From an uncultured Photobacterium sp. (lineage in GTDB: Bacteria > Pseudomonadota > Gammaproteobacteria > Enterobacterales > Vibrionaceae), in NCBI RefSeq assembly GCF_947039875.1, contig NZ_CAMRAN010000022.1, positions 1-64,000 on the forward strand: 64,000 bases of DNA, in the 5' to 3' direction. The notes beneath the pieces are model-generated. The model was not told the DNA's origin, searched no databases, and saw only the letters and a list, made by a program, of their open reading frames with translations. A program made the position numbers and the translations under genes. Below are positions 1 to 64,000 of this stretch, piece after piece (positions within the stretch are counted from its first letter, which is position 1; each line of letters opens with the position of its first letter).

Positions 1-39
1 ACTTTCAATGCCTTGGCGTTGAACGCTTCAGCAAGTCAG

Positions 40-74
40 GCTGCGTATAATACGCACTATCAAAATAAAGTCAA
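40..74 (-). promoter_or_regulatory. rRNA operon promoter P2-like
   Basis: Read leftward, TTGACT (69-74) and TATTAT (47-52) are separated by 16 bp and followed by a short GC-rich discriminator. This matches the spacing and sequence of rrn P2 promoters. Transcription would start near position 40 and leave the window on the left, so the rRNA genes themselves are not visible. The murI-rrn order is the same as around E. coli rrnB. Confidence 0.8.
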
Positions 75-192
75 GAAGAAATTTTACATCAAAACCTCTT
101 ATTGACTTCCTTTTCGCTGTGGAAAGCAAAAAGACAATGATTTATCAAAAGTTTGAACTTGATCGGCTGTTTAGTCGTATCATCTTTCGATG

Positions 193-240
193 GAGCCGCA
201 TTATAGAGACTTTGATCACTCTGACAAGCCTTTTTGAAAA
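193..240 (-). promoter_or_regulatory. rRNA operon promoter P1-like
   Basis: Leftward TTGTCA (222-227) and a perfect TATAAT (200-205) are 16 bp apart. A GCGGCTCC discriminator follows, and upstream of the -35 there is an A/T-rich UP-element-like run (231-247). This is the classic growth-rate-regulated rrn P1 layout, about 150 bp upstream of the P2-like promoter. The strong T/A tracts and the GC-rich discriminator argue for a stable-RNA promoter rather than an mRNA promoter. Confidence 0.8.
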
Positions 241-303
241 AAAATAATGTAATTGCTGATTATTTCATCTAATGTGGGCTATGTGTTTGTAATAAACTCA
301 TGC

Positions 304-319
304 GAGTATATTTATACTC
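304..319. repeat. perfect 7-2-7 palindrome upstream of the RRM gene
   Basis: GAGTATA-TT-TATACTC is a perfect inverted repeat about 105 bp before the RRM-protein start codon and about 80 bp upstream of the rRNA P1 -35 element. It looks like a binding site for a dimeric regulator, but I do not recognise the factor. Confidence 0.4.
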
Positions 320-424
320 AATAATTATGAATTACAGGCCATTAAAATTGGCATCATCATAAGCTTGATGTTAAAACACCCATTAACGCATTCTTCTCTT
401 TCCCTTTTGAGATGTACTTTAAAT

Positions 425-886
425 ATGAAATCAAATAACCAAACCACAATAACAGTGATTGCTATCGCTATCATTGGCGCCTTAATCTTTAGTATGTTCA
501 GTAGTACTCCACCAGCCATTAGTTTTGCGCTTGGTGCGATGCTAACAGGATTGGCGTTGCACTTTATGCAAGAAAATAAAAATCCTATCCTCGATGAATT
601 AGATCCTTCTCAAAGTAGCAAAACCCTTTATGTTGGCAACCTTCCTTATCGTGCTAATGAGAGCGACGTAAAAAACCTTTTTGCAGAGCATGGCGATGTT
701 TTTGCTGTGCGTCTAATGAAGGATAAACGCACAGGTAAACGTAGAGGCTTTGGTTTTGTTGTTATGAATAGTCAAGACGCAGAACATGCCATTGATCAAC
801 TCAACAACCAAGAATATGGCCAACGTACCCTAAAAGTACGTGAAGCTAACGAACCTAAAAATGCGGATAGTTTAGATCTTGAATAA
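425..886 (+). CDS. membrane-anchored RRM-type RNA-binding protein
   Basis: This 153-residue protein has two hydrophobic segments near the N-terminus (about residues 8-25 and 30-46). A single RNA recognition motif follows from about residue 66 to 143. Both RNP signatures are visible: LYVGNLP (RNP2) and RRGFGFVVM (RNP1). Single-RRM proteins in bacteria resemble eukaryotic glycine-rich RNA-binding proteins. The membrane anchor suggests RNA binding at the inner membrane; the target is unknown. I chose the ATG at 425, since the upstream extension has no family similarity. It sits alone on the plus strand between leftward rRNA promoters and murI, and its last 32 bases overlap the end of murI tail-to-tail. 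Confidence 0.85.
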   Translation: MKSNNQTTITVIAIAIIGALIFSMFSSTPPAISFALGAMLTGLALHFMQENKNPILDELDPSQSSKTLYVGNLPYRANESDVKNLFAEHGDVFAVRLMKDKRTGKRRGFGFVVMNSQDAEHAIDQLNNQEYGQRTLKVREANEPKNADSLDLE

Positions 887-1655
887 TATCTAATTGCATT
901 TCATTTAAGCTTTTATTCAGCGCCGCAGCATCTGATGTTGTGGCGCTGCTATATGTAACGTTCTTTACCTGCGGCATTATAGATGGCATTACTTCAGTTG
1001 GTAACGCTAATAGTAATGCCACTCGCTTAGCGATCGCTTTACCTGAATCGATAACATTTACTCGATGGTTTAGTGCCAATAAAATTTCTTGTTTTATTAA
1101 CGGAAAGTGAGTACAGCCTAAAACAATACTATCCACGCAATCTTGCCATGGTGCTAGAATTTCAGCTAATTCACCTATATCAACCGGTTTACCGCGTAGC
1201 TTTTGCTCTGCCATCTCCACCAATCGGGTAGAACCAATCATCTTAACTTCACAGCCATTAGCAAATTGTTGTACTAATTGATGAGTGTAAACTCGATTAA
1301 CGGTTGCAGGTGTTGCCAATAAACCAATCGATTTTGTTTGGCTAATCAACGCGGCAGGTTTTATTGCTGGAACAACGCCAACGACGGGTATTGTTAACTG
1401 CTGACGTAACGAAGGCAAAACGATAGTACTGGCCGTATTGCAGGCGATAACTACCAAATCAGCCTGATACTGATTAGCTAATAACGTCACAATATAATTA
1501 GTACGCTTTATTAATGTTGCGTCATCTAATTCACCATAGGGGAAAGCAGCATTATCGAAAGCGTAAATAAATTGTACTTGAGGTAGTAAAGCATGGATCT
1601 CTTGATACACCGATAAACCGCCCACCCCTGAATCAAAAATGACAACTTTTTTCAC
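855..1655 (-). CDS. murI: glutamate racemase
   Basis: MurI interconverts L- and D-glutamate, supplying D-Glu for peptidoglycan in the cytoplasm. The N-terminal FDSGVGGLS motif is present. So are the two catalytic cysteines, in ACNTAS (about residue 72) and GCTHFPL (about residue 183). At roughly 266 residues it has the usual length. Two in-frame GTG codons are possible; the one at 1655 is nine bases from an AAGG ribosome binding site and is preferred over the one at 1661. The gene follows the PP-loop ATPase by about 14 bp and probably shares its transcript. As in E. coli, it lies between btuB and an rRNA operon. Confidence 0.95.
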   Translation of the reverse strand: MKKVVIFDSGVGGLSVYQEIHALLPQVQFIYAFDNAAFPYGELDDATLIKRTNYIVTLLANQYQADLVVIACNTASTIVLPSLRQQLTIPVVGVVPAIKPAALISQTKSIGLLATPATVNRVYTHQLVQQFANGCEVKMIGSTRLVEMAEQKLRGKPVDIGELAEILAPWQDCVDSIVLGCTHFPLIKQEILLALNHRVNVIDSGKAIAKRVALLLALPTEVMPSIMPQVKNVTYSSATTSDAAALNKSLNEMQLDIIQDLNYPHF

Positions 1656-1669
1656 TACCACTTACCTTA

Positions 1670-2368
1670 TTACGATATCGAGTCGTTATGATACTGCGAT
1701 GAGTCAGTCTCTACCAGTGTATAGCGTTGATAACAAAACCGTGAATCAGTTTCACATCCTAACCATTTCAGGTTAAGTGGTTGCTGATAAAAAGGACCAT
1801 CGACGACTAACGAATGAAATTCTCCATTTTCACCACAGAGATCAGTGGCCGGTGCTAATTCAGTTAATAATTGATAATCAAACCAACGCCCACAAAACTT
1901 AATATCTAATTGGGTACTATCGACTGTGACTAATTTTGTTTGCATGCCACATTCAATAATTTCATTGGCTAACTGAAGGCTTGATTGCCCTAATAAGGGA
2001 AAAACACACTCCCAACCTGCTGGTTTAATGTATTGACGCCGATAATCTGCAATACCATTGCAAAACAAATCACCAAAAGCGACACTATCAAACTGTAACT
2101 CACAATTTTTCAACCCATCAACAATTGCCTGTTGATAGACATCATTAGCGGGAAACACATCTGGTAGTGTAATCAGCACTAACGGTAAACCAATCAGCTG
2201 CGCCTGTCGTTTAACAATATCAATTGGCGTTGCTTGAAACGGCACCTCGCTACCAACATACGTCGTATAAAGCCCAATAACCTCATAATTAGGATCGTTC
2301 ATTAACCGCCATAACGTTAATGCTGAATCCTTACCTGATGACCAACTAATAATCACGCTTTGTTTCAT
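1670..2368 (-). CDS. PP-loop ATPase of the diphthine-ammonia ligase (DUF71) family
   Basis: An N-terminal SGKDS pyrophosphatase loop (about residues 10-14) and the GDLFCNGI segment place this in the adenine nucleotide alpha-hydrolase-like DUF71/Dph6 family. Those enzymes activate a carboxyl or carbonyl group with ATP. In eukaryotes and archaea they amidate diphthine. Bacteria lack diphthamide, so the substrate here is unknown. The start at 2368 is preferred because GGTGA lies five bases upstream; the ATG at 2380 has no such signal. It sits between btuB and murI, and a terminator hairpin for btuB immediately precedes its ribosome binding site. Confidence 0.8.
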   Translation of the reverse strand: MKQSVIISWSSGKDSALTLWRLMNDPNYEVIGLYTTYVGSEVPFQATPIDIVKRQAQLIGLPLVLITLPDVFPANDVYQQAIVDGLKNCELQFDSVAFGDLFCNGIADYRRQYIKPAGWECVFPLLGQSSLQLANEIIECGMQTKLVTVDSTQLDIKFCGRWFDYQLLTELAPATDLCGENGEFHSLVVDGPFYQQPLNLKWLGCETDSRFCYQRYTLVETDSSQYHNDSIS

Positions 2369-2381
2369 ATTTATCACCATC

Positions 2382-2406
2382 AAAAAGGCCGCACAATGGC
2401 GGCCTT
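2382..2406 (-). terminator. intrinsic terminator after btuB
   Basis: AAGGCCGC and GCGGCCTT form an 8-bp stem with a six-base loop, followed on the minus strand by a T-run. It lies 20 bp past the btuB stop codon and directly before the ribosome binding site of the PP-loop gene, so it should limit read-through into murI. Confidence 0.8.
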
Positions 2407-2426
2407 GATCTATAAAAAATCACACA

Positions 2427-4259
2427 TTAAAACTGATAATTAATGCTGGTATAGTAAGTTCTACTCGGCATTACGTAACCACCAGCTGTTTCGTAGTCTT
2501 CATTTAAAAGGTTCGCTACTCGCCCTTTTAAAGCAAGCTTGGGTTGTAGCCAGTATGTTAAGGCAATATCCCACGTATCATATGCTGATAGCTCAGTATC
2601 TGAAATATCTGGTCGTTTACCATGATACTGGTACGTCACTGCGGTATCTAGATCACCATAACTTGCCGTACCTACCCATTTAAATGAGAATTTTTCACGA
2701 CGTATAAGCTGTTGGCCTTCACTATCTCGAGGATCTTTAAAATCAAAGTTTAGCTGGTGAGTAACAATACCCGTATCAAAGTCAGCTTCGACTTCAACAC
2801 CTTTAATTTTACTTTCCCCTTTAACGTTGTCATACGATGGCGTGCCGCCGACATAAGCAATTAAATCATCAATGCGCATTTGGTAAGCCGTAACAGCAAC
2901 GCTCGCAATATCGTAATCAGCATGCAGCGAAACATCGATATTTTTTGAGGTTTCCGGATTTAAATTAGGGTTACCCGTTGACCAAGCACTTTTAACGTAA
3001 AGTTGGTAAAGATTAGGGGCTTTAAATGCTGTGCCGTACGAACCACGTAACTGAATATTGTCATTTAAATACCAGCCACCAGCAATATTGTACGTTGAAT
3101 GGGTACCATACTGCTGATTATCATCCAGACGAACACTGGTTTCGATACTAACTGGAGAGTAATCCCATAAGCCAATCGCATAATAACCAGTATTATCGCG
3201 TTCTTTATTACCCGCAAAACCCGTTAAATCATTCCATTGCTCTTGGCGCCAATCAATACCACCACTCACTGACAATGTTGATAATAATTGGTATTGGTTA
3301 TGCCATTGAACATTACGTTGGTGATATTGGTCCTTGCGATTAACAACATTGGTTTTATCGATCAAATCAAGGTTGTCTTGTTTTTGATAATCAAAAATCA
3401 GTGATGACTTATAGCTATCCTGCGCATATTTTAAACCCGCAGAATAATCATTAAATTCGGTTTCCGATCTCACATACTGATGACCAGAATACACACTTGA
3501 GCCGTCATATTGGGAATGATTTTTATACCAACGAGTAGCGACAAAGCCCGAAATTTGATCGGTAAATTGATGATGCAGTGCTAATGATGCATTACGGCTA
3601 TCAAAACCATGTTTATCGCCATCATTCAATCCTGATTGAGGATGAACATTATAGCCTTTATCGTTTTCATAACCGGCTGCAACTTGTAATACGCTGTTAT
3701 CACCGATTTTATACGCACCAGAAACATTCGCCTCTTGATAATTATGGCTACCAATACCCAGATCTAATTTCGTTTTTGATGGCGTATCTGTTCCTGTCAG
3801 GGTAATGATATTGATCACACCACCAATAGCTTCAGAGCCATAAATTGCCGCGCGAGCACCACGAGTAAATTCAATCCGCTGTACTTGAGTTAATGGAATT
3901 TGATTGAAATCTACATTACCCGCCACAGAGCGAGCCATACGAATACCATCAACCAAAACTAAAACTTGATCCGAGTTTGCACCACGAACAAAGATACTAG
4001 AACTTTGCCCACGCCCACCATTTTGAGTGATCTGTACCCCAGGTAATAAACTCAACACTTCAGTGAGTGTTTTAGCTTGTACTTTATCGATGTCTTGACG
4101 AGTCACAACATTAAAAGGAGCTAATACTGAGGTTATAGGTTGCTCAAAGCGGTTAGCGGTTACCACCATTACATCATCAGATGTAGTGTCTGCTGCAAAT
4201 GAAGCAAAAGAAGGGAGACACAACGACGCTACCGTCGCTGCTAAAAGGGATTTTTTCAT
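2427..4259 (-). CDS. btuB: TonB-dependent vitamin B12 receptor
   Basis: This is a 610-residue outer membrane beta-barrel that imports cobalamin using TonB energy. It has a signal peptide (residues 1-22, ending in AFA-AD). The TonB box reads VMVVTANRF (about 29-38). A plug domain follows with the GVQITQNGG and DGIRM motifs and the GSEAIGGVINIIT segment. The C-terminus ends in the aromatic strand INYQF typical of Bam-assembled barrels. A cobalamin riboswitch on the same strand precedes it, which strongly supports B12 as the substrate. The gene ends in its own terminator before a PP-loop ATPase and murI. Confidence 0.95.
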   Translation of the reverse strand: MKKSLLAATVASLCLPSFASFAADTTSDDVMVVTANRFEQPITSVLAPFNVVTRQDIDKVQAKTLTEVLSLLPGVQITQNGGRGQSSSIFVRGANSDQVLVLVDGIRMARSVAGNVDFNQIPLTQVQRIEFTRGARAAIYGSEAIGGVINIITLTGTDTPSKTKLDLGIGSHNYQEANVSGAYKIGDNSVLQVAAGYENDKGYNVHPQSGLNDGDKHGFDSRNASLALHHQFTDQISGFVATRWYKNHSQYDGSSVYSGHQYVRSETEFNDYSAGLKYAQDSYKSSLIFDYQKQDNLDLIDKTNVVNRKDQYHQRNVQWHNQYQLLSTLSVSGGIDWRQEQWNDLTGFAGNKERDNTGYYAIGLWDYSPVSIETSVRLDDNQQYGTHSTYNIAGGWYLNDNIQLRGSYGTAFKAPNLYQLYVKSAWSTGNPNLNPETSKNIDVSLHADYDIASVAVTAYQMRIDDLIAYVGGTPSYDNVKGESKIKGVEVEADFDTGIVTHQLNFDFKDPRDSEGQQLIRREKFSFKWVGTASYGDLDTAVTYQYHGKRPDISDTELSAYDTWDIALTYWLQPKLALKGRVANLLNEDYETAGGYVMPSRTYYTSINYQF

Positions 4260-4304
4260 TACAATTGTCCTAAGTCGCGTTTATAACAAAGCAATATGCT
4301 TGTC

Positions 4305-4540
4305 TTGCTGGTTGGTATTCGGACTTAAGAGCATGACCATCAGGTCGCCTAGGCAACAACTTCCCATTGCCACTATACTAAATAATACTGTGATTATTTG
4401 TAGGGAGCATCAACAGTGTTTGGATTACATCCATGTGCGTTCGTTCTCTATTACCGCTGCGCGTCAGTTACGGATTCACACCGTATTCCCGAGCCTTCCA
4501 AGGCTTAACCAGCACAGCGCGAATGCTAGTGTTGTATTGC
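4305..4540 (-). promoter_or_regulatory. cobalamin riboswitch (B12 element)
   Basis: Read leftward, the segment around 4460-4500 carries the conserved core GGTGTGAATCCG followed by CTGACGCGCAGCGGTA. This is the Vibrio/enteric form of the AdoCbl riboswitch. A B12-box-like GGCGACCTGATGGTC segment follows near 4337-4352. It lies in the btuB leader and should reduce btuB expression when adenosylcobalamin is plentiful. The outer ends are approximate because I cannot fold the RNA here. Confidence 0.9.
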
Positions 4541-4675
4541 TTTTATGTCTAGTTTTGTTTGGTATTAGTTATGAATTTTTGGATACATGAATATTTTAAT
4601 TTGGATCAACACTGGACATCAGTGTGCAATACAATAAAATCTGCGGTCTTATTTTGAGCAGTCGAGGCACACACT

Positions 4676-5782
4676 ATGACATCCACCGTCCTTAATATCG
4701 CTGATTACCAGCCCCAGTTGGATGAAAAAGCAGCGCGTATTCAAGATCTACTTAGTGATTTTGAAACGCCTGAATTAGAGGTGTTTGCCTCTCCTGCAGA
4801 GCATTACCGTATGCGTGCAGAGTTTCGTGTTTGGCACGAAGGCGAAGAGCTGTATTACATCATGTTTAATCAACACACCCGTGAAAAATACCGAGTTGAT
4901 CAATTCCCGGCTGCAAGCCGTTTAATTAATGATGTAATGCCAATGTTGCTTGAAGCAATCAAGCCAATAAAAACCCTGCGTCACAAACTGTTCCAAGTAG
5001 ATTTCTTATCTACGTTAAGTGGTGAAATTTTAGTTTCGATGTTGTATCACCGTCAACTTGATGATGAATGGACAGTCACTGCCAAACAACTAAAGCAACG
5101 CTTAAATGATGAAGGGTTTAAACTAAACCTTATCGGTCGTGCGCGTAAGATGAAAATCGTCTTAGATCAAGATTACGTTATTGAACAATTAAAGGTTCAC
5201 GATAAAGCACTGACTTACAAGCAAGTTGAAAATAGCTTTACCCAACCTAACGGTGAAGTTGCACAGAAGATGCTGGAATGGGCCGTTGATTGTACTCAAG
5301 ACAGTGTAGGTGATTTACTGGAATTGTATTGTGGTAATGGTAATTTCTCATTAGCACTTGCGCCAAACTTTGAGCGAGTACTGGCAACTGAACTAGCAAA
5401 ACCATCGGTTGATTCAGCACAATACAATATTGCGGTAAACAATATTGAAAACGTACAAATTATTCGTATGTCTGCGGAAGACTTTACTGATGCAATGGCG
5501 GGTAAACGTGAATTCCGTCGTCTAAAAGATCAGAATGTTGATTTACAAAGCTATAACTGCAACACCATTTTTGTCGATCCACCACGTTCAGGTATGGATG
5601 ATGGAACTTGCCGCATGGTACAAGGCTACGACAACATCATGTATATCTCATGTAACCCAGAGACATTACGTGACAATTTAACCATCTTAACTGAAACCCA
5701 CAATATTACTCGATTTGCCTTATTTGACCAATTCCCTTACACCCACCATATGGAAGCCGGTGTATTACTAGCGCGTAAATAA
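4676..5782 (+). CDS. trmA: tRNA (uracil-5-)-methyltransferase
   Basis: TrmA makes m5U54 (T54) in the T-loop of tRNAs using SAM. The protein has 368 residues, against 366 in E. coli. It contains the SAM-binding [13 protein letters not shown] motif (about 213-225) and the DPPRSG motif (about 300). The catalytic nucleophile Cys is in YISCNPETL, and the C-terminal Glu acts as general base in HHMEAG. It is transcribed divergently from btuB and ends in a bidirectional terminator shared with yijD. Confidence 0.95.
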
Positions 5783-5807
5783 GCAGTGATCCTCAAAAGA
5801 TAAAAAT

Positions 5808-5836
5808 AAAAAAGGCGCTATCAGCGCCTTTTCCTT
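5808..5836. terminator. bidirectional terminator between trmA and yijD
   Basis: AAAAGGCGC and GCGCCTTTT form a 9-bp stem with a five-base loop and A/T tracts on both sides, so it can stop transcripts of both convergent genes. Confidence 0.85.
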
Positions 5837-5859
5837 TTTCAAATAACAGCCAATATAAC

Positions 5860-6231
5860 TTACACTGTTTTTTGGTCTTTCTTATCCATTACACCCATTT
5901 TATACGATACCCAAAATAACAACGCCAATGTAATCATTAATGGAATGAAATTTGACCCCATATCTGGGTATTCAGCGCGAAGTAATGCCGCATAACCAAA
6001 TACCCCAACGAAGAAACATGCACTAGCAAGCGTAGGAACGCCTTCAGCCATAGGTTTACGCATGTATTCTTGGTATAAACAGTACACGGCCATGGCAAAA
6101 GCCAAAACAGGGAAAATAGAGAATGTTACATAACTTGAAAACAATACCGCCAAAGTACCATAACCACAAATACCTGCTATTACAGATAAAATAAGTGTCT
6201 TACGCTCAGCTTTAAGTTGTTGCTTTTCCAT
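5860..6231 (-). CDS. yijD: YijD family inner membrane protein
   Basis: This 123-residue protein has four predicted membrane segments (about 13-30, 33-50, 68-85, 95-112) and a short charged C-terminus. It matches the DUF1422/YijD family in length, composition and position just downstream of fabR, an arrangement shared with E. coli. The 27-bp gap implies co-transcription with fabR. Its molecular function is not known. Confidence 0.85.
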   Translation of the reverse strand: MEKQQLKAERKTLILSVIAGICGYGTLAVLFSSYVTFSIFPVLAFAMAVYCLYQEYMRKPMAEGVPTLASACFFVGVFGYAALLRAEYPDMGSNFIPLMITLALLFWVSYKMGVMDKKDQKTV

Positions 6232-6258
6232 ATATAATTCACCAAAATCAAAATAAGA

Positions 6259-6891
6259 TTATAGTTTCTGCCTGAGCTCTCGACGCTCACGCTCTTTACG
6301 GTACCAATAAGCACCTTTTGCAATCATTCTAAGTTGCATAATCAGTCTTTCTGCATGCTCAGCGCGAGCATGACAATCTAGATCAAGAGCTTCTGCTCCT
6401 GAACTAAAGACCAATGTTACTGACGCTTCAGCTTGTGTATAAGCTTCTTCATGAGTTACCCCAGTTTTCGCTTTAAGATACTCAGCCAGTTCCGCCACAA
6501 AATGTTGTATTTCTCGCACAACCGCAGCACGAAAAGCTGTTGATGTACCAGAACGCTCACGAAGCAGTAAGCGGAATACGTTAGGACTACTTTCTATAAA
6601 TTCCATAAAAGTCTCTACTGAGGTACGGATCACGCTGCCTTCAGTAGCAATACGCTGTCGAGCTTGACGCATTAATTGACGAAGAATTAAACCGCCCTCA
6701 TCAACCATGGTTAATCCCAATTCATCCATATCTTTAAAATGACGGTAGAATGATGTTGGAGCAATACCCGCTTCACGCGCAACTTCACGTAGACTTAAAT
6801 TAGAAAAACTTCGCTCGGCACTTAACTGGCTAAAAGCGGCATCAATCAATGAACGCCGAGTTTTTTCTTTTTGCTGAGCCCTAATTCCCAT
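6259..6891 (-). CDS. fabR: TetR-family repressor of unsaturated fatty acid synthesis
   Basis: FabR represses fabA and fabB in response to the saturated/unsaturated acyl-ACP/CoA balance. The first 60 residues match E. coli FabR very closely: the [12 protein letters not shown] start and a TetR helix-turn-helix with [19 protein letters not shown]. The C-terminal part is the ligand-binding/dimer domain. The second of two adjacent ATG codons (6891) fits the family start MGIRAQQ. It is divergent from sthA, as in enteric bacteria. Confidence 0.95.
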
Positions 6892-7201
6892 CAATTATCT
6901 GCTTCTCTGTGATTTTATTACAATGATACTCTGTTTCATCTGCGCCATAGCAATGACATGAGACTCTCACATAGTAAAGCGAGAGCGCGACTGACGCAAA
7001 GCCAGATTGAGATCAATTACTATTTTTCGTCACAAAACGTGGCGCTGGTTTAATAACCAATCTAGAACTATACCGATTGATTAATAATAAAAACTTCGTG
7101 ACCCGCTTCGAGACACATCATTCCCTTATGCATCGTTATCTGGTAAATCGTTATCATAATGTTAATGTAAGACGGAAAAACATAATCAAGGGATGACTTT
7201 T
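6892..7201. other. fabR-sthA divergent intergenic region
   Basis: This 310-bp region must hold the promoters for fabR (leftward) and sthA (rightward). I see a small inverted repeat TGGTT-TAAT-AACCA at 7046-7059 and a good ribosome binding site (AAGGG, 7188-7192) for sthA. I cannot assign a FabR operator or a convincing sigma-70 promoter. Confidence 0.4.
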
Positions 7202-8617
7202 ATGACAAATAACCTACCTGCTTCTCAAAACCATTTTGATGTTATCATTATTGGTAGTGGTCCTGGAGGTGAAGGCGCGGCAATGGGGCTAGCGAAAGCT
7301 GGATTTAAGGTGGCAATTATCGAACGCGAAGACAGTGTCGGTGGCGGTTGCACCCACTGGGGAACCATTCCGTCAAAATCATTACGTCATGCCGTCAGCC
7401 GTATTATCGAATTTAACCAAAATCCGCTTTACTGTAATGACACCTCAACCCTCCACCGTACCTTTAGTCAGATCTTGCACCATGCTACCGAAGTCGTTAG
7501 TAAACAAACCCGCATGCGACAAGGGTTTTATGATCGCAATCATTGCCAAATCATTCACGGTGAAGCGCAATTTATTGACTCACATAGTGTCAGTGTTATC
7601 ACCCATGATGGCAGTATTGATCATCTCAGTGCAGAGCGGTTTATCATTGCCACAGGCTCTCGTCCCTACCAGCCCACCACTGTTGATTTCAATCATCCCC
7701 GTATTTATGACAGCGATTCGATTTTACAATTAGCCCATGATCCTCGACATATTTTAATTTATGGCGCAGGGGTTATTGGCTGTGAATATGCGTCTATTTT
7801 TAGAGGACTTGGGGTTAAAGTTAATTTAATTAATACTCGCCAACGACTATTAGAATTCCTTGATAATGAGATGTCTGATTCGTTGTCTTATCACCTTAGT
7901 AATACGGGTACTATGATTCGTAACGATGAGGTTTTTGAAACCATTGAAGGGACCGATGACGGGGTTATTCTGCACTTGCAATCTGGCAAGAAAATGCGAG
8001 CAGACTGTTTACTGTATGCCAATGGCCGTACCGGTAATACTGACAAATTAGCCCTTGAGATGGTCGGATTAGAGGCAGATTCTCGAGGACAACTACAGGT
8101 GAATAATAACTATCAAACAACCGTAGATCATATCTATGCCGTGGGTGATGTCATAGGTTACCCTAGCCTCGCAAGTGCCGCCTATGATCAAGGGCGTTTT
8201 GTTGCGCAAGCGATCAGTACCGGCAAAGCTCAAGGGCAATTAATTGCGAATATTCCAACCGGGATTTATACCCTGCCAGAAATCAGTTCTGTCGGTCAAA
8301 CAGAGCAACAACTAACCGCAGCAAAAATTCCTTATGAAGTGGGTCGATCTCAATTTAAACATTTGGCTCGAGCTCAGATCGCAGGAACAGAAGTCGGTAG
8401 TTTGAAAATATTATTTCATCGTGAAACCAAAGCTATTTTAGGTATTCATTGCTTTGGTGAACGAGCGGCTGAAATTATTCATATTGGCCAAGCTATCATG
8501 GAGCAAAAAGGGGAAGGCAATACCATTGAATATTTTGCCAATACCACCTTTAATTATCCCACCATGGCGGAAGCATTTCGTGTTGCGGCATTAAATGGCC
8601 TTAACCGTTTGTTCTAA
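7202..8617 (+). CDS. sthA: soluble pyridine nucleotide transhydrogenase
   Basis: SthA is a cytoplasmic FAD enzyme that moves reducing equivalents between NADPH and NAD+. The FAD-binding [12 protein letters not shown] motif is at about residues 18-29. Next comes [13 protein letters not shown], which carries a Thr-His pair where disulfide reductases have the second redox cysteine; this is diagnostic of SthA. The NAD(P)-binding [13 protein letters not shown] segment and the C-terminal dimerisation domain are present. The ATG at 7202 is chosen because AAGGG lies nine bases upstream; the ATG at 7193 abuts that site. It is divergent from fabR. Confidence 0.95.
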
Positions 8618-8663
8618 AAATACCACCGATGATCCCTTATTAGTCATCCATATAATAACCAAT

Positions 8664-8696
8664 ACAAAAACAGAGCCATTAAGGCTCCGTTTTTGT
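8664..8696. terminator. bidirectional terminator between sthA and cysQ
   Basis: ACAAAAAC-GAGCC and GGCTC-GTTTTTGT form a hairpin flanked by A and T tracts between convergent genes. Confidence 0.85.
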
Positions 8697-8710
8697 ATGT
8701 GGCCGATGAA

Positions 8711-9544
8711 CTATTCTGCGCCCATTAAGCGATCATCTGCCGTTAGAATCGATACCCACGGTAATTGCTCATCACCCAGCACAATGAAGTTTGGATTCTC
8801 TAAAGTCTGACGCTGGTTATAAGATAATGGCGTTATATGGGTATTAAAAATACGTCCACCCGCTTCTTCAACAATACATTGAGTTGCGGCAGTATCCCAC
8901 TCACCTGTTGGCCCTAATCGTAGGTAGCAATCAGCGCCCCCTTCTGCGACTAAACACGCTTTTAGAGAAGCAGAGCCTAATGCAACAAGATCATAGCTAT
9001 ATTGGCTATCAAACCGAGCCTTGGTGGTATCAATATCCTGACGACGACTAATAGCGATGGTTAACCCACGCAATGGTAACTGATGTTTAGTCGTTGAGAT
9101 CGTACTAGTTTCACCGTCCGCAGTTATTTTATGTGCCCCTTGACCTTGCGCCGCATAATATGTCACGCCAGATACAGGCGCATACACCACCCCCATAACC
9201 GGCTTATTATTATCAATTAACGCAATAATTGTCGCGAAATCACCACTACCCGCAATAAACTCTTGAGTACCATCTAAGGGATCGATTAACCAATAGCGAG
9301 GCCACTGACTGCGTTCTGCTAATGATATTGCGGTATCTTCCTCTGACAGTATAGGAATGTCAGGGGTTAATTGTGATAACCGCTCAATCACTAATTTATT
9401 GGCCGCTAAATCAGCACTGGTTACTGGTGTATTATCTGATTTGATTTGCTGCTCAAACTGTCCTTGTTGATAAATACCTAAGATCAACCGACCTGATTCT
9501 TGGGCAATATCGATAACATCGGTAATAAGATGGTTTAATGTCAT
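8711..9544 (-). CDS. cysQ: 3'(2'),5'-bisphosphate nucleotidase
   Basis: CysQ hydrolyses adenosine 3',5'-bisphosphate (PAP), a by-product of sulfate assimilation, to AMP. It belongs to the inositol-monophosphatase superfamily. The metal-binding motifs are visible: LSEEDT (about residue 70), DPLDGTQEF (about 89-97) and EWDTAATQCIVEEAGG (about 214-229). The length of 277 residues is slightly more than the E. coli enzyme. It follows nudE with a 3-bp gap, a pairing common in Vibrionaceae downstream of the eps operon. Confidence 0.93.
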   Translation of the reverse strand: MTLNHLITDVIDIAQESGRLILGIYQQGQFEQQIKSDNTPVTSADLAANKLVIERLSQLTPDIPILSEEDTAISLAERSQWPRYWLIDPLDGTQEFIAGSGDFATIIALIDNNKPVMGVVYAPVSGVTYYAAQGQGAHKITADGETSTISTTKHQLPLRGLTIAISRRQDIDTTKARFDSQYSYDLVALGSASLKACLVAEGGADCYLRLGPTGEWDTAATQCIVEEAGGRIFNTHITPLSYNQRQTLENPNFIVLGDEQLPWVSILTADDRLMGAE

Positions 9545-9547
9545 TGG

Positions 9548-10105
9548 TTATTCCTCGCAAGCTAAATACTTCAGCGCTAAAAATAAGGCGCTGATACTAC
9601 GCGCTTCGGCGAAATCTAGGTGATTAAGTAGCTCTTTTGCTTGGGCTAACGGCCATCGTACAATTTCTAGAGGCTCTGGTTCATCACCTTCTAAACGCTC
9701 AGGATATAAATCTTGTCCCACAAACAGTGTCATTCGACTTGAAAAATACGATGGCGCTAAAATCACTTCTTTTAGCGGATGCAATCGCTGTGCACCAAAG
9801 CCTATTTCTTCTTTTAACTCACGGTTTGCCGCTTCTAATGCACTTTCACCAGCATCAATTAATCCTTTCGGAAAACCTAATTCATAACGCTCAGTACCGG
9901 CAGAATATTCACGAATCAATAATAAATCACCATCAGCAGTGACTGGTACGATTAATACCGCATGACGACCACTTGGCTGCATACGTTCATAAGTACGCTC
10001 GACACCATTAGAAAAACGTAAATCCAATGATTCAATTTTAAAGAGTCGTGATTGTGCTACAACCTCGGCTGCTAAGATTTGGGGTTTATCTTTGCTGAAC
10101 GCCAT
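9548..10105 (-). CDS. nudE: ADP compounds hydrolase NudE
   Basis: This Nudix hydrolase acts on ADP-ribose, Ap3A and NADH. A complete Nudix box (G-x5-E-x7-RELKEEIGF) lies at about residues 80-102, after GFPKG. The length of 185 residues matches E. coli NudE (186). It lies between the end of the T2SS operon and cysQ on the same strand. A hairpin separates it from gspN, so it may have its own promoter. Confidence 0.93.
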   Translation of the reverse strand: MAFSKDKPQILAAEVVAQSRLFKIESLDLRFSNGVERTYERMQPSGRHAVLIVPVTADGDLLLIREYSAGTERYELGFPKGLIDAGESALEAANRELKEEIGFGAQRLHPLKEVILAPSYFSSRMTLFVGQDLYPERLEGDEPEPLEIVRWPLAQAKELLNHLDFAEARSISALFLALKYLACEE

Positions 10106-10185
10106 TTATAAGGCCCTGTTTAATGAAAAGCACTACCAGAATAAGAAAAGCTTACACGAATTAAAAGCAAATAATCATCAGAAAT

Positions 10186-10216
10186 AACAAGGCAGCCGTA
10201 ATCGACTGCCTATTAT
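10186..10216 (-). terminator. terminator of the T2SS operon
   Basis: An 11-base arm pair centred on AGGCAG...CTGCCT (10190-10211) forms a compact hairpin. On the minus strand it is followed by a modest T-rich stretch (TTGTTATTT). It sits about 40 bp past the gspN stop codon. Confidence 0.65.
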
Positions 10217-10248
10217 TAATAAATTGATGATTAAAACGGTAACCAACG

Positions 10249-11007
10249 CTACAAACGTCCTGAATAATTCAGTGGATACTCTCCCTTGGTGTTAGGGTCA
10301 CCTAACCATTTTAATTGTGCCGCTAACTTATCAGGGAATGTTGCCCCGGGCTTAAACCAGCCATTAAGTTTATAATGACGATTAGTGGCTAAATTGGCAT
10401 GCCAATCACTACTCACATCCGTCGAGGTTTGCTTAACTTTAGCGACAATCGCACCTTTTTCACAACTAAGATCAGCAAAAACAGGTCCAGGTTTAATAGT
10501 CCCCATTGGTGTTTCCGCCGCACCTTGCACCCAAGCTAATGTCGCATCCAAGGTTTTACAATAAGGGGCTGCATAATGATAATTTTTAACCGTCAGTTCT
10601 AAATTACCATCGATAGATACTGGGACAGGAAGCTGCGCTTGTGATACGGCTTGCGCCGCTGGCATCGATAACAAAAGTTTTTCAGCAAATGGGCCAGACA
10701 AGCTGTAACCCACTAAACCTTGCCCTTGTAACTGCCATTCACTGCCTTTACCAAAGCGAACATTAAACGCCAATTCACCTTGCAATAATCGACCTAACTG
10801 CATATTCCATTGCAACCGCCCAAAAGGTTGATTTTGCCAACGTATATTGGCAGCCGATCCTTGCCATGGTGTACCCGACATCCCTTCTATAGCGAGACCT
10901 TGTATTTTAGGCGCATACTGCCATAACCAACTGGCGGGAATATGAGTGACTAAACTTGCTATAAATACCGCACCGAAACTGGCACCAACCGCTAATTTAA
11001 ATTTCAC
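10249..11007 (-). CDS. gspN: type II secretion system protein N
   Basis: This is the last gene of the eps/gsp operon. The protein (252 residues) has one N-terminal membrane anchor (about residues 5-24) and a periplasmic domain, and it matches T2SS protein N in length and place. GspN is the least conserved component and is dispensable in some systems. Two bases separate it from gspM. A terminator hairpin follows. Confidence 0.88.
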   Translation of the reverse strand: MKFKLAVGASFGAVFIASLVTHIPASWLWQYAPKIQGLAIEGMSGTPWQGSAANIRWQNQPFGRLQWNMQLGRLLQGELAFNVRFGKGSEWQLQGQGLVGYSLSGPFAEKLLLSMPAAQAVSQAQLPVPVSIDGNLELTVKNYHYAAPYCKTLDATLAWVQGAAETPMGTIKPGPVFADLSCEKGAIVAKVKQTSTDVSSDWHANLATNRHYKLNGWFKPGATFPDKLAAQLKWLGDPNTKGEYPLNYSGRL

Positions 11008-11009
11008 GC

Positions 11010-11492
11010 TTATCCTCGTCCTAACTGCAAACGGTTAACTTCAACCATACCGTTTTTATCGGTTTTTGAGAGATCAATAAACTGTGGGTTAATACCAAAA
11101 CTCTGCTGCAAATACACTAACCAATTAACAAGCGTATCAAATGGTAGTGGTTGCACCCACACTTGTAGCGCATCATTACGTGGCTGCATTCGAATCAAAT
11201 CAATTTTAAATCGCGTCGTGGTTTCATTAATAACTTGGTTAAGCCCCTCATCACTAACATTTACCGTTCCACCTGCACGTTTAAGTGCCGTAATTTGATT
11301 AGCTTTGTGTTCAACCCAAGTTAATAATTGTCGCTGCTGATTAATTTTATTCTGAGCATTAACTGCACGTTGATTTAATGGTTGCCATACTCCCCAATAA
11401 AGAATCGCAATCACTAACGCACCACCAGCCCCAAGCAATGAATGTTGCTCCCGTTGACTGAGGGCTTTCCACCATGACTTTATCTCTGCCAT
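11010..11492 (-). CDS. gspM: type II secretion system protein M
   Basis: GspM is a bitopic inner membrane protein that partners GspL in the assembly platform. The protein has a short cytoplasmic N-terminus (KSWWKALSQREQ), one membrane segment (about residues 19-36) and a periplasmic ferredoxin-like domain with a preceding coiled-coil-like stretch. The length of 160 residues is typical. Its ATG overlaps the gspL stop codon, implying translational coupling. Confidence 0.92.
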   Translation of the reverse strand: MAEIKSWWKALSQREQHSLLGAGGALVIAILYWGVWQPLNQRAVNAQNKINQQRQLLTWVEHKANQITALKRAGGTVNVSDEGLNQVINETTTRFKIDLIRMQPRNDALQVWVQPLPFDTLVNWLVYLQQSFGINPQFIDLSKTDKNGMVEVNRLQLGRG

Positions 11493-12811
11493 TAAGCTTT
11501 CCTCCTCAACACAACAGCACCACTAACTAAATTATCTTGTTTGGTTAACTGGCCCTGATCGACCACAAACTGAGTCGCTAATGCACTGCGTAATTGTTCA
11601 AAATCTTGAAAGCCCGTCGCGGTTGCTTGCAAGCGTAATTCGCCTCGAGTTTGATCATATTTAAGGCTAACAATCTTGATTGTTGGCACTTTCGTTAATG
11701 CGGGCTTTAATTCGTTTAACCACATTAGCATGCCATCTTGTTCACCATGGCCACCTAAACTCTTCAATGCCGCATTCATTTGATTTTTCAAATAACTCTG
11801 CGAAGGAATTCGTTTAAACTGTGGCAGAACTTGACGAAAAATACGTTCACTTTCAGCTCGATACGCATTTGCTTGTTGTTCTAAACGCTGCATAGTTAGT
11901 ACTTGCTCACCAATAAGTACAACTAATACCACTGCTGCCGTGATTGCCACTTTGCGCCATGGTTGTAAATGCTTACACCATGCTGCTTGTGGTTTATACG
12001 GCCCAGATAATAAAGAAGCTTTAGACTCTGCAGCCCCTATAGCCAACAGCTGCATCACCAATTCCGGCGCTTGTGGTTGCCAATGACCCGGGGTGTTTGC
12101 TGGTGCTGGCGTATAGTGATGAATCGTCACTTGCGCCAAACTCTCCGTCGCCGCAACAATCGATTCGACTTCTTCAGCTAATAGTTCAGCTTCAACCTCG
12201 ACGGCAGTATCATCATTGTCATCGTCAGCAGTATCGACAGGGGTTTCAATGATTATGGGTGCTTTTTGAGCGGTGATCCATGCCCCTAACCAACTAGAGT
12301 CAGCACACACACCCATTGCTTCTGATTGTCGAATTAACCACTGTCCATCCATTTCAGCGGCACTGTAACCATCATTAAAGAGGGGTAAACATAAACAGTC
12401 TGGAATTAGTTTTTTAAGCTCAATACCACATTCATTAAATATTGCTAACCATGCTGCTATTTTTTGGTGTTCAATAATTGCAACCGTTGCAATATCATTA
12501 TCACGTTTCAGTAATTGCACATGCAAACTATCAACATCTTGCGCCAGCTCTTCTTCAAGCAGGTACGGTAATACCGCCGCTAATTGACGGCTACTGCCGG
12601 CAGGGATCGCGACTTGTGTTAACAGCATCTCACTGGTTGGTACTAAACCATAAACAGGACGAGTAACAGCATATTCAGTTAATTCACCTAGTTGGTTAAT
12701 ATCAGCTAACTGACCCGAGGCTATCACTTCATTTTGCAGTGGCGACCAGACTAGCCATTGCACCGGCATTTCCGGCCGACTACTTAGCCTTATCGTCAGA
12801 AATTCGCTCAC
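11492..12811 (-). CDS. gspL: type II secretion system protein L
   Basis: GspL links the GspE ATPase in the cytoplasm to the periplasmic platform. The N-terminal actin-like cytoplasmic domain starts SEFLTIRLSS, as in Vibrio EpsL. One membrane segment follows at about residues 284-302, then a periplasmic domain. The GTG at 12811 is the start: GGAGG lies five bases upstream and it aligns with the family N-terminus. An acidic low-complexity stretch (around residues 196-225, rich in Asp and Glu) interrupts the cytoplasmic part. The start lies within gspK (32-bp overlap). Confidence 0.93.
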   Translation of the reverse strand: MSEFLTIRLSSRPEMPVQWLVWSPLQNEVIASGQLADINQLGELTEYAVTRPVYGLVPTSEMLLTQVAIPAGSSRQLAAVLPYLLEEELAQDVDSLHVQLLKRDNDIATVAIIEHQKIAAWLAIFNECGIELKKLIPDCLCLPLFNDGYSAAEMDGQWLIRQSEAMGVCADSSWLGAWITAQKAPIIIETPVDTADDDNDDTAVEVEAELLAEEVESIVAATESLAQVTIHHYTPAPANTPGHWQPQAPELVMQLLAIGAAESKASLLSGPYKPQAAWCKHLQPWRKVAITAAVVLVVLIGEQVLTMQRLEQQANAYRAESERIFRQVLPQFKRIPSQSYLKNQMNAALKSLGGHGEQDGMLMWLNELKPALTKVPTIKIVSLKYDQTRGELRLQATATGFQDFEQLRSALATQFVVDQGQLTKQDNLVSGAVVLRRKA

Positions 12812-13814
12812 GGATTCCTCCATACTGGCGACGAACGACCGTCACCTTGTTCTTATCATCTCGATTAAATAATGCCACGACTCGCACTCGGGCACGGTCT
12901 ACTTTTATTTCAGCATCTAACGAAAAATAATGACTGGTAACAGCTAAATATTTTTCCATTTCAGTTGCCGTCTTATCTTTTCCTGAATCGGCACTATCCG
13001 CTGGCGGTTGTGGCACTAACTTCATAAAATCAGCCACACTCTCCCATACAGTATGTTTTTTATCACGCTCACGAATGATTTTTTTTGCATCATCTAATGA
13101 TAACGATGGCGCAAATAAGGCTGATAACAACACCGCGTTTTTTTCAGTAATGGTATTCACATTAAGCAACATCTCATCGCTCGGTAACGCACAGATTAAA
13201 CCTTTAACCTGCTGATAAATTTTATCCGATACCCCGTTAATCGCTCTAAACTCACTGCCATCAGCCAACCAATCATTGGCGGTTACATAAGGGGGCTGAA
13301 AGCTTTCATAAGTACTGTCTTCCACGCCATACGCTGACTCTATAGTGGTGTTATCATCCACAAATTCCCAACTTGAATCTGCGATCACTTCAGCTTCGTA
13401 GTCATCAACACCTGATTCTATAAGAATATTTTGTAAATAGGTCACTAAAAATGGTTGCTTACTGCTACCAGTGCTGGCTTTAATATTTTTAAAAGCATTA
13501 AGATTAAAGCAGGCCTGACTATCAGTTAAATTACCGCTGATTACCGCATTACTGTCTAGAGGATAACTTTGCTCCCCCACAGCCCAAGCTTGGGTTAAGT
13601 TTACGGTTTTGCTGTCTTTAAAACTTTGTTTTAATGCTTGTGATGCTAATGCTTCTATTCCTAAGCTATACCAATAACTTTGCTGATGCTCTACTTGGTT
13701 CTGAACACGATGAAAATTGAGTTGCAACCGTTCAGTCATTTGCACTGCTAATAAACTCATCAAGGCAACGAGTAATAACACCACGATCAGTGCAACCCCA
13801 CGTTGCTTTATCAT
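12780..13814 (-). CDS. gspK: type II secretion minor pseudopilin K
   Basis: GspK caps the pseudopilus tip with GspI and GspJ. The protein has 344 residues. It has a short prepilin leader (KQRG) followed by VALIVVLLLVALMSLL. As usual for GspK, it lacks the Glu5 found in the other pseudopilins. The large alpha domain typical of GspK accounts for the length. The start ATG overlaps the gspJ stop codon by 4 bp, and its end overlaps gspL by 32 bp. Confidence 0.93.
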   Translation of the reverse strand: MIKQRGVALIVVLLLVALMSLLAVQMTERLQLNFHRVQNQVEHQQSYWYSLGIEALASQALKQSFKDSKTVNLTQAWAVGEQSYPLDSNAVISGNLTDSQACFNLNAFKNIKASTGSSKQPFLVTYLQNILIESGVDDYEAEVIADSSWEFVDDNTTIESAYGVEDSTYESFQPPYVTANDWLADGSEFRAINGVSDKIYQQVKGLICALPSDEMLLNVNTITEKNAVLLSALFAPSLSLDDAKKIIRERDKKHTVWESVADFMKLVPQPPADSADSGKDKTATEMEKYLAVTSHYFSLDAEIKVDRARVRVVALFNRDDKNKVTVVRRQYGGIRERISDDKAK

Positions 13815-14455
13815 TCCTCTTGCTCCTGGTTATTTGTTAGCAAAGAAGTAGGTAATAAATAAATACGCTCAATCTTGCCCAGTTTTTTTAAGGTCATGAC
13901 CACTTTAATACCTGCGGGCAAACTCTTAGCTTTATCCCATTTTTTATGCCATTGCTTATCATAATAAAATTCAAACTTTAAATCGGTGACGCCCGTTAAT
14001 AACACGCGTACCAACGGCTTAGCCCCCATCACAGTATCAGGGTAACGAAACCATACTCGCTCTAAGTTATCATCGATAATACGATAACCGACACGCGTAA
14101 CATCACCACGAGGAAACATTGATTGCGGATTTTGCCAACCACCACGAACAAAAGTGATCCCTTCACTACTTGAATCTAATAAATACTCACTCGCCTGTAG
14201 AATATTATCCGTTGATTTTTCAGTATCAGATCTAAATTTACGTGCCACAATCTGCCGAAAATCATTATCCATCATAATCATGGTCCGTTGAATGGCTTGT
14301 AAGCGTTGATTATGATCTTTAGATTGTGCATCACTGCGTAATACATTGGTTAACACTTGATTGGCAGATAAGCTCAACATCGCAAATACTGCAATCGCCA
14401 CCAAAACTTCCAATAACGTAAAACCTTGTTGGTGACGATGATTAATTGCTGACAT
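13811..14455 (-). CDS. gspJ: type II secretion minor pseudopilin J
   Basis: This 214-residue minor pseudopilin has a type IV prepilin leader with cleavage at HQQG/FTLLEVLVAI and Glu5 present. The C-terminal beta-rich domain (GWQNPQSMFPRGDVTRVGYRI region) is typical of GspJ. It starts 14 bp inside gspI and overlaps gspK by 4 bp, so the three tip genes are translationally coupled. Confidence 0.93.
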   Translation of the reverse strand: MSAINHRHQQGFTLLEVLVAIAVFAMLSLSANQVLTNVLRSDAQSKDHNQRLQAIQRTMIMMDNDFRQIVARKFRSDTEKSTDNILQASEYLLDSSSEGITFVRGGWQNPQSMFPRGDVTRVGYRIIDDNLERVWFRYPDTVMGAKPLVRVLLTGVTDLKFEFYYDKQWHKKWDKAKSLPAGIKVVMTLKKLGKIERIYLLPTSLLTNNQEQEE

Positions 14456-14801
14456 AGGTCTTTACCGTAATAACTGAATGTTTACGCTGCGAATCGGTAG
14501 CCACCGAAACTTCAATTAGGCGTAATAGTTTTTGTTGGGTTTTGGTGCTGGTGACCGTCCAATACCACTCTTGATCAGCTAAGCTTGATTTACCCCGTTT
14601 TACTGAACTTGGGTACTCACCACTTAAATGCAGCTGCGCTAATTCATTATCTGCCACCATCGACGCGAGAGTTTTCTGTTCTAAATAACCTAAGCTATTT
14701 AAGTTTTGACTTACTGCCCGCACTACACTTAATGCTGCGATAGCAAAAATAGCCAACGCCACTAACACTTCTAATAATGTGAACCCTTGTGAACGTTTCA
14801 T
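14442..14801 (-). CDS. gspI: type II secretion minor pseudopilin I
   Basis: This 119-residue minor pseudopilin has a prepilin cleavage site SQG/FTLLEVLVALAIFA with Glu5, followed by a short globular domain. GspI nucleates the tip complex with GspJ and GspK. The start codon overlaps the gspH stop codon by one base. Confidence 0.93.
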   Translation of the reverse strand: MKRSQGFTLLEVLVALAIFAIAALSVVRAVSQNLNSLGYLEQKTLASMVADNELAQLHLSGEYPSSVKRGKSSLADQEWYWTVTSTKTQQKLLRLIEVSVATDSQRKHSVITVKTYVSN

Positions 14802-15409
14802 TACGATCGTTCCTGCGCTGATAACGCTTGTTCGGAGAGATATTGCTCCAATGTTTGCCCAGGAGCTAATAACACTAAATTTCCCACTTCATCCGCAACG
14901 ACTTGCCAAAATTGATGTTGTTTATCAACCTCAAAACTGACTGTAAATGGAGTGTATTCACCACTGGCCATCACCACAATTTGTGGCGGTAGTTGTTTCT
15001 GTTCCTGATCAGACTTTTTAAATATGTCGTCATTTTTAAACATTGAATCAGATTTAAAAAGTCGGTCCTTATCTTTCCATGCTCCGCCAATAGCCACTGT
15101 TGTCGTAATACCGGCCTCAAGTTTGACATTAGTAAAAAATTTAACGTCTTCTAGTGGTTGCCAACCATTTTGAGTTAACCTTAAAAAATGATATTGATGG
15201 GGTTCGATACGAATACCATAATCGACCCCATTTAACATTGCATCTTCACCCAAGAGTTGAGCCAAATGATGAAAACGTAGTGCCTGTTCTTTGACCTCAT
15301 CACGTTTATTATTGGGTAACGTCGATATCACGGCAACCGCACTGGTTGCTAATAACACTAGCACCAACATAATTTCAATTAGAGTAAAACCTGCATTTCG
15401 TTTCATCAT
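14801..15409 (-). CDS. gspH: type II secretion minor pseudopilin H
   Basis: This minor pseudopilin has prepilin cleavage at NAG/FTLIEIMLVLVLLA with Glu5 present. The protein is 202 residues. A lysine/aspartate-rich segment around residues 115-135 contains three degenerate copies of a six-residue unit (LFKSDS, MFKNDD, IFKKSD), probably a surface loop insertion. Two adjacent ATG codons are possible starts. Ten bases separate it from gspG. Confidence 0.9.
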   Translation of the reverse strand: MMKRNAGFTLIEIMLVLVLLATSAVAVISTLPNNKRDEVKEQALRFHHLAQLLGEDAMLNGVDYGIRIEPHQYHFLRLTQNGWQPLEDVKFFTNVKLEAGITTTVAIGGAWKDKDRLFKSDSMFKNDDIFKKSDQEQKQLPPQIVVMASGEYTPFTVSFEVDKQHQFWQVVADEVGNLVLLAPGQTLEQYLSEQALSAQERS

Positions 15410-15419
15410 GATTTTAGCT

Positions 15420-15860
15420 TTATTTCTTGTAATTCAACATATTCCAGTTACCGATATCTGTATTGATATCGTCACCGCCTTCTTGACCATCCGCACCAAG
15501 ACTAAAGATATCAACCGCACCATGTTCACCAGGCATAACGTATTGATATTCATAACCCCATGGATCTTTTGGTAAACGCTTAATGTAACCATCATCACGA
15601 TAGTTACGTGGTTCAGGTGATGATGAAGGCTTAGTAACTAAAGCTTCTAGCCCTTGATCTGTGGTTGGAAAGACACTGTTATCCAACTTATACATTTCCA
15701 ATGATTGTTCTAACGAACTAATATCAGTTACCGCTTTTTGTTGATCGGCTTTTTCTTTATTTCCTAATAGATTTGGCACCACTAAACTTGCCAATACCCC
15801 TAGAATCACAATAACGACCATTACTTCTAACAGCGTAAAACCACGTTGTTTTTGTTGCAT
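15420..15860 (-). CDS. gspG: type II secretion major pseudopilin G
   Basis: GspG is the main subunit of the pseudopilus piston. A six-residue leader ends KQRG before FTLLEVMVVIVILG, with Glu5. The C-terminal region with PTTDQGLEALV, DPWGYEYQY and the acidic SLGADGQEGGDDINTDI calcium-binding loop is highly typical. The prepilin peptidase that would process it is not encoded in this window. Confidence 0.96.
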   Translation of the reverse strand: MQQKQRGFTLLEVMVVIVILGVLASLVVPNLLGNKEKADQQKAVTDISSLEQSLEMYKLDNSVFPTTDQGLEALVTKPSSSPEPRNYRDDGYIKRLPKDPWGYEYQYVMPGEHGAVDIFSLGADGQEGGDDINTDIGNWNMLNYKK

Positions 15861-15882
15861 TATTTACCCTCCAAAAGAAAAA

Positions 15883-17109
15883 TTACATTCCAACCATATT
15901 GTTTAATTCAATAATCGGCATCAAGGTCGCAATAACGATAAACATCACCACCCCTGCCATGGCGACAATCAATAACGGCTCAAAAACCCCTAACGCCATA
16001 TTCACTAATGATTCAAAATCACGATCTTGGTTATCCGCCGCACGAGTCAGCATTTGCTCAAGCTCACCACTGCGTTCACCACTGGCAATCATATGTAACA
16101 TCATCGGTGGAAACAGTGCCGTTTTTTCCAACGAAACCCGTAAGCTTGCTCCTTCACGCACTCGATCTGCCGCGTCTAAAATTTTCTTATTAACATAGGT
16201 GTTAGTCATCACATCAGATGCGACTTTCATACCATCTAATAAAGGGATCGCACTTGAAGTACAAATAGAGAGTGTTCGAGCAAAACGAGAGGTGTTCAAT
16301 CCACGTGCAACTTTACCAATCACAGGCAGACGCAAGATGGTACGATCCCACTTCATACGAAAGGCGGGTTTTTTCAGGGCTGTTTTGATTAAAACAATTA
16401 AAGCCACAATCGCAATCACCACCAGCAATCCCCAATGTTGAACGAAATTACTGGCAGCCAATAACACTTCAGTAATTGCAGGCAAGCCTTGGTTCATTTG
16501 CACAAATTGATCAACAATTTTCGGCACCACAGTCGCCAACAAGAATGCCACTACCGATACCGCCACCAACGTCAGCATAAGTGGGTAAATCATCGCTTGT
16601 TGAAGCTTACTACGCATTTGTTGACGATTTTCGCTGTAATCAGCTAAGCGATTTAAAATGGTATCTAAATGCCCTGATTTTTCACCCGCTGCCACCATAG
16701 CGCGAAACAATTGATCGAACACATGCGGGTATTCCGCCATACTGTCAGCCAAGGTGTAACCTTCAACCACCCGCGAACGCACCGCCAGTAGAATATTTTT
16801 CAAACGCGGCTTTTCATTTTGCTCTGCCACCGCCTTAATACATTCTTCCAATGGCATTGAGGCTTGTACCAAGGTCGCTAACTGACGGGTAATCAACGCT
16901 AGTTCATTGGTACTAATACCCCGTCGAAACGTTAACTTACTCGGTGCCGCTGCCGTTTTTTTACCTTGACCAGAAGTTTGATTAACCTCAATTGGCACTA
17001 ACCCTTTTTCGCGCAACTGCTGCCTAACCTGACGCGATGTATCGCCTTCTAGCACACCTTTTTTGTGGCGGCCTTTGGCATCTAATGCTTTATATTCAAA
17101 TGCCGCCAT
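15883..17109 (-). CDS. gspF: type II secretion inner membrane platform protein F
   Basis: GspF is the polytopic core of the assembly platform. The 408-residue protein begins AAFEYKALDAKGRHKKG. It has two repeated GspF domains, each cytoplasmic helical bundle followed by a membrane segment. The first set of membrane segments lies around residues 170-195 and 222-242, the last at about 376-398. The start codon shares a base with the gspE stop codon. Confidence 0.95.
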   Translation of the reverse strand: MAAFEYKALDAKGRHKKGVLEGDTSRQVRQQLREKGLVPIEVNQTSGQGKKTAAAPSKLTFRRGISTNELALITRQLATLVQASMPLEECIKAVAEQNEKPRLKNILLAVRSRVVEGYTLADSMAEYPHVFDQLFRAMVAAGEKSGHLDTILNRLADYSENRQQMRSKLQQAMIYPLMLTLVAVSVVAFLLATVVPKIVDQFVQMNQGLPAITEVLLAASNFVQHWGLLVVIAIVALIVLIKTALKKPAFRMKWDRTILRLPVIGKVARGLNTSRFARTLSICTSSAIPLLDGMKVASDVMTNTYVNKKILDAADRVREGASLRVSLEKTALFPPMMLHMIASGERSGELEQMLTRAADNQDRDFESLVNMALGVFEPLLIVAMAGVVMFIVIATLMPIIELNNMVGM

Positions 17110-18611
17110 TAGCTCTCCTTGGTCACGCGCATCACTTCTTCAAGTGTGGTGATTCCTTGGCGTACTTTATCCAAACCATCATCTCGAATACTTGGAGTGC
17201 TCTGGCGAACATATTTTTCAATCGCTTGTTCGCCAGCTTCCGCATGAATTAACTCTTGTACGTGCTCATCTACTTGTAAAAGCTCATGAATACCCGTACG
17301 GCCTCGATAGCCTTTAAAATTACATTTGTCACACCCGCAAGAACGATACAATGTCAAACTATCGGTCGCTGTTAACTTAAACAGTTTCTTCTGTTCGGTA
17401 TCGGCATCATAAGGTTGGCGACATTCAACACATAAAGTACGGACTAAGCGTTGAGCTAACACCCCCAGTAGAGATGATGACACCAAGAAGGGTTCAATTC
17501 CCATATCGCGTAAACGAGTGATTGCGCCTACCGCAGTATTGGTGTGCAGGGTTGATAACACCATATGACCCGTTAATGATGCTTGAACGGCAATTGCTGC
17601 CGTTTCTAAATCACGTATTTCACCAATCATGACCACATCGGGATCTTGACGTAAAATGGCCCGCAAACCACGCGCAAATGTCATATCAACTTTACTGTTT
17701 ACCTGCGTTTGACCAATACCATCGATATCAAATTCAATCGGATCTTCAACCGTAAGAATATTACGTTCAGCACTATTGAGCTCTTGCAGACCAGCATACA
17801 AAGTAGTTGATTTACCTGAACCAGTAGGACCGGTAACTAAAATAATCCCATGCGGGCGATCAATGATCTTTCTAAACGCTTCATGGTTAGCAGCGGTCAT
17901 ACCAAGGCTGTGTAAATCAAGCCGAGTGGCATTTTTATCTAATAAACGCAATACCACCCGCTCGCCATGCGATGACGGCATGGTTGATACCCGCACATCC
18001 ACCGCCCGGCCACCGATACGTAATGAAATACGGCCATCTTGTGGAATCCGTTTTTCTGCGATGTCTAATTTCGCCATGACTTTAATACGAGAGACTAGCA
18101 ACGGTGCTAACTTACGGCTTGGTTGTAATACTTCACGTAACATGCCATCGACACGAAAACGAATCGACAATATTTTTTCAAAGGTTTCGATATGAATATC
18201 AGACGCCCCTTCTTTGATGGCTTCTGCGAGCATCGCATTGATCAATTTAATGATTGGCGCATCATCTTCCGACTCAAGTAAATCTTCCGTTTCAGGAAGA
18301 TCTTCAGCTAACGAGAAAAAATCATCACTGTCAGAACCTAAGTCTTCCATTAACTGGCGTGCTTCTGACGAATCACGTTGATATGCATCCGTTAGCTTTT
18401 GCTCAAACTGTGATTCTGATAATTCAACCGGATAAAAACCCTCTCCAACAACACGGCGCACTTCCGCTAATACGATGGCTGATAGCTGACCGCAATAGTA
18501 TAACTGCCATCCTTGTTGATTCGCTTCAATCACCACATGATGGCGCTTAGCAAAAGAAAACGGCAATCGAAATAAAACTGCGGTTTCTAACGCCAAAGAC
18601 TCATCTGCCAT
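17109..18611 (-). CDS. gspE: type II secretion ATPase E
   Basis: GspE is the hexameric cytoplasmic ATPase that powers the pseudopilus. It has 500 residues. The Walker A motif is [10 protein letters not shown] (about 262-271), the Walker B region includes [12 protein letters not shown], and the Asp and His boxes lie between them. A zinc-binding tetracysteine (CVEC ... CDKC, about 396-435) matches V. cholerae EpsE. The N-terminal part binds GspL. Confidence 0.96.
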
Positions 18612-20626
18612 TAGTGTTTCTCCAACTGCGATACAAACGCCCGCACTTCTGCTGGCAATGCCATGTCATCACCATATTTTGGAATAACAGGTATTTCAGC
18701 ATCCATTAAACGCATCCCTTTATCCGCTTGGTATAACTGCTTGGCACGAATATAGTTATATTTACGTTGCGTCATACCATCAGCACTCATGTCATCACGT
18801 AAAATCGTTGGACGAATGAAAATCATCAAGTTGGTTTTTTCGGTTTGATTATTGGTCGAACGGAATAACGCCCCCAATACCGGAATATCACCTAAGATCG
18901 GCACTTTTTGCTCAGACTCAAGGGTTTTCTCTTGCATCAAACCACCCAATGCAATCATGTTGCCATCTTTAACTAATACTGATGTTGTTAATTCACGCTT
19001 ATCAAATCGAATATCAACCGCACCATTTGCATCAGCAACTTGCGATACCACTTGTTCGATCTTCATTTGTACTGAGTCACCCTCGTTAATTTGCGGGGTC
19101 ACTTTCAGTTGAATACCAACATCTTTACGTTCTACTGTAGTAAATGGGTTATCGTTATTTGATCCCGTTTGCGAACCAGTCGTCACAGGCACTTCTTGAC
19201 CAACCGATAAATTCGCTTCTTGGTTATCCAAGACCGTAACGTTCGGGGTTGAAAGTACATTTACATTTCGGTTAGATTGCACTGCAGTGACTAATGCCGT
19301 CCAATCACCCAATGCAATTGCAGCCGCGGCACCTTTAACACCACCAAGGAAGGTAGCCATTGGTGCTAAATCACCACTTTCGGTAGTTTGATACGTATAA
19401 GGTACGCCGTCAGAATCGTAACGCGTTTCAGTGGTGGTAGTATCTTTACCCGCTTCTTGGGCTGATAATAATCCACCAATCGGTGCACTGCTGTTACCAA
19501 ATTGAACCACACCACCATCTTCAGAGCCCCACTGAACACCAAAGTCGACCCCTTCACCTTCCTGTACTTCAACAATCATCGCTTCAATGTGAACTTGCGC
19601 GCGACGGATATCGAGTTGTGAAATAATCGATTCTAAACGTTTCATTACATCCGCAGGCGCTGAAATAATTAATGAATTCGTTGATACATGAGCGGAGATC
19701 ATTACATCATCTTTATTTGAGCCCTGACCTTGACTAGCATTACCTTTGGTTGATGCTTTCACATTTTCAGATACCCCTTTAAGAACATCGACTAAATCTT
19801 CTGCTTTGGCATATTTAAGATAAAACACACGACTGTTGCCACTTACCGCCATCTCTTTATCTAATCGGTGAATCAGATTTTTTAGGTACTCACGTGCTTT
19901 AGGGTCGCCAGAAATCAACACCGAGTTAGTCCGTTCATCAGCAACAGCTTTAGGGATAAGAAAACCTGGAGTTGATGATTCAGTACTTTTATTCAATGAA
20001 TCAATAATACGTACCATTTCTGATGCTGATGCATTATTAAGTGATACCACGGTAACGTCTTTATTACCGGCACGGTCAACTCGCTCAATGATTTCAGCTA
20101 AGCGGTTAACAACCGCAGCACGACCAGTGATCATAATGATATTGGCAGGATCATAATGGACAACATTACCCGCACCAGCATTATCATTTAGCTGGCGTAA
20201 TAATGGCGAGAGCTCACGCACTGAAACATTCTTCACCGCAATAACACGCGTCACAACCGCATCACCAGGAATGTTTTTATCATTCGCGCCAACCACTGGA
20301 ATCGCAGCTGTTTTAGCATCTTTATCACGAATAACTTTCATGACACCATCTTCCGTAGTTACAACAGCATAACCATAGACATCAAGCACATTCAGGAAGA
20401 AACGGTAATATTGTTCTTCGTTCAATAAATCATAGCTACGCACATTCACTTGCCCGCGCACAGCTGGATCAATAATGATCGTTTTATGTAAGGTGCGGCC
20501 AACTATATTGATAAATTCTTGAATGTCAGTCCCTTTAAAGTTGGCACTTAATTCATCAGCCATCGCTTGACTACACAACAAGCCACTCGCTAACAATAGG
20601 GCACTTTTTCCCATCCATTTTTTCAC
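18611..20626 (-). CDS. gspD: type II secretion outer membrane secretin D
   Basis: GspD forms the outer membrane channel. With the GTG start at 20626 (AGGAG six bases upstream), the protein begins with a clean signal peptide ending SQAMA-DE. Domains N0, N1, N2 and N3 follow, then the secretin domain with [14 protein letters not shown] near residue 590 and a C-terminal S-domain. A 15-base longer ATG reading (20641) would place the ribosome binding site inside the gene and is less likely. A Ser/Gly/Asn-rich linker is present in N3 (around [16 protein letters not shown]). Confidence 0.95.
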
Positions 20627-20676
20627 AAAAAACTCCTGCATAATCGCATATTCATTTCAAGCTAAGCACTAAGTTG

Positions 20677-21579
20677 TTATTGCAGCTCTATGTGGATATC
20701 ATGTAACTGACCGTTGCGTTCAACCGTCAGTGTAAAATCAGAGGCTGAAGACAACTCACCCCAAAGTTTGGTCATAATTGTAGAATCGATCAGACTATTA
20801 CCGTTAATTTTCACTGCAAGGTCATTAGCTTTAAGACCGACCTGATCAAATAAAATTCTATTTTTTCCTGGATTAACGCGATAGCCTTCAATTTGGCCAT
20901 CTTTTTTTACCAAAGATAAACGAATGTAGCGAAATAAGCTTTGTGGCTCAGATAAAATTTCTTGTTTTATTTTGGCAAGTTCAGCGCTATTGCTGCTATT
21001 TTTCTTTGGCGCCACAATGTCCGTCGTCGAAGGCTTGATAAATTTCAATCCTTCTAGCATTAATGTTTCATCACGACCGTTATTTCGAATAATCACCCGA
21101 TCGTTATAAACCGCAATTAGAGTTGCACGTGTGTTATCGATCACTTCATTGATACCATACGTATTTTGTTTACCGTTATTGGTCACCACAGCTAATGCTT
21201 TTGACGGGGTTGAACTAGCAACCACCCCCACTAACGTTAATCGCAATTGTGTTTGAGGGGCATCTTGTTTAATCGCCGTTTTCGTAACAGCATCGGCTTG
21301 ATAGCGACCAAACAAATTTAAGCTTAATAATTCATTGACGGGTATTTGTTGTTGGGCGGTATCAACGGTTACCACAAGAGGTTGCCAGCGAGCAACAGCA
21401 GGAGCGGGTTCGACAATAGACCACACTAAACGACCTGTAACCCAAGCCAATATCACAACCAAAATACAAGTTAAAATACGCGTGGCAGATTGTAATGATA
21501 ACGGACATTTGGTTGTTGCAGCAGTAAACCACTTTGAAGTAAGCATAGTGAAATCCATTGTTAAAATACCAACTACCAT
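20677..21579 (-). CDS. gspC: type II secretion protein C
   Basis: This is the first gene of the T2SS operon. GspC connects the inner membrane platform to the secretin. It has one membrane segment (about residues 34-52), the periplasmic homology region (LFGRYQ ... LTLVGVVASS) and a C-terminal PDZ domain (about 205-300) thought to help select substrates. The start is uncertain: ATG codons at 21579, 21558 and 21546 are in frame and none has a strong ribosome binding site. It is divergent from hslR, so the operon promoter should lie in 21580-21830. Confidence 0.9.
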   Translation of the reverse strand: MVVGILTMDFTMLTSKWFTAATTKCPLSLQSATRILTCILVVILAWVTGRLVWSIVEPAPAVARWQPLVVTVDTAQQQIPVNELLSLNLFGRYQADAVTKTAIKQDAPQTQLRLTLVGVVASSTPSKALAVVTNNGKQNTYGINEVIDNTRATLIAVYNDRVIIRNNGRDETLMLEGLKFIKPSTTDIVAPKKNSSNSAELAKIKQEILSEPQSLFRYIRLSLVKKDGQIEGYRVNPGKNRILFDQVGLKANDLAVKINGNSLIDSTIMTKLWGELSSASDFTLTVERNGQLHDIHIELQ

Positions 21580-21830
21580 TAAACAGATAAGTGAAGTGCC
21601 GTTGCACTATAAAATTGAACTGACAATGATCGCCTGTTAATGACTGAAATACTATCTAATAATCCACACAAAACACCATAGTATCTAAGAATTTACTGAT
21701 TTTTTGTAATAAATTCTTACTCAGTGATTGAAATCCTCGGCTAATATCACCATTTATACTAAATAGTCACATTACTGCGGTTATCTGTAGAATGTGATAA
21801 TTTATCGTTTCAGCAAATAAAGGCACCGTA

Positions 21831-22241
21831 ATGAAGCAAAACACCTCGAATCTTAAGCAGGTTCGTCTTGATAAATGGTTATGGGCTGCCCGCTTTTACA
21901 AAACACGTTCAATTGCTCGCACTATGATCGATGGCGGTAAAGTGCAGTACAATGGTCAGCGTTCAAAACCAAGTAAAATTATTGAACTTGGCGCAACGGT
22001 AAAATTACGTCAGAGTAACGATGATAAAATAATCATCATTGAACAAATTTCTGACTGCCGCCGTGGCGCACCAGAAGCACAACTGCTCTATCGAGAAACG
22101 GCAGAAAGCATTACAGCCCGTGAACAGACGGCAAAAATGCGTAAACTCAATGCTTATGACAATCCAAGTCCAGAAAAACGACCGGATAAAAAGCAACGCC
22201 GCGACATTATGCGATTCAAAAATATTAACTCATCTGAATAA
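21831..22241 (+). CDS. hslR: heat shock protein 15 (ribosome-associated)
   Basis: HslR/Hsp15 binds free 50S subunits that carry a stalled nascent chain, helping to recycle them. The protein has 136 residues with an S4 RNA-binding domain at about residues 8-65 (VRLDKWLWAARFYKTRSIA, GGKVQYNG) and a basic C-terminal tail. It precedes hslO, as in E. coli, with a 153-bp gap. Confidence 0.94.
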   Translation: MKQNTSNLKQVRLDKWLWAARFYKTRSIARTMIDGGKVQYNGQRSKPSKIIELGATVKLRQSNDDKIIIIEQISDCRRGAPEAQLLYRETAESITAREQTAKMRKLNAYDNPSPEKRPDKKQRRDIMRFKNINSSE

Positions 22242-22394
22242 ATAACTCAGTGCCACCCTATTAAATTATAATTTCAACAATGAGTGCTTTATTGCAACGG
22301 TTTAACCGCCTTGGTTGCGGCGTTGACCATAAAGTAATTACTGTTCATTTTATCCCTTTATTGGGTTGGCTCTATAGTTGGAGAATACATACTC

Positions 22395-23273
22395 ATGACA
22401 AACGATAGTTTAAACCGTTACCTTTTCGATGGCGCAGCCGTTCGCGGTGAATTGGTACAAGTAAGTCAAACTTACCAACAAATTATTGCGGATAAAAACT
22501 ACCCAGCACCAATAGCGACATTATTGGGTGAATTATTAGTAGCAACCAGTCTATTAACCGCAACCTTAAAATTTGAAGGTTCAATTACCGTTCAAATTCA
22601 AGGTGATGGTCCTGTCAGCCTAGCGGTAATCAACGGTGATCATAACCAACAATTACGTGGGGTAGCGCGTTGGAATGGCGACCTAGAAGCTGGAACTATC
22701 CATGACTTAATGGGTAAAGGTCATATGGTGATCACCATTGCCCCAACCAGAGGTGAGCGCTACCAAGGTGTTGTGGGTCTTGATGGCGATACATTAGCTG
22801 AATGTCTTGAAAGTTACTTCAAAAATTCAGAGCAATTAAAAACCCGTATTTGGTTACGTACCGGTGAAATTGACGGCCAAGTAAAAGCGGCGGGAATGTT
22901 ATTACAAATCATGCCTGATGGTACAGGTAAAGAAGGCGACTTTGAACATTTAGAAGCGCTAACTGAAACCGTTAAAGATGACGAGCTATTTACGCTTGAA
23001 GCACAAGATGTGTTATATCGTCTTTACCACCAAGAGCAAGTGCAATTATTTGAACCACAACCAGTAAGCTTTGAATGTGGTTGTTCTCGTGAGCGTAGTG
23101 CCGCTGCCATCATGAGTGTTCAACCAACAGAAATTGATAAAATCATTGCTGAAGATGGCAAAGTATCATTGCATTGTGACTATTGCGGCACGAGCTATGA
23201 TTTCGATAGTATTGATGTAGCAGCACTACGTGACAATAGTGCTAACGCTGCTGATAGTGATCAAATTCACTAA
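22395..23273 (+). CDS. hslO: redox-regulated chaperone Hsp33
   Basis: Hsp33 is a holdase activated by oxidative stress through disulfide formation and zinc release. The 292-residue protein has the C-terminal redox switch: CGC (about 234-236) and CDYC (about 264-267), which bind zinc when reduced. The N-terminal substrate-binding domain is typical. A strong intrinsic terminator follows 27 bp later. Confidence 0.95.
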
Positions 23274-23300
23274 TTCAAACGTATATCATTTTGTTATTTA

Positions 23301-23329
23301 AAGCCGACAATCATGTCGGCTTTTTTTAT
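23301..23329 (+). terminator. intrinsic terminator after hslO
   Basis: AAGCCGACA and TGTCGGCTT form the stem, with an ATCA loop and a run of seven to eight T residues on the plus strand. Confidence 0.9.
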
Positions 23330-23508
23330 CTTATTTTTAAATCCCATCATAGCCACACCGTATACAAGTTTACATTTCAACTTTATTTGTGCTTTTTTTG
23401 CAATCACGCAGAGTAAAAATTGACCACTATCACAACAAATAAAATTTAACATTTTCGCAAAATAAAACTCTTCACGATCTTGATGTTTTTACCTAAAATT
23501 AACAAAAT

Positions 23509-23533
23509 GATGGTCATTTTTTTGATGACCGTC
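23509..23533 (+). other. inverted repeat in the pckA leader region
   Basis: GATGGTCAT and ATGACCGTC can form a 9-bp stem (one G-U pair) around a T-rich loop, 69 bp before the pckA start. It lacks a trailing T-run, so it is not a standard terminator. It could be an mRNA leader hairpin or an operator. Confidence 0.4.
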
Positions 23534-23601
23534 CCTGATTTAGCGATTTAGGGTTGCTAGCATGATTGACAGTTAAACAACATCTTACCCTAGGAGCACC
23601 A

Positions 23602-25233
23602 ATGATCACTACTTGTGTCGATAATAAGGTTGCAAACAACATGGATTTATCCCAATACGGTATTACTAATGTTACAGATGTTATTCGTAACCCATCCTAC
23701 GAAGTTCTTTTCAATGAAGAAACAAAACCAGAACTTGAAGGTTACGAGCGCGGTATAGTTACTGAACTGGGTGCTGTATCTGTTGATACAGGCATTTTTA
23801 CAGGTCGTTCACCACAAGATAAATTTATTGTGCGTGATAACACAACCAAAGATACATTGTGGTGGTCAGATCAAGGTAAGAATGACAATAAAGCCCTCAC
23901 TCAAACAGCATGGCTAGATCTTAAAGAATTAGTCACCAACCAACTATCGAACAAGCGCCTTTTTGTTGTTGATGGTTATTGTGGTGCTAACCCTGATACT
24001 CGTCTTTGTATTCGCGTAATCACGGAAGTCGCATGGCAAGCACATTTTGTGAAAAACATGTTCATTCGTCCAACAAACGCTGAACTTGAAAATTTTGAAC
24101 CTGATTTTGTGATCATGAATGGTTCAAAGTGCACTAACCCTAAGTGGAAAGAGCACGGCATGAACTCTGAAAACTTCACTGTTTTCAACCTTAGCGAAAA
24201 AATGCAGTTGATTGGTGGTACATGGTACGGCGGTGAGATGAAGAAAGGTATGTTCGCGATGATGAACTACTTTTTACCACTGCAAGGCATTGCATCAATG
24301 CACTGTTCAGCCAACATGAGCCAAGAAGGCGATGTGGCCGTATTCTTTGGTCTTTCAGGCACAGGTAAAACAACCCTATCAACCGATCCTAAGCGCGCAT
24401 TAATTGGTGATGATGAACATGGTTGGGATGACCACGGCGTATTTAACTTTGAAGGTGGTTGCTACGCAAAAACGATCAACCTATCAAAAGAAGCAGAACC
24501 TGATATCTACAATGCCATTCGTCGTGATGCCTTGTTAGAGAACGTTACTGTTCGTGGTAATGGTTCAATTGATTTTGACGATAACTCAAAAACTGAAAAC
24601 ACCCGTGTTTCGTACCCAATTTACCATATCGAAAATATTGTTAAGCCAGTATCAAAAGGCGGCCATGCTAATAAAGTGATCTTCTTATCAGCAGATGCTT
24701 TTGGTGTATTACCTCCCGTTTCGAAGTTAACCCCAGAGCAAACTAAGTACCATTTCCTTTCTGGCTTTACTGCTAAATTAGCGGGCACTGAACGTGGTAT
24801 TACAGAACCAACACCAACGTTCTCTGCATGTTTTGGTAATGCATTCCTAACCTTGCACCCAACTCAATATGCAGAAGTATTAGTTAAGCGTATGGAAGCT
24901 GCGGGCGCTGAAGCTTACTTGGTAAACACAGGCTGGAACGGCACTGGTAAGCGTATTTCAATTCAAGATACACGTGCAATCATTGATGCAATCCTTGATG
25001 GCTCAATTGATGAAGCAAATACCAAGCAAATTCCAATCTTTAATCTAACGGTGCCAACATCATTACCTGGTGTTGATCCAACGATTCTTGATCCGCGTGA
25101 TACTTACACTGATCCACTTCAGTGGCAAAGCAAAGCTGAAGATTTGGCTGATCGCTTTATTACTAACTTTGATAAGTACACCGATACTCAAGAAGGCCAA
25201 CAATTAGTCACAGCAGGCCCACAACTCGGTTAA
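23602..25233 (+). CDS. pckA: phosphoenolpyruvate carboxykinase (ATP)
   Basis: PckA converts oxaloacetate and ATP to PEP, the first step of gluconeogenesis. With the ATG at 23602 (AGGAG upstream) it has 543 residues, close to the E. coli enzyme. The phosphate loop [11 protein letters not shown] (about 247-257), the metal-binding DDEHGW region and the [10 protein letters not shown] substrate motif are all present. A TTG 36 bases upstream is in frame but has no ribosome binding site. A terminator follows at 25260. Confidence 0.96.
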
Positions 25234-25259
25234 TTTGAGTCCTCATTGAATTATCCATT

Positions 25260-25291
25260 AACAGCCTCTTTTATTAGGGGCTGTTTTTTAT
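25260..25291 (+). terminator. intrinsic terminator after pckA
   Basis: AACAGCC and GGCTGTT form the stem around a T/A-rich loop, followed by six T residues. It lies about 27 bp past the pckA stop codon. Confidence 0.85.
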
Positions 25292-25404
25292 CACCATATT
25301 TCACATTAATACACCAGCCAAAGCACTTGCTAAAAAATGGTTTTTCGCCCACCCTCAACAAGCCTTTATATTGATTTGATGCCTTCCGCTTACAAGGAAA
25401 AATT

Positions 25405-27432
25405 ATGCGACTGTTGAGCAAAGTAGTGCTTATTTTTATATTAATCGTCGTTGTGAGTCTGACCGCTCTAATTGGGTTATTACATACTCGTTATAATACG
25501 CCATTATTAAATTTTGCCCTCACACACCTATCACCTTACCAAGTGTTCGCTAAAAAGATTGATTACGATATTCGAACGCCTTATCAAATCACATTAGAAC
25601 AGGCAGAAATCACCCAGCACCAACAGGTATTGCTTAACGCTGATAGCATTACATTATGGTTATCCAAACCTAGCTTTACAGACCACAAACTGGAGTTTGA
25701 CGGTGTTCAGATTAATAATATTACCGCAGTAAACATGCCACTATTAAATCAATCGTCACCCGTAACGGTTAAGCGCTTAATACTCAATAACACCAATATA
25801 GACACCCCTGAATTTACAATGAAACACGGGGTAATTGAAATGGATAATTGGCAAACACCTCAACCAAATACGCCCTGGTGGCAGAGCTTTAACGGCAGCT
25901 TTAAAATGAGCGCCCCCAGCATCAAGTGGCACCAATTACAACTACAACAACTGCTACTCAATGCTGAAAAACACGATCAACAATGGCAATTTAATGGTAT
26001 TTCAGGCCTGTGGCACCAAGCGACGATCACCGCCCAAGCTCAGCTCGATAATCACAGTCACAATTTAACGATCGACCAACTCACCATTAGTCGCTTTCAC
26101 CTACAAGACCAACAGTTATTTGATACTTGGCGACAGCAATTTAGCCCCCCCATCACAGGCTTAAAAACCATTACATTTAACCGTATCGATGTGGTCAACA
26201 GTAGTATTGAGTTGCCACAGTGGGGAGCTGATGATATTAATTTATCGTTGGAAAATTGGCAGTGGCCACTCACTTACTGGCAGCAAAAAGACAGTCGCTT
26301 ATCGTTCAGTGCTGGCCATGCCCAATGGCAACAACTTAATTTTGAGCAACCATTAGCTGAATTACAATTTATGCCTCAGCAAGTAATCAGCCACGGTATG
26401 TCAGCCCATATTATGCAAGGTTTTGTTCGTGTTGATGGCTGGATCGATCCACAGCAACTATTTATTAATGATCTAAAAGCCAGTGGTATTAAATGGTTTG
26501 TAGATAAAAATTGGTATCAGAAATGGCAACAATGGCAGCAGCAATACACCGATGTGATAGCAAAAAAAATCAACATTAATAATAGTCAGATCACCTCTTC
26601 AGCAACAACTATTCCGTTTCAATTAGCGGGCATTGATATTGATGCGCAAGACACGGTACTGAAACAAAATAATCAGTGGGGATTATGGCAAGGTTCTATT
26701 GAGGCTAACTTAGGCTTTGGTAGTATCAATCAAATAGTGATGAACCAAGCCATCGCGACCATGCACAGTAATGCTGGCCAATGGCAACTGGATAAGTTAG
26801 TGCTGCCATTTAAGGATGGAATGTTAAAAGCACGGGCAAGAATATTACTTGAAACCCTATACAAACCATGGCGATTAACCATGATGGGCGATACCATGCC
26901 CGCTCAAATATTATACCGCTGGTTAGGATTACCACTGCCACTTACGGGGGCGATCGACACCCAAATAAAACTAAAGGGTCATGCGAGCAACTGGACCGAG
27001 GTTAAAACCCATTTAACAGGTAGTGCTAATATTGCCTTGCGTCAATTGGCATTAGATAACATCACCCCTCAACAATTATTAACCCAATGGCAGCAATCGA
27101 ATATTACCGTCAAGAGTCAATCAACAACAATGCCTACTATCGCATCACCGCTACAACTCACCACACCACCACAGACACTAACGGCACAAGATGGCACCAT
27201 CCAGTTATCCCCATCAACCATTACGGGTGATGATTTTAAATTAAATATGGCTGGTCGATGGAGCTTAGGTGATGCCCAACAACAGCAATTTCAACTGACA
27301 TTAACCACAGCCTGCCAACAATTAATCCGTTCATGGCATCACGGCGTTTCAACCTCAACTATTGATTCATTGTGTACAGGCAACACTAAATACGTCCCTG
27401 TAAAAGTGGATGAAACCGTTTTGCCACATTGA
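25405..27432 (+). CDS. AsmA family protein
   Basis: This 675-residue protein has an N-terminal membrane anchor (about residues 7-26) and a long beta-rich periplasmic part with the C-terminal AsmA-like region (LPLTGAIDTQIKLKGHASN at about 512-530). AsmA-type proteins are repeating beta-groove bridge proteins that carry phospholipids between membranes; TamB, YhdP and AsmA are the known members. This one is shorter and poorly conserved in sequence, very rich in Gln and Trp (QWQQ repeats). Its last 94 bases overlap the end of fabY on the other strand. Confidence 0.8.
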   Translation: MRLLSKVVLIFILIVVVSLTALIGLLHTRYNTPLLNFALTHLSPYQVFAKKIDYDIRTPYQITLEQAEITQHQQVLLNADSITLWLSKPSFTDHKLEFDGVQINNITAVNMPLLNQSSPVTVKRLILNNTNIDTPEFTMKHGVIEMDNWQTPQPNTPWWQSFNGSFKMSAPSIKWHQLQLQQLLLNAEKHDQQWQFNGISGLWHQATITAQAQLDNHSHNLTIDQLTISRFHLQDQQLFDTWRQQFSPPITGLKTITFNRIDVVNSSIELPQWGADDINLSLENWQWPLTYWQQKDSRLSFSAGHAQWQQLNFEQPLAELQFMPQQVISHGMSAHIMQGFVRVDGWIDPQQLFINDLKASGIKWFVDKNWYQKWQQWQQQYTDVIAKKININNSQITSSATTIPFQLAGIDIDAQDTVLKQNNQWGLWQGSIEANLGFGSINQIVMNQAIATMHSNAGQWQLDKLVLPFKDGMLKARARILLETLYKPWRLTMMGDTMPAQILYRWLGLPLPLTGAIDTQIKLKGHASNWTEVKTHLTGSANIALRQLALDNITPQQLLTQWQQSNITVKSQSTTMPTIASPLQLTTPPQTLTAQDGTIQLSPSTITGDDFKLNMAGRWSLGDAQQQQFQLTLTTACQQLIRSWHHGVSTSTIDSLCTGNTKYVPVKVDETVLPH

Positions 27433-28268
27433 ACATTAACATCAACCGTAATCCGTCCTTTTCGCTGTTGAGTAATACGATCAAAGTCCCCGCGTAAATG
27501 TTCAAGGGTGGTAACGGCGATTGGACGCTCGGTGACTGGAGCTGAATAACGAATGTGGCTATCAACTAAAATAATATTACCTTGTAAGCCACGCTCTTTA
27601 AGCAACAACCAAATAAAGCCCCAGCCCGCTAAGGTCGCCATCGTAAAAATACTGCCCGCAAACATAAATTCATTGGGATTAATATTGGCATTGAACAATG
27701 CGCTAACTTCAAATCGATAGCCGGTATATTGGTTAATTTTGATCCCCATTTTATCACTAATCGGAATCTGGCTTTGCCATAATGATTGTAGTTCCTGACA
27801 CCATTGAGGCTGACGAGCAACATCTGTCAAAGGCGACAGTAATTTCACCATTTGCTGATGACGTATAGGGCCACTCTCATCACTTAACTCGCCACGACTT
27901 TCAAAGCCATTTTTAATATAAAAGGGAATAGCCGCTTCACGGGCATTACACACTAACCGTTTTGCACCGTCATAACGTGCTAACGATTCCAGTGCCATTA
28001 ACACCATTCCACCTAGCCCGTGGTGTTGCGCTGCCGTATCAACCGCCATATAACGCACTTGACCTTCATTATCTGGCGTAATATACAAACGTCCAATTGC
28101 CACCACATTGTCATCATTATCAACCAACATTCGATGCGCGCTGACATCATCATAAGCATCACGCTCCGATCCTAACGGCATTTGCCATGGCTGACGTAAC
28201 ATTCGCCAGCGAAAATGATAATAACGTGCAAACTGTTGTTCGGTTTGCGGAGTGACTAATCGAAACAT
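27339..28268 (-). CDS. fabY: FabY/YiiD: GNAT acetyltransferase fused to a hotdog thioesterase-like domain
   Basis: This 309-residue protein has an N-terminal GNAT domain (about residues 1-150; GQVRYMAVDTAAQHHGLGGMVL is the acetyl-CoA-binding stretch). A C-terminal YiiD hotdog domain follows (about 165-309; NEFMFAGSIFTMATLAGWG). The E. coli homologue YiiD was renamed FabY after a role in starting fatty acid synthesis; I infer the same here. The order fabY-dtd-yihY is conserved in gammaproteobacteria. The gene end overlaps the AsmA-like gene by 94 bp. Confidence 0.88.
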   Translation of the reverse strand: MFRLVTPQTEQQFARYYHFRWRMLRQPWQMPLGSERDAYDDVSAHRMLVDNDDNVVAIGRLYITPDNEGQVRYMAVDTAAQHHGLGGMVLMALESLARYDGAKRLVCNAREAAIPFYIKNGFESRGELSDESGPIRHQQMVKLLSPLTDVARQPQWCQELQSLWQSQIPISDKMGIKINQYTGYRFEVSALFNANINPNEFMFAGSIFTMATLAGWGFIWLLLKERGLQGNIILVDSHIRYSAPVTERPIAVTTLEHLRGDFDRITQQRKGRITVDVNVQCGKTVSSTFTGTYLVLPVHNESIVEVETP

Positions 28269-28325
28269 GCATTCCCTCTCTTTTTCATCGACCGCTATTA
28301 AGTGCCCAAATTAAAAATCTAATAC

Positions 28326-28763
28326 TTAGACTTGCAACCAAAATGTCACCGGACCATCATTAACTAATGCTACTTTCATGTCTGCACCAAAGACTCCAGT
28401 TTCAGTAACAATTGGTTGCGCTTTACATTGTTCGACAAAATATTGGTACAAGCGTTCAGCTTCAATCGGCTCAGCTCCTGTCGAAAATCCAGGACGCATG
28501 CCTTTTTTAGTATCTGCCGCTAACGTAAATTGTGATACCACCAACACACTACCTTGTGCCTGTTGAACATTAAGGTTCATTTTATCGTCAGCATCACTGA
28601 AGATACGATAACCCAACACTTTATCCCGTAGTTTTTTGGCTTTGGTTTCATCATCACCTTTTTCAACCCCTAATAGCACCAACAAACCAGAGCCAATGGC
28701 ACCCGTTACTGTACCATCGACAACAACAGACGCTTCACTTACCCGCTGAATTAACGCAATCAT
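28326..28763 (-). CDS. dtd: D-aminoacyl-tRNA deacylase
   Basis: DTD removes D-amino acids (and glycine) mischarged onto tRNA. The 145-residue protein has both signature motifs of the dimer active site: [12 protein letters not shown] (about 77-88) and NDGPVTF with the invariant Gly-cisPro (about 135-141). It follows yihY by 9 bp and is probably co-transcribed with it. Confidence 0.96.
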
Positions 28764-28772
28764 TGCTGTTCC

Positions 28773-29693
28773 TTAATCTTCATTATAATCATGGTCGCTA
28801 TTGGTCACTGCGGTCGTTGGCAGTAATTGTGCTTGAGTAACATCCCAAAAACCACGTTCACCTAAACTTGCAGTGATCTCTGCTCCCAATAATACGATAC
28901 ACCAACACAAATACACCCATACAAACAAAATAGGGATCACTGACAATGCGCCATAGATCAGTTGGTAAGAATGAAAATGTGCTAAATAAATCACAAACCC
29001 TTTTTTACTCAACTCAAACAAAACACTGCTACATAACGCCCCTAACAACGCATGTTTAAATAACACCTTACAATTAGGCACTAGCGCATAAAGCAATAAA
29101 AAAGCCAAACCAGACATCATCGAAGGAAGCCATTGTAATGACTGCTGCACCGCGCCATGTAATACTTGATGCTCAAACAAAACCAATGAACCGACATAGG
29201 AACTCAATGCAATACTTGAGCCCAAAAGAATAGGACCTAAAGTGAGGATCATCCAATAGACCGCCAATGATATAATCCAACGCCGCTTTTTCTTCACTCG
29301 CCAAATATAATTTAATGACTTATCAATTGAAGAAATCAGCATCATGGCGACCACAAATAATGCCCCAATACCGACAATAGTCATTTTGCCTGCATTAACA
29401 ATAAATTCATTAAGGTAAGTTGTTACTACCTCACTGGTGGCTGGTACAAAATACGTAAGAACAAATTGTTGTACTTGATTACCAACACCAGCAAAAGCGG
29501 GCACCACCGACAATGCCGCAATTATTACGGTTAATAACGGTACTAATGATAATAAAGTCACATAAGCCATTGATCCTGCAGTTACAGTTAAGCGGTCATG
29601 GTTTACGCGCTGGATTAAATACCCAAAATATTCCATTATTCGTAGCAATCGCTGCCACAATACAAATTTCACAGGTTTTTTTTTGTCAGCCAT
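28773..29693 (-). CDS. yihY: YihY/BrkB family inner membrane protein
   Basis: This 306-residue protein has six predicted membrane segments (about 40-65, 100-125, 140-165, 185-205, 215-235, 245-270). The family motifs TAGSMAYVTLLSLVPLL and SSIDKSLNYIWRV are present. Proteins of this family were once called ribonuclease BN by mistake; their real role is unknown. It is the first gene of yihY-dtd-fabY. Confidence 0.9.
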   Translation of the reverse strand: MADKKKPVKFVLWQRLLRIMEYFGYLIQRVNHDRLTVTAGSMAYVTLLSLVPLLTVIIAALSVVPAFAGVGNQVQQFVLTYFVPATSEVVTTYLNEFIVNAGKMTIVGIGALFVVAMMLISSIDKSLNYIWRVKKKRRWIISLAVYWMILTLGPILLGSSIALSSYVGSLVLFEHQVLHGAVQQSLQWLPSMMSGLAFLLLYALVPNCKVLFKHALLGALCSSVLFELSKKGFVIYLAHFHSYQLIYGALSVIPILFVWVYLCWCIVLLGAEITASLGERGFWDVTQAQLLPTTAVTNSDHDYNED

Positions 29694-29840
29694 AATAGAG
29701 AATTCTACCTATACGTTATCAAATACAGCCATGCTATCGTTACACGCTGTAACTGTAGTTTATCTATTGAAATCGTTGCGTTAGCACTCTGTGATAATAT
29801 GACTTTTTGTTATTTCTCATCTCTCACCAAGGAGCAAAAT

Positions 29841-30479
29841 ATGCCCTATTTTATTGCACTTTTTCTAAGTGTTAGCTTACTTTCTGGCTGTCAAACAGCC
29901 TACTACTCAGCCATGGAAAAAGTCGGGGTTTATAAACGCGATATCATGGTTGATCGGGTTGAAGATGCCAATCAAGCGCAACAAAACGCTCAAAAACAAT
30001 TTACTAGCGCCCTTGATGGTCTAAAAGCACTTAATCAATTTAATGGTGGCGATCTTGAATCGGCTTATCAAGATATTGATAGCCAATATCAAAGCAGTGA
30101 AGCCGCGGTTAAAAATGTCAATGATCGTATTGCCGCTATTGAAGATGTCGCCAACGCCATGTTTGAAGAATGGCAGCAAGAACTATCATTGTATAAAAGT
30201 GCTAACCTTAAACGTGATAGCCAACGTAAATTACAAACGACAAAAGTATCTTACAATAAAATGCTATCTGCAATGAAACGCGCTGAAAAGAAAATGGAGC
30301 CTGTTTTAGACACTTTACGTGATAACACCCTATATCTTAAGCATAACCTCAATGCGGCAGCAATAGGCTCACTTCAAGGGCAGTTTAATGCATTACAAAC
30401 CGAAATCTCTGGTGCTATTCGTGATATGAACAACGCCATTGCTGAATCAAATCGCTTTATTGGTCACTTAAAAAAGTAA
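29841..30479 (+). CDS. DUF2959 family lipoprotein
   Basis: With the ATG at 29841 (AAGGAG ten bases upstream), the protein of 212 residues starts with a lipoprotein signal: a hydrophobic stretch and lipobox LLSGC (Cys at about residue 17). The rest is largely helical, with coiled-coil-like heptads, and fits the DUF2959 family. No function is known. The longer reading from 29799 would bury the signal peptide. A strong terminator follows. Confidence 0.85.
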   Translation: MPYFIALFLSVSLLSGCQTAYYSAMEKVGVYKRDIMVDRVEDANQAQQNAQKQFTSALDGLKALNQFNGGDLESAYQDIDSQYQSSEAAVKNVNDRIAAIEDVANAMFEEWQQELSLYKSANLKRDSQRKLQTTKVSYNKMLSAMKRAEKKMEPVLDTLRDNTLYLKHNLNAAAIGSLQGQFNALQTEISGAIRDMNNAIAESNRFIGHLKK

Positions 30480-30506
30480 TCTGCACTATTGCCATACTAT
30501 AACCAT

Positions 30507-30538
30507 AAAAAAGAGCTAACCATGTTAGCTCTTTTTTT
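30507..30538 (+). terminator. intrinsic terminator after the DUF2959 gene
   Basis: AAAAAGAGCTAAC and GTTAGCTCTTTTT form a long perfect stem with a three-base loop, followed by T residues. The symmetry means it could also work leftward. Confidence 0.9.
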
Positions 30539-30585
30539 GTCTCAAGATTTTTTGCCTCAAGAATATTTCCATACTCCAGATACAA

Positions 30586-30617
30586 CAATCCCCCGCTTGT
30601 TGCCAAGCGAGGGATTG
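30586..30617 (-). terminator. probable terminator of bipA
   Basis: CAATCCCTCGCTTG and CAAGCGGGGGATTG form a 14-bp stem (one G-U pair) with a GCAA tetraloop on the minus strand, 29 bp past the bipA stop codon. The following T content is modest. Confidence 0.7.
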
Positions 30618-30645
30618 TATTAGTAATCGTTCAGACTAGCGGTAA

Positions 30646-32472
30646 TTACTTACCACGACCTGCGCGCTTACGATCGTTTTCAGTAAGAAGTTTCTTACGG
30701 ATACGAATGCTTTCTGGTGTTACTTCTACTAGTTCATCATCATCGATGAATTCTAGTGCTTGCTCAAGTGTGTACTTAATAGCAGGAGAAAGCGTTTGTG
30801 CTTCATCTGTACCAGATGCACGAACGTTTGTTAGCTGCTTACCACGTAGACAGTTGATAGTTAGATCGTTTGCACGGTTATGAATACCGATGATCTGACC
30901 TTCATATACTTCGTCACCGTGCTCAGAGAACAGACGGCCACGCTCTTGTAGGTTGAATAGCGAGTAAGTTACCGCTTTACCTGTACCATTAGAGATCAAT
31001 ACGCCGTTAGCACGTTGACCGATAGTACCGCCCTTGTGAGGACCGTAATGATCAAACGTATGGTAGATAAGACCAGAACCAGAAGTCATTGTTAGGAATT
31101 CTGTTTGGAAACCGATAAGACCACGAGAAGGCATCATGAAGTCCATGCGAACACGGCCTTTACCATCTGGTGCCATATCTTTTAGCTCACCCTTACGGAT
31201 ACCGATTTTCTCCATTACACTACCTTGATGCTCTTCAACCACATCGATAGTTACAACTTCAAACGGTTCCATTAGCTTACCATCTTCTTCTTTGATGATA
31301 ACTTCTGGGCGAGATACTGCTAGCTCGTAACCTTCACGACGCATGTTTTCAATCAGGATAGATAGGTGAAGTTCACCACGGCCTGAAACACGGAAGCGGT
31401 CTGGGCTATCAGTCTCTTCAACGCGCAATGCTACGTTGTGTACTAATTCTTTTTGTAGACGCTCAAGGATGTTACGTGAAGTAACAAACTTACCTTCTTT
31501 ACCAGCAAACGGAGAAGTGTTTACTTGGAAAGTCATGGTTACAGTTGGTTCATCAACAGACAATGCTGGTAATGCTTCAACAGTGTTTACGTCACAGATA
31601 GTGTCAGAAATCTTAAGCTCGCCAAGACCTGTGATTGCAACGATATCGCCCGCTTTCGCTTCAGCAACTTCGTGACGCTCAAGACCTAGGTAACCTAGAA
31701 CTGTACCTACTTTACCGTTACGCTTAGCACCGTCAGCACCAATGATAGTTACTTGTTGGTTTGCAGCAACAGAACCACGAGCAATACGAGCAACACCGAT
31801 AACACCAACGTAAGAGCTGTAATCTAGTTGAGAGATTTGCATCTGTAGTGGGCCATCAACGTCAACACATGGAGCTGCAACGTTATCAACGATAGCTTGG
31901 AACAATGGTTCCATGTCTTCGCCAGTTACACCTTCTTCCATTGTTGCCCAACCGTTTAACGCAGAAGCGTAAACTGTTGTGAAGTCTAGTTGCTCGTCAG
32001 TTGCGCCTAGGTTGTCAAATAGGTCAAAGATTTGATCCATAACCCACTCAGGACGTGCACCTGGACGGTCAATCTTGTTGATTACAACGATTGGCTTAAG
32101 ACCGTATGCAAACGCTTTTTGCGTTACGAAACGTGTTTGAGGCATTGGGCCATCAACCGCGTCAACGATCAGTAATACAGAGTCAACCATAGACATGATA
32201 CGCTCAACTTCACCACCGAAGTCTGCGTGTCCAGGGGTGTCTACGATATTGATGCGGTAGTCATTCCAATTAATTGCTGTGTTCTTAGCAAGAATGGTAA
32301 TGCCACGCTCTTTTTCGATATCGTTAGAATCCATCACACGTTCTTCGGCTTCGCCGCGACCCTCTAACGTGCCAGATTGCTGTAGAAGTTTATCAACCAG
32401 GGTAGTTTTACCGTGGTCAACGTGAGCAATAATTGCGATATTTCTTAAGTTATCGATCAGTTGATTAGACAT
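30646..32472 (-). CDS. bipA: ribosome-dependent translational GTPase BipA/TypA
   Basis: BipA is an EF-G-like GTPase that supports 50S assembly at low temperature and under stress. G1 (AHVDHGKTT), G3 (DTPGHADF) and G4 (NKIDRPGA) motifs are present. Beta-barrel, domain III, domain V and the BipA-specific C-terminal domain follow. The ATG at 32472 gives 608 residues and fits homologues; an upstream ATG at 32487 adds five residues. It is divergent from glnA across a 600-bp regulatory region, as in E. coli. Confidence 0.95.
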
Positions 32473-32798
32473 TAGTTTCACATTCACTCAGAACATGCAG
32501 CGTCTTAATAGAGGCTACTTGATTAAAAAAACGGCTCATAATTTAACAGATTTTACTCCAAAACCCACGAAATATGTGATTTATATCACCAGCTTTTTTC
32601 GCAACTTGCTCTAGAGCCGCATTTTTACTCACTTTTTCGGCTGTTTTTATTTTTCTTAACCCTCATATTGATACGATAAATTAGTCTAAAACCCACCAAA
32701 TTTGCGATATTGATCACCTTTTGGTTACAGCTTAATGACGATTATTTAGCAATAAAAATACCTAATTATCTCTGGCAGATTGACAATATTTAACCTCA

Positions 32799-32910
32799 TC
32801 ACCATAGTAGTGGAACTATTAAATGGTGACGTATATTGGTCAATATTGTATCACTTTCAATATGCACCATAGTTGCACCAAATCAGTGCGCACACTCACC
32901 ATAATAGTGC
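32799..32910 (+). promoter_or_regulatory. NtrC-binding enhancer sites upstream of glnA
   Basis: Using the half-site pattern GCACC-N5-GGTGC, three matches appear: TCACC-ATAGT-AGTGG (32799-32813), GCACC-AAATC-AGTGC (32875-32889, 9 of 10) and TCACC-ATAAT-AGTGC (32896-32910). The last two are 21 bp apart, about two helical turns. They lie roughly 90-130 bp upstream of the predicted sigma-54 start, like the E. coli glnA enhancer. A further GCACC half-site lies at 32864. Phosphorylated NtrC, encoded downstream at 36410, should bind here. Confidence 0.75.
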
Positions 32911-32973
32911 AAAACAGGAGAGGAAAAAGTCATCTAATTACCTTAAACACGCATTATTAGAGACTTTTAAAAG

Positions 32974-32990
32974 TTGGCATGGTTTTCGCT
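32974..32990 (+). promoter_or_regulatory. sigma-54 promoter of glnA
   Basis: TTGGCAT-GGTTT-TCGCT matches the -24/-12 pattern TTGGCAC-N5-TTGCT, with GG and GC correctly spaced. Transcription would start near 33002, giving a leader of about 70 bases before glnA. Confidence 0.75.
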
Positions 32991-33072
32991 TTAATACTTT
33001 CAGATTCGCTCACCACAGTATGAGCATAAAGTTTGCGGCCATCGCCCTAAATAACACCGGAGGTTACTCAAG

Positions 33073-34482
33073 ATGTCAGTTGAAAACGTACTCGCGCTGA
33101 TCCAAGAAAATGAAGTTAAGTTTATTGACCTACGTTTTACCGATACCAAAGGTAAAGAGCAGCACATTTCTATTCCATCTCATCAAATCGATGCTGATTT
33201 TTTTGAAGAAGGTAAAATGTTTGATGGCTCTTCTGTAGCTGGTTGGAAAGGCATCAATGAATCAGACATGGTAATGATGCCTGATGCAGCAAGTGCGGTA
33301 CTTGACCCATTTACGGAAGACGCAACTCTAAATATTCGTTGTGATATTCTTGAGCCAGCAACAATGCAAGGTTACGATCGTGACCCTCGCTCAATTGCTA
33401 AACGTGCTGAAGAGTTTATGCGTTCAGCAGGTTTTGCTGACAATGTATTAGTTGGCCCTGAGCCAGAGTTCTTCCTATTTGATGACGTTCGATTCAATAC
33501 TGATATGTCAGGTTCATTCTTTAAGATTGATGACATTGAAGCAGCATGGAATAGCGGCACCAAAATTGAAGGCGGTAACAAAGGTCACCGTCCTGGCGTT
33601 AAAGGCGGTTATTTCCCCGTTGCTCCTGTTGATTCATCACAAGACATTCGTTCTGCAATGTGTTTAATCATGGAAGAAATGGGACTCGTTGTTGAAGCTC
33701 ACCACCATGAAGTAGCAACTGCAGGTCAAAACGAAATTGCAACCCGTTTCAATACGTTAACTAATAAAGCTGATGAAATTCAGATTTATAAGTATGTTGT
33801 TCATAACGTGGCACACGCGTTTGGTAAAACAGCTACCTTTATGCCTAAACCACTGGTTGGTGATAATGGCTCAGGTATGCACGTTCACATGTCACTGGCA
33901 AAAGATGGTGTTAACCTGTTCTCAGGTGATAAGTACGGCGGCCTATCAGAAATGGCACTGTTCTACATCGGTGGTATCATCAAACACGCACGTGCAATCA
34001 ATGCGTTTGCTAACCCAGCAACTAACTCATACAAGCGTCTAGTCCCTGGCTACGAAGCACCTGTTATGCTGGCTTACTCAGCGCGTAACCGCTCTGCATC
34101 AATCCGTATTCCAGTCGTACCAAGTCCAAAAGCACGTCGTATCGAAGTACGCTTTGGTGATCCAGCAGCCAACCCATACCTCGCGTTTGCTGCAATGCTA
34201 ATGGCTGGCCTCGATGGTATCGCTAATAAGATCCACCCAGGCGAAGCGATGGATAAAGATCTATACGACCTACCAGCAGAAGAAGCGGCAGAGATTCCAA
34301 AAGTAGCTGAGTCACTACAAGGTGCACTACAAGCGCTTGACGAAGACCGTGAATTCTTAACCTCTGGTGGCGTATTCTCTAACGACTTTATTGATTCTTA
34401 CATCACCCTAAAAGAGCAAGATGTAGAGAAAATCAATATGGCTGTACACCCGTTAGAGTTTGAACTTTACTACTCTGTTTAA
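33073..34482 (+). CDS. glnA: glutamine synthetase type I
   Basis: GlnA makes glutamine from glutamate, ammonia and ATP and is the main ammonia-assimilating enzyme under nitrogen limitation. At 469 residues it is the same length as E. coli GlnA. The beta-grasp domain ([12 protein letters not shown]), the catalytic [10 protein letters not shown] and [10 protein letters not shown] motifs are present, and the adenylylation-site Tyr is in the loop near residue 398 ([10 protein letters not shown]). Expression should be driven by the sigma-54 promoter and NtrC sites upstream. The AGG ribosome binding site lies nine bases before the ATG. Confidence 0.97.
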
Positions 34483-34513
34483 GTAATACATTTAAACTGA
34501 ACAATGAAGATTT

Positions 34514-34540
34514 AGGCCTGCCTCACACGCAGGTCTTTTT
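34514..34540 (+). terminator. terminator after glnA
   Basis: A CCTGC/GCAGG stem with a seven-base loop is followed by TCTTTTT. Read-through into the downstream gene and glnL probably occurs, as it does in E. coli. Confidence 0.75.
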
Positions 34541-34615
34541 GATCTTGCTCCCCCCAAAAAAGCGGCAACAATAAAGGACTTATTGACCATCAAGGTCTTG
34601 CTGGAGAGTTAACGG

Positions 34616-35191
34616 ATGAAACTCATTAATCTGGTCTCAATGCTGTTATTTACAACAGCAGCGAGCACCGCCATAGCTACAACAATTTATTCTTGGACTG
34701 ATGATAATGGTGTAGTCCATTTTAGTGATACTCCCGGAACTCCCCAAGCTAGTACGGTTGAACTTTCCGTCACTGAAGTACAACCCAGCATGCAATCGAC
34801 ATCAATCACTATTGATCAACCAGATAATGTTGAGCTTATATCAATCACCACTGATGCTGAACCGCCACTTCCTGCCGCTACCATCAGCCTATTAGCCCCT
34901 GTACATCAACAAACTATTCGCAGTAATGACGGTGATATTAAAGTACGAGCAGTCAGTAACCGTAAGCTGAATAAAAACCTGCAAGCACAGCTAGTGATAG
35001 ATGGTAAAGCGTATGGTAAAACTCAAACCGACTTAATTTGGATGTTGACCAATATCGATCGTGGCAGTCATCAAATTCAAATCCAATTACTTAAAAATGG
35101 CAAGATCCTTGCCTCATCTGAAAGTATTACGGTTTATTTACATCGCGAATCACAGGCGCGTCCTAAAAATAGTCCAATTCAACCCCGTTAA
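34616..35191 (+). CDS. DUF4124 domain periplasmic protein
   Basis: This 191-residue protein has a signal peptide (residues 1-21, ending AIA-TT) and an N-terminal DUF4124 motif (IYSWTDDNGVVHFSDTPG, about 23-40). The C-terminal half is a beta-rich Ig-like domain (LLAPVHQQTIRSNDGDIKVRA). Function is unknown. It sits between glnA and glnL, which suggests nitrogen-linked expression but does not prove a nitrogen role. Confidence 0.85.
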   Translation: MKLINLVSMLLFTTAASTAIATTIYSWTDDNGVVHFSDTPGTPQASTVELSVTEVQPSMQSTSITIDQPDNVELISITTDAEPPLPAATISLLAPVHQQTIRSNDGDIKVRAVSNRKLNKNLQAQLVIDGKAYGKTQTDLIWMLTNIDRGSHQIQIQLLKNGKILASSESITVYLHRESQARPKNSPIQPR

Positions 35192-35244
35192 CGCCTATTT
35201 ACAATAAATCCTGCCTGTTCGCTATTAAACCGAGTACACTGACA

Positions 35245-35261
35245 TGCACCATTTTGGTGCA
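35245..35261 (+). promoter_or_regulatory. perfect NtrC-binding site before glnL
   Basis: TGCACCATTTTGGTGCA is a perfect palindrome of the NtrC half-site, 71 bases or more before the glnL start. It directly follows a possible -10 element (TACACT, 35235-35240). In E. coli the glnL promoter is repressed by NtrC bound at the same kind of site, so this probably gives negative autoregulation of glnLG. Confidence 0.88.
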
Positions 35262-35331
35262 TCAGCTAACGGCGACGGGTGTGCATCTGCACCAACGATC
35301 TTTTGCTTAGCTATCGATAAGGATAATGATT

Positions 35332-36384
35332 GTGAATACCAGCTTTACACCCATAATTCTCGACAATTTAGTCACCGCCATTGTGCTACTTGATGAAGCG
35401 TTAGTGATTCGTTACGTCAATCCTGCAGCTGAACAATTATTATCGTCCAGTAAGCGCCGCTTAATCGATTCACCATTAGCTAAATTATTGCAATACAGCT
35501 CACTCGATCTTGAGCAAGTCAAAGCAACCCTTCACAGCGGTCAAGGACTCGCAGATAGCGATGTTACGTTTGTGATAGATGGTCAACGGCACTTATTGGG
35601 AGCAAATGCCAGTCCCATCTCATGGCAAAAACAGCTGCTGATTCTCTTAGAATTAAAACCGATTGATCAACAACGTCGTATTAGCCAAGAGTTAAATCAA
35701 CATGCGCAACAACAAGCGGCTAAAGAATTAGTGCGAGGCTTGGCCCATGAAATAAAAAATCCGCTCGGGGGTTTACGTGGGGCTGCACAATTACTTGAAA
35801 AAACCTTACCCGATAAAAGCTATCACGAATATACCCAAATGATCATTGAGCAAGCGGATCGGTTACGCAATTTAGTCGATCGCTTGTTAGGCCCGCAACG
35901 ACCGGGAATTCGCAAAACCGACAATATTCATTTAGTGCTAGAAAAAGTGCGTCAACTCGTCAATCTCGAAACTGATGACACGATCAATATTGAACGTGAT
36001 TACGACCCCAGTTTACCCGACATCAATATGGATGCTGAACAACTGGAACAAGCATTATTAAATATTGTTAGTAACGCAGCATTAGCGTTGAAAGGTCAAA
36101 GGGGCGGTACCATTAAATTAAAAACCCGCACTGCGCATCAAAGTTTAATTCAAGGGGTACGCCACCGTGTTACCGCCACCATTGAAATCATCGACAATGG
36201 CCCAGGTATTCCCGCCGATATTCAAGACACCTTATTTTATCCCATGGTGACTGGCCGCGAAGGTGGAACGGGGTTAGGTCTATCCATCGCTCGAAATTTG
36301 ATCGATCAGCATCAAGGAAAAATTGAAGTCTTTAGCTGGCCGGGGCATACAAATTTCACTATTCATTTACCGATTAAGTCATAA
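35332..36384 (+). CDS. glnL: nitrogen regulation sensor kinase NtrB
   Basis: NtrB phosphorylates NtrC when nitrogen is low and dephosphorylates it with PII when nitrogen is plentiful. It is cytoplasmic. A PAS domain (about residues 10-110) leads to the H-box [11 protein letters not shown] with the phospho-accepting His, then an N-box and the G-box [13 protein letters not shown]. The GTG at 35332 is eight bases from AAGGA; an ATG at 35326 is in frame but too close to it. glnG starts 25 bp after its stop codon. Confidence 0.93.
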
Positions 36385-36409
36385 CACTGACAACCATAGG
36401 AATTTTATT

Positions 36410-37822
36410 ATGAGCAAAGGATTAATCTGGGTTGTTGATGATGACAGCTCCATTCGTTGGGTATTAGAACGCACCCTCATCAATGCCGGTATGAAATGCG
36501 AAACGTTTGCTGATGCTGATAGCGTATTGGCCGCATTAGAGCGCAGTGTACCCGACGTATTAGTGTCTGATATTAAAATGCCTGGCACTGATGGATTTAC
36601 ATTACTCAAACAACTCCAGCAAGATTACGTCACTCTCCCAGTGATTATTATGACGGCACATTCTGATCTTGATGCCGCAGTTAATGCTTATCAACGCGGT
36701 GCGTTTGAGTACCTGCCCAAACCATTTGATATTGATGAAGCCGTCACCTTAGTTGAGCGCGCCCTCAGCCATAGCCAAGAGCAAAAACGTCAGCACCAGC
36801 CAACGATAGAACCAAAACAGGTTCCCGAAATCATTGGTGAAGCACCTGCGATGCAAGAGGTGTTTCGTGCGATAGGACGCTTATCTCGCTCATCCATTTC
36901 AGTGCTCATTAATGGCGAATCTGGCACAGGTAAAGAATTAGTTGCCCATGCATTGCATCGTCACAGCCCACGCAGTAATAACGCATTTATTGCGCTCAAT
37001 ATGGCTGCGATACCTAAAGACTTAATCGAATCAGAACTGTTTGGTCACGAAAAAGGGGCTTTTACCGGCGCCAATAGTGTTCGCCAAGGTCGGTTTGAAC
37101 AAGCCAATGACGGCACTTTGTTTCTCGATGAAATTGGTGATATGCCATTGGACATTCAAACACGATTACTCCGTGTATTAGCTGATGGGCAATTTTATCG
37201 CGTTGGTGGACATGCACCAATTAAGGTCAATGTACGTATTATTGCGGCCACACACCAACATCTAGAACAACTGGTTGCCGCTGGTGATTTTCGTGAAGAC
37301 CTCTTTCACCGTCTAAATGTGATTCGAGTTCATTTGCCATCACTCAAAGATCGTCGCCAAGATATTCCTCAACTGGCACACCACTTTTTACAACGTGCCG
37401 CTGATGAACTCAGCGTCGAAGTAAAATCACTGCACCCACAAACCGCAGAAAAGCTAACCCAACTACCATGGCCGGGTAATGTGCGTCAATTAGAAAACAT
37501 CTGTCGTTGGCTCACTGTCATGGCCAGTAGTAATGAAATATTGCCATCAGATTTACCGCTAGAAATCACCGAGACAACAGTTACCACCAGTGCCAATACA
37601 GAACCTCAACACTGGCATCAAGGCTTAGAACGATGGGCGCAACATGCTTTGCAGCAAGGCGAAACTGACTTATTAGCAGAAGCACTGCCACAGTTTGAAA
37701 AAATTCTGCTGGAAACAGCCTTACAGCACACTCATGGTCATAAACAAGAAGCGGCAAAATTACTCGGTTGGGGCCGAAATACCCTCACCCGCAAACTGAA
37801 AGAATTACACATTCATGATTAA
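36410..37822 (+). CDS. glnG: nitrogen regulation response regulator NtrC
   Basis: NtrC is the sigma-54 activator of nitrogen-limitation genes. With the ATG at 36410 (AGGAAT upstream) it has 470 residues, close to E. coli NtrC. It has a receiver domain with the phospho-acceptor Asp in VSDIKMPG (about residue 54). The AAA+ domain carries GESGTGKE (Walker A) and GAFTGA, the sigma-54 contact loop. A Fis-type helix-turn-helix at the C-terminus ends [17 protein letters not shown]. Its target sites lie upstream of glnA and glnL in this window. Confidence 0.96.
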
Positions 37823-37954
37823 AATTTATGATAACAGTACGATCTGACGGTGGTATCAATTTGCACCAATGCACATTTATCTGCAACAGTGGTGAATGTC
37901 ATTTAGTGATTGCGTATACTTAGGTCACCATTATCTTTGGAAAGTATAATAATC

Positions 37955-38959
37955 ATGATAAACAAAGATCTTCCACTAACGGATATTCACCGCCACCTTG
38001 ATGGCAATATTCGTCCCCAAACTATCTTAGAACTTGGTCAGCAATTTAATATTACCCTGCCAGCAACAGAAATTGAAGCCTTGCGCCCACACGTGCAAAT
38101 TGTTGAAGCGGAACCAAGTTTAGTTGCCTTCTTAAGTAAATTAGATTGGGGTGTTGCGGTATTAGGTGATTTAGAGGCATGTCGTCGTGTTGCTTACGAG
38201 AACGTTGAAGACGCACTTAATGCTCAAATTGATTACGCTGAATTACGTTTCTCACCGTACTATATGGCGATGAAACACAACCTGCCGATTGCTGGTGTTG
38301 TAGCAGCTGTTGCGGATGGTGTTGCCGCAGGTTGCCGTGACTTTGGTATTAAAGCTAACTTGATTGGTATCATGAGCCGTACTTTTGGTACTCAAGCTTG
38401 CCAACAAGAACTTGATGCACTGCTTAGCCACAAAGACCAATTAGTCGCGATTGACCTTGCTGGTGATGAACTTGGCCAACCCGGCACTCAGTTTATCTCG
38501 CACTTTAAACAAGTACGTGATGCAGGATTACAAATCACGGTGCATGCGGGTGAAGCAGCAGGGCCTGAAAGTATGTGGCAAGCAATCAATGAGCTTGGCG
38601 CAGTCCGTATTGGTCACGGTGTCAAAGCGGTTAACGATCCTAAATTAATGGATTACCTTGCTGAACATCGCATTGGTATTGAATCTTGCATTACTTCTAA
38701 TATTCAAACCAGTACTGTAGCAGACATTACTCAACACCCTATTAAAGCTTTCCTTGAGCACGGTATTTTAGCTTGCTTAAATACCGATGATCCTGCGGTT
38801 GAAGGCATTGAATTACCATATGAATATGAAGTTGCTGCGCCAAAAGTTGGCTTAAGCGGCGCTCAAATTCGTCAAGCGCAAATCAATGGACTAGAGCTAG
38901 CATTCTTATCTGCGGTAGAAAAGCAGGCGCTACGTGATATCGCCAGCAAACGTGGCTAA
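37955..38959 (+). CDS. add: adenosine deaminase
   Basis: Add converts adenosine and deoxyadenosine to inosine forms with release of ammonia. The 334-residue protein carries the metal ligands in HRHLDGN (about residues 12-18), the HAGE motif and NTDDP near residue 280. It closely resembles E. coli Add throughout. The start at 37955 fits the family N-terminus ([11 protein letters not shown]). A position after glnG is not the E. coli arrangement. Ammonia release from adenosine gives a possible link with nitrogen control. Confidence 0.95.
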
Positions 38960-39003
38960 TCATAACAAGTGATAGTACGCTAACGACTAATGATACACAT
39001 AAC

Positions 39004-39041
39004 AAAACGCCTCTGTTTCACGTGAAACCGAGGCGTTTTTT
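39004..39041. terminator. bidirectional terminator between add and hemN
   Basis: AAAACGCCTC and GAGGCGTTTT enclose GTTTCACGTGAAAC, giving a nearly perfect 38-base palindrome with T-tracts on both strands, between convergent genes. Confidence 0.9.
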
Positions 39042-39060
39042 ATAACACAATGAGTAAGAC

Positions 39061-40434
39061 TTAAATCACACGAGAGAATTGCTGTTGACGAGCGCGAACA
39101 CGTAAATATTTATCAAAACACATACAAATATTACGAATCAATAAACGGCCTTTTAACTCAACATAAATAATATTGTCACCTACAGTCACTAATTCATCAT
39201 TAATGAATGTCTGCAATAATTGTAAGTCTTCGCTAAAGTAGCTATCAAAATCAATATTGAATTCAGTTTCAATCGCACGCTTATCTAGCTGGAAATTACA
39301 AATTAGCGCTTTGATCACTTCACGACGTAACAAGTCATCCGCGTCTAAGGTTACCCCTTTCCACAATGCCGTTTGTTGTTCTGCCATTTGGCTATAATAC
39401 AATTTCAATTCTTTTTGGTTTTGCGCATAACAATCACCAATCATTGAAATAGCAGAAACGCCCATACCTAATAAATCACAATCACCTTGAGTGGTGTAGC
39501 CTTGGAAGTTACGGTGCAAAATACCATCACGCTGCGCAACAGCTAACTCATCATTTGGTAGTGCAAAGTGATCCATGCCAATGAACTGATACCCTGCCCC
39601 CGTTAACGTCGCAATCGTATCTTGTAAAATCGCTAATTTTTCTGTCGCTGACGGTAACTGATCTTCATGAATTTTACGTTGGGCTGCAAACAAAGTCGGC
39701 ATATGAGCATAGTTAAACACCGATAATCGCCCAGGTTTCATGGTTAACACTTGCTGCAATGTCTCGGCAAATAATGCTTGAGTTTGTAATGGTAAGCCAT
39801 AAATTAAATCAAGGTTAGTAGAGCGATAACCTAATTCACGTGCTCGCTCTACCATCGCAAAAATAAAATCTTCATCTTGCTCACGGTTAACTAACTTCTG
39901 CACCTCTTTATTAAAGTCTTGTACCCCGATACTTAAACGGTTGAAGCCTTCACTGCGAAGGTGATCAAGAATACTCAATTCAATTTCACGAGGGTCAACT
40001 TCAATACTGATTTCAGCATCAGCATCAAAATTAAATGCACTGCGTAGTGCTGTCATTAACCGAGTAATTTGAGTTGCTGTTAAAAATGTCGGCGTACCAC
40101 CACCAAAATGTAACTGGCTAACATGACGATCGCCAAGCAAAGTCGCACGTTGCTTAATTTCTTGCTCAAGCACATCTAAATATTGATCGGCTTTGTGCTG
40201 ATGGCGAGTAATAATTTTATTACAGCCACAGTAATAACAAAGCTTATGACAAAAGGGAATATGGATATAAAGCGATAGTTTACGATCAGGATATTGCTGA
40301 CATGCCATCTCAAATTCAGTAGAAGTAAATGCTTGATTAAATTCTAGTGCGGTCGGGTAAGAAGTATAACGCGGGCCTGAATAATTATATTTTTCAATCA
40401 GGGCCTGATCCCAAATAATCTGCTCATTTGACAT
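39061..40434 (-). CDS. hemN: oxygen-independent coproporphyrinogen III oxidase
   Basis: HemN is the radical-SAM enzyme that forms protoporphyrinogen IX in anaerobic heme synthesis. With the ATG at 40434 it has 457 residues, the same as E. coli HemN. The iron-sulfur motif CHKLCYYCGC (Cys-x3-Cys-x2-Cys plus the extra Cys) is at about residues 62-71. GGGTPTFL (about 112-119) is part of SAM binding. GGAA lies nine bases upstream of the start. Longer readings run into the neighbouring terminator. Confidence 0.96.
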   Translation of the reverse strand: MSNEQIIWDQALIEKYNYSGPRYTSYPTALEFNQAFTSTEFEMACQQYPDRKLSLYIHIPFCHKLCYYCGCNKIITRHQHKADQYLDVLEQEIKQRATLLGDRHVSQLHFGGGTPTFLTATQITRLMTALRSAFNFDADAEISIEVDPREIELSILDHLRSEGFNRLSIGVQDFNKEVQKLVNREQDEDFIFAMVERARELGYRSTNLDLIYGLPLQTQALFAETLQQVLTMKPGRLSVFNYAHMPTLFAAQRKIHEDQLPSATEKLAILQDTIATLTGAGYQFIGMDHFALPNDELAVAQRDGILHRNFQGYTTQGDCDLLGMGVSAISMIGDCYAQNQKELKLYYSQMAEQQTALWKGVTLDADDLLRREVIKALICNFQLDKRAIETEFNIDFDSYFSEDLQLLQTFINDELVTVGDNIIYVELKGRLLIRNICMCFDKYLRVRARQQQFSRVI

Positions 40435-40542
40435 GACATTGTTCCAATGTGTGAATGTAGAATAACTAGAGTGTGTCACCATTTGGTGAAAAGTAAAACC
40501 CATCCCTTCCCTGCTGCTCAATTTACACTCTGAACAAAAACA

Positions 40543-40567
40543 AACACCGCCAATAAATGGCGGTGTT
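40543..40567 (-). terminator. terminator of the yihI operon
   Basis: AACACCGCC and GGCGGTGTT form a perfect 9-bp stem with a seven-base loop. On the minus strand it is followed by TGTTTTTGTTC. It lies 19 bp past the DUF2489 gene and upstream of hemN. Confidence 0.85.
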
Positions 40568-40585
40568 AATAATAACGATGACGAG

Positions 40586-41065
40586 TTAAACCTTAGTTGA
40601 CAGGATGGCATCCAATTCAAGTTTAATCTCAGCTTGTAGACGGGACTCCGCTTTCATGCGTTCAAGATCGAGTCGCATTCGGCTTTGTTTTTCTAGTAGC
40701 TGACGCGCATCGCCTCGCGGCATATCTTTAACCACTTGGTACAAGTCGGTTAAGGCCGGATACGTTGCGGCAAAATCAACTTGTTTATCTGCTTGCAACA
40801 CTTCCATTAATTTATATAACCGAATCGCGGCTTCAGACATATCACATTGTTCTTGTTTACATGCCATTGCGATAATAAAGACGCTTTCTAATATATTGTC
40901 GTTTCTAGCTTTGATTGCTTCAGCTTGTTGCTCAGCAGCACGTGCCAAAAATAATTTATGCCGTTGTTGCTGTTTATAAAGCTTAGCTAATAACAATCCA
41001 GCGTAAAGTGCTAATCCAGCAACAATGACGCCACCAATAACAAATAGAAGTGTGATTCCCTGCAA
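40586..41065 (-). CDS. DUF2489 membrane-anchored protein
   Basis: This 159-residue protein has one N-terminal membrane helix (about residues 4-27) and a helical, charged cytoplasmic part rich in Lys, Arg and Gln. It matches the DUF2489 family, which often sits beside yihI in Vibrionales. A conserved-looking CKQEQCD segment is at about residue 69. No function is known. Three bases separate it from yihI. Confidence 0.82.
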   Translation of the reverse strand: MQGITLLFVIGGVIVAGLALYAGLLLAKLYKQQQRHKLFLARAAEQQAEAIKARNDNILESVFIIAMACKQEQCDMSEAAIRLYKLMEVLQADKQVDFAATYPALTDLYQVVKDMPRGDARQLLEKQSRMRLDLERMKAESRLQAEIKLELDAILSTKV

Positions 41066-41068
41066 CGG

Positions 41069-41620
41069 TTACTCCTTATCGAAATTATCAAAATCCATAT
41101 TTTCAAATTGTGCTAATAAATCATCATCTGAACGAGGTTTAGATTTAGCACTTTTTGCAACAGGCGCTGATGCTTCTTCTTCAACATCATCTAATAAACC
41201 AAGTTGCTTCATTAGACGTTCAATACGGTCTAACTTAAGATCAACTTGTTTTTGTAGGCCAGAACCTAATTTTTCACCAGCATCAATTCGATCGAGTAAT
41301 ACCATCAATTGTGCATCATTTTCTAGCATTGCAAGTTCTTGCTCAGCAGATAAACGACGTTGCTGTTTTGTTTGGGGCTTTTTAGGCTCAACAATTAGCG
41401 GAACTAATTTTTTACTACCTAAACGTGGATCTTTTTTCTGACCACCATTACGCTGTTTATTATCTTCAACAGCAGAATGACGACTTCCTGATTTTAAGCC
41501 TTTACGTTTTTTCGCTTTTTGGCGTTCACGTGTCTCAACATCAACTTTACTATTTGATTTCTCACGGTATACAGCAGGGCCTTCTGAACCTACGGTGCGC
41601 GCTCTTTTCTTACGGGTCAT
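41069..41620 (-). CDS. yihI: Der GTPase-activating protein YihI
   Basis: YihI stimulates the GTPase activity of Der and so restrains 50S ribosome assembly early in growth. The 183-residue protein has a very basic N-terminal half (TRKKRARTVGSEGPAVYREKS) and an acidic C-terminal end (SDDDLLAQFENMDFDNFDKE), the family pattern. It is flanked by the methyltransferase (1-bp overlap of start and stop) and the DUF2489 gene. A csr-family RNA lies upstream of this operon, as in E. coli. Confidence 0.93.
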   Translation of the reverse strand: MTRKKRARTVGSEGPAVYREKSNSKVDVETRERQKAKKRKGLKSGSRHSAVEDNKQRNGGQKKDPRLGSKKLVPLIVEPKKPQTKQQRRLSAEQELAMLENDAQLMVLLDRIDAGEKLGSGLQKQVDLKLDRIERLMKQLGLLDDVEEEASAPVAKSAKSKPRSDDDLLAQFENMDFDNFDKE

Positions 41621-42261
41621 TACTGGGGTTTCCTCAGCAAAATCACATCATTTCCAACAAACTCAACTTCAAGACCATCTCGTTGCGCTAAAAAGCAAAA
41701 CGTATCATGACTAAAAAAGCTAACATGGGTTGGGTCGTTCTTATAGTACCAATGCCCAAAGGCATCAGTGTCGGTTACTAGTTTGGTCATGATCCCAAGC
41801 CAACCGCCGGGTTTGACTAAACGTAGCAACAGCCCCCATTCCTTCGCAGGCTGATAAAAATGCTCGATTGCTTCTGTGCAAGTAACAAAATCATACTGAC
41901 CCTCTAATGCCGCTGGTTGTGCCGCAAAATAGGGATCGTAGATTGTCATAGTATACCCCATTTCAGCCAACATCACTGACAAGGTCGGCCCTGGACCGCT
42001 ACCAAAATCCAACCCCAATAACGGTGGTGATGGTAATCGAGTCACAAGTGGCGTTGCTAATCGCCCTAAAAATTGTCGATAATTCGCATCATCAGGGTTA
42101 TTTCGATGTTGATCATAAACAGATTTTTCTTGGAAAGATCTTAAATGAGTTGTCGGATCGGCATAAATTAATGCACAGTGTAAACAACGAAAATAATCAC
42201 GTTTAGTGTCAGCCACCAACCAGTGATTATCTTTACTCTTACAAAGTGGACATCTATCCAT
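41620..42261 (-). CDS. class I SAM-dependent methyltransferase with zinc ribbon
   Basis: This protein has about 213 residues. An N-terminal zinc-ribbon-like pair CPLC ... CLHC (about residues 4-33) precedes a Rossmann methyltransferase fold with LLGLDFGSGPGPTL (about 83-96), the SAM-binding glycine-rich motif, and CTEAIEHF further on. The substrate is unknown. The ATG at 42261 is preferred because GGAG lies six bases upstream; a GTG 12 bases earlier overlaps that site. It is the first gene of the yihI operon. Confidence 0.85.
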   Translation of the reverse strand: MDRCPLCKSKDNHWLVADTKRDYFRCLHCALIYADPTTHLRSFQEKSVYDQHRNNPDDANYRQFLGRLATPLVTRLPSPPLLGLDFGSGPGPTLSVMLAEMGYTMTIYDPYFAAQPAALEGQYDFVTCTEAIEHFYQPAKEWGLLLRLVKPGGWLGIMTKLVTDTDAFGHWYYKNDPTHVSFFSHDTFCFLAQRDGLEVEFVGNDVILLRKPQ

Positions 42262-42460
42262 TGTCTTCTCCACAACGACTGAATGTTGACGAACAGCAGC
42301 AGCGGTGCAAAATCGAGCGGGCTATTCTATACCCAATTGCGGTTAAGATGTAGTTCTGCTGACAAATTGTTCAATTTATTCAGCTATTTTATCGAACCTA
42401 AAAGTAAAATATCACATCTAAATCATAATAATAACCATCACTTACCACGAAATTTAGACG

Positions 42461-42493
42461 AAAAAAAAAGCGATAGGTCTACACCTATCGCTC
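42461..42493 (-). terminator. intrinsic terminator of the Csr-family RNA
   Basis: AGCGATAGGT and ACCTATCGCT form a perfect 10-bp stem with a three-base loop and a run of nine T residues on the minus strand. No protein gene ends nearby on that strand, so it marks the end of the RNA gene. Confidence 0.92.
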
Positions 42494-42915
42494 TATGGGG
42501 TAAGCTATGAGCTTATAATTCTGTCTAGTCTTTCCATAACCAGCAAGCAACGTCCCGGTTTAACAAATATCCATTTATTATAATTGCTATCCATGCCAAT
42601 ATCGTTCGTCACTATCCTAGTGATTTTTCATGTCCATTTTACCCATCCATGGCTTCACAGCTCATCCTAAGCTGGCAATCCCTATCGCAATGTTACGCTC
42701 CGATAACTATGCCACCATCCTTATGCGATACATCATCCTGATGTATCTGAGCTATATTACTATAGCTACTCTCTTTCCTTGAGTGTCTACCCTGACAATC
42801 CTACGCATCCCGCGCCGCCTACCCTAGTCTCTTGACCAGACATCCTGTGATTCCTTTAAGCGTCACTGCTTAAGCTATCCTAGCGCTTCCTTCCTGTGCC
42901 GCACTCCTTGTCACA
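42462..42915 (-). ncRNA. csrC: CsrB/CsrC-family small RNA that sequesters CsrA
   Basis: Read leftward, about 450 bases contain roughly 21 GGA motifs, many as AGGA in hairpin loops. Examples are GATACAT-CAGGATG-ATGTATC, CAGCT-TAGGATG-AGCTG and CACT-AGGAT-AGTG. No long ORF is present. A promoter precedes it (TTGTTT at 42944-42949, TAAATT at 42922-42927, 16-bp spacer) and a perfect terminator ends it. This RNA type titrates the translation regulator CsrA. Its position between the yihI operon and engB is that of E. coli csrC. The 5' end is estimated from the promoter. Confidence 0.92.
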
Positions 42916-43062
42916 GGGAGTAATTTACCTGAAGCCATCATTAAAACAATGTATCAAGATCACACTTTTTAATTTGCAATTATCGCCAACAAACAAGTCC
43001 ATGTTCTATAAAACAAAAAAATAATCGGCTACAAATCAAATCATTATAACTTCCCTCATCAA

Positions 43063-43079
43063 TGGTCGATCTCTTACAA
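43063..43079 (-). promoter_or_regulatory. VarA/UvrY (GacA-type) binding half-site for the Csr RNA
   Basis: TGTAAGAGATC on the minus strand matches one half of the GacA/UvrY/VarA operator TGTAAG-N6-CTTACA; the other half is degenerate. It lies about 150 bp upstream of the predicted start of the Csr-family RNA, the distance at which UvrY acts on csrB in E. coli. Confidence 0.7.
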
Positions 43080-43163
43080 CATCACTGGCAAAACCACCGT
43101 TGCTAAAATATTAACAAACAGTAACACTCAGCAACGTTTGTCATCATAAGGATCATTTTACTT

Positions 43164-43781
43164 CTAATGCAAGCCACCAACGTAAGCGGAGAGTGCTGAA
43201 ATTTCATCATCACTGAGTTTAGCAGCCACCGAGCGCATCATGGCATTGAGGTCATTATTACGTGCACTGGAGCGAAATGCTTGTAACTGTAATTGAGTAT
43301 ATTGTGCATTTTGACCAGATATTTTAGGGAAACCAGATAAACGGGTACCATTACCGCGTGGGCCATGACAACTGATGCACGCGGCAATACCCCGCTCAGG
43401 ATCACCAAAACGGTATAAAGGCTCAGCTATCGCAATGACATTTTTAGGGGTGGTATTGCCAGAAAGAGGCAGAGAGGAAAAATAAGCACTAAGATCAGCC
43501 ATATCGGTAGCGGAGAGTGCAGCAGCCATACCCGCCATAACCGCATTACTACGACCTTGAGCGCCACTGCTGGTCACTGCTAATTTATAATCAGCAAGTT
43601 GCTTCGCTAAATAATCAGCATGTTGACCTGCTAACTTAGGGTATTGACCTATTGTTGCATTACCGTCACTACCATGGCATGCAACACAGGTGGTAGCTTT
43701 TAATTTACCCGCATCGACATCACCTTGTGCCCAAGCAGAATAACTTGCCACAAGGGTAAATATTAAAACTAATTTTTTCAT
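43164..43781 (-). CDS. diheme cytochrome c4
   Basis: This periplasmic c4-type cytochrome has 205 residues, a signal peptide (ending SAWA-QG) and two heme motifs: CVACH (about residues 31-35) and CISCH (about 127-131). Axial Met ligands probably lie in the AVMAGMA and NAMMRSV segments of each half. It likely shuttles electrons to a terminal oxidase. The ATG at 43781 begins the signal peptide. It is divergent from engB, as in other gammaproteobacteria. Confidence 0.92.
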   Translation of the reverse strand: MKKLVLIFTLVASYSAWAQGDVDAGKLKATTCVACHGSDGNATIGQYPKLAGQHADYLAKQLADYKLAVTSSGAQGRSNAVMAGMAAALSATDMADLSAYFSSLPLSGNTTPKNVIAIAEPLYRFGDPERGIAACISCHGPRGNGTRLSGFPKISGQNAQYTQLQLQAFRSSARNNDLNAMMRSVAAKLSDDEISALSAYVGGLH

Positions 43782-43937
43782 GACATTCCATTTATAATTA
43801 TAGAGCTTCCGTACCACAAGTAATGCTCAGTGACATGGTATACAATACGACCATAAACCAAACACGGTTTAATATATCTTAGACAATTTCACAAAAAAGC
43901 GCTTTTTTTACAACATAAGCGCTTGACGGAGTTAACA

Positions 43938-44606
43938 GTGAATCAACCTCTCAACTATAGAAATACCAGTTTTATCACAAGTGCACCGGATATTCGTCAC
44001 TTGCCACAAGATGCCGGCGTTGAGATCGCATTTGCTGGTCGCTCCAATGCGGGTAAATCAAGTGCACTAAATCGCCTAACCGATCAAAAAGGTTTGGCTC
44101 GTACTTCCAAAACCCCTGGCCGTACTCAATTAATCAACATGTTTGAAGTCATTGGCGGCTGTAACTTGATTGACTTACCTGGCTACGGTTTTGCTCAAGT
44201 ACCACTTGAACTCAAACTGAAATGGCAAAAAGCATTAGGTGAATACCTACAACGCCGTGAATGTTTACAAGGTTTAGTGGTTCTGATGGATATTCGTCAC
44301 CCAATGAAAGATCTTGATCAGCAAATGATTAATTGGGCGATTGAAAGCAGTTTGCCAGTCTTAGTATTGCTAACTAAAGCTGACAAATTAAAAAGCGGTG
44401 CGCGTAAAGCACAAGTATTAAAAATCCGTGAAATGTCGAAAGAATTTGGCGGTAACGTTCAGGTTGAAGCTTTCTCTTCATTGAAAGGGATTGGCGTTGA
44501 TCAAGTTCGTCGTAAACTTGATGAATGGTATGCACCAGAACTAGAACGTCAACGTGTACTGGCCGCTGACGATAGTGATGTTTTTAATCTACCCTCTGCA
44601 GAATAA
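43938..44606 (+). CDS. engB: ribosome-biogenesis GTP-binding protein EngB/YsxC
   Basis: EngB is an essential GTPase of 50S assembly. The GTP-binding motifs are G1 GRSNAGKS (about residues 35-42), G3 DLPGYGF and G4 TKAD. At 222 residues it is close to E. coli YihA. The GTG at 43938 is preferred: GGAG lies seven bases upstream, whereas an in-frame TTG at 43923 overlaps no such site. It is separated from polA by the Spot 42 region, exactly as in E. coli. Confidence 0.95.
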
Positions 44607-44637
44607 AACCATTACACAATGCAATAAATAACATCTA

Positions 44638-44662
44638 GCCCCATCATTTTTGGTGGGGTTAA
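44638..44662 (+). terminator. hairpin after engB
   Basis: CCCCATCA and TGGTGGGG form an 8-bp stem (one G-U pair) with a TTTT loop, 32 bp past engB. The trailing T-run is short, so termination is likely but not certain. Confidence 0.55.
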
Positions 44663-44880
44663 TGGTGAACATTTCACTCGATAAAACTCATGATCACCAC
44701 TTGCAGTACATCATCTTAAAAGACATCTATCGTCGTACTCCTAACGCTCCCCCGATTAAATTCTGCTAATCCAATTGATGACAACACATTATTTTAGACA
44801 AAAAACAAGTTTGCTAATTGTTAATAATTTAATCTTTTTGTGGAATAAAATTACATCATTGGTTGTTTAAAAAAAAACCA

Positions 44881-44981
44881 AAAAAAAAGCCATTCTCAAT
44901 GTCGAGAATGGCTATTCCATGTCTTTGTTTGTCGGCTAGTGATCATCACTAACCCACAAAACCAAATATGAACAAGAAGCT
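44881..44981 (-). ncRNA. candidate sRNA downstream of Spot 42
   Basis: A leftward promoter (TTTAAA at 45010-45015 and a perfect TATAAT at 44988-44993, 16-bp spacer) precedes about 100 bases that end in a strong terminator: AGCCATTCTC/GAGAATGGCT (44889-44913) plus an eight-base T-run. No ORF of note is present. It lies about 260 bases downstream of Spot 42 in the same orientation. I recall a similarly placed sRNA named VSsrna24 in Aliivibrio salmonicida; this could be its counterpart, but I cannot compare sequences. Confidence 0.7.
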
Positions 44982-45237
44982 GTGACTATTATAGCCTGCC
45001 CATTTTAAATTTAAAGTATTTGCTCTAAAAAATGCGCTAACAAATACAAATCAGCCTCAAAGATAGATCAACCAACCAAAAATAAGTGAGGCTTATCATA
45101 AAAAATCAGCAATCTTGTCACTTTAGTGTGAAAAACAAACACAAATAAGCCGCGATAAACATCGAGATAGAAATAATAAAACAGGAAATTAATGCGAGAA
45201 TATCGTTATAACGCAGATAAATTTGATGTTGGCACCA

Positions 45238-45345
45238 TAAAAAACGCCCCAGTCCAATAAATAGACTGGGGCAGCTGAATCAGCCAAATCCAATAACGTG
45301 AAACAAAAGGTCTGAAAGATAGAACATCTTACCTCTGTACCCTAC
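45238..45345 (-). ncRNA. spf: Spot 42 small RNA
   Basis: Read leftward from 45345, the sequence begins GTAGGGTACAGAGGTAAGA and continues with TTCTATCTTTCAGACCTTTT, nearly identical to E. coli Spot 42. The terminator stem GCCCCAGTC ... GACTGGGGC with a T-run closes it. Spot 42 is an Hfq-binding RNA that represses catabolic genes when glucose keeps CRP-cAMP low. The position between engB and polA is conserved from E. coli to Vibrio. Confidence 0.97.
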
Positions 45346-45446
45346 GTCATCAACTGTATATCAATTGCTCAGTTTTTGGAAGTCTTTGTTGTAGTTTTTT
45401 TTCATAATATTGTAAGTAATTTTTACATAAGTGTTGTTAATTTTAA

Positions 45447-45478
45447 CAAAAAAATAGCCAATCTTACGATCAGCTATA
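45447..45478 (-). terminator. intrinsic terminator of polA
   Basis: ATAGCTGATC and GATTGGCTAT pair (two G-U pairs) around a GTAA tetraloop and are followed by seven T residues on the minus strand, 30 bp past the polA stop codon. Confidence 0.85.
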
Positions 45479-45507
45479 ATTTTATAATCAAGATACAACC
45501 TGATTAA

Positions 45508-48279
45508 TTAGTGAGCTTGATCCCAGTTATCGCCACAACCTGCATCGGCAATTAATGGTACGGCTAAGGTTGCCGCTTGCTCCATTAACTCGCGTACTTT
45601 AGCGGTAACGCTGTCTAATACTGAGGCTTCTACTTCAAACACCAATTCATCGTGTACTTGCATTAACAAACTAACTTGCCCTTGTGGTTGCTGTTGTACC
45701 CATTCATCAACCGCAATCATGGCTAATTTAATAATATCAGCCGCAGTACCTTGCATTGGGGCGTTAATCGCTGCGCGTTCAGCAGCTTTACGACGTAAGC
45801 CATTACGCGCTTTAATATCAGGAAGATACAAACGACGACCAAATAGAGTTTCAACATAACCTAACTCAGCCGCACTATTACGGGTACTTTCCATGTATTC
45901 TAAAACGCCAGGGTAGCGTTCAAAATACACATTCATATAATCTTGTGCTTCATTACGACCCATATCAAGTTGCTTGGCTAAACCAAATGCACTCATGCCG
46001 TAAATCAGTCCGAAGTTGATCGCTTTTGCACGTCGACGTTGTTCGGTACTCACATCATCAATCGCTAATCCTAAAATTTCCGCCGCCGTTGCTGCGTGAA
46101 TATCTTTACCATGACGGAATGCATCCAATAACGCTGGATCACCAGAAAGATGCGCCATAATACGCAATTCAATTTGAGAGTAGTCGACAGCAAGAATTTT
46201 ATAGCCCGGTTTGGCAACAAACGCTTGACGAATACGACGTCCTTCTTGATTACGAACCGGAATATTTTGCAGGTTCGGCTCACTTGAAGACAAGCGTCCC
46301 GTTACGGTTCCAGATTGGTGATAAGACGTGTGAACTCGACCTGTTGCTACATTCACCATTTTGGGCAATTTATCAGTATAAGTGGATTTTAGTTTTGCTA
46401 AGCCACGGTATTCTAATAATAATTTTGGTAATGGGTAATCTAAAGCAAGTTCTTGTAGCACTTCTTCATTGGTCGATGGTGTGCCTGATGGAGTTTTTTT
46501 AATAACTGGTAAAGCCATTTTCTCAAACAAGATTGCTTGTAATTGCTTAGGAGAACTTAAATTAAATTCTTCACCTGCTAATTCGTAAGCCAGTTTTTCA
46601 ATTTCATCTAACCTTTGTGCCAACTCGATAGATTGCGCGCCTAACAAAGCACTATCAATATAAACACCAGTACGTTCCATACGAGATAAAACAGGGACTA
46701 ACGGCATTTCAATCGTTTCAAACACTTTATTCAGCTTTTCATCAGCGGCAACTTTTGGATATAACGCATGGTGAAGGCGTAACGTAATATCAGCATCTTC
46801 AGCAGCATAAGGACCCGCCTGCTCAAGATCGATTTGGTTAAAGGTCAATTGCTTTTTACCTTTACCCGCAATCTCTTCAAAACTGATATTTTTATGCTCA
46901 AGATAACGCAGCGCAAGGCTGTCCATATCATGGCGACCGACAACGCTGTTATAAACATAAGATTCAAGCATGGTATCAAATTTAATACCCTGCATATCAA
47001 TGCCATATCGCGCAACAATGCTGGCATCAAATTTTAAATTCTGACCGACTTTAGCTAAAGTCTTATCTTCTAATAATGGTTTTAATTGTGCTAACACCCA
47101 ATCACGATCAAGTTGCGCTGGCGCATCTAAATAATCGTGAGCCACAGGGACATAAGCCGCTTTACCTTCTTCTACCGCAAATGAAACCCCAATTAAATTG
47201 GCTGTCATGTAATCAAGACCATCGGTTTCAGTATCAAACGCAAATACGTCGGCATTTTTTAACTGGGCTACCCAGTTATTAAAACTTACTTCATCAAGTA
47301 CGGTTTCATAACCACTACGATCAATGGTTGGTGCAACAACTTTTGGCTCAGTTGTGGTGGTTGCGGCACTTTCATCAGCAACAATGCGACCATCACTGCC
47401 ATCCAACATTTCAGTTAGCCAGCGACGGAACTGTAATTTACCAAATAATTCAGTCAGTGCGTCAGTGTCTGGTACGCCTTTGCATAATTGTTCAGGGGCA
47501 AGTTCTAATTCAACATCCAGCTTAATAGTCGCTAATTTATACGACATGTAAGCCGCTTCTTTATTATCAAGCAGCTTTTTAGCCATGGTTTTTGAGCCAC
47601 GAAAGCCTAGCGGCGCAATATCATCAAGATTGGCATACAAAGTATCTAAGCCACCAAGACCTTGCAATAATGCTGTCGCCGTTTTTTCACCGACACCAGG
47701 AACGCCAGGAATATTATCAACCTTATCCCCCATTAACGCTAAGTAATCGATAATCAGCTCAGGGCCAATACCAAATTTGTCCTTAACGCCAGCGGCATCC
47801 ATCACTACATCCGTCATGGTATTGATCAAAGTAACATGTTGATCAACCAGTTGCGCCATGTCTTTATCACCAGTACTGATCAATACCGGCATTCCCTGTT
47901 TAGAAGCCTGAGTTGCCAACGTACCGATCACATCATCCGCTTCAACGCCAGAGATCGCGATCAACGGCAATCCCATCGCCTTGATCACTGCATGTAATGG
48001 TTCAATCTGACCGCGAAGATCATCCGGCATCGGTGGGCGATTAGCTTTATATTCAGGGTATATATCATCACGGAATGTCTTACCTTTAGCATCAAAGATA
48101 ACCGCAATACGATCAGTTGAAAACTGACGTAACATGCTGCGTAACATATTAACCACACCATAAATTGCACCTGTTGGTTCACCGTCTGAATTAGTGAAAT
48201 TGGGTGCGGCATGGTAAGCGCGATAAAGGTAAGAGGATCCATCAATAAGGATCAATGGATTTTCAGGAATCGTAGCCAT
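45508..48279 (-). CDS. polA: DNA polymerase I
   Basis: Pol I fills gaps and removes RNA primers. The 923-residue protein has the three usual parts. The 5'-3' exonuclease domain covers about 1-290 ([24 protein letters not shown]). The proofreading domain is intact, with the DTETDGLD exonuclease motif at about residue 348. The polymerase domain has motif [10 protein letters not shown] (about 700) and motif [10 protein letters not shown] (about 876). It is transcribed leftward toward Spot 42, and DnaA-box-like sequences lie in its upstream region. Confidence 0.97.
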
Positions 48280-48431
48280 AGGGTTATTCTTATATCCGAG
48301 CGAAAGTAGTTCAGGTTAGGTCTATTATCGACCAATTTTATCCCTACACCACAGAAAAAATGCAATATTTACTAGAATGCCATGCTCAACCGCAACTGTT
48401 AACTGCTGTTTTGTGTTATTCGTCCATTTTC

Positions 48432-48582
48432 TGTGGATAACTTTGTTAGTATTTAATTTACTCCAGTTGATCGTTTTTTATCTGAAAATAAAAATTACTC
48501 ATGATTGTATTTATTTTCATATACTTAATAAGAAAGCTTAAATTAGATCCTCGATCCCATATTGATCATTGATTGTGGACAA
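48432..48582 (-). promoter_or_regulatory. two DnaA boxes upstream of polA
   Basis: On the minus strand there is a perfect DnaA box TTATCCACA (48432-48440) and a near-consensus TTGTCCACA (48574-48582), with several GATC sites between (four in 48460-48570). They lie about 150-300 bp before the polA start. DnaA has been reported to stimulate polA in E. coli, so a regulatory role is plausible. Confidence 0.55.
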
Positions 48583-48655
48583 CCTTAGCTAGATAATCTT
48601 AACCAAGCCAATAATAACAATAATATAAGTCTATTTGATTAGTTAGGATGCCATT

Positions 48656-49306
48656 ATGAAGAAAATTGCGGTAATTTTAAGCGGTTCTGGTGTATTTGAT
48701 GGAACCGAGATCCATGAAGCGGTATTAGCTTTATTGGCGATTGAGCAACAAGGAGCAAGCTGGCACTGCTTTGCTCCTAACATCGATCAACACCAAGTCA
48801 TTAATCACCTTAACGGTCAGGTGAGTCATGAAACTCGTAATGTTTTAATCGAATCAGCACGAATTGCACGTGGCAATATTTCAAATGTCACTCAATTAAA
48901 CATTAATGACTACGATGCACTACTGGTTCCTGGCGGATTTGGTGTTGCTAACAATTTATCTGATTTTGCCCTTCATGGCAGTGCATGTCAGATCAATGAA
49001 GACGTTAAACTGGCCTGCCAAGCTTTTGCTCAAGCCAATAAGCCTGCAGGCTATTTATGTATTGCACCAACATTGATCCCACAGATCTATGGCCCAGGCG
49101 CAAAGGCTACGATCGGTGATGATCCTGACACCGCAGCCGCATTTAACGCCATGGGGGGTGAGCATATTCAGTGCCCTGTTGATGATTTTGTATTGGATCA
49201 GAAACGACGTCTATTAACTACGCCGGCTTATATGTTGGCAACCAATATCAGTGAAGCGGCAACAGGGATTAATAAACTGGTACGAGAGTTAATAAAATTA
49301 GCCTAA
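48656..49306 (+). CDS. elbB: glyoxalase ElbB (isoprenoid biosynthesis glyoxalase family)
   Basis: ElbB belongs to the DJ-1/PfpI superfamily. It has weak glyoxalase activity and has been linked to isoprenoid synthesis. The 216-residue protein has the N-terminal KIAVILSGSGVFDGTEIHEA, the GGFGVANNLSDFA segment and the nucleophile elbow Cys in GYLCIAPTLIP (about residue 138). It is divergent from polA. RyhB converges on its 3' end. Confidence 0.93.
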   Translation: MKKIAVILSGSGVFDGTEIHEAVLALLAIEQQGASWHCFAPNIDQHQVINHLNGQVSHETRNVLIESARIARGNISNVTQLNINDYDALLVPGGFGVANNLSDFALHGSACQINEDVKLACQAFAQANKPAGYLCIAPTLIPQIYGPGAKATIGDDPDTAAAFNAMGGEHIQCPVDDFVLDQKRRLLTTPAYMLATNISEAATGINKLVRELIKLA

Positions 49307-49331
49307 GCGACATAATAAAAACTAACCACTT

Positions 49332-49368
49332 AAAAAAGAAAAAGCGACGCACTGTGTGATGCGTCGCT
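49332..49368 (-). terminator. intrinsic terminator of RyhB
   Basis: AGCGACGCA and TGCGTCGCT form a perfect 9-bp stem with an eight-base loop. On the minus strand it is followed by TTTTTCTTTTTT. The same hairpin may also stop elbB transcripts from the other side. Confidence 0.88.
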
Positions 49369-49496
49369 CAGCAGAAGTAGTAATCGGTTTTTAGCCCTAC
49401 ACTAAGCACCATTACCAAGCTGAAGTACACTGAAAGCAATGTGAGCAATGTCGTGCCCAAGCAACAGAAAAAGGGGTTTCTCTGTTGTTTGAAAGC
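49337..49496 (-). ncRNA. ryhB: RyhB small RNA (iron-responsive)
   Basis: Read leftward, the RNA contains GCACGACATTGCTCACATTG followed by CTTTCAGT, the conserved RyhB core that pairs with sodB and other iron-protein mRNAs. A promoter precedes it (TTGCAA at 49525-49530, TATTAT at 49503-49508, 16-bp spacer) and a strong terminator ends it. At about 160 bases it is longer than E. coli RyhB (90), in line with longer Vibrio forms. Fur-box-like sequences overlap the promoter. The 5' end is estimated. Confidence 0.93.
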
Positions 49497-49501
49497 CCGT
49501 T

Positions 49502-49556
49502 AATAATAACCATTCTCAACTAAGTTGCAATACTTAATTGAGAATAGTTTTCATTT
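49502..49556 (-). promoter_or_regulatory. Fur-box-like sequences at the ryhB promoter
   Basis: Two 7-1-7 matches to the Fur consensus are present: TGAGAAT-G-GTTATTA (minus strand, over the -10/-35 spacer) and TGAGAAT-A-GTTTTCA (plus strand 49539-49553). Together they form a larger inverted repeat, ATTCTCAAcTAAG ... CTTAAtTGAGAAT (49512-49544). Fur bound here would silence ryhB when iron is plentiful. Confidence 0.75.
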
Positions 49557-49569
49557 GGAATAAAAACTG

Positions 49570-50013
49570 TTAGTTAACCTTCTTGGTAAAACATAATCGA
49601 TAATCACATAATTGCCCTTTCTTTTCCATATTTTCAATAGCATAGCCATTTCTAAACAATAGCCGTAACATCGCTGGAAAACAGTTACGTGATTTAACGT
49701 TAATCACCGTATATTGTGATTGTGCCACTACCCATGCTTCTTGGGCTTCTAATAATTTTTGAGCAATACCCAGTCCACGTCCACAGGCTAATACACCCCC
49801 AAGCCAGCTATAAAAAACGTGATCAGATAAAGCATAACCAATTTTCACACCAACTAATTGTTGTTGATATTCAGCCACCAAAATCAACGCTGGCTGATGA
49901 GAAAATCGTTGCCGTATCGTCGTAGCATCAACACCAGAGCTTAATTCATTAATCCCTGCCAATACGGTAACCGCTTCATCTACCGTTCCAATCCGCACCA
50001 CTATTTCAGTCAT
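49570..50013 (-). CDS. GNAT family N-acetyltransferase
   Basis: This protein of 147 residues has a single GNAT domain. The acetyl-CoA-binding stretch ACGRGLGIAQKLLEAQEAWV lies at about residues 76-95, and the C-terminal NVKSRNCFPAMLRLLFRNGY is typical of the fold. The substrate is unknown. The ATG at 50013 is nine bases from AAGGG and is preferred to the ATG at 50022, which directly abuts that site. Its stop codon lies just upstream of the ryhB promoter. Confidence 0.85.
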   Translation of the reverse strand: MTEIVVRIGTVDEAVTVLAGINELSSGVDATTIRQRFSHQPALILVAEYQQQLVGVKIGYALSDHVFYSWLGGVLACGRGLGIAQKLLEAQEAWVVAQSQYTVINVKSRNCFPAMLRLLFRNGYAIENMEKKGQLCDYRLCFTKKVN

Positions 50014-50043
50014 TATTAGCATCCCTTTATTGACTTAAAAAAC

Positions 50044-50070
50044 GTAAAAAAAATCGGCCGCAGCCGATTT
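50044..50070 (-). terminator. intrinsic terminator of yhhQ
   Basis: AAATCGGC and GCCGATTT form an 8-bp stem with a TGCG loop, followed by a T-run on the minus strand. It lies 28 bp past the yhhQ stop codon. Confidence 0.88.
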
Positions 50071-50097
50071 ATTCTTTATTCTACAAATCAATCATCG

Positions 50098-50820
50098 CTA
50101 TTTAATCACGCTTGCCGTATTCGGCAGTGATGATTGTTTTAATGTGGTTAGCTTATTAATTAAATAATTAAGCAGTACCCCATATAAAGGTACAAATAAC
50201 CCCAAACTAATAATTAATTTAAAGCTGTAATCCACCAGCGCAATTTCAGTCCAATTTTGAGCCATAAATGCATCTGGGCTGTGATAAAACGCAATACTGA
50301 AAAAAGCGAGTGTATCAAGCGCATTACCTATAATGGTCGACGCTGTCGGTGCGATCCACCATTGTTTCATTTGGCGCAGGCGATTAAACACCGACACATC
50401 CAATATTTGCCCTAATAGGTACGCCATAAAACTCGCGATCGCAATACGGGCAACAAAAAGATTGAATTCGGCCAAATGAGCAAAGCCTTGATATTGGCCT
50501 TGAAAAAAAAGCACAGATAACACATACGACACAATTAGTGCTGGCGCCATTACCCGCCAAATAATTTTTCGTGCCATACCAGCACCAAAAATGCGTACCG
50601 TCAGGTCAGTCGCGAGAAAAATAAACGGAAAGGTAAACGCACCCCAAGTGGTGTGATAACCAAAAATAGTAAACGGTAATTGGACTAAATAATTACTGGA
50701 GGCGATCACTAACAAATGAAACGCAACCAAATATGATAATGCCTTGTGCTGTTGAGCTGCAGAAAAAACAGTTGTTGTTACATTAGATGTTATTGCGTTG
50801 GATTTGGATAAAGCAGTCAT
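50098..50820 (-). CDS. yhhQ: queuosine precursor transporter YhhQ
   Basis: YhhQ imports 7-cyano- and 7-aminomethyl-7-deazaguanine for queuosine modification of tRNA. The 240-residue inner membrane protein has about six membrane segments. The family stretch WGAFTFPFIFLATDLTVRIFG (about 60-80 from this start) is present, with GNALDTLAFFSIAF later. The ATG at 50820 has an AAGG site eight bases upstream; longer readings begin inside the leader. A preQ1-I-like riboswitch covers that ribosome binding site, which supports the substrate assignment. Confidence 0.93.
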   Translation of the reverse strand: MTALSKSNAITSNVTTTVFSAAQQHKALSYLVAFHLLVIASSNYLVQLPFTIFGYHTTWGAFTFPFIFLATDLTVRIFGAGMARKIIWRVMAPALIVSYVLSVLFFQGQYQGFAHLAEFNLFVARIAIASFMAYLLGQILDVSVFNRLRQMKQWWIAPTASTIIGNALDTLAFFSIAFYHSPDAFMAQNWTEIALVDYSFKLIISLGLFVPLYGVLLNYLINKLTTLKQSSLPNTASVIK

Positions 50821-50826
50821 GGAAGA

Positions 50827-50856
50827 CCTTTTTGTCATTGGGGGGAGGGAACCCAA
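50827..50856 (-). promoter_or_regulatory. preQ1-I-like riboswitch in the yhhQ leader
   Basis: Read leftward: TTGGG (50852-50856), a nine-base pyrimidine loop TTCCCTCCC, CCCAA (50838-50842), then an A-rich tail TGACAAAAAGG whose last bases are the yhhQ ribosome binding site. This is the plan of class I preQ1 aptamers, among the smallest riboswitches known. A short hairpin precedes a tail that folds back as a pseudoknot, with loop C residues pairing to the GG. Ligand binding would hide the ribosome binding site and stop transporter synthesis. A leader hairpin (50867-50887) and a TATAAT (50902-50907) lie upstream. Confidence 0.75.
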
Positions 50857-50926
50857 ACATTTTCATTGCCAGTGGTAACCACTAGCAACACCAGGGCGGC
50901 GATTATACAGCACAGCATTTATTTGC

Positions 50927-51226
50927 CTAGTAGTGAGACAATAACTGTTGAATAAAAATTAAATGCTCAATGTCATTTAAGGTCAGTAACTCCAACCACA
51001 TCGATGCACTGTAATATTCAGCTTTAAGTAATAACTGGCAGCCTTCAACATCAATTAGCCATTGTTGAAGGTCGGCACTTGGCTCTTGCTCTATTAATAT
51101 TGCATCTAGGCGCTGCAACAATACCTTAGCGACCGCTGGAAAATTATCAAACTCAAACAAAGGAAGCGTTATCGCTAACGTGCCTTGCTCAATATTTATT
51201 TCCGTTTGACTAAAATCATAATCCAT
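50927..51226 (-). CDS. small DUF3630-like protein
   Basis: This 99-residue acidic protein has no signal peptide or membrane segment. It has regular alternation of strands and helices (GTLAITLPLFEFD, AVAKVLLQRLDAILIEQ). I believe it matches DUF3630, a family found next to recQ in Vibrionales; confidence in the family is moderate. It follows recQ by 12 bp on the same strand and is probably co-transcribed. Function unknown. Confidence 0.7.
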   Translation of the reverse strand: MDYDFSQTEINIEQGTLAITLPLFEFDNFPAVAKVLLQRLDAILIEQEPSADLQQWLIDVEGCQLLLKAEYYSASMWLELLTLNDIEHLIFIQQLLSHY

Positions 51227-51238
51227 TATTAGCTTCCA

Positions 51239-53083
51239 TTAGTTATGTTCATCGACCGCCATTAAATGATCACCAATCAATTGTAAAAATACGATGCCAA
51301 ATTTTTCTAACTTACGCTGGCCAACCCCATTAATAGCTAAAAATTCACCTTTTGAACTGGGTAATCGTTCTGCCATTTCCATTAAACTGGCATCATTAAA
51401 GACCACATAAGGTGGAATATCTTCCTCATCAGCAATGGCTTTGCGTAACTTACGTAACTTGGCAAATAATTTTTTGTCATACTGACGATTGGCCATTCGA
51501 TCTACTTTACTGCTACGAACCGCAGTATCAAGCCGTGGCACCGCCAATGATAACGCCATTTCAGCACGTAATAATGGTCGCGCTTGCTCGGTGAGTTGTA
51601 ACACCGAATTGCGGCTAATATTTTGAGTTAAAAACCCGCGATGAATTAATTGGCGTAAAATACTCACCCAATATTCATGGCTATAGTCACGTCCAATACC
51701 ATAAGTGGTTAATTTATCATGGCCATATTCACGAATACGTTGATTTTGCATACCTCGTAAAACATCAATAACATAGGTAATACCAAAATTCTGATTCACA
51801 CGGTATACACAGGATAAGGCTTTTTGAGCGGCTTCAACGGCATCAAATTGTTGCGGGGGATCAAGGCACACATCGCAGTTCCCACAAGGCTGACGTTGAT
51901 CTTCACCAAAATAATGTAATAACACTTGGCGACGACAACTTTGCGCTTGAGCAAAAGCTCCCATCGCATGTAATTTATGTAATTCCACCTCACGCTGTGC
52001 ATCATGAGGTTTTTCATCAACACAACGGCGTAACCACGCTAAATCGGCTGGATCATAAAGCAGCAGCGCTTCAGCAGGTAAACCATCGCGCCCTGCTCGT
52101 CCTGTTTCTTGATAATACGATTCAATGTTGCGCGGAATATCAAAATGGACCACAAACCGCACATTGGGTTTATTAATTCCCATCCCAAATGCGACCGTCG
52201 CCACAACCACGTGAATATCATCTCGCTGAAAAGCCTCTTGAACAGCGCTGCGTTGTTGATACTCCATGCCAGCATGATACGCCGCGGCACGAATGCCACT
52301 TTCACACAATTTTTCGCTAATCTGTTCCACTTTCTTGCGGCTATTACAATAAATAATCCCGCACTGACCGCGCACCGTCGCCAAATAGCGGCTTAATTGC
52401 GTTAACGGTTTATGTTTTTCCCAGAGGGTATAGCGAATATTAGGTCGATCAAAACTGCCTAAATAACAATGAGGATCGGTTAACCCCAAGCGACTAATAA
52501 TGTCTTGTCGTGTTGCGTCATCAGCCGTCGCCGTTAACGCCATCACGGGCAACGGTGAAAATTGCTGTTTTAATAGCCCTAATGCTGCATATTCTGGTCG
52601 AAAATCATGTCCCCATTGAGAAACACAGTGGGCCTCATCCACTGCCACCATCGTTAAATCCAGTTGCTGCAACCGTTCAATAAAATCCCGCATTAACACC
52701 CGTTCAGGTGAAGCATAAACTAATTGCAACTCGCCATTTTGCATCGCATCAAACGTCGCTTGAATCTCTTCACGCGACATTGCTGAGTGAATACAGCCAG
52801 CACTGACACCATTGGCATTCAATTGGTCGACTTGATCTTTCATTAACGAAATTAGCGGTGAGATCACCAAGGTTAATCCCGACAGCATTAACGCCGGAAT
52901 TTGATAGCACAGAGATTTACCGCCACCAGTGGGCATAATCACCAAACAGTCATTACCCGCAGTGATCGCTTCAATCACTGCTTGTTGGCCTTGCCTAAAT
53001 TCTTGATAGCCAAACACATCCTGCAAAATTTCTTGGCTAGATAATAATGATGGCGTCACGGGCAAAGGAACAACAACAGACAT
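51239..53083 (-). CDS. recQ: ATP-dependent DNA helicase RecQ
   Basis: RecQ is a 3'-5' helicase of the RecF recombination pathway. The 614-residue protein has Walker A MPTGGGKSLCYQ (about residues 50-61), the DEAH box (VDEAHCVSQWGHDFRPEY) and the aromatic-rich loop. The RecQ-C-terminal domain carries the zinc cysteines (CRRQVLLHYFGE ... CGNCDVC), followed by a winged helix. A C-terminal HRDC domain follows at about residues 530-605. All three standard parts are present. Confidence 0.96.
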   Translation of the reverse strand: MSVVVPLPVTPSLLSSQEILQDVFGYQEFRQGQQAVIEAITAGNDCLVIMPTGGGKSLCYQIPALMLSGLTLVISPLISLMKDQVDQLNANGVSAGCIHSAMSREEIQATFDAMQNGELQLVYASPERVLMRDFIERLQQLDLTMVAVDEAHCVSQWGHDFRPEYAALGLLKQQFSPLPVMALTATADDATRQDIISRLGLTDPHCYLGSFDRPNIRYTLWEKHKPLTQLSRYLATVRGQCGIIYCNSRKKVEQISEKLCESGIRAAAYHAGMEYQQRSAVQEAFQRDDIHVVVATVAFGMGINKPNVRFVVHFDIPRNIESYYQETGRAGRDGLPAEALLLYDPADLAWLRRCVDEKPHDAQREVELHKLHAMGAFAQAQSCRRQVLLHYFGEDQRQPCGNCDVCLDPPQQFDAVEAAQKALSCVYRVNQNFGITYVIDVLRGMQNQRIREYGHDKLTTYGIGRDYSHEYWVSILRQLIHRGFLTQNISRNSVLQLTEQARPLLRAEMALSLAVPRLDTAVRSSKVDRMANRQYDKKLFAKLRKLRKAIADEEDIPPYVVFNDASLMEMAERLPSSKGEFLAINGVGQRKLEKFGIVFLQLIGDHLMAVDEHN

Positions 53084-53660
53084 AGTAAGACTCTTCGCTA
53101 AACAGGGCTGCCATTCTATACCTAAATGAGTAGTAGATGCGAGTTAGCCCCTCGCTTTGCTGATCACACTCTCATACTAAAAACACATATTCAGCGAGAG
53201 CCCAACTATATAACCACACCGAAAACAGCAGCACACTAACCGTTATCAATACCCTTTTCGGCCTCAATCCTTAGTTGCTGCTAATTTTATCCATTTTAGC
53301 GTATTCTCTTGTTCTACTTTTTCGACTACCGCTATCAATATATTAATTAACTAGATAATTAATAAGAAAATAAAACCATCACTATTTACTCATTTACTTA
53401 TTTGTCATCGGTCAGTTATTCAACAACGGTTACATTAACCTCAACATTTAACGGTTTATTACTTAAGTTATCTTGGGTATTTATTTAGTTACAGTCATAA
53501 CAACGGCTGTAATTCATTAAAACCGACATCTTTAATTAAAATATCACTAATAATTTTTAAAAATAATGAGATATACGGGGGTTTTTCTGCCATCATTAAT
53601 CACATTAAAAGACTACATAGCGTCCCCCCTCTTTTGCGTTGCTGATTACAAGGATCTGTT
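53084..53660. other. recQ-ggt intergenic region without recognised genes
   Basis: This 577-bp A/T-rich region lies between divergent genes. It must hold the recQ and ggt promoters. I see no convincing RNA gene, terminator with a T-run, or operator. A partial inverted repeat, CTCGCTTTGCTGA ... TCAGCGAG (about 53151-53198), is too imperfect to call. The ggt ribosome binding site (AAGGA) lies just before 53661. Confidence 0.4.
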
Positions 53661-55424
53661 ATGCTCAAAATCACGTCAACACTATTACGTTTTGCCACCA
53701 TGTGCAGTTGCGCAGTTCCGATCTTTACCGTTTCTGCGCAACAGCTGAGTGATAACATCATTCCTGAAACCAGCGTCGCTCAACAGCCATCACAATTAGT
53801 CCAAGGTAAACAATGGATGATTGCTAGTGCGAATCACTATGCCAGTGAAGCTGGAGCGGCAATGTTGCGTCGAGGAGGGAATGCCATTGATGCGATGGTT
53901 GCCACCCAATTAGTTTTAGGCTTGGTTGAACCACAATCATCCGGTATTGGTGGCGGTGGTTTTTTAGTGTATTGGGATAACGACAACCACCAAATGACGA
54001 CCTTTGATGGTCGTGAAACCGCACCGTTTGCGGTCACGCCACGCTTATTTCAGGACAAAAATGGGCAGCCCTTAGCATTTTATGACGCGGTTGTCGGGGG
54101 CCGATCTGTCGGTACACCTGGTACGATAAAATTATTGTGGAATAGTCATCACCAATACGGAAAATTAAAGTGGAAACAACTGTTTCAACCGGCCATCAAA
54201 CTGGCTAAAAATGGCTTTATTGTTAGCCCTCGTTTAGCTGCATTAGTCGCGAAAGATGCCACACACTTGCAACGCTGGCCTGTCACTAAAAATTATTTTT
54301 TTGATCCCCAAGGTCAACCGATTCAAGCGGGCCAAAAATTAATTAATCAACCTTATGCCGATACCCTGCGTAAAATTGCTGATTATGGCCCAAAAGCATT
54401 TTATCAAGGCGACATTGCACGCGAAATTGTTAATACCGTCCAAAATTCCGTTGGTAATCCCGGTGTCCTCAGTAGCATTGATTTAGCCAGTTATAAGGTT
54501 AAACAACGGGCACCAATCTGCGCGCCTTATCACCAATATCAAATTTGTGGTATGGGACCACCCAGTTCTGGCGCATTAACGCTTGGCCAAATAATGGCGA
54601 TGCTCAATCATTACCCATTAGCTAAAATGGGCGCTAAGGATATTAATAGTTGGCGCTTAATTGGTGATGCATCTCGATTAGCGTTTGCTGATCGCGGCCG
54701 TTATATGGCCGACAGTGATTATGTACCGATGCCAACCAAAGGCTTACTTGATGCGGCTTACATTCATCAGCGGGCACAATTGTTAGCCACTAATAAAAAA
54801 TTAACCACCGTCGATGCAGGATCACCACCATGGGATCATGCCAACCTTCAAACGACCGATGAAGCCATTGAATTACCGTCAACCACCCATTTTGCGATTG
54901 TAGATCGCCAAGGAAATGTGGTCTCTATGACCTCAACCATTGAAAACAGTTTTGGTTCACGGTTAATGGTCGGTGGCTTCTTACTCAATAATGAATTAAC
55001 CGACTTTTCATTTCGCAGCCACATTGATGGCCAACCGATAGCAAATCGAATTGAACCGGGCAAAAGACCACGCTCGTCAATGGCACCGACAATTGTGATG
55101 CATAATAATCAACCGGTGTTAGCCATTGGCTCACCTGGCGGCAGTCAAATTATTGGTTATATTGCTAAAACCTTGGTAGCTTACATTGATTGGGGAATGG
55201 ATTTACAGCAAGCGATTAACTTACCAAATATCAATAATCGCTTTGGTCCCTTTGAGCTTGAGCAAAATACCTCAGCCGCAGCATGGGCGCCTAAGTTTGA
55301 ACAATTAGGTTATAAAACCGCAGTCAAAGATCTTAACTCGGGTATTCAAGCGATCAGTATTGCGCCAAAACAGTTAATTGGTGCCGCTGATCCGCGTCGC
55401 GAAGGTAAGGTTATCGCTCAATAG
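53661..55424 (+). CDS. ggt: gamma-glutamyltransferase
   Basis: GGT is a periplasmic N-terminal-nucleophile hydrolase that cleaves glutathione and transfers the gamma-glutamyl group. The 587-residue precursor has a signal peptide (about residues 1-26, ending VSA-QQ). The FDGRETAP motif with the substrate-binding Arg is present. The autoprocessing site falls before Thr408 in PSTTHFAIVD, which gives the large and small subunits. The C-terminal PGGSQIIGYI region is typical. It is a lone gene with its own terminator. Confidence 0.95.
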   Translation: MLKITSTLLRFATMCSCAVPIFTVSAQQLSDNIIPETSVAQQPSQLVQGKQWMIASANHYASEAGAAMLRRGGNAIDAMVATQLVLGLVEPQSSGIGGGGFLVYWDNDNHQMTTFDGRETAPFAVTPRLFQDKNGQPLAFYDAVVGGRSVGTPGTIKLLWNSHHQYGKLKWKQLFQPAIKLAKNGFIVSPRLAALVAKDATHLQRWPVTKNYFFDPQGQPIQAGQKLINQPYADTLRKIADYGPKAFYQGDIAREIVNTVQNSVGNPGVLSSIDLASYKVKQRAPICAPYHQYQICGMGPPSSGALTLGQIMAMLNHYPLAKMGAKDINSWRLIGDASRLAFADRGRYMADSDYVPMPTKGLLDAAYIHQRAQLLATNKKLTTVDAGSPPWDHANLQTTDEAIELPSTTHFAIVDRQGNVVSMTSTIENSFGSRLMVGGFLLNNELTDFSFRSHIDGQPIANRIEPGKRPRSSMAPTIVMHNNQPVLAIGSPGGSQIIGYIAKTLVAYIDWGMDLQQAINLPNINNRFGPFELEQNTSAAAWAPKFEQLGYKTAVKDLNSGIQAISIAPKQLIGAADPRREGKVIAQ

Positions 55425-55440
55425 CAACCTCAACACATAA

Positions 55441-55489
55441 AAAAAGCCCACCAATGATTAACCATATAGGTCATCACTGGCGGGCTTAT
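55441..55489. terminator. bidirectional terminator between ggt and uvrD
   Basis: AAGCCCACCA and TGGCGGGCTT (one mismatched pair) form a long hairpin extended by ATGAT/ATCA, flanked by A and T runs, between convergent genes. Confidence 0.75.
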
Positions 55490-55503
55490 TTATTCTAAAG
55501 ATA

Positions 55504-57675
55504 TTATAGGGCGGTTAACTTCGCGTATTGGGTCACTAGCCACTTAATCCCTTCACCATTAAAGGCGACTTGCACTCGACTTTGGGCGCCACTACCTTCA
55601 AAGTTAATGATTGTGCCTTCACCAAATTTAGCATGCTGCACCCGCTGCCCTAAACTAAAACCGGTCTCATTGAAATTATTATTCACTTGAGTTTGGCTAA
55701 AACGGCCACTGCTCACCGGACGTGATACCTGCGCCTTCATTCGTACTTCCTCAACATATTGCTCAGGAATTTCACGAATAAAACGCGACGGTTTATGGAA
55801 ATTATCTTTACCATATAAGCGGCGCATTTCAGCATAAATGATATACAGTTTCTTCATTGCTCGTGTCATGCCGACATAACACAAGCGACGTTCTTCTTCT
55901 AACCGATCCGCTTCTTCAATGGTACGTGAGCTTGGGAACATCCCTTCTTCAACCCCCACCATAAAGACAATCGGAAATTCTAGACCTTTAGCACTGTGCA
56001 TGGTCATCAATTGCACCGCATCTTCAAAGGCATCCGCTTGACCGTCACCCGCTTCTAAAGCCGCATGGGCTAAGAAAGCAGATAATGGACTCATTTCAGC
56101 GGCTTCTTCTGGAATTTCAAACTGACGGGTTGCAGTGACTAATTCTTCTAAGTTCTCAATTCGTGCTTGCGCTTTTTCGCCTTTTTCTTGCTCATACATT
56201 GCCCGCAAACCAGAGTGACGAATGACATCATCCGTCTGTTGGTACATTGGCAATTCAGCGGTATCGTCTTCTAAGGCATTAATTAATTCGATAAAACGCT
56301 GTAATGCATTTGCCGCGCGTCCCGCTAGCACTTTTTCATCTAATAGCGCTAGACTTGATTGCCACATGGTTAAACCGCGATCACGTGCTGCTAAACGAAT
56401 CGTCTCTAAAGTGCGATCACCCAAACCACGCGTCGGTGTATTAACTACCCGCTCAAACGAAGCATCGTCGTTACGGTTGCTGATCAAACGCAAATAAGAC
56501 AGTGCATCTTTAATTTCTTGGCGCTCAAAGAAACGCATGCCGCCATAAATACGATATGGCATGCCCGCTTGAATTAAGGCTTCTTCTAATACTCGCGATT
56601 GCGCATTACTGCGGTATAAGAAGGCGGTATCACTGAGGCTTCCCCCTTGTTCACGCCACTCTTTAATTTTACCCACAGCAAAGCGGGCTTCATCGAGTTC
56701 ATTAAAAGCAGAATACAAAGAAATTGGCTCGCCATCGCCATCTTCAGTCCATAAATTCTTACCCATACGAGCAGTATTATTGGCAATTAATTCATTGGCA
56801 GCATTAAGAATATTGGCAGTCGAGCGGTAGTTCTGTTCTAAAAATATCGAGGATGCGTTATTAAAATCATTTAAAAAACGCTGAATATTTTCAACTTGTG
56901 CGCCACGCCACCCATAAATAGATTGGTCATCATCACCGACGATCATCACATGACAATCAGGACCCGCCATTAACCGTAGCCATGCAAATTGAATATTGTT
57001 GGTGTCTTGAAACTCATCCACCAAAATATGTTTAAAGCGTGCTTGGTAATGCTCTCGAATATGTTTGTTATCGCGTAATAACTCAAACGAGCGCAGTAAT
57101 AACTCGGCAAAATCAACCATCCCCGCACGATCACAGGCTTCTTGGTAAGCGGTATAGATACGTAACCACGTTTGCTCAACCGGATCATTATAGGTTTCAA
57201 CGTGCTGCGGGCGTAAGCCTTCATCTTTCTTGCTGTTGATATACCACGCACCTTGACGGGCAGGCCAATGCTTTTCATCTAAATTCTGCGCTTTAATCAA
57301 GCGGCGTAATAACCGCATCTGATCATCAGAATCAAGAATATTAAAATCTTCAGGTAGGCGCGCATCCAAATAGTGGGCGCGTAACATGCGATGACATAAA
57401 CCATGGAAGGTGCCATTCCACATACCTGCACTTGAGCCGTGCATTAATTCATTAATTCGACCCCGCATTTCTGCGGCCGCTTTATTGGTAAACGTAACCG
57501 ACATAATCGAGTACGGTGATGCTTGTTCAACCGCCAACAACCAAGCAATGCGATGCACTAGCACACGGGTTTTACCGCTACCTGCTCCCGCCAATACTAG
57601 GTGATTACCCAACGGCGCAGCCACCGCCTCGCGTTGTTTGTCATTGAGGCCATCTAATAGAAGTGAAACGTCCAT
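55504..57675 (-). CDS. uvrD: DNA helicase II UvrD
   Basis: UvrD is the SF1A 3'-5' helicase of nucleotide excision and mismatch repair. The 723-residue protein has Walker A AGAGSGKTRVL (about residues 29-39), motif II DEFQDTN, motif III DDDQSIYGWRGA, and motifs IV-VI including VGMTRAMK. The C-terminal Tudor-like domain (GQRVQHAKFGEGTI, about 660-673) binds RNA polymerase and UvrB. Length and order match the E. coli protein (720). Confidence 0.96.
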   Translation of the reverse strand: MDVSLLLDGLNDKQREAVAAPLGNHLVLAGAGSGKTRVLVHRIAWLLAVEQASPYSIMSVTFTNKAAAEMRGRINELMHGSSAGMWNGTFHGLCHRMLRAHYLDARLPEDFNILDSDDQMRLLRRLIKAQNLDEKHWPARQGAWYINSKKDEGLRPQHVETYNDPVEQTWLRIYTAYQEACDRAGMVDFAELLLRSFELLRDNKHIREHYQARFKHILVDEFQDTNNIQFAWLRLMAGPDCHVMIVGDDDQSIYGWRGAQVENIQRFLNDFNNASSIFLEQNYRSTANILNAANELIANNTARMGKNLWTEDGDGEPISLYSAFNELDEARFAVGKIKEWREQGGSLSDTAFLYRSNAQSRVLEEALIQAGMPYRIYGGMRFFERQEIKDALSYLRLISNRNDDASFERVVNTPTRGLGDRTLETIRLAARDRGLTMWQSSLALLDEKVLAGRAANALQRFIELINALEDDTAELPMYQQTDDVIRHSGLRAMYEQEKGEKAQARIENLEELVTATRQFEIPEEAAEMSPLSAFLAHAALEAGDGQADAFEDAVQLMTMHSAKGLEFPIVFMVGVEEGMFPSSRTIEEADRLEEERRLCYVGMTRAMKKLYIIYAEMRRLYGKDNFHKPSRFIREIPEQYVEEVRMKAQVSRPVSSGRFSQTQVNNNFNETGFSLGQRVQHAKFGEGTIINFEGSGAQSRVQVAFNGEGIKWLVTQYAKLTAL

Positions 57676-57922
57676 CGCTATCTACTGGTTATTTATACAA
57701 TGGTGACGATTATACCAGCCCCGATAAAGATTGCTTCGATATCTTTGTATCGATTTTCGCAAAAACCAGAAACACAAAAACAACATCAACACTAAAATAA
57801 TTAACATTCCAGTGTAATAAATATGGTGGTTACCCTGTCTATTATTCTGAAGGCGCATTAACGCCATTAAAAAAATACCAACGCGTAGCAAACCAACACT
57901 CAATCATAATCAAGGAACTATC

Positions 57923-58198
57923 ATGAAAAAGACCAATATAGCCTTAGCATCAGCAATGACTGGATTAATTGCGTTAGCAGGAACATTAGCTTCAACAACC
58001 GCCGTCGCTGACGAAATGGGCAAAAAAATGGCTAAAGAAAAATGTTATGGCGTCAGTAAAGCGGGTAAAAATGACTGCGCTACTAAAACCAGCTCTTGCG
58101 CAGGCTCGGCTAAAGAAGATGCTCAGAAAGATGCGTTTGTGGTCGTTCCAAAAGGGTTATGTGATCGCCTCCATGGCGGATCAACTGAGGAAGCATAA
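57923..58198 (+). CDS. bufA1: bufferin-type metallophore precursor peptide (DUF2282, BufA1)
   Basis: This 91-residue exported peptide has a signal peptide (residues 1-29, ending AVA-DE). A mature part follows with four cysteines: EKCYGV, NDCAT, SSCAG and GLCDRLHGGS. It fits the DUF2282 family, now called bufferins: ribosomally made peptides whose cysteines are turned into metal-binding heterocycles by an MNIO enzyme, giving copper protection in the periplasm. AAGGAA lies eight bases upstream. The next three genes overlap or nearly touch it. Metal specificity here is inferred, not shown. Confidence 0.88.
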   Translation: MKKTNIALASAMTGLIALAGTLASTTAVADEMGKKMAKEKCYGVSKAGKNDCATKTSSCAGSAKEDAQKDAFVVVPKGLCDRLHGGSTEEA

Positions 58199-58202
58199 CT
58201 TG

Positions 58203-59066
58203 GTGGACTTTTCATCCCAGCAATCAATTGGGGTGGGCTTACGCTCACCTCATATTATTGAAATGATCACTCAACGGCCACAACTGGGCTGGCTGGAAAT
58301 CCACAGTGAAAACTATTTCAACCCCCATTCATTAGCACGCCAACAACTACGCCAATTACAGCCTCATTATCCGATTAGCTGTCATGGTATTGGGCTGTCA
58401 TTAGGATCCGCCGATCCACTTAATGTTCAGCATTTACAACAACTCAAACAATTAGTTACTGAAACAGAGCCGTTCTTAATTTCAGATCATCTCAGTTGGA
58501 GTTCAGTTGATGGTCACTATTTTAATGATCTCTTACCATTACCTTATACCGAAGAAGCCCTCAATAATTTTTGCGATAAAGTGATTCAAGTTCAAGATGT
58601 ACTTCAACGGCCAATGTTAATTGAAAACCCATCAAGCTATTTACAGTTTCAACACTCAACCATTCCGGAGTGGGAATTTTTAATGGCCGTGCAACAACGA
58701 ACAGACTGTGGGTTGTTATTAGATTTAAACAATATTTATGTCAGCAGTTTTAACCATGGTTTTGATTGCCAAACTTATTTAGCGGCTATTAATCCTGCAG
58801 TAGTGCAAGAGGTACATCTTGCGGGCTTTATTCGTAAACAACTGCCTCAAGGTGAAATCTGGATTGATACGCATAGCCAACCCGTCAGTGATGAAGTGTG
58901 GCTCTTATATCAACAGTGGGTTCACTGTCATGGTAGTGAGACGCCAACATTAATTGAATGGGATGCAGATATTCCACCCTTGGCAATATTATTGGCTGAA
59001 GCCGATAAGGCTCAAGCCATTATCGATAAGGAGTTAGCCAATGCCATCATCTGCAACCACGCCTAA
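58203..59066 (+). CDS. bufB: MNIO family peptide-modifying enzyme BufB (DUF692)
   Basis: This is a multinuclear non-heme iron oxidase with a TIM-barrel fold, expected to modify BufA cysteines in the cytoplasm before export. The metal-binding residues are visible in HSENYF, SCHGIGLSLGS, SDHLSW, ENPSSYL, LLDLNNIYV, EVHLAGF, DTHSQPV and IEWDADIP. The GTG at 58203 is nine bases from AGGAAG. An in-frame ATG at 58173 inside bufA has no such site but cannot be excluded. Its end overlaps bufC by 26 bp. Confidence 0.92.
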   Translation: MDFSSQQSIGVGLRSPHIIEMITQRPQLGWLEIHSENYFNPHSLARQQLRQLQPHYPISCHGIGLSLGSADPLNVQHLQQLKQLVTETEPFLISDHLSWSSVDGHYFNDLLPLPYTEEALNNFCDKVIQVQDVLQRPMLIENPSSYLQFQHSTIPEWEFLMAVQQRTDCGLLLDLNNIYVSSFNHGFDCQTYLAAINPAVVQEVHLAGFIRKQLPQGEIWIDTHSQPVSDEVWLLYQQWVHCHGSETPTLIEWDADIPPLAILLAEADKAQAIIDKELANAIICNHA

Positions 59067-59841
59067 TTTGCAGCAATTACAACATCAGTTTGCGGCGGCA
59101 TTGCATTATCAACCGCATGATTTAACCACCACTATCGTCAATGACCATTTCAGTGCAGAGCAACGACTACAACTGTACTGTAATAATTTTATTATTGGCT
59201 TAACCGATGTTCTGGCAGCTGTCTATGCTACCGTTAGCGCCATGGTTGGTGATGATTGTTTCAACCACCTCGCGCGACAGCACATACTTAATCATCCGTT
59301 ATCACAAGGGGATGTCACTATTTATGGTGCTCACTTTAGCGATACTATCGCCGCTCAACCAACATTGGTTTCCACTCTGCCTTATTTAGTTGATCTCGCA
59401 CGGCTAGAATGGCAACGCGATTGTGTCAGCCGTTTAGCTTGCCACGCTGGCAACTTACCACTGCAAAAATTACGTCAACTTGAACATCAAGCCAATTCTA
59501 TTACTTCACAGCAATATTATTTTCATATTCCAACCTCAACCGACACCTTTAGCAGCCAATATGCGGTGGTGTCACTGTGGGAAATCGTTAACCATCCGCA
59601 TTCAGATCAACACCAATTATTAGCAACGCTGGATATTAATCAGCCGCAAACCGCCCTGATACAACATTACCAATGGCAAATTTGGCAGCAGCATGTCACG
59701 CCAGAATTAGTCACTTTAGTCACTGATTGTCAGCAGCAACGTCCAATTGCTGCGTTAACAACAACGCAATTAGATCTACTGCCACAGTTATTACACCACC
59801 ACTTAATTGACGATATTCGTAAGGTTAATAGTGATGATTAA
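59041..59841 (+). CDS. bufC: BufC: DUF2063 partner protein of the MNIO enzyme
   Basis: This 266-residue protein has an N-terminal DUF2063 (HvfC/BufC) domain: LQLYCNNFIIGLTDVLAAVYATVSAMVGDDCF at about residues 39-70, written here in part. DUF2063 proteins form the recognition partner that brings the precursor peptide to the MNIO enzyme. The start overlaps bufB by 26 bp and the stop overlaps the DoxX gene by 8 bp, so all are translationally coupled. Confidence 0.9.
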   Translation: MPSSATTPNLQQLQHQFAAALHYQPHDLTTTIVNDHFSAEQRLQLYCNNFIIGLTDVLAAVYATVSAMVGDDCFNHLARQHILNHPLSQGDVTIYGAHFSDTIAAQPTLVSTLPYLVDLARLEWQRDCVSRLACHAGNLPLQKLRQLEHQANSITSQQYYFHIPTSTDTFSSQYAVVSLWEIVNHPHSDQHQLLATLDINQPQTALIQHYQWQIWQQHVTPELVTLVTDCQQQRPIAALTTTQLDLLPQLLHHHLIDDIRKVNSDD

Positions 59842-60292
59842 TTTTATTCGTACCATCGACACTTTTTTTCAACAACTCGTACAACCGCTGCAACCATTAC
59901 TGTTACTTTTTAGTCGCGTTTGGGTTGCCATTGCGTTCTTTAAATCAGGACTGATCAAATATGGTAGTTGGGATAGCACTCTGTATTTATTTGAATACGA
60001 ATATCAGGTGCCTGTCTTACCTTGGCAATGGGCGGCCTATAGTGGAACAACGATTGAATTAATAGTGCCGATTTTTTTAGTGCTTGGACTATTCGCACGG
60101 CCGATGGCCATACTATTATTTGGCTTTAATATTATTGCGGTAGTGTCATACCCCGCTTTATGGCCGCAAGGGTTTTATGATCACCAATTATGGGGAATGA
60201 TGTTATTAGTTACTATATTCTGGGGCGCAGGTAAACTCTCAGTCGATCACTGGATAAGCCAGCATTATCGAAATAGCAATATCATACCGTAA
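59834..60292 (+). CDS. DoxX family membrane protein of the bufferin operon
   Basis: This 152-residue inner membrane protein has four predicted membrane segments (about 22-40, 57-77, 81-103, 115-135). The DoxX pattern RVWVAIAFFKSGLIKY begins the first. DoxX proteins accompany many bufferin and MNIO operons; their part is unknown, possibly redox or metal related. The ATG at 59834 has AAGG about ten bases upstream and overlaps the bufC stop codon. The longer reading from 59807 lacks a ribosome binding site. Confidence 0.88.
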   Translation: MINFIRTIDTFFQQLVQPLQPLLLLFSRVWVAIAFFKSGLIKYGSWDSTLYLFEYEYQVPVLPWQWAAYSGTTIELIVPIFLVLGLFARPMAILLFGFNIIAVVSYPALWPQGFYDHQLWGMMLLVTIFWGAGKLSVDHWISQHYRNSNIIP

Positions 60293-60299
60293 ACGGCTA

Positions 60300-60331
60300 A
60301 GCACCCAACAAGGCTAATCGCACTGGGTGCT
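60300..60331 (+). terminator. hairpin after the bufferin operon
   Basis: AGCACCCA and TGGGTGCT form a perfect 8-bp stem seven bases past the DoxX stop codon. No T-run follows, so it may act as an mRNA 3' stabiliser or a weak terminator. Confidence 0.5.
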
Positions 60332-60344
60332 AAATCGTGGACAT

Positions 60345-61073
60345 TTACTCTGTCGTTAAGCCGACTAATGGTAATAATTCAGCAAGCGCACTAATTTCAA
60401 TATCAGGTAAACAATTACTCGGGGTCGACGTTAATACTCGCGACTGGTCGTTATACCAACAAGCTTGTAAACCCTGTTGTTTGGCACCAAAAACATCTGT
60501 ATGTAAATGATCACCAACATGCAAAATTTGCTCAGCCGGAATATTTAAATGATTAATCGCACAGGTAAATAAATCAGCTTTCGGCTTAGCTAACCCATCG
60601 CGTCCTGCTTGGTAAATAGCACTAAAATAATCGGCCAAACCAATCTGTTGCGGATCGACATTACCATTAGTGATCCCGACCAACGGAACTTTAGCACTCA
60701 ACAATGCCAACACACGGTGAGTTTCAGCGGGAACATCAACTTTGTTGCGCTCAACTAGCACCAAATCTAACCCTTGGCGGGCCGCTAATTCAGCATCTTT
60801 AAGCCGCCATCCCAACTGCATAAAGTTAATTTTTAACGCTTCATAACGCCACGCACTGACATCATGACTCAAACTAGAATCAACCGCAGCAAGTTGTTGT
60901 TTTAAGCGTTGCCAATCATCACGGCTGATCACCATTGACGCGGGTAATAGCTGTGCTAACCAATCAAACATCGCTTGTTCTGCACGCACGATCACCGGAT
61001 GGTTATCATACAAGGTGTCATCAAGATCAAAAGTAAGGGCGTTAATCTGGCCTAACTGACGATAAAACTGCAT
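60345..61073 (-). CDS. yigB: HAD phosphatase YigB (riboflavin pathway)
   Basis: YigB dephosphorylates 5-amino-6-(5-phospho-D-ribitylamino)uracil for flavin synthesis and also acts on other sugar phosphates. The 242-residue protein has HAD motif I FDLDDTLYD (about residues 15-23), motif II GITNGN, the motif III Lys in LAKPKADLF, and motif IV HVGDHLHTDVFGA. It lies 33 bp after xerC, as in E. coli. Confidence 0.93.
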   Translation of the reverse strand: MQFYRQLGQINALTFDLDDTLYDNHPVIVRAEQAMFDWLAQLLPASMVISRDDWQRLKQQLAAVDSSLSHDVSAWRYEALKINFMQLGWRLKDAELAARQGLDLVLVERNKVDVPAETHRVLALLSAKVPLVGITNGNVDPQQIGLADYFSAIYQAGRDGLAKPKADLFTCAINHLNIPAEQILHVGDHLHTDVFGAKQQGLQACWYNDQSRVLTSTPSNCLPDIEISALAELLPLVGLTTE

Positions 61074-61106
61074 GGGAGTTCCTGAGAGTGAACACGCGAT
61101 AAAACA

Positions 61107-62015
61107 CTAACGGCGTTTCGCGCGTGGGTGAGCAGCATCATAGACTTTGGCTAAATGCTGAAAATCAAGATGGGTATAAATTTGAGTGGTGGTCAAGTTT
61201 GCATGACCCAATAACTCTTGTACAGCACGTAAATCACCACTAGATTCCAACATGTGGGTTGCAAAACTATGCCGTAATTTATGCGGATTAATATGACTGG
61301 ATACGGCCTGTTTCTGGCCCCATTCTGCCATTCTTTTTTGTACATTACGGTTTGAAATGCGATGGCCGAGTTTAGACACAAATAACCCTGTTTCATCAGC
61401 GTGGGCAATATTGTCACGCAACTTGAGCCAATTCGCTACCCACTCACGCGCCAAACCTGAAAAAGGCACAACCCGTTCTTTATCGCCTTTACCAATAACC
61501 CGCAAATCACCTTTAGTTAAGCTAATATCACGGACATTCAAATTAACCAATTCCGATAAACGTAATCCGGCACCATACATTAATTCCATCATCGCGCGAT
61601 CACGAATCGCTAATGGATCGTCATCCTTAACCTCAAGTAATTGATTCATTTCATCAACATCAAGGTTTTTGGGTAACGGACGTGCTTTGCGTGGTGCAGC
61701 CACGCCTTTAGCTGGGTTGGCCGGCAATAGTTGCTGATGCACCATATAATCAAAAAAACTGCGTAAAGCTGACAACCGCATTGCTAAACTACTGGCTTTA
61801 AGACCACTACGCATACCTTTACTGGCTATTTGGCGCACCCAGCCCGCATCAACTTGCTGCCAGTTTTCAACCCCTAGCTCTAGCAATTGTTCTGCAATAC
61901 AAGTTAATTGACGTTTATAGTTCTGTTGCGTGTGCAAACTCAGTTCACGTTCACTACGCAAATATTCATAAAAACGAGCCAGAGGTTGTTCAAAACTTGG
62001 GGGAAGCGTATTCAC
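61107..62015 (-). CDS. xerC: site-specific tyrosine recombinase XerC
   Basis: XerC works with XerD at dif to resolve chromosome dimers. The N-terminal SAM-like domain covers about residues 1-90. The catalytic domain carries the Arg in [10 protein letters not shown], the Lys in [11 protein letters not shown], HxxR in [12 protein letters not shown], the second His in [13 protein letters not shown], and the Tyr nucleophile in IYTHL. The GTG at 62015 fits homologues and has GAGG five bases upstream; upstream ATGs at 62039 and 62030 lack such a site. It directly follows dapF, with no DUF484 gene between. Confidence 0.95.
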
Positions 62016-62067
62016 ATAAACCTCGATCATGAGTGTCATTGATAACAATGACCCTCGTTAAAGATCA

Positions 62068-62898
62068 TTATTGAATAAATTGGCCATCAAACACATGGGC
62101 AACGGGACCGGTCATAAATAACGGTTTGCCTTCACCTGCCCAGCGAATATATAAATCACCACCCGGTAAGCAGACTTTAACATTTTCATCGAGTAAACCT
62201 TGGCTACGACCAACAGCAACAGCGGCACAAGCACCACTGCCACAAGCCTGAGTTTCACCCGCACCACGTTCATAAACACGTAATTTCACGGTGCCGCGAT
62301 CAATCACTTCCATGAAACCTGCGTTCACTCGCTCAGGGAAACGTTCATGAGATTCCAGTAATGGCCCCAGCTTTTCAACCGCAGCTGTCGCCACACTATC
62401 GACAATCGTGACACAGTGTGGGTTACCCATGCTGACAGCACCACAAAATAACGTTTGTTCACCAACACGCAATAAATAGGTTTTTTCTGCCTGTTTCGCT
62501 CGCATCGGAATTTTAGCGGGTTCAAAATTAGGGGCGCCCATGTTAACCGTAACTTGGCCGTCACTTTCCAACTTCAATATCATTTTTCCTGCTTTAGTAC
62601 TCACGGAAATATGGTATTTGTTGGTTAAACCTTTCATTGAAACAAAGCGAGCAAAACAACGGGCGCCATTGCCACATTGTTCGACTTCACTACCATCAGC
62701 ATTAAAAATACGGTAATGAAAGTCCGTTTCAGGATCATAAGGCGGTTCAACCACCAATAATTGGTCAAAACCGATCCCACGATGACGATCCGCTAAACGG
62801 CGAATCGCATCCGGTGAAAAAAATACATTTTGTGTTACACAATCTACAACAACAAAGTCATTGCCGAGCCCATGCATTTTGGAGAAGTTAATCTGCAT
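62068..62898 (-). CDS. dapF: diaminopimelate epimerase
   Basis: DapF turns LL-DAP into meso-DAP for lysine and peptidoglycan. The 276-residue protein has both catalytic cysteines, in [10 protein letters not shown] (about residues 69-78) and [13 protein letters not shown] (about 217-229). The two halves share the DapF fold. It follows lysA by 38 bp; lysA-dapF-xerC-yigB are on the same strand. Confidence 0.97.
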
Positions 62899-62936
62899 GA
62901 TGTTCCTTAATTATTAAGCATCAGTTGCGACGACAA

Positions 62937-64000
62937 TCATTCAACGAGATATTCATGCTGCCAAAGTTGGTCTAACGTTTCACGAGCACGCACTAAATGT
63001 ACTTGCTCACCATCAACCATCACTTCAGCAACACGAGGGCGAGAATTATAATTAGATGCCATCACGAAACCATAAGCACCCGCAGACCTTACCGCAAGTA
63101 AGTCATTTGGCGCTAAGCATAAATGACGATCTTTACCAATAAAATCACCGGTTTCACAAATAGGCCCCACTAAATCATAACACTGACGCTCACCCTGACG
63201 TGGGATCACTGGCACAATATCTTGCCAAGCGGAATATAATGTCGGCCGAATTAAATCATTCATCGCCGCATCAACAATGGCAAAGTTTTTATATTCAGTA
63301 TGCTTTAAAAATTCCACTTTGGTCAGCAATACACCCGCATTCGCAGCAATCGCTCGCCCTGGCTCAAAAATTAATTCAAGTTCAGGATAAGCCGCCAAAC
63401 GAGATAACAATGCGGTCGCATACTCTGCGGGTAATGGGGGTTGTTCATCGTTATATGTCACCCCTAAGCCACCACCGAGATCCAAATGTTTAATCTCAAT
63501 TCCAGCCAATTTTAACTCATCAACTAATGCTAACAACCGTTCAGTTGCATCAATAAAAGGTTTCACTTCCGTCAACTGAGAGCCTATATGGCAATCCATA
63601 CCGACCACATTAAGATACGGTAATTGGTGCGCTAATTGGTAAACGTCCAGTGCACGTTCACGCGCAATACCAAATTTATTATCGCGCAAACCCGTTGAAA
63701 TATAAGGATGAGTATTAGCATCAACATCTGGGTTAATGCGTAATGAGATCGGGGCAATTTTCCCTAATTGACCCGCCACATAGTTTAACCTATCTAATTC
63801 AGGCTCAGATTCAACATTAAAACATTTAATTCCCAGCTCAAGTGCACGTTGCATTTCTTGCGCTGTTTTACCCACGCCAGAAAAAACCACTTTAGCCGGA
63901 TCGCCGCCCGCTGCTAAAACACGTTCTAACTCACCCAAAGACACGATATCAAACCCAGAACCTAACTGTGCAAGGACATTTAATACCCCAAGGTTAGAGT
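62937..64000 (-). CDS. lysA: diaminopimelate decarboxylase, 5' end outside the window
   Basis: LysA decarboxylates meso-DAP to L-lysine with PLP. The reading frame stays open to the right edge (ending ... LNVLAQLGSGFDIVS before SLGELE), so the first 60 or so residues, including the PLP-binding Lys, are off the window. Visible motifs are HIGSQ, the PLP-phosphate GGGLGVTY, EPGRAI and the catalytic CETGDF. It probably leads the lysA-dapF-xerC-yigB cluster. Confidence 0.95.
   Translation of the reverse strand, partial: SNLGVLNVLAQLGSGFDIVSLGELERVLAAGGDPAKVVFSGVGKTAQEMQRALELGIKCFNVESEPELDRLNYVAGQLGKIAPISLRINPDVDANTHPYISTGLRDNKFGIARERALDVYQLAHQLPYLNVVGMDCHIGSQLTEVKPFIDATERLLALVDELKLAGIEIKHLDLGGGLGVTYNDEQPPLPAEYATALLSRLAAYPELELIFEPGRAIAANAGVLLTKVEFLKHTEYKNFAIVDAAMNDLIRPTLYSAWQDIVPVIPRQGERQCYDLVGPICETGDFIGKDRHLCLAPNDLLAVRSAGAYGFVMASNYNSRPRVAEVMVDGEQVHLVRARETLDQLWQHEYLVE

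Follow-up and report, generated by a model that had tools for sequence, protein, structure and literature searches.

A predicted Buf1-type bufferin operon at a genus-wide Photobacterium locus, with a promoter-like element upstream of bufA

From their predicted products, four consecutive genes of an uncultured Photobacterium sp., bufA, bufB, bufC and doxX, are identified here as a Buf1-type bufferin operon, made of a DUF2282 precursor, an MNIO enzyme, a DUF2063 partner and a DoxX protein. By analogy with characterised relatives, this operon very probably directs the production of a copper-buffering peptide carrying thiooxazoles at its central cysteines. All four ORFs were found intact between positions 57923 and 60292 of the window, i.e. 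the whole stretch of 64,000 nucleotides that was analysed. The features discussed below are as follows.

55504..57675, minus strand: conserved left neighbour, which we take to be uvrD, outside the buf system
57813..57840, plus strand: candidate promoter TGTAAT-N16-CTGTCT, with ECF-sigma-like -35 and -10, proposed from the upstream alignment and pattern counts
57923..58198, plus strand: bufA, Buf1/DUF2282 precursor, 91 aa (PF10048, 79.9 bits, cut-off 22.4; alignment with 26 other sequences)
58203..59066, plus strand: bufB, MNIO maturase, 287 aa, GTG start, alternative TTG at 58200 (NF050167, 376 bits, cut-off 310; PF05114, MbnB_TglH_ChrH, 353.9 bits, cut-off 25)
59041..59841, plus strand: bufC, DUF2063 partner protein, 266 aa (PF09836, 65.2 bits, cut-off 27.2)
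59834..60292, plus strand: doxX, DoxX-family membrane protein, 152 aa, ATG start (PF07681, 55.7 bits, cut-off 23.6, with the query minus its first two residues)
60345..61073, minus strand: conserved right neighbour, presumably a yigB-like HAD hydrolase gene, outside the buf system

All four operon proteins exceed their Pfam family cut-offs, which rules out chance ORFs. The initial annotation had proposed a bufferin (MNIO) operon, and this was borne out by the Pfam and NCBIfam models, as well as by the literature, where the same gene set is the core of bufferin clusters (PMC12452194; papers are cited throughout for the excerpts used here). The compact arrangement it had described was also found: bufB and bufC overlap by 26 bases, bufC and doxX by 8 bases, and with bufB starting at GTG 58203, only 4 bases separate it from bufA, which therefore nearly touches it. 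This GTG is the most likely translation start, and replaces the one placed earlier, because a TGA lies immediately 5′ of the same GTG in P. phosphoreum (L066), and the TTG preceding it in the window is missing in P. iliopiscarium, P. carnosum and P. kishitanii.

Read by eye, the N-terminus of BufA resembles a Sec signal, with KK, a hydrophobic stretch and AVA ending at residue 29. Its cysteines are at residues 41, 52, 59 and 80. The motif EKCYGV..AG.NDCAT...SCAG....D and the fourth cysteine are conserved across 27 BufA rows from Vibrionales and Psychromonas (the window and 26 others), the regular expression used for selection having itself required four cysteines and part of the first motif. 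Among NCBIfam models, no Buf1 precursor model was matched, and the sole match, the BufA2 equivalog NF050166, was sub-threshold (25.1 bits against a cut-off of 60); BufA has four cysteines, against six or twelve in Buf2. In Buf1 bufferins, the central cysteines are the modification targets, whereas the two outermost are linked by a disulphide (PMC12452194, Fig. 3 legend). The earlier proposal that all four cysteine motifs are modification sites has to be narrowed, as only the central two are modified in characterised Buf1 (PMC12452194).

Solved structures matched by sequence were 3bww, a DUF692 protein, together with both MbnB chains of 7dz9 and the 8hci group. Among 81 candidate BufB sequences, one of 230 aa or less was dropped, and in the alignment of the 80 others, window included, His61, His96, Glu141, Asp174, His205, Asp222, His224, Glu252 and Asp254 (numbered from the GTG) are invariant in all rows. 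This agrees with the metal ligands initially noticed in the DUF692 protein: judging from the motifs, the invariant residues are putative metal ligands and the catalytic base. Asp249 of FonB, the proposed base, and Phe250, a selectivity site (PMC12668002), align with Asp254 and Ala255 of this BufB, and the position aligned to FonB Arg16 is a Ser. Conservation is lost at the Phe250 and Arg16 sites in DUF2282-type enzymes (PMC12668002), so the Ala and Ser are in keeping with an enzyme of this type. BufC had no NCBIfam match; its length is close to the 250–260 aa of most PME-type 1 proteins (PMC12452194). DoxX falls below the cut-off of the HvfX-family equivalog NF050144 (43.7 bits against 80, query minus its first two residues), and a doxX gene, present in this cluster, is a frequent, non-obligatory feature of Buf1 clusters.

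The buf operon is a genus-wide Photobacterium locus: bufB is present in 51 of the 52 genus genomes, and the order uvrD - bufA - bufB - bufC - doxX - yigB - xerC - dapF was found at all 13 named Photobacterium loci, with uvrD, yigB, xerC and dapF on the strand opposite the buf genes. At the eight named Vibrio loci, uvrD is again on the left in every case, and yigB, xerC and dapF were not found within 5 kb on the right. The closest named relatives of this BufB, in a comparison that may omit the record of the window itself, are in P. piscicola (99%), and in P. iliopiscarium and P. carnosum (92%), a kinship that places the genome in Photobacterium. More broadly, DUF2282 is present in 246 of the 296 family genomes, and over 80 loci, some on short contigs, a BufA match was found on the BufB strand in 74, on the opposite strand only in 1, and not at all in 5. 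The genome under study, searched for precursors of the DUF2282 type, has a single DUF2282, a single MNIO and a single DUF2063 match, which makes the three natural partners. Mobility or recent acquisition of the operon was considered and is unsupported, given the synteny of the 13 Photobacterium loci and a plasmid search that returned 4 records with partial matches covering 2–9% of the query.

Some variation was seen around this layout. The genus genome G010 (L177) is without a bufB or DUF2282 match, and yigB directly adjoins uvrD there, on one strand. An ORF at 53661-55424, presumably a gamma-glutamyltransferase gene from its appearance, adjoins uvrD in the window, and a similar ORF flanks uvrD in L177. 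In 3 of the 13 named loci, those of P. pectinilyticum, P. rosenbergii and P. aquae (L071, L072 and L074), two tandem bufA genes precede a single bufB; within these pairs the cysteine cores are near-identical, and the differences lie in the tails and signal peptides. Four successive DUF2282 matches were seen in one family genome, G233.

Upstream of bufA, an alignment of 14 Photobacterium rows (one of which, L068, sits 3 bases off its ATG) revealed a conserved block about 110 bases 5′ of the gene. Patterns for this element were written after viewing the alignments, with a fixed 16-base spacer. In a first set of 28 regions, the strict form TGWAAK-N16-CTKTCY was found in 15 of the 17 Photobacterium regions, the misses being P. 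phosphoreum (one base off) and P. lucens, and in 1 of the 11 others. With a relaxed -10, the counts were 15/17 and 8/11, the latter from Vibrio, Enterovibrio, Psychromonas and one further genus. Dinucleotide shuffles of the same regions gave a mean of at most 0.105 matching regions and a maximum of 2, a control that ignores kinship, several rows being near-identical (e.g. the window and P. piscicola). This first set was drawn from 70 upstream regions, 32 of which are outside Vibrionales and Psychromonas. Ten of the remaining 38 were left out: L044, L054, L057 and L060, the same sites as L074, L082, L077 and L079; L080, a second Enterovibrio bin; L045, unscored; and L034, L041, L048 and L052, scored separately.

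A variant, TGWAAK-N16-ACGWC, was found in four loci, probably Vibrio, of a 12-region set, 8 regions of which were counted again, on the correct strand, in a later set of 17. In that later set, the strict form matched 5 regions, the relaxed form 7 and the ACGWC form none. All 5 Photobacterium regions carried the strict form (two being identical sequence), and 10 of the 12 others had no match to any form, namely L033, L035-L040, L042, L049 and L055, the last being the site of L084, a miss of the first set. Eight of these loci, L033, L035-L040 and L042, are without the Photobacterium element; they encode divergent Buf1 precursors, probably of Vibrio, with a core such as NDCAAGPGTSCAG or NDCKAGPGTSCAG and a longer tail. 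A longer, 42-base Photobacterium form occurs once in each of 14 of the 52 genus genomes, the present one not being among them, against 0 for the reversed control, and all 14 matches lie upstream of a DUF2282 match, at about 0.2 kb.

A sigma-70 scan of 57650-60400 gave 7 promoter-like sites against a chance mean of 8.4, none of them at the element. The 16-base spacing and the absent sigma-70 -10 suggest an ECF sigma, and it is from these that we infer the involvement of a sigma factor. Control by sigma-F/NrsF was rejected, as no NrsF match was obtained at E 0.001 in this genome (93 contigs, 99.97% complete), while a Caulobacter control was positive; among the neighbours seen at buf loci, there was no sigma or anti-sigma gene either. 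Sigma70_r4_2 gave nine matches in the genome, five above cut-off, and the sigma factor for the element was not identified among these nine loci. Within at most 1.5 kb on each side of them, and with spacers of 15–17, there was one pattern match (spacer 17, L150), lying within the frame of a regulator-like protein, not an ECF sigma. Near the ECF gene of contig C67, a looser pattern had 3 matches on the strand of the gene, none with the strict -10. At that locus (L179, G000:C67:7500-13500), three genes follow each other on one strand, encoding an exported protein, a membrane protein that matches no Pfam family, and the ECF sigma. The ECF genes on contigs C67 and C11, and one resembling rpoE on C12, would be the first candidates for the sigma factor. 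Genome-wide, TGWAAKN16CTKTCY had 10 matches, against 7 for the reversed control. Seven of the 9 matches other than that of the window lie within long stop-to-stop frames, defined mechanically, and 2 (L173, L174) outside, so that no regulon is claimed. A single literature search joining copper and TGAAA with ECF sigma factors in Vibrio returned nothing. Our tentative reading, to which we give somewhat less than an even chance, is that Vibrionaceae bufferin operons are controlled through TGWAAK-N16-CTKTCY by a distantly encoded ECF sigma other than sigma-F/NrsF, the same -35 and spacing being combined with an ACGWC -10 in a few relatives whose DUF2282 form differs.

Compared with published systems, the Photobacterium operon is a typical example of a widespread, named family. 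It had been singled out at first as under-described, a view that does not hold given the biochemical work on its relatives (PMC12452194, PMC12668002) and the earlier genetics on gigPABT (PMC10304878), on the GIG operon in Legionella (PMC5413113) and on the genes targeted by sigma-F in Caulobacter (PMC3511200). With the Buf1 bufferins of Antoine et al. 2025 (PMC12452194) it shares the four gene families, the four-cysteine DUF2282 precursor, a likely signal peptide and a putative PME-type 1 partner; part of those clusters carry NrsF, sigma and anti-sigma genes, whereas no NrsF was found in this genome, and no sigma or anti-sigma gene among the neighbours seen. The gigPABT operon of Cupriavidus metallidurans, induced by copper and gold, likewise combines a small four-cysteine protein, exported as is predicted for BufA, with DUF692-type, DUF2063 and DoxX-like proteins, but it faces rpoQ-rsqA, encoding an ECF sigma and a putative anti-sigma (PMC10304878), whereas the buf neighbours in Photobacterium are uvrD and yigB. 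The same families are found in the Caulobacter operons CC3254-CC3257 and CC2905-CC2907, there under ECF-sigma control from a promoter GTAACC-N16-CGAA (PMC3511200), unlike the TGWAAK-N16-CTKTCY found before bufA, which is the one small new detail of an otherwise known operon type. The EGKCG captophorins fontiphorin, oxazolin and gonophorin (PMC12668002) combine an MNIO and a DUF2063 protein with thiooxazoles and copper binding, features that would be shared here; their precursors have repeated EGKCG, in contrast to the four-cysteine DUF2282 precursor of Photobacterium, and DUF2282 is one of three captophorin precursor groups (PMC12668002). A copper-chelating RiPP has also been described from a marine Microbulbifer (PMC12538549).

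In bufferin relatives, BufB and BufC turn cysteines of a Sec-signal precursor into thiooxazoles (PMC12452194), and we propose a similar course of events for Photobacterium. BufA would be synthesised with its Sec signal peptide and, in the cytoplasm, BufB, acting as a multi-iron MNIO oxidase, together with BufC, which would present the substrate, would convert Cys52 and Cys59 into 5-thiooxazoles. The modified BufA would then be exported by Sec and cleaved after AVA-29, Cys41 and Cys80 would form a disulphide, and the mature peptide of ~62 aa would bind periplasmic copper and buffer its excess. DoxX may be an accessory membrane protein. Metal or oxidative stress at the envelope would probably induce the operon, via an ECF-type sigma encoded elsewhere.

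Copper is the likely metal of BufA, as bufferins sequester periplasmic copper and improve growth under copper stress (PMC12452194), and related operons respond to copper or gold (PMC10304878, PMC5413113). The bufferin result weighs against another reading, in which the chemistry is the same, but the main role concerns oxidative or hypochlorite stress at the envelope, gold or another soft metal, copper binding being secondary. We regard that reading as unlikely, with several observations nonetheless on its side. A related H. influenzae operon, with DoxX, UPF0276 (DUF692) and DUF2063, responds to HOCl in an RpoE2-dependent manner (PMC7907618), so the stress may be oxidative instead of copper. 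The Cupriavidus (PMC10304878) and Legionella (PMC5413113) operons respond to both gold and copper, and the Caulobacter operons respond to chromate through sigma-F (PMC3511200). The ECF-like element before bufA would also suit an envelope-stress sigma. Against the preferred copper reading, what gig contributes with respect to copper in Cupriavidus was small and appeared in a few mutant backgrounds only (PMC10304878).

Since several products are known among MNIO enzymes (PMC12452194, Table 1), BufB might also make something other than a thiooxazole, such as an oxazolone thioamide or a C-terminal amide. This is very improbable, as BufB passes the BufB equivalog (NF050167, MNIO_BufB) and stays below the NCBIfam cut-offs for HvfB, ApyH, MbnB and ChrH, and every characterised MNIO-PME1 case installs 5-thiooxazoles, oxazolin having been revised (PMC12668002). 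That the cluster is decayed or unused in this strain seems hardly credible: nothing specific points to it beyond the one genus genome in 52 that lacks a bufB match and has yigB beside uvrD, against four intact frames, invariant catalytic residues, a BufB 99% identical to that of P. piscicola and the conservation of bufB in all other genus genomes. We retain a thiooxazole-bearing, copper-buffering bufferin as the preferred reading.

The Photobacterium locus points to a genus-wide marine bufferin system, in which the promoter-like element offers a handle on induction without an adjacent sigma factor. With a single DUF2282, MNIO and DUF2063 protein, this genome provides a clean setting for testing the roles of the bufferin and of DoxX. 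If true, control by a distant ECF sigma would represent a second mode of stress sensing for the bufferin family.
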